Of a DNA stretch of 45,991 nt, positions 1 to 45,991 are shown in pieces. Within the stretch, counting starts at the first letter, position 1; each line of letters opens with the position of its first letter. Below the pieces are notes generated by a model that worked only from the letters and a program-made list of their open reading frames with translations, ran no database searches and was not told the DNA's origin. Made by a program: the position numbers and the translations under genes. The DNA comes from a virus: positions 1-45,991 of IMG/VR virus record IMGVR_UViG_3300046559_000642; one strand, written 5' to 3'.

Positions 1-127
1 CTGTGCAGGTGATAGAGTTGGCGCGGATTACTTTGTTGAGTTGCTTCGTATTCTGGTACCCGAGAATCTGCCACTTTCTTCGGCCGGTGCCACGAATAGT
101 GTGCCGCTCGTCAAAGTCGCTAGCACT
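1..127. repeat. Left copy of 127-bp terminal direct repeat
   Basis: These bases are identical to 45865-45991. An exact overlap between contig ends is what a circular or circularly permuted phage genome gives in short-read assembly; 127 is also a common assembler k-mer length. A genuine short terminal repeat is less likely, because the overlap falls inside a helicase gene whose reading frame is continuous when the ends are joined. Confidence 0.95.
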
Positions 128-736
128 CGTGCCGAGAAGACTGTCATCCATGATACGGAACTGGGCAAAAAGATCACGCAGCCCTTTGGGGTTAGGCGTT
201 CCGGTGAGCTCGAGAACATATGGTCTTCCGTCTCCTCGTCTTTTCCGAAGGCGACGAACCAACCGCCACGCGTCCTGAGCACCACGTGATCCGGGCCTCT
301 TATACTGATGGGATTCGTCAATGACCACCACATCTGGGTTCCACCTTTCTATCTCTCGTTGCTTCGGGCGCTTAAGGTTCGTAGCCGCACGGACCGCACG
401 GAATGTTTCCTCACGGCCAGCCAGGAAAAATTTGGTCCTCGCGACTTTGTCTGATCTGACAACAGGCGGGTACGTATAGTCAAAGTCCTCGACCTCGTAA
501 CTGAACGTGTAGTGCAAGCGAAGCTGTGTCTGCCAGACGTCGAGAGCGATCGACGGTGCAAGGATCAGCACCTTGCGTACTTCACCCTTCAATGCAAGAA
601 TGCCTGCGTAGTCCAGTGCGACCTTCGACTTGCCAAGGCGAGGCTCGAAGAAGACCGCGAAGTTGCGCTTCCTCACGGCCTTCAACGTAGCCTTCGCTTG
701 ATGATTGAATGGCTTGGTTCTCGGATGATACTTCAC
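1..736 (-). CDS. SNF2/DEAD-type helicase, N-terminal part (continues at right end)
   Basis: Joined with 45176-45864 across the circular junction this is a 474-residue superfamily 2 helicase. The GTG start at 736 overlaps the stop of the preceding small gene as GTGA. Motif I is divergent (EPRLGKSK, residues 31-38), motif Ia reads LILAPS (57-62), motif II is VVVIDESH (136-143) and motif III is LTGTP (177-181). Such helicases translocate on duplex DNA or remodel forks; a replication or recombination role fits its place at the head of the DNA-replication operon. In the linear window it looks like unrelated fragments, because the correct frame has no early start codon inside the contig end. Confidence 0.9.
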   Translation of the reverse strand, partial: MKYHPRTKPFNHQAKATLKAVRKRNFAVFFEPRLGKSKVALDYAGILALKGEVRKVLILAPSIALDVWQTQLRLHYTFSYEVEDFDYTYPPVVRSDKVARTKFFLAGREETFRAVRAATNLKRPKQREIERWNPDVVVIDESHQYKRPGSRGAQDAWRLVRRLRKRRGDGRPYVLELTGTPNPKGLRDLFAQFRIMDDSLLGTSASDFDERHTIRGTGRRKWQILGYQNTKQLNKVIRANSITCT

Positions 737-816
737 AGTGGACGTCTAATCCACCAGATGATGAAGGGGATAAAGAGAGCGAAATACGCTATTACCCCCC
801 ACCAATACCAGCTCAT
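733..816 (-). CDS. 27-aa membrane microprotein
   Basis: The ATG at 816 overlaps the previous stop (ATGA) and its own TGA overlaps the helicase GTG (GTGA), so it sits in a chain of translational coupling. The peptide has one hydrophobic helix (VIAYFALFIPFIIWW) with a Trp-rich N-terminus and an RRPL tail, giving an Nout-Cin topology by the positive-inside rule. Function unknown. Confidence 0.6.
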   Translation of the reverse strand: MSWYWWGVIAYFALFIPFIIWWIRRPL

Positions 817-959
817 GGTGTACCGTCCAAAGCGTGAGGACTGGCGATCGGATCCCAGAACTTCTCAGCGCCACAACCTACGCACCGAGCAGTCATTCCG
901 CCGACGTATATCCACTCGTGGTGACCATCAATCCGGGCGCGGCAACGATTTATGGTCAT
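813..959 (-). CDS. Small zinc-binding protein (48 aa)
   Basis: The ATG at 959 overlaps the upstream TGA as ATGA. The peptide has candidate zinc ligands: C6, H13/H14 and a CVGC knuckle at residues 26-29. It ends ALDGTP, the same tail as the protein ending at 1105. Family not recognised; it lies in a run of tightly coupled small genes before the helicase. Confidence 0.65.
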   Translation of the reverse strand: MTINRCRARIDGHHEWIYVGGMTARCVGCGAEKFWDPIASPHALDGTP

Positions 960-1108
960 TTCGCTCTCGCTTTCTTCGGTACCCAGATCGCCCACAGCCC
1001 GCAAACTGGACAGCGCTCCTGCCGGTGAGTCTTCAACTTCTCCTCAGCCCAGGCCGCGTGCTGTAGATAGCCGTCAGGGTGCGGCGTGTGCTTGCACTGG
1101 TCGCTCAC
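956..1108 (-). CDS. Small zinc-ribbon protein (50 aa)
   Basis: The GTG at 1108 overlaps the stop of the upstream gene as GTGA. The sequence contains a CPVCG knuckle at residues 34-38 plus C5, H7 and H10 upstream, suggesting one zinc site, and a basic tail (PKKARAK). Function unknown; a small nucleic-acid-binding or adaptor role is only a guess. Confidence 0.65.
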   Translation of the reverse strand: MSDQCKHTPHPDGYLQHAAWAEEKLKTHRQERCPVCGLWAIWVPKKARAK

Positions 1109-1317
1109 GGTGTACCGTCCAAAGCAGCGCGAAGCTGCGGATAGTGCTCCGGCCCCCACGGCGCAAGGAACTCCTCAATCGCGTCGCGTAGCTGCTGAAT
1201 TTCAATCACAAGCTCACGCATGATCTTGGCAGCGTTCGCATAGGCGTCGTCCACGTTACACGCCTCGGCCGCAATGTATTCCTCTGCGCGGCGGATGGTG
1301 TCGGCGTGGCCGCTCAC
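1105..1317 (-). CDS. Hypothetical helical protein (70 aa)
   Basis: The GTG start at 1317 overlaps the previous TGA. Predominantly helical (EEYIAAEA, AAKIMRELVIEIQQLRDAIEEFL), ending in ALDGTP like the protein ending at 813. A longer in-frame reading reaches 1452 but runs back over the upstream gene, so the coupled GTG is preferred. Family not recognised. Confidence 0.65.
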   Translation of the reverse strand: MSGHADTIRRAEEYIAAEACNVDDAYANAAKIMRELVIEIQQLRDAIEEFLAPWGPEHYPQLRAALDGTP

Positions 1318-1529
1318 GGCATGCCGGCTGCGGCGCGTGCGTCCATCGTCTCCTTGAGTTGTTCGGCGCGGTACTTCTCCATACCGCTGTTCACACCGTC
1401 GATGATCTCCCGCCACAGGTGTGAGTTGTTGTTCTGGCTGGCCATGATGCAACCCCGCAGGAAGATCTCCGCCTCCTCGGGTTCTGCGATGGTGAGCTTC
1501 AGGATGAAGCCTTTGAACTTAACTGCCAT
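1314..1529 (-). CDS. Hypothetical protein (71 aa)
   Basis: The ATG at 1529 overlaps the previous stop as TAATG. Starts MAVKFKGFILKLTIAEPEEAE, which looks like a beta-hairpin followed by helices. No family recognised. Coupled on both sides in the leftward operon. Confidence 0.65.
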   Translation of the reverse strand: MAVKFKGFILKLTIAEPEEAEIFLRGCIMASQNNNSHLWREIIDGVNSGMEKYRAEQLKETMDARAAAGMP

Positions 1530-1738
1530 TAGTAGTCCTCCTTTGCGAATCGTAGGATCTTGTCTGCAAGCTCGCGATAAGACTTAGCTAGAGCCTTACC
1601 ATCTCTGGGAGTAACTCCCTTGATCCGAGTGGTCATAATCGTGACAAGGACTGCGTCTGCCAGCGCATCCATGATCTCCATGACGGGCTCGACAGTATCC
1701 TCCATGTCCTGATCTGTAAATACGACTGTGCGGGCCAT
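1529..1738 (-). CDS. Hypothetical acidic protein (69 aa)
   Basis: The ATG at 1738 overlaps the upstream TGA (TGATG); a GTG immediately before it is an alternative. Central helices are rich in Ala, Val and acidic residues, with the stretch LADKILRFAKEDY at the end. No recognised domain. Confidence 0.65.
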   Translation of the reverse strand: MARTVVFTDQDMEDTVEPVMEIMDALADAVLVTIMTTRIKGVTPRDGKALAKSYRELADKILRFAKEDY

Positions 1739-1857
1739 CACTTCTTCCTTGGGTAGGATTTCTTGTTGGAGCCGGGCTTCTTACGTGCTCCGTCCTTCTC
1801 ATCGCCGTGGTTCTTACGACGATACTCCAGACGCTCCCTGATTGCCTTCGCTTTCAA
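1738..1857 (-). CDS. Small basic protein (39 aa)
   Basis: TTG start at 1857 overlaps the upstream stop as TTGA and follows an AGGAGGAGG purine run closely. Very Lys/Arg-rich (ends YPRKK), likely nucleic-acid binding or a structural tail peptide. The rare start codon and small size make this a moderate call, but it exactly fills the space between two coupled genes. Confidence 0.5.
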   Translation of the reverse strand: MKAKAIRERLEYRRKNHGDEKDGARKKPGSNKKSYPRKK

Positions 1858-2624
1858 CGCCTCCTCCTAGCTCGGCGGGCGCCCCGCTTGAACTTACGGA
1901 CGTCCCACGGTTGGTTGCTACGACGGAAGATCGAGTCGCGGTTAGTACACCCACAGTACGAACACTCGAGCAGTCGTAGCTTACGCTCCTTCGGTATGTA
2001 CTGCTGTTTCTCTTCGCTCCAGGTCTTCACGTTGCCGTAGAACTCCGATGATGGTTGTGCTGCACGGAACCGTCTCGGCTGCATACACAGCGGACACCAA
2101 TACCACGTTCGGATCTTACCGTCGACCTCATCCTTTCGTGGCAGTTTCCCGCGGTACTTGATGGGGATGTCGTACGCATGGGTACGTGATACTAACGCTG
2201 CATGTGGATCTACGTACTGTGCCTTCGTAGCGATGAAGTGAACACCTAGCCACGGTGACATGAAGTACTTCCTGAGTCTCTCCCCTGTCTTCGGTGAGAT
2301 CCAGGTGACGTACCATGCTAGGCGGTTGTTCATCTGACTGTTCACCATCGGTAGCTCCAGACAGGCAAGCACCGTCGTCGGTATCCTCCACGAGTGATCG
2401 TCGCCGAACTTTGTCCCCTCATCACTGTGGTAACACCCGTCCACGAGACGTTCGAGTCCTCGTCGGTGGCGATTCTGGAACCATGAGTAGATCTTCGGTG
2501 TCCCGAACCGCCCCTGTAGTAGATTGCCGCTCACCCCCCCACCGTACATCTGGCTGAGACGCAGCTTGCGCGTCTGCTTTCGCAGCTTCTTGGCGCTTGG
2601 CTTCTTAGTTTTACTCACCGTCAT
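1854..2624 (-). CDS. Phage zinc-ribbon protein of unknown function (256 aa)
   Basis: Basic N-terminal region (KTKKPSAKKLRKQTRKLR), a tryptophan-rich middle, then two cysteine knuckles (WCPLC and ECSYCGC) separated by about 45 residues, consistent with one zinc ribbon, and an Arg-rich C-terminus. The start is ambiguous among GTG 2633, ATG 2624 and GTG 2618, all overlapping the upstream gene; ATG 2624 follows GGTGAGG. The composition suggests a nucleic-acid-binding protein. No named family recognised. Confidence 0.7.
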   Translation of the reverse strand: MTVSKTKKPSAKKLRKQTRKLRLSQMYGGGVSGNLLQGRFGTPKIYSWFQNRHRRGLERLVDGCYHSDEGTKFGDDHSWRIPTTVLACLELPMVNSQMNNRLAWYVTWISPKTGERLRKYFMSPWLGVHFIATKAQYVDPHAALVSRTHAYDIPIKYRGKLPRKDEVDGKIRTWYWCPLCMQPRRFRAAQPSSEFYGNVKTWSEEKQQYIPKERKLRLLECSYCGCTNRDSIFRRSNQPWDVRKFKRGARRARRRR

Positions 2625-2805
2625 ACGCCTCACCGAATGACTGGAACTCCATGGTCTCGTGCTGTATAGCGTCGTAGATGTTGTTCACCTTCTCCGCCAG
2701 GTTCTCCTTAACCTCATCTGGGGCGGACTCGGTTGCTGCCTCGATGATACCCACCGTCACAGCCAGCTCAGCGCCCGCTGCTGCAACGTCTCTGAAATCT
2801 GCCAT
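2611..2805 (-). CDS. Hypothetical protein, first gene of leftward operon (64 aa)
   Basis: Strong ribosome site GGAAAGGAG before the ATG at 2805. Ala-rich helical N-terminus and acidic C-terminus. First gene of the leftward transcription unit that runs across the contig junction. Function unknown. Confidence 0.75.
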   Translation of the reverse strand: MADFRDVAAAGAELAVTVGIIEAATESAPDEVKENLAEKVNNIYDAIQHETMEFQSFGEAYDGE

Positions 2806-2840
2806 TGCTCTCCTTTCCGTCGTCGCGTTTCATCACAACG

Positions 2841-2846
2841 ATCATA
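2841..2846 (-). promoter_or_regulatory. Candidate -10 of leftward operon
   Basis: On the minus strand TATGAT lies about 36 bp upstream of the 2805 start codon, in the divergent intergenic region. No clear -35 hexamer is seen. Confidence 0.4.
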
Positions 2847-2898
2847 TCAAATCCACGTCCGGGCCCTAAAACGTGCCCCATTTGTAGCCGAACGGCTG

Positions 2899-2907
2899 TG
2901 ATATAAT
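2899..2907 (+). promoter_or_regulatory. Extended -10 promoter of primase cluster
   Basis: TGATATAAT is a perfect TATAAT with an upstream TG, at 2899-2907, about 48 bp before the primase-helicase ATG. The identical 9-mer precedes the homing endonuclease gene at 38565. No good -35, as is usual for extended -10 promoters. The rest of 2806-2954 holds only the two divergent promoters and ribosome sites. Confidence 0.6.
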
Positions 2908-2954
2908 GCTGGTGCATGATCGTTTCCTTGTAGATTTAACCACCAGGGAGGACC

Positions 2955-4961
2955 ATGGATGTAGCAGAAATCGAGGCCGAAGACTTCCTCGAGATAGTGT
3001 GGGGCAAGCGCAAGGGCTGGGTAGATCTACCCGCGAAGGTAGCGTCCTACTGGGTACCATACCACGTACTGTGGCCAACGGACACGGAGATCACCCGGCG
3101 TATTGATTCCTGTCTGCGCGATGAGGAATCACTCTACTTCTCAGTCGCGCAGTTCAAGAGAAAGGGGCGAGACTATGAAGACATGCTACCCACAGAGTGG
3201 TTGTGGGCGGACCTGGATGAAGTACATCCGACGGAAGCAGCAGACCTGGGCATCATGCCTACACTCGCTTGGGAGTCGTCTCCTGGTCGGTATCAAGCGA
3301 TGTGGCGCCTCCATGGTCGGCTACGCCCGGAATCTCAGGAGCGGATCAACCAAGCCCTCTCCTACCATCTTGGAGCTGATCAGGGAGGCTGGGATCGAAC
3401 CCAAGTGCTTAGACTCCCTGGAACGAGGAACTTCAAGTATCCTGATGGTCCACCCGTCCACCTTCTCTGGTATGAGGATACCCTTGTCTACAGCGCTCAA
3501 CGAATATGGGAACTTGTCAAGTCTTCAGCTCCAGATCAGCTCGATAGTACCGCCAGGAAGGCTCTACCTCGTAAGCCAATGCCAGCCAAGGCGAGAGCCC
3601 TCCTTAGGGTACCTGCAGATTCCGTGGTTGAAGGAGAACGATCTTCTCGACTCTGGGAAGTAGAATGTCTGCTCGCCGAAGCTGGCTGGGGTGAGGACGA
3701 CATCTACACTGTGGTGGCGGCATCTGCGTGGAACAAGTGGGCGAGCGTACGGACTGGGGAACGACGGCTACGACGTGAGATATCGAAGGCGATACGCCAC
3801 GTGCTGTCGAAGCTGGATGTTACCCGCCCTGCGGGAGACGATGGTGAGGAAGAGGCTTCTTCTCAGATCGAGGGCCCCGAAGACGATGGACCAGAACGCT
3901 TGCCGTGGGTGAGATACGCTAGCTTTATGGCCCTGGAGATTCCCGAGCCGAAGTGGCTGATCGAGGACGTCTGGACAGCAGGTTCTCACGGCATCATCGG
4001 CGGTGAGCCCAAGACGTCGAAGACCGGCCTCGCGATGGCTATGGGCGTGTCGATTGCTAGCGGCCGTAAGTTCCTAGGCAAATTTCCAGTCCACACCCCC
4101 GGTCCGGTACTGGTAGTGCAGGAGGAGAACGCGCCGTGGATGGTGCAGGATCGGATGCGAAAGCTGGCTCGTATGCACGGCCTCATCTCCGATGATTCCT
4201 TCGTGGAAGAGAAAGCCACGCGCGGGGCACTGGGCCGATACACCGTGGATATCGACTTCCCGGACGACATACCACTCAGGCTGCTCAACAACTACGGCAT
4301 CGACCTGTCAGACGACGACCACAGGGACTCGTTGGAGGCAGAAATAGCGAGCGTGCGGCCGGTGTTTGTTATCCTCGACCCGCTGTATCTACTCTTTGGA
4401 GGCATCGACACAGACAAGGCAGGTAATCTGTACCCCTACCTGAAGTGGCTACTGGGGATTCGCAACGAGTATGGCTGCGCGATAGCTCTGGTACACCACT
4501 TCGCCAAGAAGCCGACAGCGCCTGGTTCGGTTGGGCGACGTGCTGGACAGCGTCTCGCGGGTTCACACACGCTACACGGGTGGGTCGACTCGGCTTTGTA
4601 CTGTGAGGCCGTGGAGGATGAGCGTTCTGGATATGTGGGTGTTCGAGTGGAACCTGAATTTCGCTCGATGGCACCTCGTCGCCCGATGGACATGCGTCTC
4701 TGGTGGGGTGAACCGGGGGATCTGGGGATGCGCGCTGAGTTGTCGGAATGGGATCTGACGGGCATGATCGTTGATACTATTCGGAACTCTCCCGGAATCT
4801 CTGCTGTGAAGCTTGCCGAGGTGCTGGACATTGACAAGCGGACTGTACTAGGGCGGGCACGGGACTCGGATCTGATTGACCTGCAGGGTGGTAAGCGTGG
4901 GAGAGGGCACTCATGGCAGCTGTACCTTGCGGGCGAAGAGAATGGCAGCGTGGGTGCGTGA
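2955..4961 (+). CDS. Primase-polymerase / RepA-like helicase (668 aa)
   Basis: Likely primes and unwinds phage DNA. The N-terminal half looks like an archaeo-eukaryotic primase domain of the RepB-primase type: WADLD at 84-88 gives the acidic metal-binding pair, followed by SSPGRYQAMWRLHG (108-121) and LRLPGTRNFKY (152-161). The C-terminal half is a RecA-fold ATPase like RepA/AAA_25: Walker A GGEPKTSKT (349-357), Walker B VFVILD (470-475) and a later LVHH sensor. The last 70 residues form a winged-helix-like region (SAVKLAEVLDIDKRTVLGRA). Ribosome site GGGAGG before ATG 2955. It heads the rightward early cluster. Domain order is clear; exact subfamily is inferred. Confidence 0.88.
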   Translation: MDVAEIEAEDFLEIVWGKRKGWVDLPAKVASYWVPYHVLWPTDTEITRRIDSCLRDEESLYFSVAQFKRKGRDYEDMLPTEWLWADLDEVHPTEAADLGIMPTLAWESSPGRYQAMWRLHGRLRPESQERINQALSYHLGADQGGWDRTQVLRLPGTRNFKYPDGPPVHLLWYEDTLVYSAQRIWELVKSSAPDQLDSTARKALPRKPMPAKARALLRVPADSVVEGERSSRLWEVECLLAEAGWGEDDIYTVVAASAWNKWASVRTGERRLRREISKAIRHVLSKLDVTRPAGDDGEEEASSQIEGPEDDGPERLPWVRYASFMALEIPEPKWLIEDVWTAGSHGIIGGEPKTSKTGLAMAMGVSIASGRKFLGKFPVHTPGPVLVVQEENAPWMVQDRMRKLARMHGLISDDSFVEEKATRGALGRYTVDIDFPDDIPLRLLNNYGIDLSDDDHRDSLEAEIASVRPVFVILDPLYLLFGGIDTDKAGNLYPYLKWLLGIRNEYGCAIALVHHFAKKPTAPGSVGRRAGQRLAGSHTLHGWVDSALYCEAVEDERSGYVGVRVEPEFRSMAPRRPMDMRLWWGEPGDLGMRAELSEWDLTGMIVDTIRNSPGISAVKLAEVLDIDKRTVLGRARDSDLIDLQGGKRGRGHSWQLYLAGEENGSVGA

Positions 4962-5338
4962 TGCGTCCTCATGGCGGGCGCACGCGAGCGGATGCGAACT
5001 CGACCCACCCCCTTGGGGGGGACTTGTATACGCCGATCAACGAGGACATCTTGAAGTTGCTCTGGCGGATGCGGGACAAGCACGAGACGTGGCGTGAGGT
5101 AGCGTACTTGTCGGGCATGAAGTTGAAGGTGCTTCGTCGTCTCCGAAAGGATCCCAATCAACGTACCATCTCGATGACTACGTTAGACAACCTGATCACG
5201 ACTACCGGTGTCGGTGATCTTCGAGACTACGTATGGTTCACAGCCGATGACCTCGTAGCGCTCGGGCTATGGAAGCAACCTGCAGACCTCATATCAGGAT
5301 TCCCCACAGTGTGGAAGGGTAAGCGCAAGAGGTATTAG
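4961..5338 (+). CDS. Helix-turn-helix protein (125 aa)
   Basis: The ATG at 4961 overlaps the primase stop as TGATG. The middle (TWREVAYLSGMKLKVLRRL ... ISMTTLDNLITTTGV) resembles an XRE/Cro-like helix-turn-helix, where a conserved Thr/Ser-x-x-x-Leu-x-x-Leu helix follows the recognition helix. It could be a transcriptional regulator or a DNA-binding partner of the primase. A repressor role is possible, but no integration functions accompany it. Confidence 0.65.
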   Translation: MRPHGGRTRADANSTHPLGGDLYTPINEDILKLLWRMRDKHETWREVAYLSGMKLKVLRRLRKDPNQRTISMTTLDNLITTTGVGDLRDYVWFTADDLVALGLWKQPADLISGFPTVWKGKRKRY

Positions 5339-5480
5339 TGACCGCGATTAGAAAATCTCACTAAAATGAACATGGGTCGTGGAGCCTACTACAAAATGGA
5401 CGGAGGTTTAACATACCTACATAATATAAATACCCATAAGGGTATATATTATGGGTGTTTGTGGAGAAAGGAGGATTTGT
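5339..5480. promoter_or_regulatory. AT-rich intergenic region with promoter-like and palindromic DNA
   Basis: This gap is strikingly AT-rich against its GC-rich surroundings. It holds several TATAAT-like words and the inverted repeat at 5421-5452, then ends in an AAAGGAGG ribosome site for the gene at 5481. It could be a promoter/operator for 5481-6177 or an easily melted replication element beside the primase gene. Confidence 0.55.
5421..5452. repeat. AT-rich inverted repeat
   Basis: Left arm ATAATATAAATACCC (5421-5435), loop ATAA, right arm GGGTATATATTAT (5440-5452). The arms pair over 13 positions with a two-base bulge; the core TACCC-ATAA-GGGTA is perfect. No T-run follows as in a terminator, so an operator or origin element is more likely. 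Confidence 0.6.
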
Positions 5481-5855
5481 ATGGAAACGACAACTTACCG
5501 TTGCTATAACTGTAAGGAGGATAAGGATGAACGCGCTTTTCAGCTCGTCCCTGCGATGAACGGGAAGAGATACCGTCGCTCGATATGCCGCCCATGCACA
5601 TACCTACGCTATGGGAAGTATACGAAGACGCGTGTGCCCATCTCGAAGATTCGTCCATTCCTCGACGAGCTCATCCACCACTGTGGGTCAGAACGGGCAG
5701 CGGCTAGAACGATGGGCATACCACCTCAGCAGTTGCGCGCGTGGCTTGGTAAGCAGAAGCGTTACTACCGAGGTCGACACAGTACTCAAATCCGTATGAG
5801 TAAAGCTTCTGCAGCGCTCGTGTTGTCTACGTTGAGGGAGGTGCGTGATGCCTGA
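5481..5855 (+). CDS. Zinc-finger plus helix-turn-helix protein (124 aa)
   Basis: The ATG at 5481 follows AAAGGAGG with good spacing. The N-terminus has two cysteine knuckles (CYNC, residues 8-11, and CRPC about 30 residues later), the zinc scaffold common in small phage HNH-like proteins, though no clear catalytic His pair is visible. The second half (SERAAARTMGIPPQQLRAWL) looks like a helix-turn-helix. Probably a DNA-binding regulator; nuclease function cannot be claimed. Confidence 0.65.
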   Translation: METTTYRCYNCKEDKDERAFQLVPAMNGKRYRRSICRPCTYLRYGKYTKTRVPISKIRPFLDELIHHCGSERAAARTMGIPPQQLRAWLGKQKRYYRGRHSTQIRMSKASAALVLSTLREVRDA

Positions 5856-6177
5856 GGACTTCATGGCGAGGCCGACCGATGACTATGTTAGCTATTTGGC
5901 CGCGCGTCGTGGTGAGCCAGAATTGGTGGTAAGGAACAGCCTCCTGCGTGGTCGCATAGCAATGGGCCTCGAGGTCGTCACGGTGATCAGGTTGCTTGAG
6001 GATCATGGTGATCTGGTTACTTATAGTGAAGAGGCTATCTCGATCCTGCAGACTCTACTTAATGACCAGGGTCTCGCCGAGATGGCGTATGAGACCTATG
6101 AAAGACTGAGTGAGTGGCGAAGGGTCAAGCTTGACCGCGCTTTGCCCTCAGGCGTGCAACCCTCCGACGACGGTTAG
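5848..6177 (+). CDS. Hypothetical protein (109 aa)
   Basis: The ATG at 5848 overlaps the upstream stop by 8 bp and is preceded by GGGAGG at good spacing. Mostly helical, with Leu-rich central helices. Its last 53 bases overlap, tail to tail, the gene on the opposite strand ending at 6125, so the extreme C-terminus of one of the two may be fortuitous. No family recognised. Confidence 0.6.
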   Translation: MPEDFMARPTDDYVSYLAARRGEPELVVRNSLLRGRIAMGLEVVTVIRLLEDHGDLVTYSEEAISILQTLLNDQGLAEMAYETYERLSEWRRVKLDRALPSGVQPSDDG

Positions 6178-6502
6178 AGCCACGACGGAGGACCTTCTGG
6201 CGGCGCATCTCTTCGAGGTGAGCGCGCTCAGCCTTAGCGTCCTTGCGCTGGGCCTTGTAGCAGTCGAATGATGGCCCCTTCATCTGACGGCTGACGTTCT
6301 TCAACTGTGGTGAGTTCAGTAGTGCGTACCATGCCTTGCGAGTGATGTGGATCTCCTGCTCGAACTTACTCGTCCCGGGCTGACGACTGTAGATGGTGAC
6401 GTAACCATCGTTGAACCTGACCTCGATCACGCCCTTGCCGTTGGTCTTGCGTAGCGTGAACGGTCTACCGTACGTGCGGATATACTTGCCTAGCTTGCTC
6501 AA
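6125..6502 (-). CDS. Hypothetical basic protein (125 aa)
   Basis: Reads from a TTG at 6502 with only a weak ribosome site. N-terminal half beta-rich (GRPFTLRKTNGKGVIEV, DGYVTIYSR), C-terminal half strongly Lys/Arg-rich and helical, typical of an RNA- or DNA-binding protein. Lies alone between a terminator at 6654-6682 and the convergent gene ending at 6177. Start uncertain. Confidence 0.55.
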   Translation of the reverse strand: MSKLGKYIRTYGRPFTLRKTNGKGVIEVRFNDGYVTIYSRQPGTSKFEQEIHITRKAWYALLNSPQLKNVSRQMKGPSFDCYKAQRKDAKAERAHLEEMRRQKVLRRGSNRRRRVARLRAKRGQA

Positions 6503-6577
6503 TGTGCTCTCGATTCGTGTTGTGCGAGTGTATGGGGCGACGTATTCACGGCAGCCCTAGGCGACCAGAGTCGATCA

Positions 6578-6620
6578 CCATGATGTGCATGATGCGTCAT
6601 ACGCATGCTGAGCATCGTGA
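6578..6620. repeat. Extended dyad centred on ATGCGT-CAT-ACGCAT
   Basis: A perfect 6-bp inverted repeat (6592-6597 / 6601-6606) lies within imperfect 20-bp arms matching at 14 of 20 positions by hand count. It sits in the roughly 150-bp gap between the minus-strand gene starting at 6502 and a terminator. No T-run, so it is read as a protein-binding site rather than a terminator. Nothing else is seen in 6503-6653. Confidence 0.45.
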
Positions 6621-6653
6621 ACCTTGGCTGCCTAGGATTATCAGAGTCCATAG

Positions 6654-6682
6654 AAAAGGGCGGGCCAATCGTGCACCCGCCC
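6654..6682 (-). terminator. Rho-independent terminator
   Basis: On the minus strand GGGCGGG (6682-6676) pairs perfectly with CCCGCCC (6664-6658) around an 11-base loop, followed directly by TTTT. It closes the transcript that carries the acidic DNA-binding protein and the HNH gene. Confidence 0.8.
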
Positions 6683-6704
6683 CTCCTAGCGATTTGCACC
6701 AGGT

Positions 6705-6968
6705 TTACTCTTGTGAGGTTATGATCCGGTGGCAATTGGCGCACAGCACGATGCACTTCTTGAGCTCCTTATCTAGGTCAGCCCATGACAGCAAAACCCA
6801 TCTGCTGCCGCCTCCATTGCCTTTTCGTGTAAGCCTCGGATGTCGAGTACCCGGCTTCTTGTGGTGAAGGTCAAGTGTAGCTGGGTGTGACTCACCGCAC
6901 TGAGAGCATCCTCGCTTAGCCTTGTAGCTAGCAATGAATGCTTTCTTCTCGATGCGGTGCTTCTCCAT
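6705..6968 (-). CDS. HNH endonuclease (87 aa)
   Basis: ATG at 6968, one base after the stop of the upstream gene. CSQCG near residue 15, LDLHHKKPGTR with the paired histidines, and CANCHR near the C-terminus give the zinc knuckles and the beta-beta-alpha HNH core. Such small phage HNH proteins act as homing-type or packaging-associated nucleases. Here it is distant from the terminase and cotranscribed with a DNA-binding protein, so a free-standing endonuclease is likely. The 3' end is followed by a strong terminator. Confidence 0.8.
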   Translation of the reverse strand: MEKHRIEKKAFIASYKAKRGCSQCGESHPATLDLHHKKPGTRHPRLTRKGNGGGSRWVLLSWADLDKELKKCIVLCANCHRIITSQE

Positions 6969-6969
6969 G

Positions 6970-7515
6970 TTACTTCTTGGCCTTCTTCTTCTTGCTCTTG
7001 ACCTCGACCTCGACGTCGACCTCATCGTCCTCGTCGTCGTCTTCGTCGTCGTCCTCAGCGGCGGCCTTCGCTGCGGCCTTCGCCTTCTTGGACTTCTTGC
7101 CCTTCTTCTTCAGCTCATCGAGGCGCTCATCACGCGCTGCCTTCAACGCATCCTGAGCCTCCTCAATGTCGTCGAAGCCGAGCTCCTCGAGTGCAGCCTC
7201 GATGGACTTCCACTCGTACCGTGCGTTCTCGTTCTTCTCGACACCCTTCGCGCGGAGCATCACGCGCAGGTTGCGACCGTCCGTGCCAAGTGCCTCGGCC
7301 AGGTCCGCCGAACCGACCGCGCCGTTGCTCTTGGCCTTCTTGCTCTTGGCCTTCTTGCTCTTGGCCTTCTTCTTGGGCGCTTCCTCGTCCTCGCCCTCTT
7401 CCTCGGTGTCGTCGTCCTCCGAGTCGTCGTCGGCCTCATCGTCGAGGTCTTCGAGGTCGAGCTCCTCGTCGTCCTCCAGCTCCTCGACTTCGGCCTTGGT
7501 CTTGGACTTCGCCAT
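6970..7515 (-). CDS. Block-charged Lsr2-like DNA-binding protein (181 aa)
   Basis: The central part (SADLAEALGTDGRNLRVMLRAKG) resembles the helix-turn-helix of Lsr2-type proteins and the two paralogues at 10134-10346 and 11511-11699. It is flanked by alternating blocks: an acidic N-terminus, a Lys-rich run with three KKAKS-like units (15-bp DNA tandem repeat near 7329-7371), then Lys-rich, Asp/Glu-rich and Lys-rich C-terminal blocks. Probably abundant and nucleoid- or xenogeneic-silencer-like. A consensus promoter (7592-7620) and a GGAGGA ribosome site precede it. Family assignment is by sequence pattern only. Confidence 0.65.
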   Translation of the reverse strand: MAKSKTKAEVEELEDDEELDLEDLDDEADDDSEDDDTEEEGEDEEAPKKKAKSKKAKSKKAKSNGAVGSADLAEALGTDGRNLRVMLRAKGVEKNENARYEWKSIEAALEELGFDDIEEAQDALKAARDERLDELKKKGKKSKKAKAAAKAAAEDDDEDDDEDDEVDVEVEVKSKKKKAKK

Positions 7516-7591
7516 CAGCGAGAGTCCTCCTTCATCTCACCCTGGATACGTAGTTACGTCGGTGCGGGTGAGTAAACATCGACGTAAGACT

Positions 7592-7620
7592 ATGATACAT
7601 GCTGGGGCGCATCCTGTCAA
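7592..7620 (-). promoter_or_regulatory. Consensus sigma70-type promoter
   Basis: On the minus strand TTGACA (7620-7615), a 17-bp spacer and TATCAT (7597-7592): the best matching promoter in the window. It drives the charged Lsr2-like gene at 7515. Its -35 overlaps the stop codon of the gene ending at 7617. Confidence 0.8.
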
Positions 7621-7790
7621 ACTGGCTTTGACGGCTTAGCACGGAGTCGAACGATGCGCCTGTAACCGAGACGTCGCGCCCAACCGGCTGCGTACCTATC
7701 GGCTCTGTCACGGTCTCGAGCGTAGAAGGTATGTACCATCCCGTCGTTCGTTCGGTACCTGAATGGAAAGACTGTTGGCTTACTGGGCAT
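7617..7790 (-). CDS. Small Arg-rich protein (57 aa)
   Basis: The ATG at 7790 overlaps the upstream stop by 11 bp. Sequence PFRYRTNDGMVHTFYARDRDRA then Arg-rich helices (AAGWARRLGYRRIVRLRA). The pattern suggests a small fold with a YARDRDRAxxxAxxxA helix, as in several phage hypothetical proteins. Function unknown. Confidence 0.6.
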   Translation of the reverse strand: MPSKPTVFPFRYRTNDGMVHTFYARDRDRADRYAAGWARRLGYRRIVRLRAKPSKPV

Positions 7791-7932
7791 TGATGCCGAA
7801 CCGTTGGTCGATGAGTTCAGGCAGGTATTGAACTGTTAGCCTACCTGCGAGGATCGTGAGGAGCACTGACCTTGTAGCTATCTCGAGTTCCTGTTGCTCG
7901 TCGGGCGTGATGATCTCGTCGAACCAGGTCAT
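7780..7932 (-). CDS. Hypothetical protein (50 aa)
   Basis: The ATG at 7932 overlaps the upstream stop as ATGA. Small helical protein with a C-terminal hydrophobic stretch (SVLLTILAGRLTVQYL). No recognised family. Confidence 0.6.
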   Translation of the reverse strand: MTWFDEIITPDEQQELEIATRSVLLTILAGRLTVQYLPELIDQRFGINAQ

Positions 7933-8105
7933 GACAGAGCCCTTTCGATGTAGCGCCGCCTCATGTCATCCTCATCTGTGGTCACATCGAGGGACATAGC
8001 GAGGTCTGAGGCGAGGTCTGAGATGGAGTCTTCGGCATCGAGCCCAAACTCCTCGACGTAGGTGTACAAGAGCCTGAGCAGTTCTCTGGATTGTGCATCA
8101 TCCAT
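7929..8105 (-). CDS. Hypothetical acidic protein (58 aa)
   Basis: The ATG at 8105 overlaps the preceding stop by 8 bp. Acidic and helical (RELLRLLYTYVEEFGLDAED). Coupled to the next gene by an ATGA overlap. No recognised family. Confidence 0.6.
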   Translation of the reverse strand: MDDAQSRELLRLLYTYVEEFGLDAEDSISDLASDLAMSLDVTTDEDDMRRRYIERALS

Positions 8106-8331
8106 GATTCACCGCACTGATCCCGTGCTGCCAGATGGTGCGGGCGTTGTGACAGGCTGGTGACTTGTGGTATCGTTCGAGATCCTCGTCCTCATACACC
8201 AAGCCCCATGCGGGGTCCCCGTTGAACATGTTGTTGTATTCCACGATCAGGACTACTTGTGGATCTCCGCAGTACTGACCATCGGCTTCGATGATCTGGT
8301 CGACGATGATCCTGCTACTTACCGTTGCCAT
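8098..8331 (-). CDS. Hypothetical protein (77 aa)
   Basis: ATG at 8331 with a GGAAAGGAAG ribosome site. Predicted beta-rich N-terminus (SSRIIVDQIIEADGQ, VVLIVEYNN), followed by an acidic loop. No recognised family. Confidence 0.65.
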   Translation of the reverse strand: MATVSSRIIVDQIIEADGQYCGDPQVVLIVEYNNMFNGDPAWGLVYEDEDLERYHKSPACHNARTIWQHGISAVNHG

Positions 8332-8491
8332 GATGGTACTTCCTTTCCAGTAGGATGGCGATGACGAATGGTGCGAGGAATGCGAAGAAGTAGTCCGAGT
8401 GCAGCAACCTCACGATGAGGTAAGTCACACCGAACAGGGCGAGTATCCCGACGATGGCAGTGATCGAGTCGCGTATGGTCTCACGCAGCAT
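8315..8491 (-). CDS. Small membrane protein, two helices (58 aa)
   Basis: The ATG at 8491 lies at ideal distance from GAGGAGGTGA. Two hydrophobic helices (AIVGILALFGVTYLIVRLL and FFAFLAPFVIAILL) joined by a short loop and ending in a basic tail. Topology resembles small class II holins, but it lies in the accessory block away from the lysin genes, so holin function is not assigned. Confidence 0.65.
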   Translation of the reverse strand: MLRETIRDSITAIVGILALFGVTYLIVRLLHSDYFFAFLAPFVIAILLERKYHHGNGK

Positions 8492-8496
8492 TAGGT

Positions 8497-8703
8497 TCAC
8501 CTCCTCGTGGGAAGCACCGTAGCAGATCGGTCATGGATTGCGATGGCCTCTGCATGTCCCAGTTGACCCATTCGGTGCTTCGGGATACGAGCGAGGAATC
8601 GGTTGGCGAGGTCATTACATGCAGCCTCGATCAATGGTAAGCTGTGTGCGCTCATGGTGACCTCGACGAGGATGATTCGCTTGGAGATAACAACTATAGT
8701 CAT
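8497..8703 (-). CDS. Hypothetical protein (68 aa)
   Basis: The ATG at 8703 overlaps the stop of the upstream membrane peptide as ATGA. Begins with a beta-hairpin-like MTIVVISKRIILVEVTM, then helical. A second in-frame ATG 16 codons in is an alternative start. No recognised family. Confidence 0.55.
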   Translation of the reverse strand: MTIVVISKRIILVEVTMSAHSLPLIEAACNDLANRFLARIPKHRMGQLGHAEAIAIHDRSATVLPTRR

Positions 8704-8810
8704 GGTGTTAGCCACCGAGTGTCGACTGTGAGGTAGATCGCGAAGCCGACGTAGAACACGAGCGCGTAGATCCGTGCCCAATGCCAATGACGTGGGTGAC
8801 GGTACTTCAT
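8700..8810 (-). CDS. 36-aa single-pass membrane microprotein
   Basis: The ATG at 8810 overlaps the upstream TGA as ATGA and follows GGGGAGGG. Basic His-rich head (KYRHPRHWHW), one transmembrane helix (IYALVFYVGFAIYLTV), short tail; probable N-in topology. Function unknown. Confidence 0.6.
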   Translation of the reverse strand: MKYRHPRHWHWARIYALVFYVGFAIYLTVDTRWLTP

Positions 8811-9061
8811 GAACCCTCCCCGAGGTATAGGTCGTGGACGATTTGCCTGACCTCGTCGAGCTTGACGGCATCTTGCAGCGAGGTGACTGCACTCGCTAGG
8901 TGATGTGGTCGTGCGGGATTCTCGTCCAGTGCCTCATCGAGGAGCATCCTGCGAGCCTCTTCAAGCACCATCTCGAACGTGTCGAAGTACTCGCGTAGAT
9001 CTGCGTCCTCGCGCTTCTCCTGCCTTTCGCCAGCATAGCCCGTGTCAGGCCCGTCGTCCAC
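8807..9061 (-). CDS. Hypothetical acidic protein (84 aa)
   Basis: GTG at 9061 preceded by AAAGGA, overlapping the upstream gene by 17 bp. Mostly helical and acidic (REYFDTFEMVLEEARRMLL), ending in a coupled ATGA junction. No recognised family. Confidence 0.6.
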   Translation of the reverse strand: MDDGPDTGYAGERQEKREDADLREYFDTFEMVLEEARRMLLDEALDENPARPHHLASAVTSLQDAVKLDEVRQIVHDLYLGEGS

Positions 9062-9260
9062 TGAGTTCTATCCTTTCCCCTAGCCATTTGCCGAAGGCGG
9101 GATCATTCGTTGACCACACAGGACCCATCCTCAGCCTCACTGTGGGTGGCGGTATCTTACCACGCTTGAGTCGATTGCTGACAGCTTGCGGTGATACGCC
9201 CATAACCTCAGCGATCTCCGCGGTTCCGAAGTACCTGATATTAGTCGTTCTCAGGGTCAT
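9045..9260 (-). CDS. Excisionase/MerR-like helix-turn-helix protein (71 aa)
   Basis: FGTAEIAEVMGVSPQAVSNRLKRGKIPPP matches the winged helix-turn-helix of excisionase- and MerR-type small proteins, with the characteristic Lys-Arg-Gly-Lys-Ile-Pro-Pro turn after the recognition helix. Such proteins act as directionality or transcription factors. With no integrase seen, a regulatory role is more likely. Confidence 0.7.
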   Translation of the reverse strand: MTLRTTNIRYFGTAEIAEVMGVSPQAVSNRLKRGKIPPPTVRLRMGPVWSTNDPAFGKWLGERIELSGRRA

Positions 9261-9540
9261 CAGCCATGAACTCCTGGATCATGCTCGGGGTGAGTGGCCC
9301 GCCTGGGGCCAACAACTCATCGCGGACGTTGTCGAGTAGTCCGTCGAAATGGTTTTGTGCTGACCCGACACCGGCGAAGTAACCTGCGACCCAGAAGGCG
9401 AGGTCGGTTAGCCCCACGGTCTCTTCCGCGATGCCGACCTCGGGGTGATGCAGTTCGCAGTCGGGGTCCGTGCAGTTGTCGTACATGACGTGGCGCATGT
9501 TCTGCTTGCCGATTCGTTGGAGTGTTTCGTAGTCAGGCAT
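9241..9540 (-). CDS. Hypothetical protein (99 aa)
   Basis: Strong ribosome site (GGGAAGGAG) before ATG 9540. Contains C23 and C28 near ELHHPEVG, a possible metal site, then helices. No recognised family. Confidence 0.65.
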   Translation of the reverse strand: MPDYETLQRIGKQNMRHVMYDNCTDPDCELHHPEVGIAEETVGLTDLAFWVAGYFAGVGSAQNHFDGLLDNVRDELLAPGGPLTPSMIQEFMADDPEND

Positions 9541-9553
9541 TAGTTCTCCTTCC

Positions 9554-9742
9554 CTAGAGTCCGTCGTGGTTGGGTACGTACATGCTTCGAAGAATCCGTT
9601 CGCTTCGATCGAGGCTCTGGATAATGCCTACGATGATCGGACCTCGTGTGTCGCCTCGCGGTACTCTTCGCATCATGTAGGACATGAGCAGGCGAGACGT
9701 GTTCGCCACTGGGAATACTAGGTCTTGTGGCGTCGGAGACAT
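9554..9742 (-). CDS. Hypothetical protein (62 aa)
   Basis: The ATG at 9742 overlaps the upstream stop as TAATG. Contains LVFPVANTSRLLMSYMMRRV and a second helix; Met- and Arg-rich. No recognised family. Confidence 0.55.
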   Translation of the reverse strand: MSPTPQDLVFPVANTSRLLMSYMMRRVPRGDTRGPIIVGIIQSLDRSERILRSMYVPNHDGL

Positions 9743-9933
9743 TAGACCGTGTGCCTCATGGTGATGCGCGTGGTGAGTTCGTAGTCCTGTGTGTCGGGCA
9801 GGTTGACGCCGAACTCGAGCTCCTTCATCAGCATCTCCTTGAGTTCGTCAGAGATCTGACCGGGGTACTTCCACGATTGATCCTCACGGACGATCGTGAC
9901 CTCGACTTCGTTGGTTCCTACATCGTGACGCAT
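9742..9933 (-). CDS. Hypothetical protein (63 aa)
   Basis: ATG at 9933 with GAAAGGAG ribosome site. First gene after the leader module at 9979-10079. Acidic, with VEVTIVREDQSWKYPGQISDELKEMLMKELE. No recognised family. Confidence 0.6.
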   Translation of the reverse strand: MRHDVGTNEVEVTIVREDQSWKYPGQISDELKEMLMKELEFGVNLPDTQDYELTTRITMRHTV

Positions 9934-9978
9934 GGTTCTCCTTTCGGGATTGGACGTTGTGTTCATTACACACATTGA

Positions 9979-10079
9979 ATCACAACCACAGACCCAATGC
10001 ACCACGGTGGAGAAAATTAACAAGACTTATGGCCACAGAGGGTTCTCAGATAGTTGGCCTCACTGTGAGCTATAAGGCC
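9979..10079 (-). promoter_or_regulatory. Leader/promoter module A
   Basis: Upstream of the gene at 9933. Shares blocks, in the same order, with module B (10389-10467): the 16-mer ATCACAACCACAGACC (9979-9994), a 25-bp block with 18 matches (9999-10023), and GTTGGC...AGCTATAAGGCC (10053-10079). It also holds one GAGGGTTCTCAG palindrome-like site (10038-10049). Probably a duplicated promoter with operator sites; read toward the gene, the 16-mer supplies a TTGTGA that could serve as -35. Confidence 0.55.
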
Positions 10080-10095
10080 GAGCAGCCAACCCACC

Positions 10096-10119
10096 GAAAA
10101 GCCCCACCGCAGTAGGGCT
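10096..10119 (-). terminator. Rho-independent terminator
   Basis: On the minus strand AGCCC and GGGCT pair around a 10-base loop, followed by TTTTC. It ends the transcript of the Lsr2-like gene at 10134-10346. Confidence 0.65.
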
Positions 10120-10133
10120 CTTCGGGATCAGAA

Positions 10134-10346
10134 CTAGGCCTCGTCGGTCGCCTGGTTCTTCTCGAAGGCAGCGCGTGCCTTCTTCGCGACGGCCTCGGTG
10201 ATCACCCAACTGGTGTTCTTGGCCTCGGCGTCGCGACCATGGTTCCGGCGGAGATATGCGCGGAGTACCTTGGGAGAAACTCCCAGCTCCTCGGCCAGAT
10301 CCTTGGGGGTATAGGTCTTGATCTTGGTTGCCATTTTGTCATTCAC
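10134..10346 (-). CDS. Lsr2-like DNA-binding protein (70 aa)
   Basis: TPKDLAEELGVSPKVLRAYLRRNH is nearly identical to the core of the 11511-11699 protein and resembles the helix-turn-helix of the Lsr2 C-terminal domain, which reads AT-rich minor grooves in actinobacteria. No dimerisation domain is present. GGAGGTGA lies very close to ATG 10346; the in-frame ATG at 10334 is an alternative start. It has its own leader module (10389-10467) and terminator. Likely a regulator or silencer of host or phage promoters. Confidence 0.7.
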   Translation of the reverse strand: MNDKMATKIKTYTPKDLAEELGVSPKVLRAYLRRNHGRDAEAKNTSWVITEAVAKKARAAFEKNQATDEA

Positions 10347-10388
10347 CTCCTTTCGCGGAATGGCGTGTCATCAGCATGTACGTAGTCT

Positions 10389-10467
10389 ATCACAACCACA
10401 GACCGCGTGCGCCATGACGGCGGAAATTTACAAACCCTTTACGTTGGCTCAGCACAGCTAAAAGGCC
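10389..10467 (-). promoter_or_regulatory. Leader/promoter module B
   Basis: Upstream of the Lsr2-like gene at 10346 and paralogous to module A: the same 16-mer ATCACAACCACAGACC (10389-10404), the 25-bp block (10409-10433) and GTTGGC...AGCTAAAAGGCC (10443-10467). Lacks the GAGGGTTCTCAG site of module A. The remainder, 10468-10548, shows nothing else. Confidence 0.5.
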
Positions 10468-10548
10468 ACGAGTCACGTCCGCGTACAAGATGGTACGAGC
10501 GTGGTCCTACGCATCGAGTCCTCGATGGGGCACGTCCCAGAGGGATGT

Positions 10549-10554
10549 TATCAT
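10549..10554 (+). promoter_or_regulatory. -10 of leaderless terminase small-subunit promoter
   Basis: TATCAT with an upstream TG (TGtTATCAT), six bases before the ATG at 10561. There is no room for a ribosome site, so the mRNA probably begins at or next to the start codon. Confidence 0.55.
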
Positions 10555-10560
10555 ACCTCT

Positions 10561-11103
10561 ATGCCTAAAAAGTCAGCGGTTCAGGCCAAAAAGCTCACAA
10601 GTACAGAGTTAGTCGAGGTACTTCCTCGCCCCGACATTACTGTGGTCCCCGAACAGTCCATGAGTCGGGTCGTCGAGGCGAAAGTGGACCCAACGGCCGA
10701 GTTTACCATCCGAATGGACTGGGATGAGGTCAGAATGACGGCGGCTCGGCTATATGGCCGCGGTTTTCGCCGCAGCCAGATCGCAAGAGCGCTTCTCGAG
10801 GTCCTCAATCCGCCAAACACCAAGGCGCGGACCGATGAGCAGAAGATGTCGTCCGCACGCGGCAAGTTGAAGCGGTGGGAGCGGAATCAGGAATTCCGTG
10901 ACCTAGTCTACCAGCACGCCATCGTAGATCTGGACATGAGTACTCCAGGCATCCTCGTCGGACTTGCGAAGCGCGCAAAGCGCGGCCGAGTAGATGCAGC
11001 GCGCCTTGCATTGGAACTCACAGGTCGCCACAGTCGTGACGCGCAGGCACAGGGTCCAGCGCAGGTGACAGTCAACCTCATCGGCGTCAGCAGGCCAGAG
11101 TGA
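10561..11103 (+). CDS. Putative terminase small subunit (180 aa)
   Basis: Contains a helix-turn-helix-like segment (LYGRGFRRSQIARALLEVL) and a C-terminal region typical of small terminase/phBC6A51-type proteins (KRGRVDAARLALELTGRHS), where the Ala-rich helix and Thr-Gly-Arg motif recur. It would recognise phage DNA for packaging by the large subunit at 13296. It is separated from that gene by the control region, which is unusual. The upstream in-frame extension to 10501 is rejected because the -10 element directly precedes ATG 10561. Confidence 0.6.
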   Translation: MPKKSAVQAKKLTSTELVEVLPRPDITVVPEQSMSRVVEAKVDPTAEFTIRMDWDEVRMTAARLYGRGFRRSQIARALLEVLNPPNTKARTDEQKMSSARGKLKRWERNQEFRDLVYQHAIVDLDMSTPGILVGLAKRAKRGRVDAARLALELTGRHSRDAQAQGPAQVTVNLIGVSRPE

Positions 11104-11151
11104 GGGTTCTCAGTCAGAGAGCCGCGCCACACACTGAGGGTTCTCAGTCAG
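11101..11151. repeat. Tandem palindromic operator-like repeats
   Basis: The 17-mer TGAGGGTTCTCAGTCAG occurs at 11101-11117 and again at 11135-11151, 34 bp apart. The second copy lies in a perfect CTGAG-GGTT-CTCAG dyad (11134-11147). A related copy is in module A (10037-10049). Spacing of about three helical turns fits paired protein-binding sites. The first copy overlaps the stop codon of the terminase small-subunit gene. Confidence 0.65.
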
Positions 11152-11256
11152 TAGGCCGCGCTGAGCTATATGGCCCCGTCGAAGAGAAAGAGAAGAGCGC
11201 CTTTCGGCGCCCTCCTCAAGCAGGATCAACAGGACGAGGATCAGGACGAGGATCAT
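11110..11256 (-). CDS. Small membrane-anchored peptide (48 aa)
   Basis: The ATG at 11256 overlaps the previous stop as ATGA and is preceded by GGAGG. Starts with a pure aliphatic helix (MILVLILVLLILLEEG), then a basic tail. A strong hairpin with a GAAA tetraloop (stem about 8 bp, 11195-11216) and the palindromic repeats lie inside the coding tail, so the reading frame beyond the helix may be incidental. Function unknown. Confidence 0.5.
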   Translation of the reverse strand: MILVLILVLLILLEEGAERRSSLSLRRGHIAQRGLLTENPQCVARLSD

Positions 11257-11441
11257 ACGAACCTCCGGTTGAGTGGGTAGCGCATCGCCTGGCGGCGACG
11301 GAACTTCCGTTCGTACCCGATGCAGTTCCACAGGATGGTGCGGGTGAAGATGTTGTCGTTGCGGTGCGGGAATTGCATGGCGATGTACTCGGCACGAGTG
11401 CACATGGTGTCGTCGTGGGCGGGGATATCGAGTGGTGTCAC
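11253..11441 (-). CDS. Hypothetical protein (62 aa)
   Basis: GTG at 11441 with GAAAGGAG spaced correctly. Sequence TMCTRAEYIAMQFPHRNDNIFTRTILW then Arg-rich. Coupled by ATGA to the small membrane peptide. No recognised family. Confidence 0.6.
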   Translation of the reverse strand: MTPLDIPAHDDTMCTRAEYIAMQFPHRNDNIFTRTILWNCIGYERKFRRRQAMRYPLNRRFV

Positions 11442-11510
11442 GGTGCTCCTTTCGGTTCGGGGGATGTTGAGGGCGAGGGGCGCGAACCCCTCACCCTCAG
11501 CACCTCGCGA

Positions 11511-11699
11511 TCAGTCGGTGGCGACGTTCTTCGCGAATGCCTTGCGAGCGGCGGTCGCGACGTTGGTGGGGATGACCCAGGTGGTGTTCTTCGCCTCAGC
11601 GACGCGGGTGTGATTGCGGCGCAGGTACGCACGGAGCACCTTGGGCGACACGCCGAGTTCGGCGGCGAGTGCCTTGGGCGTGGTGGTCGTTGCGGTCAT
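11511..11699 (-). CDS. Lsr2-like DNA-binding protein (62 aa)
   Basis: Paralogue of the 10134-10346 protein: TPKALAAELGVSPKVLRAYLRRNH followed by AEAKNTTWVI. ATG at 11699 with GAAAGGA ribosome site; a longer in-frame reading through the intergenic repeats is rejected. It is transcribed away from the late operon, with the tandem-repeat control region between them, so it is a candidate for a protein acting on those sites. Confidence 0.7.
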   Translation of the reverse strand: MTATTTTPKALAAELGVSPKVLRAYLRRNHTRVAEAKNTTWVIPTNVATAARKAFAKNVATD

Positions 11700-11787
11700 G
11701 CGGTTCCTTTCGTTGTGATCGCGCGGTGTGCGTCGATCGGTAAGCACATCATACACGACGCGGTCGCGTTGTGCGACGCGGACTGTA

Positions 11788-11804
11788 ATGATTGTGTAAA
11801 TCAT
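11788..11804. repeat. Inverted repeat ATGATT-5-AATCAT
   Basis: Perfect 6-bp arms around a 5-bp spacer, in the divergent region between the Lsr2-like gene and the late operon. The right part of the same sequence (AATGATTGTG) recurs in the last unit of the 16-bp tandem array. Confidence 0.5.
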
Positions 11805-11828
11805 ACACACACATCCCCAAGCATTGTC

Positions 11829-11892
11829 GTGCGGAATTGTTGTGCGCGGCAATCGTTGAACGCGGAAACGATTGAACGCGGCAATGATTGTG
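11829..11892. repeat. Four-unit 16-bp tandem repeat (iteron-like)
   Basis: Contiguous units GTGCGGAATTGTTGTG, CGCGGCAATCGTTGAA, CGCGGAAACGATTGAA and CGCGGCAATGATTGTG (11829, 11845, 11861, 11877). A degenerate fifth copy precedes it near 11777. A head-to-tail array with a 16-bp period in a gene-free 315-bp divergent region is what a multi-site regulator or a replication initiator would bind. The rest of 11700-12014 holds the inverted repeat above and a weak TATATT (11942-11947) before the late genes. Confidence 0.7.
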
Positions 11893-12014
11893 TCCGACGC
11901 GCATCCCCCTGCCGACGTGCGCGGGAGGAATTTGTACGGAATATATTTGTCACAGAGCGAAGCGAGAAGACCCCGAAAAGGTTCCGCCAAATCCAAGCCG
12001 CGTAGGAGGATGCC

Positions 12015-12119
12015 ATGATCGTAGCAGTCACCACGCACCTGTCCTGGCTCGACTTCCTGCTGATCTTCCTGCTGGATCTCGTAGCTATCGCCATCATCTT
12101 GAAGGCCCTGCGACCGTAG
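12015..12119 (+). CDS. 34-aa membrane microprotein
   Basis: AGGAGG five bases before ATG 12015. One long hydrophobic helix (FLLIFLLDLVAIAIILKAL) with an internal Asp and a short basic tail. First gene of the rightward late cluster. Function unknown; a small holin-like or packaging-associated membrane peptide is possible. Confidence 0.6.
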   Translation: MIVAVTTHLSWLDFLLIFLLDLVAIAIILKALRP

Positions 12120-12120
12120 G

Positions 12121-12264
12121 ATGAGGAAGAAGAACTCAGGCTTTGGCCAGAGGCGACGCGGCGGCGTAGGGCCGAGTAGCTGGGGCTCCTCTGTGGGCAA
12201 GGCGACTCAGATGTGGCGCAACCCACGGAGACCACGTTCGTTGGTCAAGAAGAAAGGGTGGTAG
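12121..12264 (+). CDS. Small basic Gly/Arg-rich protein (47 aa)
   Basis: ATG one base after the preceding stop. Composition RKKNSGFGQRRRGG at the start and KKKGW at the end: strongly basic, probably disordered, likely DNA- or RNA-binding or a minor virion peptide. No recognised family. Confidence 0.5.
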   Translation: MRKKNSGFGQRRRGGVGPSSWGSSVGKATQMWRNPRRPRSLVKKKGW

Positions 12265-12267
12265 ACA

Positions 12268-12507
12268 ATGTCCGACGTGAACGATGGTATGGAGGGTGGC
12301 GCTGATCCTGCCGGTTCACCCGGGCCAGGTCCAGCGTTTCCCACAGGGTCAGTGAACGACGGCATGGAAGGTGGATCTGACCCAGGCGGTGTTGCCGGTG
12401 GTGGCTCCGACGTGATGACCGGCAACGTCGATGACGGCATGGAGGGTGGCGCAGATCCCGGAGGGTCAACCGGTGGTCAGCCGCGTCCTGAGGACTTCAT
12501 CAAATGA
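12268..12507 (+). CDS. Gly-rich protein with three DGMEGG repeats (79 aa)
   Basis: Three copies of a V-(N/D)-DGMEGG-(A/S)-DP unit separated by Gly/Pro-rich linkers, ending PEDFIK. The repeat units differ mainly at synonymous codon positions, which argues for selection on the protein. No transmembrane segment. It precedes a beta-rich protein by an ATGA overlap. Function unknown; acidic Gly-rich repeats could be flexible virion surface or assembly linkers. Confidence 0.65.
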   Translation: MSDVNDGMEGGADPAGSPGPGPAFPTGSVNDGMEGGSDPGGVAGGGSDVMTGNVDDGMEGGADPGGSTGGQPRPEDFIK

Positions 12508-12950
12508 TCCTCCTGACGATCCTCCTCAAGTTCCTCTCGTTCCTCTGGGTTGCAGGTGCAGGCATCGACCAGTACAACGCGCTGGCCGGCGTCAACCTCA
12601 CCAGGGGTCGCATCACCAACCTCGCCGTCGCTACAGGCGTCACGACCACCATGGACATACCCTGTGGTGGAACTGACTTCGTGACTGTCGAGGCTGACCT
12701 GACCGCTGCTGCGGCAGGTGACCTCACAATGCTGGTCTTCCCGTACGAGGCCGATGGCTTGACGTTGATGTCCACTCCGCTACCTGCGGTGGCGGGTGTG
12801 GGCTTTGTACCGACGCTCGTCGCCGGCCACTCGCAGGCAGTCCAGCAGTACAACGTCCAGGGCATCGACAAGGTCCAGCTCCAGGCGAAGAACAACAACG
12901 CCGGCGGAGAAACGCTGACTCGCCTCAGCTGGAGAACGCAATCGTGGTAG
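12504..12950 (+). CDS. Hypothetical beta-rich, possibly virion-associated protein (148 aa)
   Basis: The ATG at 12504 overlaps the previous stop. A hydrophobic N-terminus (LLTILLKFLSFLWVAGAG) precedes a beta-strand-rich domain (DFVTVEADLTAAAAGDLTMLVF ... KVQLQAKNNNAGGE), typical of small phage structural or fibre-head proteins. Its place just before the packaging genes agrees, but no family is recognised. Confidence 0.55.
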   Translation: MILLTILLKFLSFLWVAGAGIDQYNALAGVNLTRGRITNLAVATGVTTTMDIPCGGTDFVTVEADLTAAAAGDLTMLVFPYEADGLTLMSTPLPAVAGVGFVPTLVAGHSQAVQQYNVQGIDKVQLQAKNNNAGGETLTRLSWRTQSW

Positions 12951-12980
12951 TCGTCCAAACCGCCTTCGGGGGGAGGCAGC

Positions 12981-13262
12981 ATGACGATGATCCAAGATCG
13001 AGTCAGCGAGATCCTGGCTCGCCCAGACAGGGCCAGGCCGCGGTACCGAATAGTTCAGCCCATGCGAGAAAAGCCCACACCCCGTCAGCTCATGACAATC
13101 AGCGCCGTGTCTCACGGCATGACTCTAAGCGACGCTGCGGTGATTCTCGGGTGCACTCGCGAGACGTGCAAGTCTCACATGCGGGACGCCAAGCTCCGTA
13201 CTGCGGCGAAGACCACTCCTCACCTCGTAGCGATCTGCTTGAGGGAAGGATGGATCCCGTAG
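12981..13262 (+). CDS. LuxR/GerE-type helix-turn-helix protein (93 aa)
   Basis: TPRQLMTISAVSHGMTLSDAAVILGCTRETCKSHM has the LuxR C-terminal layout: Thr-Pro-Arg-Gln start, an Ala-Ala-x-Ile/Leu turn, and a recognition helix carrying Thr-x-Lys-Ser-His; the usual VKxH is CKSH here. No receiver or ligand domain, so it is a free-standing DNA-binding protein. The ribosome site GGGGGAGG precedes ATG 12981. Directly upstream of the terminase gene, it may control late transcription or act in packaging as a small-terminase-like recognition protein. Confidence 0.7.
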   Translation: MTMIQDRVSEILARPDRARPRYRIVQPMREKPTPRQLMTISAVSHGMTLSDAAVILGCTRETCKSHMRDAKLRTAAKTTPHLVAICLREGWIP

Positions 13263-13295
13263 AAAACCACTCCCCCCGGGAGGGGGTGAGGTAAG

Positions 13296-14789
13296 ATGGC
13301 TGCCGTTACCGCATCCGTTGACCTCGCATACGTGCCGAACCCGAAGCAGCAGCAATTCCACGGGCTCAAGGCGAAGTATCGCGGGTTCTGTGGCGGATGG
13401 GGTAACGGCAAGACCACCGGCGGCTGTGTGGAGTTCTTCCTTCGGTTGATCGAATTCCCGGGGACGAACTCCATCGTCGCCAGGAAGACTCGCCCTGAGC
13501 TCAAGTCTACGACGTGGGACATGCTCGTGAACGGCGACACGCAGGAGACTGGGTGGACGGGCATACCGAAGAATCTGATCCGTGTCAACCGCACGAGCGA
13601 CCTCTACATCGAGCTAGTCAACGGCTCTCGTATTCATGGGCTGCCGCTCGATGACCCGTCCAAGCTGGAGAACTACAACCTTGGACTGTTCCTCCTCGAT
13701 CAGGCGGAAGAGGTGGAGGAGGACATTATCCTCAAGATCCACGGTCGTCTCCGCCAGGTGAATGCGCCTCGCGAAGGCTTATTCCTGTTCAATCCGAATG
13801 GGCATAATCACCTGTGGCGGAGATTCATTGACCCACAGCGCAACGCTAAGTGGAAGGAGCTCTACCGGTGCGTTGAGGCGACTCCGTTCGACAACCCGAA
13901 TCTGCCCGACGACTACATCGAGCAGTTTGAGGGGTTGCCTAAGCACTGGTATGAGCGCTTCGTGGAAGGTAGCCATGAGGTCTTCACGGGGCAGATCTTC
14001 AACGACTACAATCCTGAGGTCCATGAGATCGCACCGTTCCACATCCCAAGCGACTGGGAGCGTTGGTGGTGCTTCGATCCGGGTATCAGGCATGAGGCGT
14101 GCTCGTTCTGGCTCGCTCGCGACTACGATGGGAACTGTTATGTCTATCGTGAGATCCTCGAGTCGAATGAGACGATTGAGTGGTGGGCGACTACGACGTT
14201 CGAAGCGGAGGCTGCACATGACTGGGGTGGTCCTGACGAAGAAATCTTCCGGCGATTCATCGGACCAGAGGCGCGAATCAGATCCCAGACTGATGGTAAG
14301 TCCGTCTACGACATCCTCGGAGAGTTTGGGCTCTATCCTGAGTTCTCTGATCGCGATCCCGCCGCCCGGATTTCTCGGATCACCGAGTACCTACGACCCA
14401 AGGTTGGACACGTACATCCACTCGGGCTTATGGAGGATGAGTCTGCAGGAGCACCTCGCCTCTATATCTTCAACGATCCTGTCGCGGTGCCTAAGCTGCG
14501 AGACTACCTGCCGCAGTATCGCTGGAAGCCCCAGCGGACTAACTTTACTGAGGAGGATTCACCCGAGAAGCCTCGCAAGAAAGACGACCACGATATCGAC
14601 TGCCTCGGACATATCCTCGTTGCACTGGATGAGCTTCCTGATCCTCCGATGGCGGATCGGGCTCGCTCTCCTGCTGACGCCGAGATACGAGAGATGGACG
14701 AACACTTCGACAGAGAGCTCGAGCTTGCCACCGAGCGGTCTATTGCTCGTGGCTACAGACCTGGCCGAATCCCGTCTTCGGTCGGGTGA
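13296..14789 (+). CDS. terL: Terminase large subunit (497 aa)
   Basis: ATP-driven DNA packaging motor and nuclease. Walker A GGWGNGKTT (33-41), Walker B-like LFLLDQAEE with D135 and E138, and a C-terminal RNase H-like nuclease with WWCFDPG (D261) and DDHDID (D433/D435) as metal ligands. Length is typical of the family. Preceded by a purine-rich ribosome site. It acts at the portal encoded at 16125. The putative small subunit is 2.2 kb upstream instead of adjacent. Confidence 0.92.
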   Translation: MAAVTASVDLAYVPNPKQQQFHGLKAKYRGFCGGWGNGKTTGGCVEFFLRLIEFPGTNSIVARKTRPELKSTTWDMLVNGDTQETGWTGIPKNLIRVNRTSDLYIELVNGSRIHGLPLDDPSKLENYNLGLFLLDQAEEVEEDIILKIHGRLRQVNAPREGLFLFNPNGHNHLWRRFIDPQRNAKWKELYRCVEATPFDNPNLPDDYIEQFEGLPKHWYERFVEGSHEVFTGQIFNDYNPEVHEIAPFHIPSDWERWWCFDPGIRHEACSFWLARDYDGNCYVYREILESNETIEWWATTTFEAEAAHDWGGPDEEIFRRFIGPEARIRSQTDGKSVYDILGEFGLYPEFSDRDPAARISRITEYLRPKVGHVHPLGLMEDESAGAPRLYIFNDPVAVPKLRDYLPQYRWKPQRTNFTEEDSPEKPRKKDDHDIDCLGHILVALDELPDPPMADRARSPADAEIREMDEHFDRELELATERSIARGYRPGRIPSSVG

Positions 14790-14798
14790 GGAGGAGGT

Positions 14799-15410
14799 AT
14801 GAGTAAGGAGACAACACTGCTACAGAAGGTGCAACCTCATGCGTTGCCACTGCTCAAGCAGAACCACACCAACAACCAGAGCTCTCGTCATGGGCATCGC
14901 GTTCGGCTCGTTGTTGTCCACAGATGGGGTGAACGGTACACGAGTGAAGTTCAGGAGGAGAAGATCTACGAGGGCGTTCAGAACTTCTTCAAGACGACGC
15001 AGGCACAAGCTTCGGCGCACATCGTCTATCCCGGCAGCGCACACCCAGGCGAGTGTGTGCAGATGGTGCCGTGGCATATGAAAGCGTGGACGGAGGCGTT
15101 CTACAACCCGGACAGTGTCGAGGTCGAATCGGCAGACGCGATCTGGCTCGGGGACGACCCAGCAGGCTTCCATCAGTTGGCGCACATCATTGCCTGGATG
15201 CTTCACCACTGGCAGTTGCCTGCTACGGAGCTGACGTCTGTTGGTGTCATCCACGGTAGCGGCTTCTGCCGGCACGGCGATCTAGGACAACTGGGTGGCG
15301 GACACACTAGCTGCCCGACAACCGATCAGCACCTGTGGAACTCGTTCGCTGCTCTCGTGAAAAGCGAATACCACAGAGGCGGATTCCGACCAACGTGGGG
15401 TATCTCATGA
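14799..15410 (+). CDS. N-acetylmuramoyl-L-alanine amidase, endolysin (203 aa)
   Basis: Amidase_2/PGRP fold: VRLVVVHRWG supplies the first zinc histidine (H41), ASAHIVYP is the conserved strand, and GFCRHGDLG with HTSCP gives H159 and C172 as the remaining zinc ligands. It cleaves the amide between N-acetylmuramate and the peptide stem, causing host lysis. GAGGAGGAGG precedes the ATG at 14799. No signal peptide, so holin-dependent release is expected. The position between terminase and portal, away from the holin-like genes at 33145-33895, is unusual. Confidence 0.88.
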   Translation: MSKETTLLQKVQPHALPLLKQNHTNNQSSRHGHRVRLVVVHRWGERYTSEVQEEKIYEGVQNFFKTTQAQASAHIVYPGSAHPGECVQMVPWHMKAWTEAFYNPDSVEVESADAIWLGDDPAGFHQLAHIIAWMLHHWQLPATELTSVGVIHGSGFCRHGDLGQLGGGHTSCPTTDQHLWNSFAALVKSEYHRGGFRPTWGIS

Positions 15411-15754
15411 ACCACAACATCCAGCTCGTAGAGCGAATGACTCTGCCGCCGGCCATGTGCATGAAGTGCGGCAAGGGCAACACCCCCGATGGGGAGACGG
15501 GCGAAGTCGGTCCGTTCCTCGACATGGGCCTCGAGTACAACTGGGGTGACTCGGGATATCTCTGCATGGACTGCGTCGCGCTGATGGCAGTCACAGCGAA
15601 CTGGATCAGCCCCGACACGAAGAAAGACCTCGAGCGTCGGATCAAGAAGCTGGAGGCGAAGATCCACGACAAGGACGCAGAGATCGAGGTTCGGGCGCAG
15701 CGGGAGCGTGCTGCGATTCGGAGAGCTCGTGGCGCTGAGGCGGTAGCGTCGTGA
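15407..15754 (+). CDS. Zinc-knuckle plus coiled-coil protein (115 aa)
   Basis: The ATG at 15407 overlaps the amidase stop as ATGA. N-terminal half has CMKC and CMDC knuckles about 50 residues apart (one zinc site); C-terminal half is a charged coiled coil (KKDLERRIKKLEAKIHDKDAEIE). No named family. Probably an assembly accessory protein. Confidence 0.65.
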   Translation: MNHNIQLVERMTLPPAMCMKCGKGNTPDGETGEVGPFLDMGLEYNWGDSGYLCMDCVALMAVTANWISPDTKKDLERRIKKLEAKIHDKDAEIEVRAQRERAAIRRARGAEAVAS

Positions 15755-16128
15755 TTTGGGCGTCTCTGATCGTAACCGCTCTCATCGCATGTGTTGCCCT
15801 TGCGATCATGTTCCTGATGCTCCAGGGCATCTCTCAAACGCTTTCCAACGCGCTCTCAACGCTCGAACGGGTACATGCGAGTGATGGGAAACGTATCGAC
15901 CAGGTCCTCGATCGACTCATGGCGATGGACTTCGAGTCGTTCAAGAACTACCAACTCGCGGAGGACAGCGACGTTGGCGGCATCGAGGACTTCGAAGAGC
16001 CGGTCGTACAGCTCACGGGGCCGGGCATCGGTCGTGAGGGGCTTGGTGGAGATGACCTTGCGGCTGCAGCGAACGAACGACGGATCTTGGCAGAGGACTT
16101 CCCACCGCTGGAGGAGGCTGAAGCGTGA
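15751..16128 (+). CDS. Single-pass membrane protein (125 aa)
   Basis: GTG at 15751 overlaps the upstream stop as GTGA. N-terminal hydrophobic helix (LIVTALIACVALAIMFLML), followed by an amphipathic helical stretch and an acidic tail. Its place next to the amidase would fit a holin or lysis accessory role, but the long soluble tail is atypical of holins. Confidence 0.6.
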   Translation: MIWASLIVTALIACVALAIMFLMLQGISQTLSNALSTLERVHASDGKRIDQVLDRLMAMDFESFKNYQLAEDSDVGGIEDFEEPVVQLTGPGIGREGLGGDDLAAAANERRILAEDFPPLEEAEA

Positions 16129-18323
16129 GACTTGGCGAGTGCACAAACCAGGCTGACCTCCTCAGCGCTCTCGAAAGCGCTCGTAAGAGGCGAATCGAGC
16201 AACGTCGGGGCTGGGAGATCGTCTGGTGGAACAACTTGGCACTCGTAGCGGGCGATCACTACGCCTACTGGGATCCGGTCAGAGCGCTGTACGTGGACCG
16301 TGACCCGAATTTCGACCCCACCATCCTCTCAGGAGACAAGAAACCGCGGATGGTCATCAACCATGCGCTTACGGTGGCTCGTACGGAGCTCTCCAAGATG
16401 ACCAAAAGCCGCCCGATCACGGAAATCATCGCCAATTCCACCGACGAGCGGGATATTGCCGCCGTGAAAGTCGGGCGGAACGCTCTGAACTACGCCGAGT
16501 GGAAGTTTCAGCTGCCTCGCATGAGAAAGCAGGCACTGTGGTGGATGATTCAGTGCGGAATCGGCGCCATGTACGTCGGATGGGACTCGCTGGACGACCA
16601 GGCGGGTAACATCAGCTTCATGATTGACCCCGCAACGGGGGATCCAACGTTTTCACCGCCTCGTCAGCGAGAGTTGGAGCAGCTGGTCCAGGAAGGCACT
16701 CTCGACGATATCCAGAGGGTCACCCAGCCCATGGGTGAACTGGAATTCAAGGTGTTCTCGCCCTTCCAGCTGCTCCCTGACGAGACAGCCCTCGACTTCG
16801 ACCAGTGCAAGGACCTCATTACCACAGAGGTGGCGGATGTGGACGTGCTCAGGGGCGAGTACGGACGCGCTGCTCGAGATATCGGGGTTGAGGAAGTGAA
16901 CCTCGGGACGATCGAGCGCCGCATGATGCAGCGAGTAGGCTGGGCAGGCTGGCAGGGCCAGGACGTCGATAACGGCGCTAACGTCCACACTTGGTGGTTG
17001 ACGCCTGGTGTGTATCGAGGCAACAACTTCCTGAAGAACGGCAAGTACGTGCGGTGGTGTCAGGACCGCATCTTGGACATGTCGTCAGGCTTCCCGTTCC
17101 AGGACTCGAGGCTCCCGTTCGTGTTCTTCCAGCACATCCCGCAGGCAACGTCGATCTGGCCGGACACCGTCATCAACCACATCCGGGGGCCAAACCTTGA
17201 GATTGACAAGACCGTCAGTCAACTCGTGGAAGCAAAAGACTACATGGCGAATCCCATGTGGCGCGTGGCTACACAGCAGAAGGTCAAGGGACAGATCAAA
17301 GCGAGAGCGGGGTCAATCCTGAGATATGTCCACGTACCTAACATTCCGCCACCCGAACCGATCCAGGGGCTTCAGCTTCCCCAGCAGGTCGAGAACCTCA
17401 TCGCAGGTCTTCGCGAGCAGATCCTGGATATCTCTGGACAGTCCGAAGTCGCTCACGGCAATGTCCCTACTGGCGTACGCAGTGGCGTTGCTGTTGCTTA
17501 CCTACAGGAAGAGGACGATACCAAGATCGCTCCGACGATTGAGAACTTGGAGTACGCTGTAGCGCTAGAGGGTAGTATGACCTTGGAGCGCTTCTCGCAG
17601 TTCTACTCTGTGGAGCGGATCATTCAGTTCAACGACCCCGATGGCAAGTTCGATGCCATGAAGTTCAAGGGGGCCAACCTGAAGAACAACACCCAGGTAG
17701 TCTGTCAGGTCGGTTCAGCGATGCCACGATCGAAGGCTGCGAGGCAGCAGTACACGCTCGAACTCGTGTCTCTGGGTATCCTCACTGACCCCGATCAGAT
17801 CAAGGAGGAGCTCGACCTGGGTAGTGGTGCGCCATCAGTCCGCGATATGAACATCGCTCAAGCCAAGCGCGAGAATAACATCATGCTGCATGGCATGGCG
17901 ATGGGTATGTTCAAGCTACCAGCGAATGCTACTAGCCCCGAGGTCGATCAGACCGTAGCGACGGCTGTCCCCGTCAAGGCTTGGCAGGACCACGCTCTGC
18001 ACATACAGGAGCATACGATGGAGATGATGACGGTCGAATTCGATACCCTGTCTGTTGCCAAGCCCGGAATCGTCCGGCTTTTCGACGAACATGTAGCGAT
18101 GCACCAGAAGATGCTTGCCGACCAACAGGCAGCTGCTGCTCAGGCGCAGGAGGCTGCGAAGGGCGCGCCTGAAAGCGCAGGCGGAATTCCTGCAGGCGAT
18201 GGTGGACCGCCACCACCTGGTGTACCGGGCATGACTCGTCAGCAGACGAAGGTTCCTGACATTATCGGGGGCGGGCAGACTGAACTGACAGCTCGCCGTC
18301 AACCCCCACTACCACAGAGGTAA
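16125..18323 (+). CDS. Portal protein (732 aa)
   Basis: GTG start overlapping the upstream stop (GTGA). N-terminal region matches P22-type podovirus portals: helical RKRRIEQRRGWEIVWW, KKPRMVINHALTVARTELSKM, then RPITEIIANSTDERD and an alpha-beta core. Size fits the long P22-like class. A Gln/Ala/Pro-rich C-terminal tail follows the crown. Forms the dodecameric DNA channel to which terminase and adaptor proteins bind. Confidence 0.85.
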   Translation: MRLGECTNQADLLSALESARKRRIEQRRGWEIVWWNNLALVAGDHYAYWDPVRALYVDRDPNFDPTILSGDKKPRMVINHALTVARTELSKMTKSRPITEIIANSTDERDIAAVKVGRNALNYAEWKFQLPRMRKQALWWMIQCGIGAMYVGWDSLDDQAGNISFMIDPATGDPTFSPPRQRELEQLVQEGTLDDIQRVTQPMGELEFKVFSPFQLLPDETALDFDQCKDLITTEVADVDVLRGEYGRAARDIGVEEVNLGTIERRMMQRVGWAGWQGQDVDNGANVHTWWLTPGVYRGNNFLKNGKYVRWCQDRILDMSSGFPFQDSRLPFVFFQHIPQATSIWPDTVINHIRGPNLEIDKTVSQLVEAKDYMANPMWRVATQQKVKGQIKARAGSILRYVHVPNIPPPEPIQGLQLPQQVENLIAGLREQILDISGQSEVAHGNVPTGVRSGVAVAYLQEEDDTKIAPTIENLEYAVALEGSMTLERFSQFYSVERIIQFNDPDGKFDAMKFKGANLKNNTQVVCQVGSAMPRSKAARQQYTLELVSLGILTDPDQIKEELDLGSGAPSVRDMNIAQAKRENNIMLHGMAMGMFKLPANATSPEVDQTVATAVPVKAWQDHALHIQEHTMEMMTVEFDTLSVAKPGIVRLFDEHVAMHQKMLADQQAAAAQAQEAAKGAPESAGGIPAGDGGPPPPGVPGMTRQQTKVPDIIGGGQTELTARRQPPLPQR

Positions 18324-18325
18324 TC

Positions 18326-18496
18326 GTGCCATACGCGAACATACCCAAACCACTGTGGGGCAAGATGGATGATTGCGTAGCTCAGGTGAAGAAGAAGGGC
18401 AAGAGTAAGAATGCCTACGCCATATGCTACGCGTCGGTTGTTGGCAGCGACGTTGCCAGCGCAGCCAGGTCACGGCTAACGAAGGGAGGCAAGTAG
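18326..18496 (+). CDS. Small conserved phage protein (56 aa)
   Basis: GTG at 18326 just after the portal stop. MPYANIPKPLWGKMDDCV followed by KGKSKNAYAICYAS is a recurring small phage protein, usually found in head-gene clusters, with a conserved Pro-x-x-Leu-Trp-x-x-Met-Asp-x-Cys core. Function not known. Its TAG overlaps the next GTG. Confidence 0.7.
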   Translation: MPYANIPKPLWGKMDDCVAQVKKKGKSKNAYAICYASVVGSDVASAARSRLTKGGK

Positions 18497-18939
18497 TGGC
18501 CAAGCATAACAAGACGTCTGGGACTGTCTCGAGCAAGGCGTCCGATCAGACTGTTGCCACGTTTTCCGGTGACGGTCCGGCGGCAAGCGAGCAGTACCCG
18601 GAGCGTCGTCCGCTCGACGTGGATGTCGCGGACATCAAGAACCCCGACAAGAAGTACGAGGGTGAGCACGATGCGCCCCTGAACCTCGAGTCGTGGGTCA
18701 AGCTCGACGGCAAGCACAAGCTCGTGCCGAAGCATCTCGACGGCGCACTGGCGTCCGTCGTTTCCTTCCCGACGCTCCACGTCCAGGACGAGGAGACGGG
18801 CGAGGAGTACGACACCGTTCCGCCAAAGGCGGTAGTCACGGTGAAGGAACGCAGCCAGGGTACGATCCTGCACCTCCCAAGGGAGGCATTCGCTGCGGTG
18901 TACCCCAACGGGCGAACGGAAGCGATTCCCTTTGCCTAA
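18496..18939 (+). CDS. Hypothetical head-cluster protein (147 aa)
   Basis: GTG at 18496 overlaps the upstream stop and follows GGGAGG. Disordered N-terminus then a possible beta-domain (KVVPKHL-like, VVSFPTLHVQDEETG, AVVTVKERSQG). No recognised family; its place between portal and scaffold suggests a minor head component. Confidence 0.6.
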   Translation: MAKHNKTSGTVSSKASDQTVATFSGDGPAASEQYPERRPLDVDVADIKNPDKKYEGEHDAPLNLESWVKLDGKHKLVPKHLDGALASVVSFPTLHVQDEETGEEYDTVPPKAVVTVKERSQGTILHLPREAFAAVYPNGRTEAIPFA

Positions 18940-19240
18940 GGACATCCGAAACTTGGACGAGGCGCTGGAGGTCATCGAGAGCCTTTCGATGCAAACCACG
19001 CAGGGCGCTTACGTCAAGGTCTCCGATGTTAGGAGGCTGCTCACGGATAAGCGTGAGGTGATGGAGAAGGAGCTTGAGGAACGCATCGAGCGTCGGATTC
19101 CTTACCGCATGACTCCTGAGCGGGCACGGCGGATGGCCATGCGTGACGATGATCTACGCGAGACGCATAAGAGCCCACCGCGCGAGCCAGGCAAGTCCAT
19201 TCCAGCAGGCCCAGTCGCCAACGAGGGCGTTAAATCGTAG
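18932..19240 (+). CDS. Hypothetical head-cluster protein (102 aa)
   Basis: Reads from a TTG at 18932, overlapping the upstream stop by 8 bp. Helical N-terminus (DEALEVIESL), Arg-rich middle, disordered Pro-rich tail. Start codon uncertain. No recognised family. Confidence 0.5.
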   Translation: MPKDIRNLDEALEVIESLSMQTTQGAYVKVSDVRRLLTDKREVMEKELEERIERRIPYRMTPERARRMAMRDDDLRETHKSPPREPGKSIPAGPVANEGVKS

Positions 19241-19258
19241 GCCGGAAGGGAGATCGTT

Positions 19259-20125
19259 GTGGGTGAAATGGCAGACAGAATGGCCGCACAGATCGCCGAG
19301 GATGGTGGCGTTGGGGACGCCGACGGTGGCGCGGCTCCAACACCGGGTACCGGAAGGGAAGATTCTGGCGCGCAGCCCGCAGGGGCGGAAAACACTGATA
19401 GCCAGCGTCAGGGTCCCCCAGAGTCGATTCCGTACTCCCGATTCCAGGAGGTAAATACCCGTCTCAACGAGCTGAAGGGTTACGAAGCGCTCGCTGAGTA
19501 CGGGATCGAGCCGGACTCCGCGGTTCGTCTGGCCAACTTCGAGGCCGCTTACGTCAGTGATCCGAAAGGCATCATCGGCTCTCTCATTGATAACCAACAG
19601 GACTTGTCCGAGGGTGACAAGGCTGCGATGAAGGCTCTGCTTTCTCGTGAGGCCGATCCCCCTGCTGGCGCTCAAGGTGACGATGAGGAGGGCAAGGGTG
19701 AGGTTGCACTTCCCCCTGACGTAGTGGAACGGATGCAGTACATCGACCAGCTTCGGGCACGTGAAGCCGAGGCCACGTCGAACCTGCAGCTTGATCACGT
19801 CGTTGGTCATTGGAACGGCCTGGATAAGCAGGACAGCCTGGAAGTCCCCGAGAGAACCCAGCTCGTGTGGATTCAGGCCGCTGCAGGACGGGGCGGCTAT
19901 GAGACCCTCGAGCAACTGGCGGAAGCCGCTAGGGGTATGTACTTGGAGGACAGGGATGCCTCTCTAGGATCGGTCGTTCAGTCGAGAGATACGGGAGCGC
20001 CTCGTACGGTGCCCGGTGGTGGAGCTGCGCCATCGCCTCCGGAGAAGTTCGCAGACTTCGGAGCCGCGAATAAACAGATCCTCGCCGATATCCGAGCAGG
20101 GCGTCTGCCCGGGATCGAAGAATAG
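19259..20125 (+). CDS. Scaffolding protein (288 aa)
   Basis: GTG at 19259 with GGGAG upstream. Disordered Gly/Ala-rich start, then YSRFQEVNTRLNELKGYEAL, a motif common in phage scaffolds, acidic helices, and a C-terminal helix ending GRLPGIEE. It sits immediately before decoration and capsid genes, the standard place. Would nucleate capsid assembly and be lost on maturation. Confidence 0.75.
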   Translation: MGEMADRMAAQIAEDGGVGDADGGAAPTPGTGREDSGAQPAGAENTDSQRQGPPESIPYSRFQEVNTRLNELKGYEALAEYGIEPDSAVRLANFEAAYVSDPKGIIGSLIDNQQDLSEGDKAAMKALLSREADPPAGAQGDDEEGKGEVALPPDVVERMQYIDQLRAREAEATSNLQLDHVVGHWNGLDKQDSLEVPERTQLVWIQAAAGRGGYETLEQLAEAARGMYLEDRDASLGSVVQSRDTGAPRTVPGGGAAPSPPEKFADFGAANKQILADIRAGRLPGIEE

Positions 20126-20133
20126 GAGAGCTG

Positions 20134-20466
20134 ATGGCAGCTACCACAGCTATCGTGAAACGTGGAGCTTCCGGAGACCTGTTCGACCGGTTGGTGGACG
20201 TTACACTCGACGCCTCATACCCAGCGGGGGGCTATCCCTTGACCCCGCAGCAGCTCGGGTTCGGGCTCAACGGATCAATCGTTTTCGTGGACGGAGCCGC
20301 GTCCAAGACTGGCGGTTGGGAAGCGGGTTGGGACTACACCAACGGGAAGTTGCAGGTCTTCGACAGCTCTGGAGCAGCCAGCGCGGCCATGCACGAGGTA
20401 GCACCGGCGACGGTCCTCACGGGCGTCGTTGTTCGCCTCGCTTGCAAAGGCGTCGGGCAAGGCTGA
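20134..20466 (+). CDS. Putative capsid decoration or head protein (110 aa)
   Basis: Good ribosome site (AGGAGAG) before ATG 20134. Beta-rich (FDRLVDVTLDASYPAGGYPL, NGSIVFVDG, GKLQVFDSSG), size of a head decoration protein, and located between scaffold and major capsid genes. Family by context and composition. Confidence 0.65.
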   Translation: MAATTAIVKRGASGDLFDRLVDVTLDASYPAGGYPLTPQQLGFGLNGSIVFVDGAASKTGGWEAGWDYTNGKLQVFDSSGAASAAMHEVAPATVLTGVVVRLACKGVGQG

Positions 20467-20482
20467 GAAGGAGAGGTAGAGA

Positions 20483-21766
20483 ATGACTCAGACAACTACC
20501 TCTGCAGACGCGATCCTCCAGAACTATTACCTCCCTGTGGTCAGGGAGATGATCAACCAGCGTGCAATCCTGCTCTTCGGGTACACGCCGGCAGAACTGG
20601 AGGCAGGAGCAGGTACGATGAACGCTGCTGGCGGAGAGACTCTGGACTACAGGGGTATCTCCAAGGATGCGGACTTGGTTGAGTTCGCAGGCCGGCAGTG
20701 GGTCATCGCGCTGCATACCTCTCGCAACGAGTCGGGAACGGCTCGCGCGGAAGGTGCAACGCTCCCGACGCCGGGTCAGCAGGGATGGGCGGACATTCTC
20801 GACAAGGTCCGCAAGGAGTACAAGCAGATCATGCTCACGGGCTTCTCGATGGAAGTCACGGAGCGCAGTCTCGGGGCGTACCTGCGTCTCCTCGAGGCCG
20901 AGACCGTTGGCGCAGTCAACGATCTCCGTAAGGATATGAACCGTCAGGCCTTCGGTGATCAGCGCGGTACGTTGTGCCAGATCACTGCTGACGGCGCGAA
21001 CACGGTCACGGTCGACAACCTGCAGTACCTCCGCGTGGGGATGTTCGTGGATATCGTCAACCAGTCCACGGACGCCATCCTCGCATCGCGGGTGCAGATC
21101 TCCGCGATCGTGGCTGCGACTCGCGTTGTGACCTACACCGGGTCCGACGTGACGGCCATTCCGGGTACCCACGTCCTCGCGGTCGAGGGGAACTGGAAGC
21201 AGGAGATCAACGGTCTCCGCAACATCATCCGCAGCGACCTTTCCCAGAACTTTAGCCTGCACTCCATCGACTCGTCGGTGGCAGGCAACGAGTACTGGAA
21301 GGCGAAGCAGGCGGACGGTGGCAACGCAACCTTCGACGAGGACGCGGGGCAGTTGCTCCTCGATCAGATCGGCGCCGAGGGTTGGGAAACCGAGATGCTT
21401 CTCACCACGAGAGGCATCCGTCGCCGGTACGTGAACACTCTCAAGGCCCAGAAGCGGTGGAACGATGCCAACGCCGGCACCATGCACGGTGGCTTCAAGT
21501 ACATCGACTACAACGGCCTGCCGTTGGTGTTCGACGACGACTGCCCGAAGCAGTACATGTTCTTCATCCGGCCCGACGACTTCCTGTGGGTGCAGCTCAA
21601 CGGGAACGACTTCCGCTGGATGAACCGCGACGGCGCGATCCTCCGCAAGGTGGAGAACCCCGACACGGATGCGTACAAGGCTACGCTGTACAAGTACTGC
21701 GACCTGGGTGTCTTCCGTCGCAAGACGCAAGGCACCATCTTCAACCTCGCAGACGACATTCCGTAG
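20483..21766 (+). CDS. Major capsid protein (427 aa)
   Basis: HK97-fold capsid candidate: N-arm-like start, then RKEYKQIMLTGFSMEVTERS and RLLEAETVGAVNDLRKDMNR, the spine-helix region typical of N4/P22-type major capsid proteins. A beta-rich inserted region (roughly residues 175-230) could be an insertion domain. Preceded by scaffold and decoration genes and by a GAAGGAGAGG ribosome site. A long antisense reading frame over the gene is a codon-bias shadow. Confidence 0.85.
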   Translation: MTQTTTSADAILQNYYLPVVREMINQRAILLFGYTPAELEAGAGTMNAAGGETLDYRGISKDADLVEFAGRQWVIALHTSRNESGTARAEGATLPTPGQQGWADILDKVRKEYKQIMLTGFSMEVTERSLGAYLRLLEAETVGAVNDLRKDMNRQAFGDQRGTLCQITADGANTVTVDNLQYLRVGMFVDIVNQSTDAILASRVQISAIVAATRVVTYTGSDVTAIPGTHVLAVEGNWKQEINGLRNIIRSDLSQNFSLHSIDSSVAGNEYWKAKQADGGNATFDEDAGQLLLDQIGAEGWETEMLLTTRGIRRRYVNTLKAQKRWNDANAGTMHGGFKYIDYNGLPLVFDDDCPKQYMFFIRPDDFLWVQLNGNDFRWMNRDGAILRKVENPDTDAYKATLYKYCDLGVFRRKTQGTIFNLADDIP

Positions 21767-21794
21767 GCCACATCTACGGGATAGGAGGCGGACG

Positions 21795-22247
21795 ATGGAA
21801 ATGCTACCGATGAAGGCCTGGTACAACGCCGAGGTAGGCGTAGTCGAGCTGGAAGACGACGTACTTTCCATCGTCCGCCAAGTCCGTGAACTGTACGGCA
21901 GGCGGATCACTGTCGACCTGATCCCCGATTCACCTGAGCCGTATGCGTTCGTAGAGCACTGTGAAGACGGTACTGATCGACTCGTATTCACTTGCATCGA
22001 GCTGGACAATCGCGCTCTAGAGCGTCTCCAGAGATCCGACAGTCACAGCCGCATGTACGTCGACCCATACGACGCTGCTGAGGTAGAACAGGATCGACTC
22101 CAGGATGAAAAGGAGAAAGCTTCGAGGGAAGTCTTGCTCGAGCACGCTGAGGAGATGGCGTATGACCTCAAGCGTGATGGCCGCGGCGAATCGCTGCCGC
22201 TAACTGTAGGACTCAACAAGGGGCATACTCAGCGTGCCAACCGCTAA
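21795..22247 (+). CDS. Hypothetical head-tail region protein (150 aa)
   Basis: AGGAGG precedes ATG 21795. Mixed alpha/beta start (VGVVELEDDVLSIVRQVRELYG), then PEPYAFVEHCEDGTDRLVF and charged helices. Position between capsid and adaptor genes suggests a minor head or completion protein. No recognised family. Confidence 0.6.
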   Translation: MEMLPMKAWYNAEVGVVELEDDVLSIVRQVRELYGRRITVDLIPDSPEPYAFVEHCEDGTDRLVFTCIELDNRALERLQRSDSHSRMYVDPYDAAEVEQDRLQDEKEKASREVLLEHAEEMAYDLKRDGRGESLPLTVGLNKGHTQRANR

Positions 22248-22902
22248 CGGTCAACTCCAGCTTCAGGACTACGACGCCGCCCTCATAGCGAGAGGGTTCG
22301 ATGGGTACCAGCCTGCTGAACGATCACAGCTCATCAACTTCGGGTATCGGTACCTCGCACGTAAGTATCCCTGGGCGTGGGAACAGACGACGAAGTCTTA
22401 CACCATGAATCCGGGCGATCCACCGCTTTCTGTGGCAGGAGCGAGTACATTGGGCGCCAACAACATCAACCAGATCTACGTTCTCACTGACCCATACCGT
22501 CGTAAGTTGAAGGTGATGGCAGAGGACGTGTTCGAAGCTAACTGGCTGCCCCTCGACCTGACGATTGGTGCTAATCGAGGCATCCCCGATTATTATTACG
22601 TCTTCAACGGGCAAATCTACATCCTCAGTCCACCACAGAGTGCGATGACGGTCCTCGTCTACTTCCAGAACTACCTCCCGGACATGGTACTCGCTACCGA
22701 TGTGCCATCGACACCGCAGATCCTCGACGAGGTAATTCTCGATGCTGCGCTGATGAGGGCACATAGGCGTGCTCACGAACTCCAACTCGCGCAGGAGGCG
22801 CAGATGCGGGTTGATGATGCTATCGCTGATATGCTTCAGGATGATGTCTGGACCATGTCGGAGCAGCAGGAGCGGGTACTTCCCGACGATCAATGGCTGT
22901 AG
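22234..22902 (+). CDS. Head-tail adaptor protein (222 aa)
   Basis: GTG at 22234 overlapping the previous gene. Pattern of podovirus adaptors (P22 gp4/T7 gp11-like): start TANGQLQLQDYDAALIARG, RSQLINFGYRYLARKYPWAW, a beta-hairpin, and an Ala/Arg-rich C-terminal helix bundle (LDAALMRAHRRAHELQLAQEA). Would dock below the portal. Subfamily uncertain. Confidence 0.7.
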   Translation: MPTANGQLQLQDYDAALIARGFDGYQPAERSQLINFGYRYLARKYPWAWEQTTKSYTMNPGDPPLSVAGASTLGANNINQIYVLTDPYRRKLKVMAEDVFEANWLPLDLTIGANRGIPDYYYVFNGQIYILSPPQSAMTVLVYFQNYLPDMVLATDVPSTPQILDEVILDAALMRAHRRAHELQLAQEAQMRVDDAIADMLQDDVWTMSEQQERVLPDDQWL

Positions 22903-23135
22903 CACCCCGCGATATGCCGGTGACTCGTGACATGGTCTATTCATGGATCACTGGGTGGAAACGGAGTAAGAAGACGAAAACGCTGGATGATTGGATCCGT
23001 GCTAAGGTAGATGAGCTTGCCCTCGAGGACTCCATGGTGAACACCTCTGGCCATGACAACTTGCCAGACGAGACCTCGGTAGCGGATATGATCATCATGG
23101 ACCTCGACTCATATTCCAATGCCCCAAGTAGCTGA
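22893..23135 (+). CDS. Small head-tail region protein (80 aa)
   Basis: The ATG at 22893 overlaps the adaptor stop, and the end overlaps the next gene by 17 bp. VYSWITGWKRSKKTKTLDDWI then acidic. No recognised family. Confidence 0.55.
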   Translation: MAVAPRDMPVTRDMVYSWITGWKRSKKTKTLDDWIRAKVDELALEDSMVNTSGHDNLPDETSVADMIIMDLDSYSNAPSS

Positions 23136-24687
23136 CCTCAAAGAAGTAGAAGCCCAGACTCAGGGCTTCGGTGAGGGGATGAACATCCAAGACGCCCCGA
23201 ACATGCTTGCGCCCACAGAGGTGAGGCGCGCAGAGAATGGTGTACTCGATGAGCGCGGCGGCTTCACAAAGCGAAGCGGCTGCCAGGACATGGGTACGAT
23301 CGGGGTTGCAGCAGATCGAATTATTAGTCTCTACACCTTCTACCGTGGCGCTGTAGTCACTCCCCATGTCATGGCGCATACGTCTGCGGGTAAGGTGTAC
23401 TACACGACTGACCCGACTGCTAACCCCATCGTGTGGAATCAGATTGGGACAGGGTACTCGGTCATCCAGCCGATGGCTTGGGAAACCTTCAACTCAAAGG
23501 TGTATTTCTGTGATGGCGTCAGCAGCTACTCCTCATGGGACGGAACAACTCTCGCTACCTATTCATCTGCTCCCAAGGCGAAGTACCTACGCCTGTGGAA
23601 GGATACAATGTGGGCCGCTGGAGTTAGTGGTCTCAGCGACAGGGTCTTTTCTTCCGCCGCCGGTGACGCTGAAACCTGGCCAGTCTCAACGTGGGTTGAT
23701 ATTCGCCACGGAGATGGGGACGCAGTTAGAGCTTTGGCCAGCGATGGGGTTTATCTCATCGTTGGCAAGCGAAATACGGGCTCACTGATCTACGACCCGT
23801 CGTTCCTCTATAACCGTGTCTTCGACTACGAGAAGGGGATCGAAAGCCACTGGAGCGTGATTCAGCATGAGTCGGGGATCTTCTACCTCACTCGTAGAGG
23901 AGTCGCCTCGTGGCAGGGTGATGCACCGGCAGATCTCATCTCCTACAAGATCGACCCGATCTTCGATCCGCATGTGCTGAACTACAACATCCTGGAGTTC
24001 GCATGGGCCTTCGCTGTGGATCAGAAAATCTCGTGGGTTGTCCCTGAAATCGGCCAGGCGACCATGAGCATGCAGATCAATTACTACCCCAGACTCGCAC
24101 AGCTTTCCTCGCTCGGAGTTCGTGGGCTAGGCCCATGGAGCATCGACCGAATGCCAATCGCTTGTGCCACGATGTACCGATTCCAGGATAAGATCCGCGT
24201 ATATGGCGGGTCAAACCTGGCGAATAAGGCCTACTGGATGTTCGCTGATAGCGTCGGGCAAGATGACGGAGTCACGTTCACAGCGACCTTGGAGACAGGG
24301 GCGCTTGACTTTGGTAATCCGCTTATCACGAAGTACGTCCGACGTATGCGAATCCTGGGCCGAGGGCAGTTTACTGTGCTCATGAGACGGAACTTCCAGA
24401 ACCAGCTCTACAAGGCGATGCCTGTAGATCTATCGTCTTCTCAGGTTAACTGGAATACTGGTAACTGGAACGTGGGTAACTGGGGGCCTGACTCCAACGT
24501 CAAAGAGGTCACTCTGAACCCAGACGCCTACGGACGATTCATCACGCTGGTCTTCTCTGATTCCAGCGCCCTCGCAGGGTCAAAGATCCTGCCCGTTGGC
24601 TCAAAGGACTACTCAATTCCCACGGGTCAGTGGTCAATTCTCGGTACTCTCCTCGACGGAATGCTTCTGGGGGTGCGGAATACATGA
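23119..24687 (+). CDS. DNA-stabilisation / tail-hub beta-propeller protein (522 aa)
   Basis: Starts with NIQDAPNMLAPTEVRRAENGVLDERGGF, the characteristic opening of P22 gp10-like proteins, then repeating beta-strand segments with aromatic pairs (VYFCDGVSSYSSWDGT, YLIVGKRNTGSLIYD, KIRVYGGSNLANKAYWM), as in beta-propellers. It would plug the portal below the adaptor and attach the fibres. Place after the adaptor genes supports this. Confidence 0.72.
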   Translation: MPQVADLKEVEAQTQGFGEGMNIQDAPNMLAPTEVRRAENGVLDERGGFTKRSGCQDMGTIGVAADRIISLYTFYRGAVVTPHVMAHTSAGKVYYTTDPTANPIVWNQIGTGYSVIQPMAWETFNSKVYFCDGVSSYSSWDGTTLATYSSAPKAKYLRLWKDTMWAAGVSGLSDRVFSSAAGDAETWPVSTWVDIRHGDGDAVRALASDGVYLIVGKRNTGSLIYDPSFLYNRVFDYEKGIESHWSVIQHESGIFYLTRRGVASWQGDAPADLISYKIDPIFDPHVLNYNILEFAWAFAVDQKISWVVPEIGQATMSMQINYYPRLAQLSSLGVRGLGPWSIDRMPIACATMYRFQDKIRVYGGSNLANKAYWMFADSVGQDDGVTFTATLETGALDFGNPLITKYVRRMRILGRGQFTVLMRRNFQNQLYKAMPVDLSSSQVNWNTGNWNVGNWGPDSNVKEVTLNPDAYGRFITLVFSDSSALAGSKILPVGSKDYSIPTGQWSILGTLLDGMLLGVRNT

Positions 24688-25511
24688 GCCTTTACAACAT
24701 CGTTGGATCTGCATCACTTCAGGGCGGTCAGCCTGAGGACGTCTCTCAGGTCCTCGCTAACTTCCAAGCGATTCAGACCATCTTGAATGGCGGTATTGAC
24801 GACGCCAATGTGCGTTCCACAGCAGCGATCACACCAACGAAGCTCGCCAACTACCCATGGAAGAACTCAGACATTGACCCAGCTGCGGCGATTGTCCTCT
24901 CGAAGCTTGCTGGGTATCCTGCTGACGCTACGAAATTCGCTCGCGGTGACGGTGTATGGGCGCTGCCGGGTATATACCGTAAAGTGACGCCTAAGGCGGT
25001 TGTAAACTCCATCGCTGAGACTGACCTGCTGAATGGTGAGATCACGATTCCTGCTGGGCTTATGGGGATAAGTGGCGGTATTCGACTCACGATGATGGGC
25101 GACTGTGTCAATAATAGCGCAGCAACTCAGGCGGCTCCTGTGTTCAAGCTCAAGCTCGGCGCCACGACTATCCTGGCTACGGCCGCTACAGCTGCGATGT
25201 GGGCTGCGTCAGCAACTCGTGGCTCCTGGCGATTCGTCGCTGAGATCCAGAACCTGGGAGCAGCAAACTCGCAGTGGTCGAATCTCCAGGGGATGATGTT
25301 CGACTCGATGCTCAATAACCTCTTCTCTGTGTTTGCGACTGGGCAGGGCTCATCGGGAACTGCCGCCATGGACATTGACTTCATCCAGGGCGGCAACGCT
25401 AGTGCTATCGACACGACACTAGCTCAGGTGCTTGCCTTTACCGTCATCCTCCCAGCCGCGAACGCATTGCTCGACATGACGCTCAAGAGTGCTGTCGTGG
25501 AGATCATATAG
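24684..25511 (+). CDS. Tail fibre/spike-like protein (275 aa)
   Basis: The ATG at 24684 overlaps the previous stop (ATGA). DDANVRSTAAITPTKLANYPW and DIDPAAAIVLSKLAGYP are the repeated Ile-x-x-x-Lys-Leu segments that precede many fibre shafts; the C-terminal half is a Gly/Ala-rich beta domain. Candidate receptor-binding protein. Confidence 0.7.
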   Translation: MSLYNIVGSASLQGGQPEDVSQVLANFQAIQTILNGGIDDANVRSTAAITPTKLANYPWKNSDIDPAAAIVLSKLAGYPADATKFARGDGVWALPGIYRKVTPKAVVNSIAETDLLNGEITIPAGLMGISGGIRLTMMGDCVNNSAATQAAPVFKLKLGATTILATAATAAMWAASATRGSWRFVAEIQNLGAANSQWSNLQGMMFDSMLNNLFSVFATGQGSSGTAAMDIDFIQGGNASAIDTTLAQVLAFTVILPAANALLDMTLKSAVVEII

Positions 25512-25888
25512 TGGCTAACACGCAGACCACATTCCCGACCCGCCCGCAGAAGAAGTCTGACGTTAGTCAGCAGGTCTGGACTGTGTGGACGATGCTTCAG
25601 TACTTCGCTAACTCGGTCTACGACACCTTCGTGACCACGGTGTTCAACGTCTTCGTGGCAAAGTTCGCACTCGGTAGCGCTGTTATCGCACCAGCAGCCA
25701 CCACTGTGGTCGTAACGCATGGTCTCAACGCAGCGGCATACTCAGTCCACATCACGCCTACGGGAAACAACCCTGGTGCTGTGTACTGGATCACGGCGAA
25801 GACTCCTACGACCTTTCAGATCAACCTCAGCGCAGGCGCTCCCGCAATCACTGGCGCTTCCTTCGACTGGTTTATAAAGGCGGTGTAG
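25511..25888 (+). CDS. Fibre-associated beta-domain protein (125 aa)
   Basis: GTG at 25511 overlaps the previous TAG. Helical N-terminus, then a beta-sandwich-like domain (TTVVVTHGLNAAAYSV, TPTTFQINLSAG, FDWFIKAV), a fold repeated in phage fibre and tail tip proteins. Probably assembles with the preceding fibre. Confidence 0.65.
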   Translation: MANTQTTFPTRPQKKSDVSQQVWTVWTMLQYFANSVYDTFVTTVFNVFVAKFALGSAVIAPAATTVVVTHGLNAAAYSVHITPTGNNPGAVYWITAKTPTTFQINLSAGAPAITGASFDWFIKAV

Positions 25889-25889
25889 T

Positions 25890-27206
25890 ATGGCGGATAA
25901 CCCGCAAACCACTTCGGGTACTGGCGGCGCCGGACCGCCAGCTCCGGTCTATGCAGCGAACCCTCCGGGTAGCGTTCAGGATTCGGACTACCTCTCAGCC
26001 AACGCGGTTTTGAAGCAGCAAATCTCGTCTCAGTACGGGGATATCCTTGCACAGCTTGGATACATGGACCCATCAAGCGGGATGTTCATCCCAGGTAGTG
26101 TCGAGCAAGGGGCGGATATCAACACAGGCAACCTGCAGCAGCAGATGGCGCTTGCGGATCAGGGCGTCGATCAGAATGCGCAGAACCAGGGCACTTTCTT
26201 CAGCGGTGTTCGTGGGACCCAGCGCGCCAATGCTGAGCAGCCGTATATGCAGCAGATCGGTGGTATCAACTTCGACACGGCTAACACGCTTGCGGGCCTT
26301 CAACGTCAGGCTGGCGATCTGATGAACCAGTACAACACGCAGAACATGCAGCTTCTCTCCGACGCTGCTGATCGCGCTGCTGCTGCTGCGACTGCGAACC
26401 CGATCACCCCAGTGGCTGCACCCGACCCGACGCCCGCACCTGTGGTATCACCGCCACCAAACACGGGTGGAAGTAGCGTGGGTACTGGTTACGGTGGCGC
26501 ACCACAACCGCCTCCAGGCCACGCACCAGTACCGCCTATCGGATTCGCTAAGGGCGGTGAGATCAGTAGGCCTACACGTGCAGTCCTGGGTGAGCATTCT
26601 CGCCCTGGTGACCCTCGATCCCATGAAGTTGTTATTCCCCGTGACAAGCTCTCCGACGAAGGGAATGCTATGCTAGACCACGTCATGAATATGGCTGGCC
26701 TTCGCCATGCCGCGCTTGCTCGCGCTGCTGGTCAAGCTCCGCTAGGTGGGTCGATTGGCCCCGGGTCTGTTGATGCCCACGACCTGATCTCCGAGGGTCA
26801 AGGTCTAGCAGGCGCTCAGCTATGGGAGCAGCGTCATCCCGCAGCCGTACACGCGGGTCACATTCCCGGCTTCGTGTCGGCAGCGATGGCGCAGGGCATG
26901 AGCCAGGCGATCCCACCGTCACCGGTTGGGGCAGTGCATCGTCTTGCTGGGATGCTTCCTCCGGGCCACGTTCAGCTCCCGCATCCTGGTGTGTTGCCAC
27001 TGGGTGGCGGCGACATGCTTGCTGACCAGGCGAATCATGATAGCCTCGCACATGCTATCGGCTCCGCTGCGCTGGCTCGTATCGGTGTCCATCCGCCATC
27101 AGCCTTCCAGGCCGGTCAAGTGATCCACAGCTTCGGGCCGGGAAGCCTTCCTCCGACGCCCATGCCGCCCGTTCATCCGATTCTTGGTCCTGCCGTCGCA
27201 AGCTGA
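25890..27206 (+). CDS. Internal virion/ejection protein with tape-measure-type motif (438 aa)
   Basis: Gln-rich helical N-terminus, Pro-rich linker (residues about 165-215), then FAKGGEISRPTRAVLGE and HEVVIPRDKL, which match the 'GGE...GE...VIP' signature near the end of many tape-measure proteins. The C-terminal half is Ala/Gly/His/Pro-rich. With no tail tube genes, it is better read as an ejected internal protein than a tail ruler. Confidence 0.6.
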   Translation: MADNPQTTSGTGGAGPPAPVYAANPPGSVQDSDYLSANAVLKQQISSQYGDILAQLGYMDPSSGMFIPGSVEQGADINTGNLQQQMALADQGVDQNAQNQGTFFSGVRGTQRANAEQPYMQQIGGINFDTANTLAGLQRQAGDLMNQYNTQNMQLLSDAADRAAAAATANPITPVAAPDPTPAPVVSPPPNTGGSSVGTGYGGAPQPPPGHAPVPPIGFAKGGEISRPTRAVLGEHSRPGDPRSHEVVIPRDKLSDEGNAMLDHVMNMAGLRHAALARAAGQAPLGGSIGPGSVDAHDLISEGQGLAGAQLWEQRHPAAVHAGHIPGFVSAAMAQGMSQAIPPSPVGAVHRLAGMLPPGHVQLPHPGVLPLGGGDMLADQANHDSLAHAIGSAALARIGVHPPSAFQAGQVIHSFGPGSLPPTPMPPVHPILGPAVAS

Positions 27207-27214
27207 GGTGACTT

Positions 27215-28534
27215 ATGGCTGACGTTACTGCCACAGATCCGAATCCAGTAACAACTCCGATGTCCTACTCTCAGCTGATGGCTGAGGCGGAGGCACAGGC
27301 GCAGTCTGAGACACAGGGTCAGAATGCCCCGCTGATCGCGCAGGAACAGACCCTAGGATCTCAGCAGCAGGGGGCAAGTAATCAGATCGGGTCGATGTTC
27401 GATCAGCTCATGCCGTACGTCCAGGGCTCTGCACAGCAGGTGCAGCAGGCACAAAACGACTCGCTCGCGCTCGAACAGTCGATCTTTCAGGCTGCGGGTC
27501 AGCGGATGAATCAGCTCAAGCAGCAGCAGGCTGAAGAGGCACAGCAACTCGCGCAGCAAATCGGTGGTCCTGTTGCGACGGGCGAGTTCACTGCGGCATT
27601 GAGCCCCTATGAGTCGCAGATGCCCGCGCAAGCGGCTGCCAACATGATGCACGGGCTGGGTCTGGCGCAGGCGGATACTGAAGAAGCGCAGCAGTTCGCT
27701 GGACAGGTCTTTCCTGCGCTGCGTACAGAGCAACAGGCGAAGAGCAATAGCTTCTTCCAGGATCAGATCAAGACGCTGCAGAACCAGATCACCCAGAACG
27801 AGGCGGGTAAGTCAGCGCTTACCAATAGCAAGCTCACGGACCTGCTGAACAACGAGCGCTCATTCCGTCTCAACGTCGCGCAAGCTGCGGAAGCGAAGCT
27901 GAAGGACAAGCATGACTGGCAGGCGACGCAGGCACAACTGCACGCCGACGATGTGAGGCTTGGCCTGTCGAAGCAGGCCGCACAGCTCAGCAAAGCTGGA
28001 GTTACTGGTAAGTTCCAGGGCAAGCCGACGATTCAGGCGATTCACCTCGATCAGGAGCAGAAGTTGGCTGCTCAGCGCATGGGCATTTCTGCTGCTGAGT
28101 TCCAGGCGAGACTTCAGCACTCTACGGAGAGCACTAAGTTGCAGCAGCAGCGACTGGGGATCCAGCAGACCAAGGCAGGCATGACTGCTCTAGATGCGGC
28201 ATACGATCCGACCAACGGTAAGCCTGTGACGATGACCACCAAGACGTACATTCCGAAGGGTTCGCTGGCTGAGGTACGTGCTATCTCAGGCAAGACGACT
28301 AACGCTCACTACGACCCGCAGAAGAAGCAGTACTACCAGTATGAGCGCCTCACTCTGACCGCTAAGCAGTGGGCACAGCGTCGCGGGTATACTGGTACGA
28401 AACCCGTTACTGACCCGAATCAGTTGTTCCACCTCGTGAGGTCTGAGGTACCGGGTCTGTCGCGCACTGCAGTTATTCGCATGGTCCGCGCGAAGACGGG
28501 TCAGGAGAACTGGTCGCCTAGCGGGAAGGGCTAA
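27215..28534 (+). CDS. Gln-rich coiled-coil internal virion protein (439 aa)
   Basis: ATG at 27215. Gln/Ala-rich long helices (QQVQQAQNDSLALEQ, RMNQLKQQQAEEAQQL), a Leu/Lys coiled coil, and a basic C-terminus. Composition and position match podovirus ejection proteins such as T7 gp14/gp15. Coupled by TAATG to the next gene. Confidence 0.65.
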   Translation: MADVTATDPNPVTTPMSYSQLMAEAEAQAQSETQGQNAPLIAQEQTLGSQQQGASNQIGSMFDQLMPYVQGSAQQVQQAQNDSLALEQSIFQAAGQRMNQLKQQQAEEAQQLAQQIGGPVATGEFTAALSPYESQMPAQAAANMMHGLGLAQADTEEAQQFAGQVFPALRTEQQAKSNSFFQDQIKTLQNQITQNEAGKSALTNSKLTDLLNNERSFRLNVAQAAEAKLKDKHDWQATQAQLHADDVRLGLSKQAAQLSKAGVTGKFQGKPTIQAIHLDQEQKLAAQRMGISAAEFQARLQHSTESTKLQQQRLGIQQTKAGMTALDAAYDPTNGKPVTMTTKTYIPKGSLAEVRAISGKTTNAHYDPQKKQYYQYERLTLTAKQWAQRRGYTGTKPVTDPNQLFHLVRSEVPGLSRTAVIRMVRAKTGQENWSPSGKG

Positions 28535-31500
28535 TGCAGGTCGTCGGACCCCTCAATGTTCCGATCAAGAAGCTCAAGAAGGGGCCTGGGCTTCGTGGTG
28601 GTGTTGCAGGTGCTAACGTCAAAGCACCGAATACCCCGCACATCCAGCAGCAGACTCGCCTCCCGGATATCAACTACGGTGCGGTTGCGCAGATGGGTCG
28701 TCAGCAGCAGCATGTGCAGGATGACATGCAAGCTCAGCAGCAGGAGCAACAGCGATTGCCGCAGCCTACTCCTAAGCTTCAGCCGAAGCAGCTGAAGTCG
28801 AACCAGGACCTCATGCAGAAGACGTGGGCCGGAGTCAACGCACCGTCTGAGCAATACGCAGGCGATACTGCTAGCAAGGACATTGCGAAGACTACGAAGC
28901 AACAGCGTCTAGGCCTCGGTGGTTACAAGCCTGAGCAGGCTGGCGTACTGCCGATTCAGGACATGGGCGGCGTTCTGGGGTGGGGTCAGAAACTACTCAC
29001 GGAAACGGGTCAGGCAGCAATCGGCGTGGGACCAGGGCTGTACACAGTTGGCGGCGGCATGATCCACGACCCTGTGGGTACAACCGCTAAGCTGGCGACC
29101 CAGTTCGGTAAGAGCCTTGGTCAGACGATTGAGCACCCGATCCGTCAGCTCAAGGAGGACCCACTCGGGTTTATCACCAACGTCCTCATTCCCGTGGGCG
29201 CGACTGCGGGTACTGCTGCCCGCGTCTCAGAATTTGCCGACACCGCTCGAGCGCTTCGCGCAGGCGAGATTACCAACATGCAGGCTGTGGGCAAGATCGG
29301 TAAGACGCTGATGCGACCCCAACCTATGCAGCGTAATATCCAGGTGACACCGGATACTCCAGAAGCAACCGGTTTGCGTGTCTCGCCTCCCGCGTTCAAG
29401 TCTGCTCTTGGTGGATACCTTCAGACGAAGGTGCTCGATCCGCTGACTGAGCGTGCGATCAAAGCAGGTAAGCTCTCAGGTACGAAGGACAAGCTAGTGT
29501 CTCTCGGTCGTGAGTTCAAGGTTCCAGAGCAGATGCGTGGGGCACTGCCTGAGGGTCACGTCGGTAAGCTGATGCGCCAGGATATCGAGCAGCAGATGCA
29601 GATGCGTCGTGGTCTTGAAGAGGTCAAGCAGGCGAAGTTGATGGGTGAGGGTACTACAACTATGTACCATGGTGGGCCACAGAACCTCGAGGGCGGAGTT
29701 CTTGACGCAGGTCGCACTCACCCAGGAAACTACTTCGGCGGTGGAGCATATGCGACGGACTCGCCTGAGGTTGCGAAGGCGTACTCGCTTACCCACGATG
29801 AGCCATTCGTCCACAAGCTCGAGGTCTACTCTAAGAGCCTCGCGAACGCTGATACACCGATGACCAAGGAGATGTTGAAGGCTATTGAGCCGCACATGGG
29901 GCCCCTGCCCAAGGGCACCACGTTGCGCCAAGTCTTCGATGACCTCAACAACCGCGCCTCACAGGGCTACCATGACCTCACTAAACCTGTAGGGCAAACA
30001 CCATCGGATGTACTTCCTGGCCACATTCAGAAGGCGCTCTCGGGTATTGGCATCCATGGCATTCACTACAAGGCTATCACTGAGCCAGGCGATCTGAAGT
30101 CGCTAGCTGCGATCACCGGCAGGGCCGGTAAGGATCTCAAAGCTGCGCTCGGTAAGGTTGGCCGTTCTCGTGAGGCCGTGATCTGGAACCCTGAAGAGGC
30201 GCTGCATGATGGTCCCCCACAGTTGAGCGCGGGTGAGGCCCAGAAGCGCGCATACGCCATCGGCGCTGCGAAGACACACATGGATGTGTGGAAGTCGTTG
30301 CATGATGGTGGGGCAGGGTATGCTGAGTCGTTCGCCCATGACCCACACGGGTACGTTGCGATCCGCAAGCCCCCGGATGAGGTTAAGTGGAAGGGCTACA
30401 GCAGTGAGGCAGCAATAGGTAAGAAGTTCGCTGACATGGTTGAGACAGACCCCGCCAAGGTCACGGCAGATCCTCACGCCTTCACCTTCATACCTCGTGG
30501 TACCTGGCAGCGAATGAAGCTCTTTCAGCCTGGTACGGGGCCACTCGCGAAGACCGCTGACGTGATCGACCGTGGGACACAAATGATCCGCATTGGTCGG
30601 TTCCTGCATCCCGGCTACGCAGCGTGGGCAGCGCAGAACGGAATACTTCACCTTACTCAAGCGGGTATGTTCGGCTTCCGCAACGCTTGGCAACTGCGCA
30701 ACGAGTTCCCACGTATGACGGATGAGGAGAAGGCTGTCTTTGACAACGCTGTGGGCGCGGGGCACTTCGGAGGCGGGATCGCCCGTGCTAGCGCTGGTAG
30801 TGAAACGTCGAAGTTCTCGGGGCTCTCAAAGTCGCTTGCTGGGTTCTGGCACAAGGTCGACGACCGATACTGGCGTCGCATGAGCCTTATCCACGAACTG
30901 AATCACCAGGGCTATCACAGCGCTGAGGATTGGGCTAACTTGATGCGGACTGATAACCCAGAGTTCCGCAAGATCGGGCGCCTGTCTCAAAAGGAAGCTA
31001 TTGACTACTCTGAGATGTCGCCTAGCGAAAGGGCGACGTTCCAGAAGATGTTTACGGCGTGGGGATGGACGCGAGGGGCGTCAACCTACACGATGCGTTA
31101 TCCTCTTCAACACCCCGTACAGTTCCAGGCGCTGGCGCAGGTTGCGAAGCAAGGTGAGAAGCAGGTCAATAACTTCTACTCCGGTAAGAATGGGATGGCG
31201 CCTAGCTGGTTGCGTGGGTACTTGCCGCTGGGTCATGGTAATGCACCGTTCATGCTAGGCGGCTCGACGATCAACCCCGGTGAGACCTTCGGTAATCTCC
31301 TCGCTGAGATTCCTGGTGCTACGAAGGGTCAGACTGAGAGCCTCGCACAAGAGGAAGCACCTGTCCCCGCGTCGCTACAGGAGATGCTCACTGGGATGAC
31401 GAGGTACGGTCAGGCGCTTAAGGGCAACAAGCGCATCGAGCAGCCACTGACTGACCTCGCACACAGGTTTACCCCTTACTCCACCATTCAGAACCTGCTG

Positions 31501-32079
31501 GCAAATAAGAAGGGTGGAGGCACATTCGCACAGGGTCCCGAAGCAGCAGCAGCTCAGTTCCTCGGCGCGCCCCTTGAGAAGCTCAACAACGCCAAGCAGG
31601 TTGCTGCGCTGGGCATGAAGGACTACGAGCAATCGCTGAGTACGCCGGACGAGATCAACTTCCGCTACCACACCAGCGTACAGCGGCTTGCTGGTGAAGC
31701 ACAACTGTTCCACAGTAGGACGGGTAGTCAGCTCACGCCTGCGCTCATGGGTAAGATCAAGGGTGACCTCGACGCAGTCCACACCAGGGATCTGTTCCAA
31801 TACCAGTATGCACAGGCTCATGGTTCGAAGTCATATCGTAGCCTACCGCCGATCAACAAGATCCAGGGTGCTATCCAGTTCATGACCGAGCACAAGTACA
31901 TCTCCACAGCAGAGGCGAGTCAGGTGCTTGCGACGGCGAGCAAGATCAAGGACGACACGGCGATTGAAAGCCTCGCCAATGAGCTGTGGTCAGATACTGG
32001 GATCGGCGACGTTGCTAATCAGTGGAAGTCCTCGATGAAGGACTTGCAGAAGCCCACTCTGACGCCTGCGAGGCCCTAA
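28534..32079 (+). CDS. Large ejection protein with ADP-ribosyltransferase-like domain (1181 aa)
   Basis: Largest gene in the window, coupled to the previous gene. N-terminal 300 residues are Gln-rich then Gly/Ala-rich. Residues about 370-560 look like an ADP-ribosyltransferase of the H-Y-E class: YHGG with H379, [11 protein letters not shown] with Y406, EVAKAYS (412-418), and VIWNPEEAL with E554/E555. The remainder is helical, with [15 protein letters not shown] and other segments like large phage internal proteins. In Alt-like and polyvalent phage proteins such domains enter the host with the DNA and modify host proteins. Domain call is by motif reading only. Confidence 0.72.
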
Positions 32080-33155
32080 TGGCTAACGCTACTGCGCTAT
32101 ACCAGAACACCATCGACCAGGCTGCCTCGAAGTACGGCATTCCTCCAGGTCTCCTCGAGCGTCAGATTCAAGAGGAGTCAGGCGGCAATCCAAACGCTCG
32201 CTCACCTGTGGGTGCACTCGGGATGATGCAGCTCATGCCTGCGACAGCGAAGGGTCTTGGCGTCAATAATCCACTGAACCCCGAACAGAACATCATGGGC
32301 GGCGCGAAATACCTCGCTGATCAGTACCAGAAGTTTGGCAGTTGGAAGCTAGCACTGGCAGCGTACAACGCGGGACCAGCTGCAGTTGCTAAGTATGGCG
32401 GAGTACCGCCGTTTGCTGAGACCCAGCGCTACGTCCAGGCAATCCTGGGTGGGGGTCTACCGGATGCGGGAGCAGCCCCTCAGGTATCGCCGACGGCAGG
32501 CCGCTCCTCTGCCGGCCTGGGTAGCGGCGCTCCCGCATTACCTCCTGGTATCTTGAAGGCAAGTCAGATGGCGACAGCCACCATCCCTAACCAGGGGATG
32601 ACTGACCTGCTCGATACGCTGGGTGGAACCGCAGGGAAGATCTCGCAGATGCAGCAGAGTGAGGGCTCACCGATGAGCTACGTACCTCACCTCGCTGCGC
32701 TCGGTCATGCCCTCGCACCGAAGTTCACCGCACAGCTCCCTGAGGGTGGCGGCGGTGGAGGCAACATCGTGCAGGCAGCAAAGGGCTATCTCGGCGTCCC
32801 CTACAAGTGGGGCGGCACGTCACGTCAGGGTGGGATGGATTGTTCGGGGTTCCTGCAGAATGCCATGCGTGACTCAGGCATCAAGATCGGGCGCACAACC
32901 TACGAGCAAGTGAACGAGGGTCAAGCCGTAGGTCTTAAGCAGTTGCAGCCCGGTGATGCAGTGTTCACAGAGCCCGGTCATGCTGGTCCGAACCACGTCG
33001 GTTTGTACGTCGGACATGGTATGATTCAAGAGTCACCTCATACAGGGACAGTTAACAGCTACATCTCACTCAAGTCATTCCTCGGTGGTGGGTTCGTCGC
33101 GGCTAGGCGATACACTGGGATGGCGAAGCCGAAGGGAGGTCAGCGTGGACGCTAA
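32079..33155 (+). CDS. Virion lysin: lytic transglycosylase plus NlpC/P60 (358 aa)
   Basis: ATG at 32079 overlaps the previous stop (TAATG). N-terminal SLT domain: [26 protein letters not shown] with catalytic E33, and LAAYNAGP. Pro/Gly linker, then C-terminal NlpC/P60 peptidase: [16 protein letters not shown] with C255, HVGLYVG with H306, and H321. Two different peptidoglycan cuts in one protein. Next to the ejection proteins it probably digests cell wall during DNA entry; release lysis would use the amidase at 14799. Confidence 0.88.
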
Positions 33156-33318
33156 GTGGTATACCAGCATTATCGTAGGGGTACTTGCACTCGCTGCGCT
33201 ATCAGCGGCGGTGATTCTTCAGCTCAACGGCAGTGACGCTACCCACGCATGGGAGGGGTTTGGGGGACTCGTGATCTTCTTCGGAGGAGTTCACGTACCC
33301 GCCCCGAGCCAGTCCTGA
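33145..33318 (+). CDS. Small membrane protein, holin candidate (57 aa)
   Basis: GTG at 33145 with GGGAGG. Two hydrophobic segments ([17 protein letters not shown] and [14 protein letters not shown]) with a short polar loop, ending in a Pro/Ser tail. First of three consecutive coupled membrane genes; the set looks like a lysis cassette. Confidence 0.65.
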
Positions 33319-33590
33319 TGGGGTGGGATGGCGATCAACACGAGGAACGGCGCAGACCCGCGTCCGAGAGCTCGTATCGCCTCGGCGAACTGGAAAGACG
33401 AGTGAAGGTCGTAGAGGACCTCTCACCCTCACTCACAGCCTACAAGGTGAACGAGCTTGAAGGTAAAGTAGATACCCTCAATGACAGCTTCGAAAGCCTC
33501 CGCAAAGTACTACTGGGCTTCGCTCTCTCAATCGCCGGGTCAGCTGTGGTATTCGCGCTGACAGTTCTCACAGCAACGGGGAAGATCTGA
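33318..33590 (+). CDS. XhlA-like membrane protein (90 aa)
   Basis: TGATG overlap with the upstream gene. N-terminal coiled coil (YRLGELERRVKVVEDL, LEGKVDTLNDSFESL) followed by one C-terminal transmembrane helix (LGFALSIAGSAVVFALTVL). This order and size match haemolysin XhlA-type holin partners. Confidence 0.68.
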   Translation: MGWDGDQHEERRRPASESSYRLGELERRVKVVEDLSPSLTAYKVNELEGKVDTLNDSFESLRKVLLGFALSIAGSAVVFALTVLTATGKI

Positions 33591-33895
33591 TGGAAGAGCG
33601 CCACGATACTCGGTTCCGAGTTTGGATCGGAGCACTCGCGATCATCACCATGCTGGCCATGCTCCTAGCAGGCTGGGCGTTCCTTACACGGTTCGATCAG
33701 ACCAACAAGCTTCGTAGCGATCAGGACCATGCGTGGCATGGTGTCATCTGCACCATCGAGAGAGCCTCGATCAAGAACCCGAACACCACCGTCCAAGAGA
33801 AGCTACAGGATCTCAAGTTCTTTGACGGGCTACTCACGACTGACGTGAGAACGACCCCCTGCGGCCTCAAGCACCTAGTCGAACCCACCGGCTAG
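33590..33895 (+). CDS. Membrane-anchored lysis-cassette protein (101 aa)
   Basis: TGATG overlap with the previous gene. One transmembrane helix near the N-terminus (WIGALAIITMLAMLLAGWAFL) and an external domain with two cysteines (C55, C92 approximate), possibly disulphide-linked. Could be a spanin-like or holin-accessory protein. Last gene of the late operon. Confidence 0.58.
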   Translation: MEERHDTRFRVWIGALAIITMLAMLLAGWAFLTRFDQTNKLRSDQDHAWHGVICTIERASIKNPNTTVQEKLQDLKFFDGLLTTDVRTTPCGLKHLVEPTG

Positions 33896-33921
33896 GGGCA
33901 CCTACCCCAGGTGCATGACTC

Positions 33922-33950
33922 GGGTGGGGGTTCTCCTCCAGCCCCCACCC
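33922..33950 (+). terminator. Late-operon terminator hairpin
   Basis: GGGTGGGGG and CCCCCACCC form a perfect 9-bp stem with an 11-base loop. The following TTGTCACCTT is only moderately T-rich. A smaller GCACCT/AGGTGC hairpin precedes it. The rest of 33951-34049, between convergent operons, has only a short GC palindrome. Confidence 0.65.
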
Positions 33951-34049
33951 TTGTCACCTTGAACGCACGCGCGTTGCGCGGCTTCTATTAGGAGCGATCA
34001 GCAGATCTGTGAGGTTGACAGAACATCACTCGTTGATGATCGCGTCACC

Positions 34050-34301
34050 TTAAAACTTCATAAGTCTAGGATCGATCCCATGGAGATCGTACTGCTGGTG
34101 GCATGACCCGCATAGCCACCACACATCAAGCGGCTTGTCGTAGTCTTTATGTGCAGCGTGAGGTTTACAGACTCGACGACAGCTCTCGCAGCGTGAGGGT
34201 CTCATCAACTCACACTCAGCTAATGCTTCCCAAACTACAGCATGGGCAGCAGCTTTTACTGACTCAGCTGTCTCTCGCCGCTTGATGTGTGGTAGCGTCA
34301 T
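34050..34301 (-). CDS. Small HNH-like zinc protein (83 aa)
   Basis: CESCRRVCKPHAAHKDYDKP and WLCGSCHQQYDLHG give the two zinc knuckles and histidines of a compact HNH-like fold; the first catalytic His pair is replaced by HAAH. Last gene of the leftward operon. Endonuclease activity is plausible but unproven. Confidence 0.65.
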   Translation of the reverse strand: MTLPHIKRRETAESVKAAAHAVVWEALAECELMRPSRCESCRRVCKPHAAHKDYDKPLDVWWLCGSCHQQYDLHGIDPRLMKF

Positions 34302-34305
34302 CTAA

Positions 34306-34680
34306 CTACCGAAGCCCACAATAACGCGCTGTATTGGGCCATGGACTGTAGCCTCGAACGAGTACTGCACGGACTCCCGCTCGAAGTTGATGGACCACAG
34401 TCCAGTGATCGGCGGTACCGTGATGCACGAGGTCGTGGTGGCCGTATGCGTCCTGGAAAGATAGATCCATCTGTAACCCACCCCAATACGGTGAGCCGGG
34501 ATCATTCCAAGCACCCTCGTAGTGATGGATACAGAGAAGGTTCTGGACGATGCCAGGGTACTTGAAGTGGTACGAGAACTGATAGCCGCCTGGGTAGTTC
34601 TGTGTGCTAGCGGCGGCTGAAGCGATAAACAGGAGAGCCGTCATAATGACGACTACCATTAGTACGGTAACTCGTTTCAC
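34306..34680 (-). CDS. Secreted Rpf-like transglycosylase (124 aa)
   Basis: GTG at 34680 follows AAGGAGG at ideal distance; a TTG two codons upstream is less likely. Signal peptide: KR, then VTVLMVVVIMTALLFIASAAAS. Mature domain resembles resuscitation-promoting-factor lysozyme-like enzymes: IHHYEGAWND with catalytic E55, SPYWGGLQMD, HQLRAGVRA, and SPWPNTARYCG with the second disulphide Cys. These cleave or remodel peptidoglycan outside the membrane, and the family is characteristic of actinobacteria. It overlaps the nuclease gene upstream by 74 bp. Confidence 0.78.
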   Translation of the reverse strand: MKRVTVLMVVVIMTALLFIASAAASTQNYPGGYQFSYHFKYPGIVQNLLCIHHYEGAWNDPGSPYWGGLQMDLSFQDAYGHHDLVHHGTADHWTVVHQLRAGVRAVLVRGYSPWPNTARYCGLR

Positions 34681-34984
34681 CGGCAACCTCCTTGTCGATC
34701 ATTCCTAGTAGGAGAGATACCTGCCCGACCGTTGTGAACACTGCGGCAATGCCGCCAGCTTCAGCGATTTCGTCAAGCACCGCGATCTGCTTCGCGGAGG
34801 GCTTACCGCCAGGCATCTTTGCCTCTAGGCCTAAAAACCTGCCCTTGTAGCATACGAGCAAGTCTGGAATGCCAACCTCTTGGAAGTTCTCTCCGTCACC
34901 TTGGATCTTGAAGGGGCGTGCGCCCTGATCCCGCAGGAACTTGCGTGTGTTTGAGACTAACTTACCTTCTGGTTGGCGTGGCAC
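34607..34984 (-). CDS. VRR-NUC-type nuclease (125 aa)
   Basis: PD-(D/E)xK fold of the VRR-NUC family: E6 in PEGKLV, GIPDLLV with D41, GLEAKM with E54 and K56, then QIAVLDEIAEAGG as in Holliday-junction-resolvase-like phage nucleases. GTG at 34984, six bases after a TAGGAT with TG upstream, which suggests a leaderless transcript. It would process branched recombination or replication intermediates. Confidence 0.82.
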   Translation of the reverse strand: MPRQPEGKLVSNTRKFLRDQGARPFKIQGDGENFQEVGIPDLLVCYKGRFLGLEAKMPGGKPSAKQIAVLDEIAEAGGIAAVFTTVGQVSLLLGMIDKEVAGETSYRTNGSRHYDGSPVYRFSRR

Positions 34985-35027
34985 AGCAACATCCTATCAC
35001 ATCGGGCACGGGATTGTCGAACTAGAA

Positions 35028-35060
35028 GAGGGGCCACTACCCGTGCAGTAGCAGCCCCTC
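35028..35060 (-). terminator. Candidate terminator or attenuator
   Basis: GAGGGGC (35028-35034) and GCCCCTC (35054-35060) form a 7-bp stem with an inner CTAC/GTAG pairing; the downstream tract on the minus strand is TTCTAGTT. It lies between the 35081 gene and the nuclease, where a new promoter begins. Confidence 0.55.
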
Positions 35061-35080
35061 GTATCCGCGCGCAGCGGAAC

Positions 35081-35392
35081 TTACAACTCAGACCGGTGGT
35101 GCGCCCGAGCTAGCTTGTCTTCGATCATGCTGACCTCTTCGTAGATCTCTCGAATCGCCTTCGACAGCTCTGTGGTCACAGGAAACCTCGTAGGAATCTC
35201 GTGAACCTCGGCCATCTCGTCCTCAGGGACATTGCGAATCGTCGGGGCCATCTTACCCAGCACGTCGTTTGCTACCCCGTGAAGACTGGAGACTGCGCCC
35301 TGGAGCATTGTCAGCTCACGAGGGATCTCCGCCATCTCATCGGGTGCAGCTTCCGTTCGTGGCTCGAGGGATGAGCCTTGTTCTCCGTGCAT
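35081..35392 (-). CDS. Hypothetical protein (103 aa)
   Basis: ATG at 35392 with AGGAGG. Acidic N-terminus, long helices (RELTMLQGAVSSLHGVANDVL, LSKAIREIYEEVSMIEDKLARA). No recognised family; in the recombination gene cluster. Confidence 0.6.
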   Translation of the reverse strand: MHGEQGSSLEPRTEAAPDEMAEIPRELTMLQGAVSSLHGVANDVLGKMAPTIRNVPEDEMAEVHEIPTRFPVTTELSKAIREIYEEVSMIEDKLARAHHRSEL

Positions 35393-35402
35393 CTCTGACC
35401 TC

Positions 35403-35924
35403 CTAGAGCTCGTCTACGTCTACGTCGTCGAGGTCCTCTTCTTCGTCTTCGTCCTCGACTTCCTCTTCTTCGTCCTCATCCTCGTCATCATCGTCATCCT
35501 CATTATCCTCGCCCTTGAAGTCATCAGCGGGGAAGAAGTCGACGATCTGAGAACGCATCTTCTCCTTGTACTCGTCGTCCTCGACAGTGACGCCCATGAC
35601 CTTGCCGTAGACCTTCTCGGGGTCGAAGTTGAGTGCCTTGCCGGCGACGTTCTTACCCAGCGCAGCGTGAATGAGGTTGCGGAGGTTCCACAACGCATCC
35701 GGCTTGAGCGAGGTATTGACGTACAGGGTCTTGCCCTTGTACTTCTCAGGCTTGACGATCTGCACACGCCACGAGAAGTAGCGCCCGCCGCTCTTCTCCG
35801 ACTTGCGAAGCTCTGCCTTGACAGCCTTCGCGAGGTAATCGCCTTCGGGCACATGTGCTGCGCGCCCGCCCTTCTTGATCTCCTTCTCTACTCCGCCGAA
35901 GTCGATCTGGATTTTCTTAGCCAT
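35403..35924 (-). CDS. DUF669-like ssDNA-binding candidate with acidic tail (173 aa)
   Basis: A single compact domain (EGDYLAKAVKAELRKSEKSGGRYFSW, KYKGKTLYVNTSLKPDALWNL) resembles the phage DUF669 group, often next to recombination ATPases. The last 45 residues are almost entirely Asp/Glu, the type of tail through which SSB proteins bind partners. Overlaps the Sak4-like gene by 8 bp. Predicted to coat ssDNA for the polymerase and recombinase; function inferred. Confidence 0.7.
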   Translation of the reverse strand: MAKKIQIDFGGVEKEIKKGGRAAHVPEGDYLAKAVKAELRKSEKSGGRYFSWRVQIVKPEKYKGKTLYVNTSLKPDALWNLRNLIHAALGKNVAGKALNFDPEKVYGKVMGVTVEDDEYKEKMRSQIVDFFPADDFKGEDNEDDDDDEDEDEEEEVEDEDEEEDLDDVDVDEL

Positions 35925-36717
35925 CCTCTACTCCTTTGTAGATCATGCCCAACATGTCCGTTAGATCCGGCGCGTCGATGTGGGCTGGAAACACCCCGTT
36001 ACGATCCTTCGACACATAGCGCTCTGAGTCGCCGAGTAGCAGTCGCCGCCGAATCTCTCTGCGCGCGGTCTTACGTTTCTTATTCCTAACCACTACCTCC
36101 CTCTTCGTCATGTAGCCGATCGTTCCGACTGCAGCCTTCAGTGTCTTCTCTACTGACGGTGACACCTCCGGCCCGTAAATGATCTCACTCTCCTCGTCTT
36201 CATCATCCCCGGTTTGCTTGGCGCGAAGCTGGGCTACGAAGATGACGTTCAAGGGCAGGTTACGGAAGTTGATGATCTGAGTCCTCATCAGCTTGCCGAC
36301 CTTACCCCACGCCTGCCGAGCAGGCATGTCTGGGTCACGACTCGCGTCGCGAGCGGCCTCGTCACCCAGCACGAAATCCATGCAGATGTTCTGCAGGTTC
36401 GAGACCGTGTCGATAGCCACTGACTCGAAGTCGTGATCGCCCTCCTGGAGGAACCAGTAGGCGTCATTCACCTCGCTCCAGTACTCGATGGGCAAGAAGT
36501 GTGGGTTGATATCTCGACGGACTGAGTCTTGCCCCTTGTCGTTCACGTCCAACACCAGCACCTTCGGTGCGGATGATGCGAGGCGTGTCTTGCCTGTGCC
36601 CGAGTCTCCGTAGATCACGAAGTTCTGATTCTGCGGGAGCTCGCTCGCTAGCTTGATCTTCTTCCGTACCCTCTTGGTGATCTCAGAATGGTCAGTAGGG
36701 GTTCGACGCCTAGGCAT
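35917..36717 (-). CDS. Sak4-like RecA-fold ATPase (266 aa)
   Basis: Walker A GDSGTGKT (37-44), then VLVLDVND; ESVAIDTVSNLQ carries the Walker B-like strand, and LNVIFVAQL the sensor strand. Layout matches phage nucleotide-binding single-strand annealing or recombinase proteins (Sak4/AAA_24). It lies between the ssDNA-binding candidate and the Cas4-like nuclease, the usual exonuclease-recombinase-SSB trio, interrupted here by a homing endonuclease gene. Confidence 0.8.
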   Translation of the reverse strand: MPRRRTPTDHSEITKRVRKKIKLASELPQNQNFVIYGDSGTGKTRLASSAPKVLVLDVNDKGQDSVRRDINPHFLPIEYWSEVNDAYWFLQEGDHDFESVAIDTVSNLQNICMDFVLGDEAARDASRDPDMPARQAWGKVGKLMRTQIINFRNLPLNVIFVAQLRAKQTGDDEDEESEIIYGPEVSPSVEKTLKAAVGTIGYMTKREVVVRNKKRKTARREIRRRLLLGDSERYVSKDRNGVFPAHIDAPDLTDMLGMIYKGVEDG

Positions 36718-37093
36718 GCTTCATCAGCCTCAACTGTCCATAGTGCCATTTTCGATCTCGACCCCGTGAATCCAGTGAATCCACTAACACCTCCATTTGA
36801 CCTCGCTTGATCTTCATATATGGAGAGACGATGGAATGAAACTCAAGAACATGACCCTCGTTTGTAATCCGCCACTCGTAGCAAGTGCTTTTCTTGAAGA
36901 CCCTTCCCATCTCTAGCTTCTTTATCAACCAGTCAAGAATCATGGGATCTTTCTGAGTCACAGCTACTATCGGAAAAAATCCCGACCCGCGCTTGTTGAG
37001 ACGAACACAACCCTCACCATCAGTAAGACCTGCGATGTAAGCTGCCTCAATCCTTGAGCAGGTCGACTTCCGGGCCACTATACCTCTCTTCAT
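36710..37093 (-). CDS. LAGLIDADG homing endonuclease 1 (127 aa)
   Basis: IEAAYIAGLTDGEGCVRL is the LAGLIDADG helix with the catalytic acidic residue; one motif only, so a homodimeric enzyme. Starts inside the end of the Cas4-like nuclease gene and ends inside the start of the Sak4-like gene. ATG 37093 has no ribosome site; the in-frame GTG at 37078 follows GAGAGG and is an alternative. Likely free-standing and self-propagating. Confidence 0.8.
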   Translation of the reverse strand: MKRGIVARKSTCSRIEAAYIAGLTDGEGCVRLNKRGSGFFPIVAVTQKDPMILDWLIKKLEMGRVFKKSTCYEWRITNEGHVLEFHSIVSPYMKIKRGQMEVLVDSLDSRGRDRKWHYGQLRLMKHA

Positions 37094-38149
37094 CTGTAGT
37101 GAAGTCAGCTAGCACCAACGGTTCGATATCTAGCCCCGCAAACTCCGCCGTACACAGACTGTGGTACTCGCATCCCCATCTGCAGTTGTAGAAGTACGAG
37201 CGGGGTGCGTGACGACTCCGTCGTTGGATATCTCGGACTGTAACGATGAACTCGATGAGGGCTTGCTTGATCTTCTCATCCTCGACGGGGATGCGCTCAC
37301 GTCTGTACCACAGTACATCTCTGTCGCGCAGGGTGAGGAGCTTGTCGCGGTAAACTGCCTTGGCATAGTCCTTCCACATGTCACCATGCAGTTCCTTGAT
37401 CGCGCGGACGAAGGTGTAGTAGTCAGTGTCCGTGCGTTGCGCGACTGACAGGGTACCGTTCTTGAGCACTCTGGGGATTGTTGGGGCTTTCGTTCGCCCG
37501 TAGTCGTAGATGAACCCGCGAACGTCGTAGCCCATCCGATGACACGCCCAGACGTACATGCAGTTCTGTGGGCTCATCATCCGCTCGTCATCGTCGGGGA
37601 TGGTCTTTACCCACTTCGCGTCTCTGATCCAGAGCCCTCCGTACTCCTGATCCTGTACCATGAGGTCGAGTCGCCCCTTGAACGGGAACTCGTTGCTGAT
37701 CTTAGGAAGCTTCGATTCAACGAGGAACTCAATCGCGGGCGCGCCGTCATGTAGTGCTGCAACAGAGTATTGCTCAGCCTCTTCTTTCCAGAACCTGAGG
37801 TACCCCTTGAACAGCCGCTCGCACTCGAATGGGAGGTCACCGTATTCCTCCTTCTCCTCGTCGAAGAGCTGATCGTACTCGGCCTCGAACGAGGCGTGTA
37901 CCTCCTGCCAGGGTACGACACCTTTGATCTTAAAGCCACTCGCCTTAGCCCACTCGAGGTTGTGGGCCTGCTGTAGCGCGTGCAACCACGTGCCTCGATG
38001 AAGCTGCACCTTCTTGCGAATGGGGACCATCTCGTCACCCGGCTCGCAGTCGAAGAATCGTGGGCCATAGTCGTAGCGGAATGCGTACTGCTTCGGGGTA
38101 ACTGGCAGCGACGAAACATCTTTATTCTTGACTGATTCATCCCTGCCAT
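37047..38149 (-). CDS. Cas4/RecB-like PD-(D/E)xK nuclease, apparent frameshift
   Basis: Replication/recombination exonuclease candidate. Core motifs FKGRLDLMV and IRDAKWVK supply Asp and the Asp-x-Lys pair, and the C-terminal CRWGCEYHSLC supplies three iron-sulphur cysteines. The proper N-terminus, MNQSRIKMFRRCQ with the fourth cysteine, starts at ATG 38149, five bases after AGGAGG, but lies in another frame. The frames join at a C4 run (GGGG at 38095-38098 on the plus strand); one extra C, or a -1 shift there, gives RRCQLPPKQYAFRYDY. Either sequence error, programmed frameshift or recent mutation. Length after repair about 367 aa. Confidence 0.78.
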
Positions 38150-38565
38150 GGCGACCTCCTTTCTTTTGACTGTGCAGTAATACATCGGATCTTACGTGCA
38201 AGCTCTACTCGTCGAGCGAACGTTGGGGGTGAGCATAGCTTGTTGTGGTCATCTATCAACATTGCCAATTCTCGAGCGAGCATCACTCTCCGTTTCTTGA
38301 TTCTTAGATATGGACCTACATGATCTGCGAAGTGGATTACATTTTGCTTGCCCCGGATGGTTAGATGATTCCTGTAGATAGTTCCATACCCGAGAAAGTT
38401 CTGAATCTCCACAAGGATTCTAGGGTCTGATTGGGATATGGACAGATGAGGTTTCGGAGCAGGCTCATTGCCGTATGGGTTACGATTCCTTTTACGGTTG
38501 TCACTCACGTAAGTCGTCACAGAGCCTTCTCCATCGAAGAAACCGGCGATGTACCGAAAGTCCAT
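38137..38565 (-). CDS. LAGLIDADG homing endonuclease 2 (142 aa)
   Basis: YIAGFFDGEGSVTTY is the single LAGLIDADG helix; later HVGPYLRIKKRRVMLAREL matches the second half of compact homing enzymes. The ATG at 38565 is seven bases after TATAAT, so the gene seems to have its own leaderless promoter. Its 3' end overlaps the Cas4-like gene start by 13 bp. Confidence 0.82.
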   Translation of the reverse strand: MDFRYIAGFFDGEGSVTTYVSDNRKRNRNPYGNEPAPKPHLSISQSDPRILVEIQNFLGYGTIYRNHLTIRGKQNVIHFADHVGPYLRIKKRRVMLARELAMLIDDHNKLCSPPTFARRVELARKIRCITAQSKERRSPWQG

Positions 38566-38572
38566 ACGTCTT

Positions 38573-38581
38573 ATTATATCA
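38573..38581 (-). promoter_or_regulatory. Extended -10 promoter for homing endonuclease 2
   Basis: Minus-strand TGATATAAT, identical to the primase-cluster promoter at 2899-2907. TATAAT (38578-38573) is followed after seven bases by the ATG at 38565, a leaderless arrangement. The promoter overlaps the stop codon of the upstream helix-turn-helix gene. Confidence 0.62.
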
Positions 38582-38725
38582 CTTTAACGAGGACTTTGGA
38601 ATACGCCAAACCCGGCCTACTTTTACAGCAATCAATCGCCCCTCTCTACACCAACGTGCAATAGTACGAGGTTGAAGAGAAAAGTAATCAGCCACCTCAC
38701 GTGGTGTAAGTAACCTATCCTTCAT
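38579..38725 (-). CDS. Excisionase/MerR-like DNA-binding protein (48 aa)
   Basis: The ATG at 38725 overlaps the polymerase stop as ATGA. LLTPREVADYFSLQPRTIARWCREGRLIAVKVGRVWRIP is a textbook HTH_17/excisionase domain occupying the whole protein. A longer in-frame reading into the polymerase gene is rejected. Could be a transcription or recombination accessory factor. Confidence 0.78.
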   Translation of the reverse strand: MKDRLLTPREVADYFSLQPRTIARWCREGRLIAVKVGRVWRIPKSSLK

Positions 38726-41169
38726 ACCCCGATCCCTAGCCCGCTTGCATCCGGAGTACCTGTCCAGTGTTGATCCCATTCTACCTCTACCTCGATAGGA
38801 ATGTCGATGTCCGCGCCGAAAGTCTTCTTGAGGGGGAGGTTCTCCATCGTTTCTTTGACCACAGATGCGACCTCTGTGACCACTTCCTCCCGAACCTGTA
38901 GAAAGACAGCGTCATGGAGTGTCCCGACGAGGAATGCCGAACGTGGGTCAAGCTGAGGTTGAAGCTGTACCATGGAGAACAGCATAAGATCCGATGCAGT
39001 CGCCTGTACGGGGGAGTTGATCGCTTGTCTCTCTGCCTCCATACGCACACCGTTATCCGACGAGAGGATATCCGGCAGATGTCGTATCCGACCGAGCGGG
39101 GAGACAACACGGTGATAGTTATGGGCCACCCTTTTCTGACGATCATGCCATGCCTCCAGGTCGCGGAACATGCTGAAGTATTTCTGCCGTGCCACTTCTG
39201 CCTCAGCCATCGTAACTTCCACGCCGTAGTTCTCAAACGCATAGGCCTGGAACTTCTTCGGGTACATGCCGTACAGGAACCCGAAGTTGACAGCCTTCGC
39301 AAGCTTCCTCTCTTCCTTCGTTACATCCTGTGGTAGCTTGCCTGTGAGTGATGCTGCCATCGCTAGGTGGAGGTCCTCACCCGTAAGAAACGCGCGCCGC
39401 ATACGTCGATCCTTCGACACATGGGCTGCGATGCGGAGCTCTATCTGCGAGTAGTCAGCCTGCATAAAGACCCACCCTGGTGGCGCACCGATAATGCTAC
39501 GAATCCAGTGATCTCGAGGCACTTGCTGCAGGTCACCTGATAGCCGACCCGTGACTGTGCCGTACAACTTGTACGTGGTGTGGAGACGACTCCGCGCATC
39601 AAGCTTACCTGACCAGGGCAGGAGGTACGTGTTCATCCACTTCAGCTGAAGGGTCCGATATTCCAGAAGTGCTTTGATCGCTGGATGATCGTGGTAGTGA
39701 AGTAGGACTGCTTCCTTGGTCGACGGTGCTCCACTCTTCGTGATCTCGAGAGGGGAAAGCCCAAGCCCTCGCTTAGAGAAAAGCCAGCGCCCAAGTTGCT
39801 GCGTGCTGTTGAAGTTGAACGGCTCTCCCTTCGCATCCACTTGCATAGACTTCGGAAGATTCTCAATGAGCACCTCCTTTCGCTCGTTGATCTCTCCTTG
39901 TAGCGTCGCCATCCTCGGGAACAGGCGCTTCTGATCAACGTACATTCCCGCTGCCTCAACCTGCTGGATCACATGCGAGGCTGGCATCAACAACTTAGCG
40001 AACAGTCGAGTAAGGCGAGGATTCTCCAGCAACTCCTCGCGCAATCGTGGGTAAATCTGATGAGTGTACCCGACGTCTGCTCCGTTGTAGGTGCAGATCT
40101 TCTTCAGTGGCTCCTTCATGATCTTGTCGGGCTTGAGTTCAACCATGCCCTTGTAGACGTCAGCACCAAGCACGTTCTGACTGAGGAAACCGAGGTTCTT
40201 CGGTCGGTTCTCGTCTAGCAAGTGCGCAGCCAGCATAATGTCGAACCGATGCTCTAGGAAGACTCCGGCTCCGGCAAGCTGCTGGTTGTCGTGCTTTCCG
40301 TTCTGTGCGGTAAGCTTAAGATCTGGTCTCGCAAGTGCCCGGCCAAGATGCCGTACAACCTCAATCCATCGCTTCCTGAATGGGGACTCTGGATGAGATA
40401 GAGGTACAACGTAAGTGGTAGCTCCGTCCCAGGATATGCCGAGGCAAACAATATCCCACTCCTTCTCCCACGGACGACCTCTGTTCTCCACGTCGTAGGC
40501 GACCATGGTTTTTGGCGGAAGCGCTCGAACTCGGCGCGTGAGCCAGTTGACTCCCTCGACCGTATTGACATACTTACTCCTCACGGGGACGACTTGGAAC
40601 TCGCCACGAATCATGCGAGCGAAGCGCTTCACGTCTTCAGCCAGCGTCGAGTGCTGTCCAGGGTTGCGAAGGATGTATGCGGGGTGGAACGTGGCCATGA
40701 CTTCACGATGCGACCACAGTGGATCTTTGATATCTAGCCTCACACCTCGCTTGGCAGTGATACCTGACTTCTTAGCCACCGCCTGCAGCGCAGCATTCCC
40801 CAAGAGAAGGACCCACTTCGGATCAACAACCTTGGCTTCGCGCTCAAGGTAGATGCGGCACGACTCAAACTCAACTCGGTCAGGTCTACGATTCTCTGGC
40901 GGTCGACACTTGACAGCGTTGGTGACATATACAGCCTCACGGTCAAGACCTGCCTCGCTGAGTAGTGAATCGAGTAGCTTACCCGATCGTCCGGAGAAAA
41001 CTCTTCCAGTTTCAGCTTCGTATTCACCTGGGGCCTCCCCTATGACCATGATGCTTTTCTTCGGGTTGCCCGACCCCATTACGCACACCCGATCTGTGGT
41101 TTCGTGCAGAGGACACCGCTCACAGTCGTGGTCAGCGAGTCTGTCAAGCGGAGACTTATACATCCTCAT
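38722..41169 (-). CDS. Uracil-DNA glycosylase / DNA polymerase A fusion (815 aa)
   Basis: Residues 1-190 are a family 4 uracil-DNA glycosylase: C16 and C19, C88 and C104 for a 4Fe-4S cluster, GEAPGEYE (44-51), TNAVKCRPPENR, and FHPAYILRNP (161-170). Then a 3'-5' exonuclease-like region (AYDVEN, D226/E228) and a family A polymerase: motif A ADYSQIELR with D572, motif B NFGFLYG with F629 at the position equivalent to E. coli F762, motif C LHDAVF with D753. Main replicative polymerase; the fused glycosylase could scan the template for uracil. Fe-S and catalytic residues are intact as read. Confidence 0.93.
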   Translation of the reverse strand: MRMYKSPLDRLADHDCERCPLHETTDRVCVMGSGNPKKSIMVIGEAPGEYEAETGRVFSGRSGKLLDSLLSEAGLDREAVYVTNAVKCRPPENRRPDRVEFESCRIYLEREAKVVDPKWVLLLGNAALQAVAKKSGITAKRGVRLDIKDPLWSHREVMATFHPAYILRNPGQHSTLAEDVKRFARMIRGEFQVVPVRSKYVNTVEGVNWLTRRVRALPPKTMVAYDVENRGRPWEKEWDIVCLGISWDGATTYVVPLSHPESPFRKRWIEVVRHLGRALARPDLKLTAQNGKHDNQQLAGAGVFLEHRFDIMLAAHLLDENRPKNLGFLSQNVLGADVYKGMVELKPDKIMKEPLKKICTYNGADVGYTHQIYPRLREELLENPRLTRLFAKLLMPASHVIQQVEAAGMYVDQKRLFPRMATLQGEINERKEVLIENLPKSMQVDAKGEPFNFNSTQQLGRWLFSKRGLGLSPLEITKSGAPSTKEAVLLHYHDHPAIKALLEYRTLQLKWMNTYLLPWSGKLDARSRLHTTYKLYGTVTGRLSGDLQQVPRDHWIRSIIGAPPGWVFMQADYSQIELRIAAHVSKDRRMRRAFLTGEDLHLAMAASLTGKLPQDVTKEERKLAKAVNFGFLYGMYPKKFQAYAFENYGVEVTMAEAEVARQKYFSMFRDLEAWHDRQKRVAHNYHRVVSPLGRIRHLPDILSSDNGVRMEAERQAINSPVQATASDLMLFSMVQLQPQLDPRSAFLVGTLHDAVFLQVREEVVTEVASVVKETMENLPLKKTFGADIDIPIEVEVEWDQHWTGTPDASGLGIGV

Positions 41170-41371
41170 CTTCCTCTGGCGCTAGGTCGTAGAGTGCGAT
41201 TGACTGCCCGCCCTCGAGGTCTACAAGTTTGATCTTACCCTGAGCCGCGACGACAGTCTGCTTAAGGCAGGCCTCGAACAGCGCATGAGTTATCGTAAGC
41301 CAGGGTTGAACGAGCATCTCGTCTTCAATCTCGACGACGCATCGGAACCAGGCTACCCGACGATCAGCCAT
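41156..41371 (-). CDS. Hypothetical protein (71 aa)
   Basis: Overlaps the polymerase start by 14 bp. Beta-rich start (VAWFRCVVEIEDEMLV), then a helix and acidic tail (LAPEEDEDV). No recognised family; possible small partner of the polymerase from position only. Confidence 0.6.
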   Translation of the reverse strand: MADRRVAWFRCVVEIEDEMLVQPWLTITHALFEACLKQTVVAAQGKIKLVDLEGGQSIALYDLAPEEDEDV

Positions 41372-41897
41372 GGAACCCCTGCTGTACGCAGCCGATACCA
41401 GCGAGTCGGAGAAGTTCGATGCCCGCTGGATCGCGGTACCCCTCTTCGTAGTACACGCGCCGTACCCCTGCAGCGATCAGGAGCTTTGCACATGTGTCGC
41501 ATGGGGCGACAGTCACGAACAGTATGCTGTTGTCTGTAGAGATGCCCTGACGCGCTGCGAAAGCGAGTGCGTTCGCTTCTGCATGAGTCGCATTGCGACA
41601 CCCATGCTCGTTGAGCATCTCACTCTCTATGAGTTGTACGTCCTCGGGATACAAATTCTCCCGGGCGTCGGGCTGTAGTTGCCAGCCGTGGTTGTTCTCC
41701 CCGCAGTGAGGGGTTCCAGCGGGTGCGCCATTGAAGCCCCAGCTGATGCAGCGACCGTCGAGGATAATCACTGCACCCACCGCCTTGCGGGGGCATGTGC
41801 CGAGACGCGAGAGCTCGATCGCTACCCTCATGAATACGTCTCGCTTGAGAATGTCTCGTTGGATACCGGGAAAGCTTATGTTATCACCTTCGTTCAT
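41364..41897 (-). CDS. dCMP deaminase (177 aa)
   Basis: Converts dCMP to dUMP. ATG at 41897 with AGGAGG. Zinc site HAE at 105-107 (H105, catalytic E107) and PCDTC at 132-136 (C133, C136). GAPAGTPHCG matches the family's extra zinc/substrate loop. Length typical of T4 Cd-type enzymes. In an operon with two thymidylate-synthase-fold proteins, MazG-like and kinase genes. Confidence 0.9.
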   Translation of the reverse strand: MNEGDNISFPGIQRDILKRDVFMRVAIELSRLGTCPRKAVGAVIILDGRCISWGFNGAPAGTPHCGENNHGWQLQPDARENLYPEDVQLIESEMLNEHGCRNATHAEANALAFAARQGISTDNSILFVTVAPCDTCAKLLIAAGVRRVYYEEGYRDPAGIELLRLAGIGCVQQGFHG

Positions 41898-42096
41898 TGA
41901 GCCTCCTAATCTTGTTCTTTGCCTCGACTTCGTGCTCAACGAAATCTCTACCATCGAAGGCATTGTGGGTTATGTGCTGAACGGTATCACCATCTGCCTT
42001 ATTGCCCGGGTACTCGATCGTAGGTCCGCAAGCACAGTCTGCGCATAGCGAGTGCTCGGCTGAGTCATCTATCGGGATGGTGTGAAGCCGACCCAC
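41884..42096 (-). CDS. Small conserved phage protein (70 aa)
   Basis: GTG at 42096 follows GGAGA; an ATG at 42114 is an alternative. Sequence LHTIPIDDSAEHSLCADCACGP...THNAFDGRDF has the His-x-x-Pro / Cys-x-Cys-x-Pro / His-Asn-x-x-Asp-Gly-Arg pattern seen repeatedly in phage hypothetical proteins, perhaps metal-binding. Overlaps the deaminase start by 14 bp. Confidence 0.65.
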   Translation of the reverse strand: MGRLHTIPIDDSAEHSLCADCACGPTIEYPGNKADGDTVQHITHNAFDGRDFVEHEVEAKNKIRRLNERR

Positions 42097-42919
42097 GTTT
42101 CTCCAACCGCTCATAGCAATGCAGGTCTCCTTTGTGGACGTGGAATGAGTACGCAGTGAAGTGCAGAAAGCCCGGCTTGACGCCTGCCCATGAATCCTCT
42201 CGACTGACCCAGATCAACTCGTTCAGCACCCACTGGCACAAGCGCACTGCCATGTAGACGTCGTCGCGGAAGTGTCGTACCGCGTCGCAAGATCGCATCG
42301 GGTACCATAGGTGTAGGCTGTCTCCGCGTCTGAGGAAGTGGTAGTGTAGCGTGCAGGGTACACGACCGCCGTGCACTGCGCCTGTGTCTTCGGGGAAGAA
42401 GATCGGGAACGTAGCCTGCCTCGTGAACGGATGCTTGCGCAGGAGGTTGACCACATCGTCAAGGTCACCGTACTTGTACCGAGTTCCCAGATGAGCTCCC
42501 TCACTTGGGTACGGACTACCTGCATACTTCGGCCAGAAGCGCTCCTGGTATGTGTGAGAGAACTTGGGCTTAGCACCCTCATCCCCCATTGCTGGGTGCC
42601 TGTCAAACGCCGACACTTGCCCCACCCACCAGGGCCAGTTCTTGTACTGCTCGCCGGGGTTGCTGGGTACGCGGGACACTCGCTCCTGGAAGTGATCCTC
42701 TGCCCAGGGTAGGTTGGGGTCGCACTGTAACTGGGCGTCGTGGAAGTCCCAAGGCATCATTGCTGTCCAGCGCAGGTTCATCATCTCCATCGTCACCAGG
42801 TCAGGCTTGCCCTCTGTGGACACACCCTGCCAATGCCCTGTATCTACCTCGTCCCCGTACAATCTGAGCTCATCGAGGCTGAGGAGGATCGCGTTGCCTA
42901 CAGAGTCGAACGTCTCCAT
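42065..42919 (-). CDS. Thymidylate-synthase-fold protein A, possible dCMP hydroxymethylase (284 aa)
   Basis: The ATG at 42919 overlaps the upstream stop as TGATG. RVPCTLHYHF carries the nucleophilic cysteine (C189), LHLWYPMRSCD aligns with the LxYQRSxD motif of thymidylate synthase (R209, D212), and D220 falls exactly 31 residues after the cysteine, the position of E. coli Asn177; this Asn is Asp in T4 dCMP hydroxymethylase. PFTRQ (R167) aligns with the phosphate-binding arginine loop. The His-x-Tyr segment is changed (AYSFHVH). Transfers a one-carbon unit to a pyrimidine nucleotide; dCMP specificity is inferred from the Asp. Confidence 0.75.
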   Translation of the reverse strand: METFDSVGNAILLSLDELRLYGDEVDTGHWQGVSTEGKPDLVTMEMMNLRWTAMMPWDFHDAQLQCDPNLPWAEDHFQERVSRVPSNPGEQYKNWPWWVGQVSAFDRHPAMGDEGAKPKFSHTYQERFWPKYAGSPYPSEGAHLGTRYKYGDLDDVVNLLRKHPFTRQATFPIFFPEDTGAVHGGRVPCTLHYHFLRRGDSLHLWYPMRSCDAVRHFRDDVYMAVRLCQWVLNELIWVSREDSWAGVKPGFLHFTAYSFHVHKGDLHCYERLEKRGSASHHPDR

Positions 42920-43746
42920 CACGGTCGTCCTTTCAGTGGTTGCCAGGTCAGGTCCTTGACGGTCACTGTGGGCAGGAACTCCTCGCGCTGGAACTCAGCA
43001 TACCGCCTCATTACCCGCTTCAGCGGGCCGTACTTGTTGTCCGTGATACCTGCCTCGTGGAACTCCTTGATCTTGTCGTACCACTTACCCACTAGCTTCA
43101 TCGTGGGGTAGTTCGCTCGCATGTCAGGTTCTTCGAGGTCAGCGATGTACTCGTGCTTGTAGAGCATCGGCAGTGACTTGAACCCGTGGAACTGAAGCGC
43201 GTCTACGTGCCACCGAAAAGCAAACTCCTCAGGTGTAATTCCCACCCGTTGCCCGATACTCCTCGCGAGGACGTAGGCAAGTGCAAGATCAAGTCCGCCG
43301 ATGTAGGCAATATAGGAAACTCGACTATGAAGGACCAGCGTAGGAGTTTCGCGTCGAACATTACCGCGATACGTAAAGGCCAGCATACAGTTACCCCACC
43401 GGTGGCGTTTGCTATAGCGCTCGACGTTGCGGGCGAACATCGTAGTACAAGCGCCCTTTGCACCCTGCCCGTTCGCAAGCTCTTCAGTCTTACGTAGGAA
43501 CCGCAAAAGCTCATCCTTTTCGACATAGTCCCTCACTAACTTGGTCCATCGCTGCTTGTTGAGCCAGAGATCACGGCCCATATCGAGGTCGAATGCCATG
43601 CTGTCGCAGCTCAGGACGTTGTCGTAGCTGATGGTGTCTGCTGACCCGACGAGGTCAAGCACACCGTTGGAGAGTGTGCCGTTCCACATCTTGTATATCC
43701 CGCCTCGCCACAGTGTGGAAAGGTCGGGGTAATCTTCGCGGATCAC
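42919..43746 (-). CDS. Thymidylate-synthase-fold protein B (275 aa)
   Basis: GTG at 43746 overlaps the upstream stop (GTGA) and has GGAG before it. WGNCMLAFTY gives a cysteine (C120) in the nucleophile position; TLVLHSRVSYIAYIGGLDLALAY aligns with the LYQRS...GLPFNIAFYA stretch, with R142 and again Asp (D153) where synthases have Asn. The usual dimer-arginine loop reads GAKGA instead of SRR, so it may need a partner. Tandem and coupled with protein A; a heterodimer is possible. More divergent than A. Confidence 0.65.
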   Translation of the reverse strand: MIREDYPDLSTLWRGGIYKMWNGTLSNGVLDLVGSADTISYDNVLSCDSMAFDLDMGRDLWLNKQRWTKLVRDYVEKDELLRFLRKTEELANGQGAKGACTTMFARNVERYSKRHRWGNCMLAFTYRGNVRRETPTLVLHSRVSYIAYIGGLDLALAYVLARSIGQRVGITPEEFAFRWHVDALQFHGFKSLPMLYKHEYIADLEEPDMRANYPTMKLVGKWYDKIKEFHEAGITDNKYGPLKRVMRRYAEFQREEFLPTVTVKDLTWQPLKGRP

Positions 43747-43883
43747 TTCTGCTCCAGCACTTTCACTTGCGCGGGTGTGAAGCCTGGAGTCTTGCACTTA
43801 CACCTCTGCGTGTGGCAGATGCCGTTGGTGTGGAGCTTCATCGAGTGACCGCAGTGGATACATAGGGAGTTAGCAGCGGTCAT
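43743..43883 (-). CDS. Small Cys/His zinc protein (46 aa)
   Basis: The ATG at 43883 and the stop both sit in ATGA/GTGA overlaps. CIHCGHSMKLH and CHTQRCKC supply at least five cysteines and several histidines, enough for one or two zinc sites. No recognised family. Confidence 0.65.
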   Translation of the reverse strand: MTAANSLCIHCGHSMKLHTNGICHTQRCKCKTPGFTPAQVKVLEQK

Positions 43884-44233
43884 ATCGTCCGCCCGTCGTG
43901 CGGGTACTTGACCCAGTCACGCTGCTTGACTGAGGCCCAGACCTCGTTGAGGACCTCATCCAGAACGAACCCTCTGTGGTGTGCGATGCCGAGCATGAAG
44001 ATGATGAGGTCAGCGCACGCATCCTCGATCTCTGCTTCGTGATCGACGCCGTCACTTCGAATGCCCTGCCTCTCCTTGAGGAGGTGATGAGCTAGCTCAC
44101 CCATCTCTTCAACCATCCCGGTGAACGAGTCCTCGATCGTGTTGAGTGGAAAGTTGTGGGCCACCCACTCATCGCGTTCAGCCTGGATGGTACTTAGCGA
44201 ATTGAGGCTAGTCTTTCCAGCAGTCTCTCCCAT
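43880..44233 (-). CDS. MazG-like nucleotide pyrophosphatase (117 aa)
   Basis: ATG at 44233 with AGGAGGAAGC. EEMGE (42-46) and EIEDACAD (68-75) form the EExxE...ExxD magnesium site of all-alpha NTP pyrophosphatases. Removes pyrophosphate from a nucleoside triphosphate. Next to the thymidylate-synthase-fold pair, a dCTPase/dUTPase role like T4 gp56 is an attractive inference; a general MazG housekeeping role cannot be excluded. Confidence 0.8.
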   Translation of the reverse strand: MGETAGKTSLNSLSTIQAERDEWVAHNFPLNTIEDSFTGMVEEMGELAHHLLKERQGIRSDGVDHEAEIEDACADLIIFMLGIAHHRGFVLDEVLNEVWASVKQRDWVKYPHDGRTI

Positions 44234-44751
44234 GCTTCCTCCTCGGTGTAGTCGTAGGTCATCACGTTGTCGTAGAGCGCGTTCGCCCACATACCATAGT
44301 AGGCGTGGTACTGATTGCTGATCTTCAGGAGCTGGTCGTCGGCTACACCTTTGAGGCGCGAACGATCAGCCGCCGTGACGTTGGCGAGCTGAACCTCAAA
44401 CGGTGGGAGGCAGAAGATGATGATGGGCTCGACGCCCCACAGCCTCATAATCCCTCGACGCGTGTCCTCGGATGGGACGAGTAGCCCACGCCATGGCTGG
44501 GCCTGCTGATAGATCGGGTCGGAGATGTAGAAGCACCGGTCGTAGACATTCCCACCGAGGTCGAGTGATGACTTGCCGAGCTGTGAGTCCCACCACTCAA
44601 CGAGGCCAATACCACCAGGCCCGCCTGTGGATGAGAGGTCTTCTTCTGAGGGTCGGCAGTAGACACGTTCGAGTTTCTCACACAGGTCCTTGGCGACGGT
44701 CGTTTTGCCTCCACCATCGGGGCCCTCTACGATGATCGGGAGGTCAACCAC
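44194..44751 (-). CDS. P-loop deoxynucleoside monophosphate kinase (185 aa)
   Basis: GTG at 44751 overlapping the upstream stop. Walker A EGPDGGGKTT (9-18), then YDRCFYISDPIYQ, the Asp-Arg pair and nucleotide-binding loop of thymidylate kinase-like enzymes, and a lid region with AADRSRLKG. Phosphorylates a dNMP; in this operon dTMP or a modified dCMP are candidates. Its end overlaps the MazG-like gene by 40 bp. Confidence 0.8.
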   Translation of the reverse strand: MVDLPIIVEGPDGGGKTTVAKDLCEKLERVYCRPSEEDLSSTGGPGGIGLVEWWDSQLGKSSLDLGGNVYDRCFYISDPIYQQAQPWRGLLVPSEDTRRGIMRLWGVEPIIIFCLPPFEVQLANVTAADRSRLKGVADDQLLKISNQYHAYYGMWANALYDNVMTYDYTEEEAWERLLERLASIR

Positions 44752-44944
44752 GTTCCCGCTCCGTCTGTTTGTTCTCCTCGAGGGCTGAGGACTTGCGTTC
44801 ATCACCCTCGTAGAACTCGACTGTCTTCGTCAGGACGATCGTCCCCGACGGAAGCTGGATAGCTGCGAACGGCTCTCCGCCCGCACCGCCATCATTATTG
44901 AACGTCTCGAGGGGCAATCCCCTCACTCTCCACCGCACGCTCAT
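44744..44944 (-). CDS. Hypothetical protein (66 aa)
   Basis: The ATG at 44944 overlaps the upstream stop as ATGA. Beta-rich (FAAIQLPSGTIVLTKTVEF) with a charged tail. No recognised family. Confidence 0.6.
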   Translation of the reverse strand: MSVRWRVRGLPLETFNNDGGAGGEPFAAIQLPSGTIVLTKTVEFYEGDERKSSALEENKQTERERG

Positions 44945-45138
44945 GGCCGGAGCGGGGTGGTGTTGAACTGCTTCCGATAGCCAGCCTTGCGAAGGTCATC
45001 CTGCAGTCGCTTGAGCTCAGCCTCAGGACCTCGCGCGACGATCTTTCCCTCTTCGACTAGCTTGGCGAACATCGCCTCCGACTCTTCCGTTGGCGGCGTG
45101 ATCTCCCCGAAGTAGTGTGACTGCGGGTTTACTTCCAC
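44941..45138 (-). CDS. Hypothetical protein (65 aa)
   Basis: GTG at 45138 lies seven bases after AGGAGG; a longer in-frame ATG at 45171 is rejected because it lies only three bases after the TATGAT element. Helical (EAMFAKLVEEGKI, EAELKRLQDDLRKAG). No recognised family. Confidence 0.65.
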   Translation of the reverse strand: MEVNPQSHYFGEITPPTEESEAMFAKLVEEGKIVARGPEAELKRLQDDLRKAGYRKQFNTTPLRP

Positions 45139-45174
45139 GTCTGCACCTCCTAGTAGTTGTGCGTACTTCATTGT

Positions 45175-45180
45175 ATCATA
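45175..45180 (-). promoter_or_regulatory. Candidate -10 for nucleotide-metabolism genes
   Basis: Minus-strand TATGAT overlapping the helicase stop codon, about 37 bp before the GTG at 45138. Same hexamer as the leftward promoter at 2841-2846. No clear -35. Confidence 0.4.
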
Positions 45181-45991
45181 CCCCGAGGAACCGATGGGGG
45201 TCGCGCATCAATTCTCCGTGCCAGTCCTCTTTTTTTCGTAGCGATGCCAGAACGCGGCGATCGACGGTACCCTTAGCGAGTACGGCTGAGACCCTGACAG
45301 GGCGCTTCTGGTTCGGCCCTCGGAGTCGGTTGAGACACTGCCAGAACGCGACCCAGTCATCGGGTAGCGTTGTGAAGATACACTCAGCCGCGGCCGTAAG
45401 TTCGATGCTGAGTGATCCTGCCTGATGCTGAATGACGAGTGCGCTGGGCCTCTTGGATGACTGGAACTCTTCCAGGATTGGAGCGCGATTTCGCCTCGTG
45501 GTTCTTCCATCCAATACTTGAGTGTGATACCCCACTCGCTCCAAGCTAAGCCTTGCTGCGTCCACCTCTGCAGTGAAGCGACAGAAAACGACAACGCTTT
45601 CCCCCTGTTCGAGGAGATTAGTAGCGTAGTTTTTGAGGGCCACAGTCTTCTCTCGATGAATCTGCTCTCCGCCCGTGAGAAACCCGGAGGCAATTTGAAG
45701 TAGACGAAGTCGGAGGACACCTTGATTAGCCGCGTCAATAGCCCCATGCTCAGTGGTGACGATGTACTCCTCAGCAAGTTCATCGTATAGATCCCTCACC
45801 TTCTGTGGTAGTGTTACTGGGAGGACTTGCCAGAAGAGCTTGCCCTCGAGGCCTGCTTGTCGCGCTGTGCAGGTGATAGAGTTGGCGCGGATTACTTTGT
45901 TGAGTTGCTTCGTATTCTGGTACCCGAGAATCTGCCACTTTCTTCGGCCGGTGCCACGAATAGTGTGCCGCTCGTCAAAGTCGCTAGCACT
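45176..45991 (-). CDS. SNF2/DEAD-type helicase, C-terminal part (continues from left end)
   Basis: Helicase C domain of the protein that starts at 736. The terminal 127 bp repeat the left end, so the unique part here is 45176-45864. Visible are VVVFCRFTAEVDAARL (strand and helix of the second RecA lobe), a segment resembling motif V around QHQAGSLSIEL, and the motif VI-like FWQCLNRLRGPNQ, equivalent to the QxxxRxxRxxQ box of SNF2 proteins. It ends with a TGA that overlaps the -10-like promoter of the next gene. The split is an artefact of where the circle was opened. Confidence 0.9.
   Translation of the reverse strand, partial: SASDFDERHTIRGTGRRKWQILGYQNTKQLNKVIRANSITCTARQAGLEGKLFWQVLPVTLPQKVRDLYDELAEEYIVTTEHGAIDAANQGVLRLRLLQIASGFLTGGEQIHREKTVALKNYATNLLEQGESVVVFCRFTAEVDAARLSLERVGYHTQVLDGRTTRRNRAPILEEFQSSKRPSALVIQHQAGSLSIELTAAAECIFTTLPDDWVAFWQCLNRLRGPNQKRPVRVSAVLAKGTVDRRVLASLRKKEDWHGELMRDPHRFLGV
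45865..45991. repeat. Right copy of 127-bp terminal direct repeat
   Basis: Exact copy of positions 1-127. Collapsing the two copies gives a 45,864-bp circle and restores one uninterrupted helicase gene across the junction. Confidence 0.95.

Follow-up and report, generated by a model that had tools for sequence, protein, structure and literature searches.

Two thymidylate-synthase-fold proteins in a putative cytosine-modification locus of a phage genome

The viral contig analysed here (IMG/VR record IMGVR_UViG_3300046559_000642; the window is the whole stretch of 45,991 nucleotides) likely encodes a pathway that modifies cytosine at the nucleotide level by means of two dCMP-type enzymes with the thymidylate synthase (TS) fold, referred to as proteins A and B (Table 1); this confidence does not extend to the exact group placed on C5. 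Modification of cytosine C5 at the precursor level is well supported because of the fold, the catalytic residues, the pairing of A and B, the gene order and an apparently complete genome that has no recognised sugar- or carbamoyltransferase in the ORFs scanned. Cytosine in the phage DNA is probably chemically altered, though not clearly in the way it is in T4. A sequence-only reading of the locus had described a T4-like gene set for hydroxymethyl-dCMP. Its view of the genes as a cytosine-modification set with the logic of T4 is upheld, whereas Arg187 and His123 in A and Trp134 in B speak against hydroxymethyl-dCMP as the product.

Joined at its terminal repeat, the contig forms a circle with a helicase gene spanning the join, and the repeat suggests that the genome is complete. 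Pfam and PHROG scans of the ORFs, covering short ORFs in part, found neither a glycosyltransferase nor a carbamoyltransferase, in line with the earlier remark that no glucosyltransferase was seen.

Table 1. Features of the putative cytosine-modification locus and of the contig ends
Feature	Coordinates	Strand	Evidence
Terminal direct repeat, exact, 127 bp	1..127 and 45865-45991		
DNA polymerase I	38722..41169	-	PF03167 1e-35, PF01612, PF00476 2e-83; synteny
dCMP deaminase	41364..41963	-	PF00383 8e-20, PF14437 4e-12, phrog_174 7e-46
Protein A, TS-superfamily enzyme	42065..42922	-	phrog_160 match, AlphaFold + Foldseek, residue table
Protein B, highly divergent TS-fold protein	42919..43797	-	phrog_13667; AlphaFold, Foldseek, invariant residues
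MazG/PRA-PH-like all-alpha NTP pyrophosphatase	43880..44290	-	phrog_715 8e-7, PF01503 5e-4
P-loop dNMP kinase (thymidylate-kinase-like)	44194..44805	-	phrog_761 4e-15

Protein A and its predicted reaction

Protein A, probably a dCMP C5-modifying enzyme, matches the phage TS family phrog_160 at 7e-22 in a PHROG profile search. Its AlphaFold model (pLDDT 84) matches MilA in Foldseek at 1e-12, and a PDB search with its profile returned MilA, 5-hydroxy-dCMP synthase, TS and T4 dCMP hydroxymethylase, MilA being the best PDB match both by fold and by profile. Besides the fold, A possesses equivalents of the TS superfamily residues C146, R166, Y94, D169 and H207. The spacing of C190, R210 and D221 is identical to that of C146, R166 and N177 in E. 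coli ThyA, with 31 residues from Cys to Asp, as the sequence-only reading had counted, and 11 from Arg to Asp; all three are invariant within the A family (119/119 proteins). Asp221, Thr191 and Met209 stand where TS has N177, H147 and Q165, and positions 177 and 147 are those that best separate the TS proteins of modified-cytosine contigs in MetaGPA (PMC8670742). The C-terminal tail of TS is absent from A, its score lies below the PF00303 cut-off, and in a tree the A family forms a separate clade on a long stem, neither of the T4 type nor of the 5-hydroxy-dCMP-synthase type.

We rejected the assignment of A as an ordinary TS on the basis of Asp221, Thr191 and Met209 and of the canonical TS that is encoded alongside it in Huwbert (Asn177 in gp68) and in most A-carrying large-phage records. 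It is also very improbable that the locus merely serves ordinary nucleotide metabolism, with A making dTMP as a divergent TS and B being a structural relic. Phage records label A as thymidylate synthase, and it could feed dTTP together with the deaminase, kinase and pyrophosphatase, but this accords poorly with the invariance of Asp221, with the additional canonical TS and with the retention of four catalytic residues in 103/103 B proteins.

Asp at the Asn177 position only selects cytosine and is common to 5-hydroxy-dCMP synthases too. The signature of T4-type hydroxymethylases is Asp/Glu at Cys-3 and Ser/Thr at Tyr-2 (Asp145 and Ser94 in T4), and both residues are needed for hydroxymethylation, the D145N variant being inactive (PMC6400193). 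Protein A has Arg187 (119/119 in the family) and His123 (114/119) at these positions instead. For the position of the catalytic Glu58 (Glu60 in T4), which serves folate activation, the reading in A varies with the alignment (Glu80, Asn70 or His77); the gapless alignment gives His77, with His in 107/119, Glu in 8/119 and Gln in 4/119, while MAFFT and hhalign put the gap elsewhere. In a plain T4-like pathway, A would be a dCMP hydroxymethylase that activates water through other residues, such as invariant Asp179 together with Arg187, B would be an accessory, and the DNA would carry unglycosylated 5-hydroxymethylcytosine. The gene set and Asp177 match T4, the best match of A in fold and profile is a CMP hydroxymethylase, A retains the equivalents of W80, Y94 and R166, and eight relatives have Glu at the position of His77 in the gapless alignment. 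We nevertheless consider this pathway rather doubtful, given the replacement of Asp145 and Ser94, the predominance of His at the Glu58 position in that alignment, and the fact that hydroxymethylcytosine has no need of a second TS-fold enzyme.

Exchange of Asn for Asp alone makes TS produce 5-methyl-dCMP (PMC8670742), and the residue at Cys-3 of A is non-acidic; both would suit an Xp12-like dCMP methyltransferase and DNA containing 5-methylcytosine. Since TS has Leu at Cys-3, where A has Arg, and the TS C-terminal tail is missing, methylation by A appears quite improbable.

Protein B and its pairing with protein A

Both ORFs are present on the minus strand where the sequence-only reading had placed them. 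The true start of B is likely the GTG at 43746, and its stop overlaps the start of A by 4 nt (GTGA). As a single sequence, B found no match in Pfam or the PDB, and no TS match by sequence was obtained in Pfam, PHROG and PDB searches, including a PDB search with the B profile. The phrog_13667 profile matches B at 5e-36 (residues 47-267); this family, so far listed as of unknown function, is assigned the TS fold here from the predicted structure. The AlphaFold model of B (pLDDT 90.8) has TS-superfamily structures as all of its top Foldseek matches (dCMP hydroxylases, MilA, T4 dCMP hydroxymethylase and TS), with a probability of 1.00, 81 matches at E<=0.001 and moderate TM-scores of at most 0.60.

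Y91, C137, R159 and D170 are the sole fully invariant residues among 103 B sequences and were mapped to Y94, C146, R166 and N177 of TS; hhalign aligned the Cys, Arg and Asp unaided, and Y91 was assigned by eye from secondary structure. Cys and Asp are 33 residues apart and Arg and Asp 11, a spacing that four random positions would show with a chance of about 5e-5. The profile match between A and B in hhalign is weak (score 20.9, rising to 26.7 when reference sequences are included, versus 20.7 for the best column-shuffled control), and the TS membership of B therefore rests on fold and catalytic pattern. The earlier claim that both proteins adopt the TS fold, keep the nucleophilic Cys and the Arg and carry Asp at the Asn177 position thus holds for A through its phrog_160 and PDB profile matches, and for B through its model and catalytic pattern. 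No folate-site residues were identified in B by sequence, and Trp134 occupies its Cys-3 position. We rejected the notion of B as a pseudo-enzyme on the grounds of its four invariant catalytic residues.

By fold, B is closest in the PDB to two dCMP hydroxylase entries, 9iqu and 9iqc, which A matches as well. A or B might accordingly be a putative flavin-dependent dCMP 5-hydroxylase, with 5-hydroxycytosine or a derivative as the base, as in Mosigvirus. Entry 9iqc is described with riboflavin and FAD, the [WY]AED helix motif is common to A and the Mosigvirus enzyme, and most A members share with it Phe at the Tyr209 position. We regard flavin-dependent hydroxylation as unlikely, however: A has neither the Glu at Cys-3 nor the Thr at Tyr-2 found in that enzyme, it retains Asp169 where the latter has Asn, B has Trp at Cys-3, and a glycosyltransferase is lacking, unlike in the known glycosylated systems. 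PMC13390438 cites work on glycosylated 5-hydroxycytosine (Lee 2025) and on arabinosyl-hydroxy-cytosine (Mahler 2025).

Pairing of the two proteins is near-obligate on the side of B. In IMG/VR, scanned for B with two sub-alignments, A is present at 122 of 123 B loci, the one exception being a contig that ends at that point. The two genes lie on the same strand in 119/119 cases. They overlap by 4 nt in 36/118 loci, which speaks neither for nor against an A/B heterodimer. Among isolates, tblastn matches to B came from 85 actinophage records and from 17 records of proteobacterial or uncultured phages, compared with 110 A records. One A clade, mostly of large phages, is recorded without B, and B is therefore not required for the retention of A; this clade and the A/B sequence relation, weak by itself, count against the pathway. 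More than 100 phage isolates carry the pair, their hosts being Gordonia, Mycobacterium, Streptomyces, Microbacterium, Curtobacterium, Serratia, Pseudomonas and Brevundimonas; it is usually annotated only as 'thymidylate synthase' and 'hypothetical protein'.

Neighbouring genes and proposed pathway

Phages of actinobacteria and of proteobacteria, Muddy and GTE2 among them, share the conserved order kinase, pyrophosphatase, B, A, dCMP deaminase and PolA. Pfam and PHROG matches confirm the MazG-like, kinase and deaminase genes of the sequence-only reading, and the GTG at 44751 that it took as the kinase start is plausible within the longer ORF. The pyrophosphatase gene, with a likely ATG start at 44233, probably encodes a dCTP- or dUTP-removing enzyme; the gene at the same position is annotated as dCTP pyrophosphatase in GTE2 and as dUTPase in other phages. 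DNA polymerase I, the conserved downstream partner of the module, combines an N-terminal uracil-DNA-glycosylase-superfamily (UDG) domain with a 3'-5' exonuclease. A putative dCTPase, a dNMP kinase and a dCMP deaminase adjoin the dCMP-type enzyme, as a T4-like cytosine replacement module requires, and the neighbourhood of A matches the domains that co-occur on modified contigs in MetaGPA, namely TS, PRA-PH (PF01503), dCMP deaminase (PF00383) and MafB19 (PF14437) (PMC8670742). Deaminase, kinase and pyrophosphatase are equally compatible with ordinary dTTP supply, which counts against the pathway.

We propose the following hypothetical pathway, in which (i) the pyrophosphatase would remove dCTP; (ii) A, and probably B too, would act on dCMP by covalent Cys-C6 catalysis, in which the Asp at the Asn177 position would read cytosine, and place a substituent on C5; (iii) B would carry out a further covalent step at that C5 group, acting on the product of A or in a complex with it; (iv) the kinase and host enzymes would raise the product to the triphosphate; (v) the UDG-exo-PolA polymerase would insert the modified nucleotide into DNA, while the dCMP deaminase would drain unmodified dCMP to dUMP and dTTP. 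In the leading mechanism, A would transfer a one-carbon unit or oxygen to the C5 of dCMP, and the intermediate would be resolved by the surroundings of Arg187 and His123, which would replace the Asp145-Ser94 water of T4. We infer that the final base is other than plain T4 hydroxymethylcytosine.

As a tentative specification of this pathway, A and B may constitute a two-enzyme, nucleotide-level route to an undescribed cytosine base, finished before replication without a glycosyltransferase and shared by more than 100 known phages including Muddy. Here A would build the C5 group in an Arg/His-lined pocket that might accommodate a donor bearing a carboxylate, and B would be a folate-free TS-fold enzyme elaborating or exchanging that group by the same Cys-adduct chemistry. 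Should cytosine in A/B phages prove to be modified, this would have a bearing on their resistance to restriction and CRISPR, and B would represent a new TS-fold enzyme family and A a new active-site type. Our literature search found no DNA analysis of any phage with both proteins; such phages, Muddy among them, are already held in collections, which makes direct testing feasible.

Comparison with known systems

In T4, the dCMP hydroxymethylase gp42 operates with gp56 (dCTPase), gp1 (dNMP kinase) and a dCMP deaminase. The A/B locus resembles this system in the TS fold, the Cys nucleophile, the phosphate Arg and the Asp for cytosine, as well as in its pyrophosphatase, dNMP kinase and deaminase helpers. 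It differs in that A has Arg187 and His123 in place of Asp145 and Ser94 and probably His at the position of Glu60 (Glu58 in E. coli TS), in the extra TS-fold partner B, in the lack of a glucosyltransferase and in having the module genes form a single operon next to a UDG-PolA polymerase.

The 5-hydroxy-dCMP synthase (9iqu/9iqc, Mosigvirus) shares with A the TS fold, Cys, Asp177 and a similar helix motif, and is the best PDB fold match of B. It does not retain the catalytic Glu58, and neither does A by the gapless alignment, with gap placement varying by program. In contrast, its Cys-3 residue is Glu and its Tyr-2 residue Thr, where A has Arg and His and B has Trp134 at Cys-3, and it forms a clade separate from A in the tree. 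The CMP 5-hydroxymethylase MilA, like A, has Asp at the Asn177 position, but it carries Asp at Cys-3 in the profile alignment and stems from a cellular antibiotic pathway; we know of no B partner of MilA. Compared with the MetaGPA module, the A/B locus is without a carbamoyltransferase, A falls below the PF00303 cut-off and B lies outside the MetaGPA set, while both have a TS with Asp177 together with PRA-PH, dCMP deaminase and MafB19 domains (PMC8670742).

Gene cluster and genome context

Protein A and protein B are encoded on ORFs that share four bases (GTGA). Adjacent genes code for a dNMP kinase of the P-loop type, a pyrophosphatase resembling MazG/PRA-PH, and a dCMP deaminase. The sequence-only reading had described two thymidylate synthase (TS)-like proteins with Cys, Arg and an Asp at the N177 position (E. 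coli TS numbering), beside kinase, MazG-like and deaminase genes, and it was right in each testable part: all of these genes are present, with the Cys-to-Asp spacing it gave for protein A. In protein A, Arg210 follows Cys190 by 20 residues and Asp221 follows Arg210 by 11, as for C146/R166/N177 of E. coli ThyA; the counterparts in protein B are Cys137, Arg159 (22 residues on) and Asp170 (a further 11).

The polymerase gene adjoins the cytosine-modification genes. Its uracil-DNA-glycosylase-superfamily domain, in which the GEAPGE and HPAYIL motifs look intact, may remove uracil, or modified cytosine that has been deaminated. The exonuclease gene lies between the two homing-endonuclease-like ORFs. 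An exact 127-bp direct repeat occupies both ends of the window, and a helicase reading frame crosses the join, so the record appears to be a whole genome, circularly permuted and about 45.9 kb long. When chosen ORFs, including part of the short ones, were scanned against Pfam and PHROG, neither a glycosyltransferase, in agreement with the reported absence of a glucosyltransferase, nor a carbamoyltransferase was found.

Coordinates of the genes discussed
Feature	Window position	Strand	Description
Protein A ORF	42065-42922	-	285 aa
Protein B ORF	42919-43797	-	292 aa
DNA polymerase I	38722-41169	-	N-terminal uracil-DNA-glycosylase-superfamily domain + exonuclease + polymerase fusion
Homing-endonuclease-like ORF	36710-37093	-	phrog_5046, related to the next
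Homing-endonuclease-like ORF	38137-38565	-	phrog_5046

Folds and active-site residues of proteins A and B

Among PHROG families, protein A hits phage TS (phrog_160, 7e-22); its score against Pfam TS, 15.8 bits, is under the 24.3-bit cut-off. Its AlphaFold model (pLDDT 84) matches MilA, the dCMP hydroxylases 9iqc/9iqu, TS and T4 dCMP hydroxymethylase, and a profile of 38 relatives retrieves the same proteins from the PDB. The A family forms a separate clade with 100% support and a long stem. Invariant in 119 proteins are W73, E80, R81, W96, Y125, R128, R168, Q169, D179, R187, P189, C190, Y194, Y207, R210, D221 and H261. At the positions that read the base, protein A has dCMP-type residues: Asp221 (N177), Thr191 (H147) and Met209 (Q165). 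Three residues before the nucleophile (Cys-3) stands Arg187 (119/119), and two before the Tyr94 equivalent (Tyr-2) stands His123 (114/119; Tyr in 5). A gapless alignment puts the catalytic Glu58 position at His77 (Glu in 8/119, Gln in 4/119), though where a gap should fall is uncertain.

Protein B has no Pfam match and belongs to phrog_13667, listed as of unknown function. An AlphaFold model from 33 window and IMG/VR sequences is confident (pLDDT 90.8, pTM 0.88); its best PDB matches are 9iqu (3e-6) and 9iqc (9e-6), followed by MilA, T4 dCMP hydroxymethylase and many TS, with modest TM-scores of at most 0.60. Y91, C137, R159 and D170 are the only fully invariant residues among 103 diverse proteins. 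Profile alignment pairs the last three with those of protein A unaided, and Y91 probably corresponds to Tyr94, as mapped by secondary structure. The A/B hhalign score is barely above column-shuffled controls, so the TS-fold claim is carried by fold and catalytic pattern. With Trp134 at Cys-3, protein B has no hydroxymethylase or hydroxylase residue there.

Pairing of A and B across phages

A is present at 122 of 123 B loci, the exception (L110) being a contig that ends within the B ORF, and both lie on the same strand in 119/119. From kinase through pyrophosphatase, B, A, deaminase, PolA and exonuclease to Sak4, the gene order is kept. In isolated phages, A has matches in 110 records, and B is matched in 85 actinophage records and 17 others, nearly all Proteobacteria phages. 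In Almagne, an ORF in the place of B also scores as a B protein; other A records are mostly weak TS matches, e.g. GMA2 and LuckyBarnes. In the latter, a Brevibacterium phage (L082:3746-6910), the TS-like protein has Asn177 and Asp at Cys-3, the dUMP hydroxymethylase pattern, and two glycosyltransferase genes follow, making it a candidate glycosylated-hydroxymethyluracil phage.

One A clade, mostly of large phages (L014-L022, L026, L028, L032-L035, L037, L058, L060), had no B anywhere in its 18 records, in a search without a positive control; 13 of the 18 carry a canonical TS. In L017/L026, genes near A code, among others, for RNase HII, an IMPDH-like protein, a metallophosphatase and an ATP-grasp protein. 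In Microbacterium phage Huwbert, a canonical TS (gp68, L062:11161-11964; Asn177, Leu143) directly adjoins A; in this phage, then, A has a function separate from normal dTMP synthesis.

Some phages carry a second B-family gene (L044:4017-5947, L124, L052:7754-8497, L068:6765-7313, L078:4771-5319), in tandem or as an extra copy downstream of A, which suggests subfunctionalised or heteromeric B.

Proposed pathway and comparison with known enzymes

TS-fold cytosine modification is already known. In the literature searched, we found no description of the A active-site type or of B as a TS-fold family that almost always accompanies A; two phage records annotate B as 'pyrimidine hmase synthase', so its fold has been glimpsed by others.

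The window follows the T4 logic of pyrophosphatase, dCMP-type TS-fold enzyme, dNMP kinase, deaminase and phage polymerase. The pyrophosphatase would remove dCTP and the dCMP-specific enzyme would act on dCMP. Among selected metagenomic contigs, this combination of domains has been tied to cytosine modification (PMC8670742). Our conclusion is that the phage probably produces, as a precursor, dCMP modified at C5.

We do not conclude that this product is 5-hydroxymethyl-dCMP, as had been proposed from the sequence, since protein A lacks the T4 residues. Hydroxymethylation by the T4 enzyme is defined by Asp145 (Cys-3) and Ser94 (two before Tyr96), and the D145N and S94N mutants are inactive (Park et al., PMC6400193), whereas protein A has Arg187 and His123 there. 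Replacement of T4's water-activating Asp by an invariant Arg suggests that the intermediate would be resolved in another way. Protein B, likewise of the TS fold and equipped with a Cys/Tyr/Arg/Asp set of its own, might act on the base in a second step or form a hetero-complex.

T4 dCMP hydroxymethylase also matches 194 Microbacterium phage records; among the matches listed, those of M. foliorum phages (Pikmin, Eleri, Ilzat and others) show about 28-30% identity and are annotated only as thymidylate synthase. A cellular TS-superfamily protein of Actinomadura harenae (L087:4578-5684) has Asp at Cys-3 as well as at the Asn177 position, much like the CMP hydroxymethylase MilA.

Asp at Cys-3 occurs in MilA, in contrast to Arg187 of protein A, as well as in SPO1 dUMP hydroxymethylase and three further outgroup TS proteins. 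Mosigvirus-type enzymes, which are 5-hydroxy-dCMP synthases and not hydroxymethylases (PMC13390438), carry Glu at Cys-3 and Thr at Tyr-2, and the 9iqc/9iqu PDB match agrees with the Mosigvirus protein along the aligned stretch. We infer from this Glu/Thr version that the Cys-3/Tyr-2 signature spans oxygen-adding enzymes more widely. Protein A fits neither version, being neither of the T4 nor of the Mosigvirus type.
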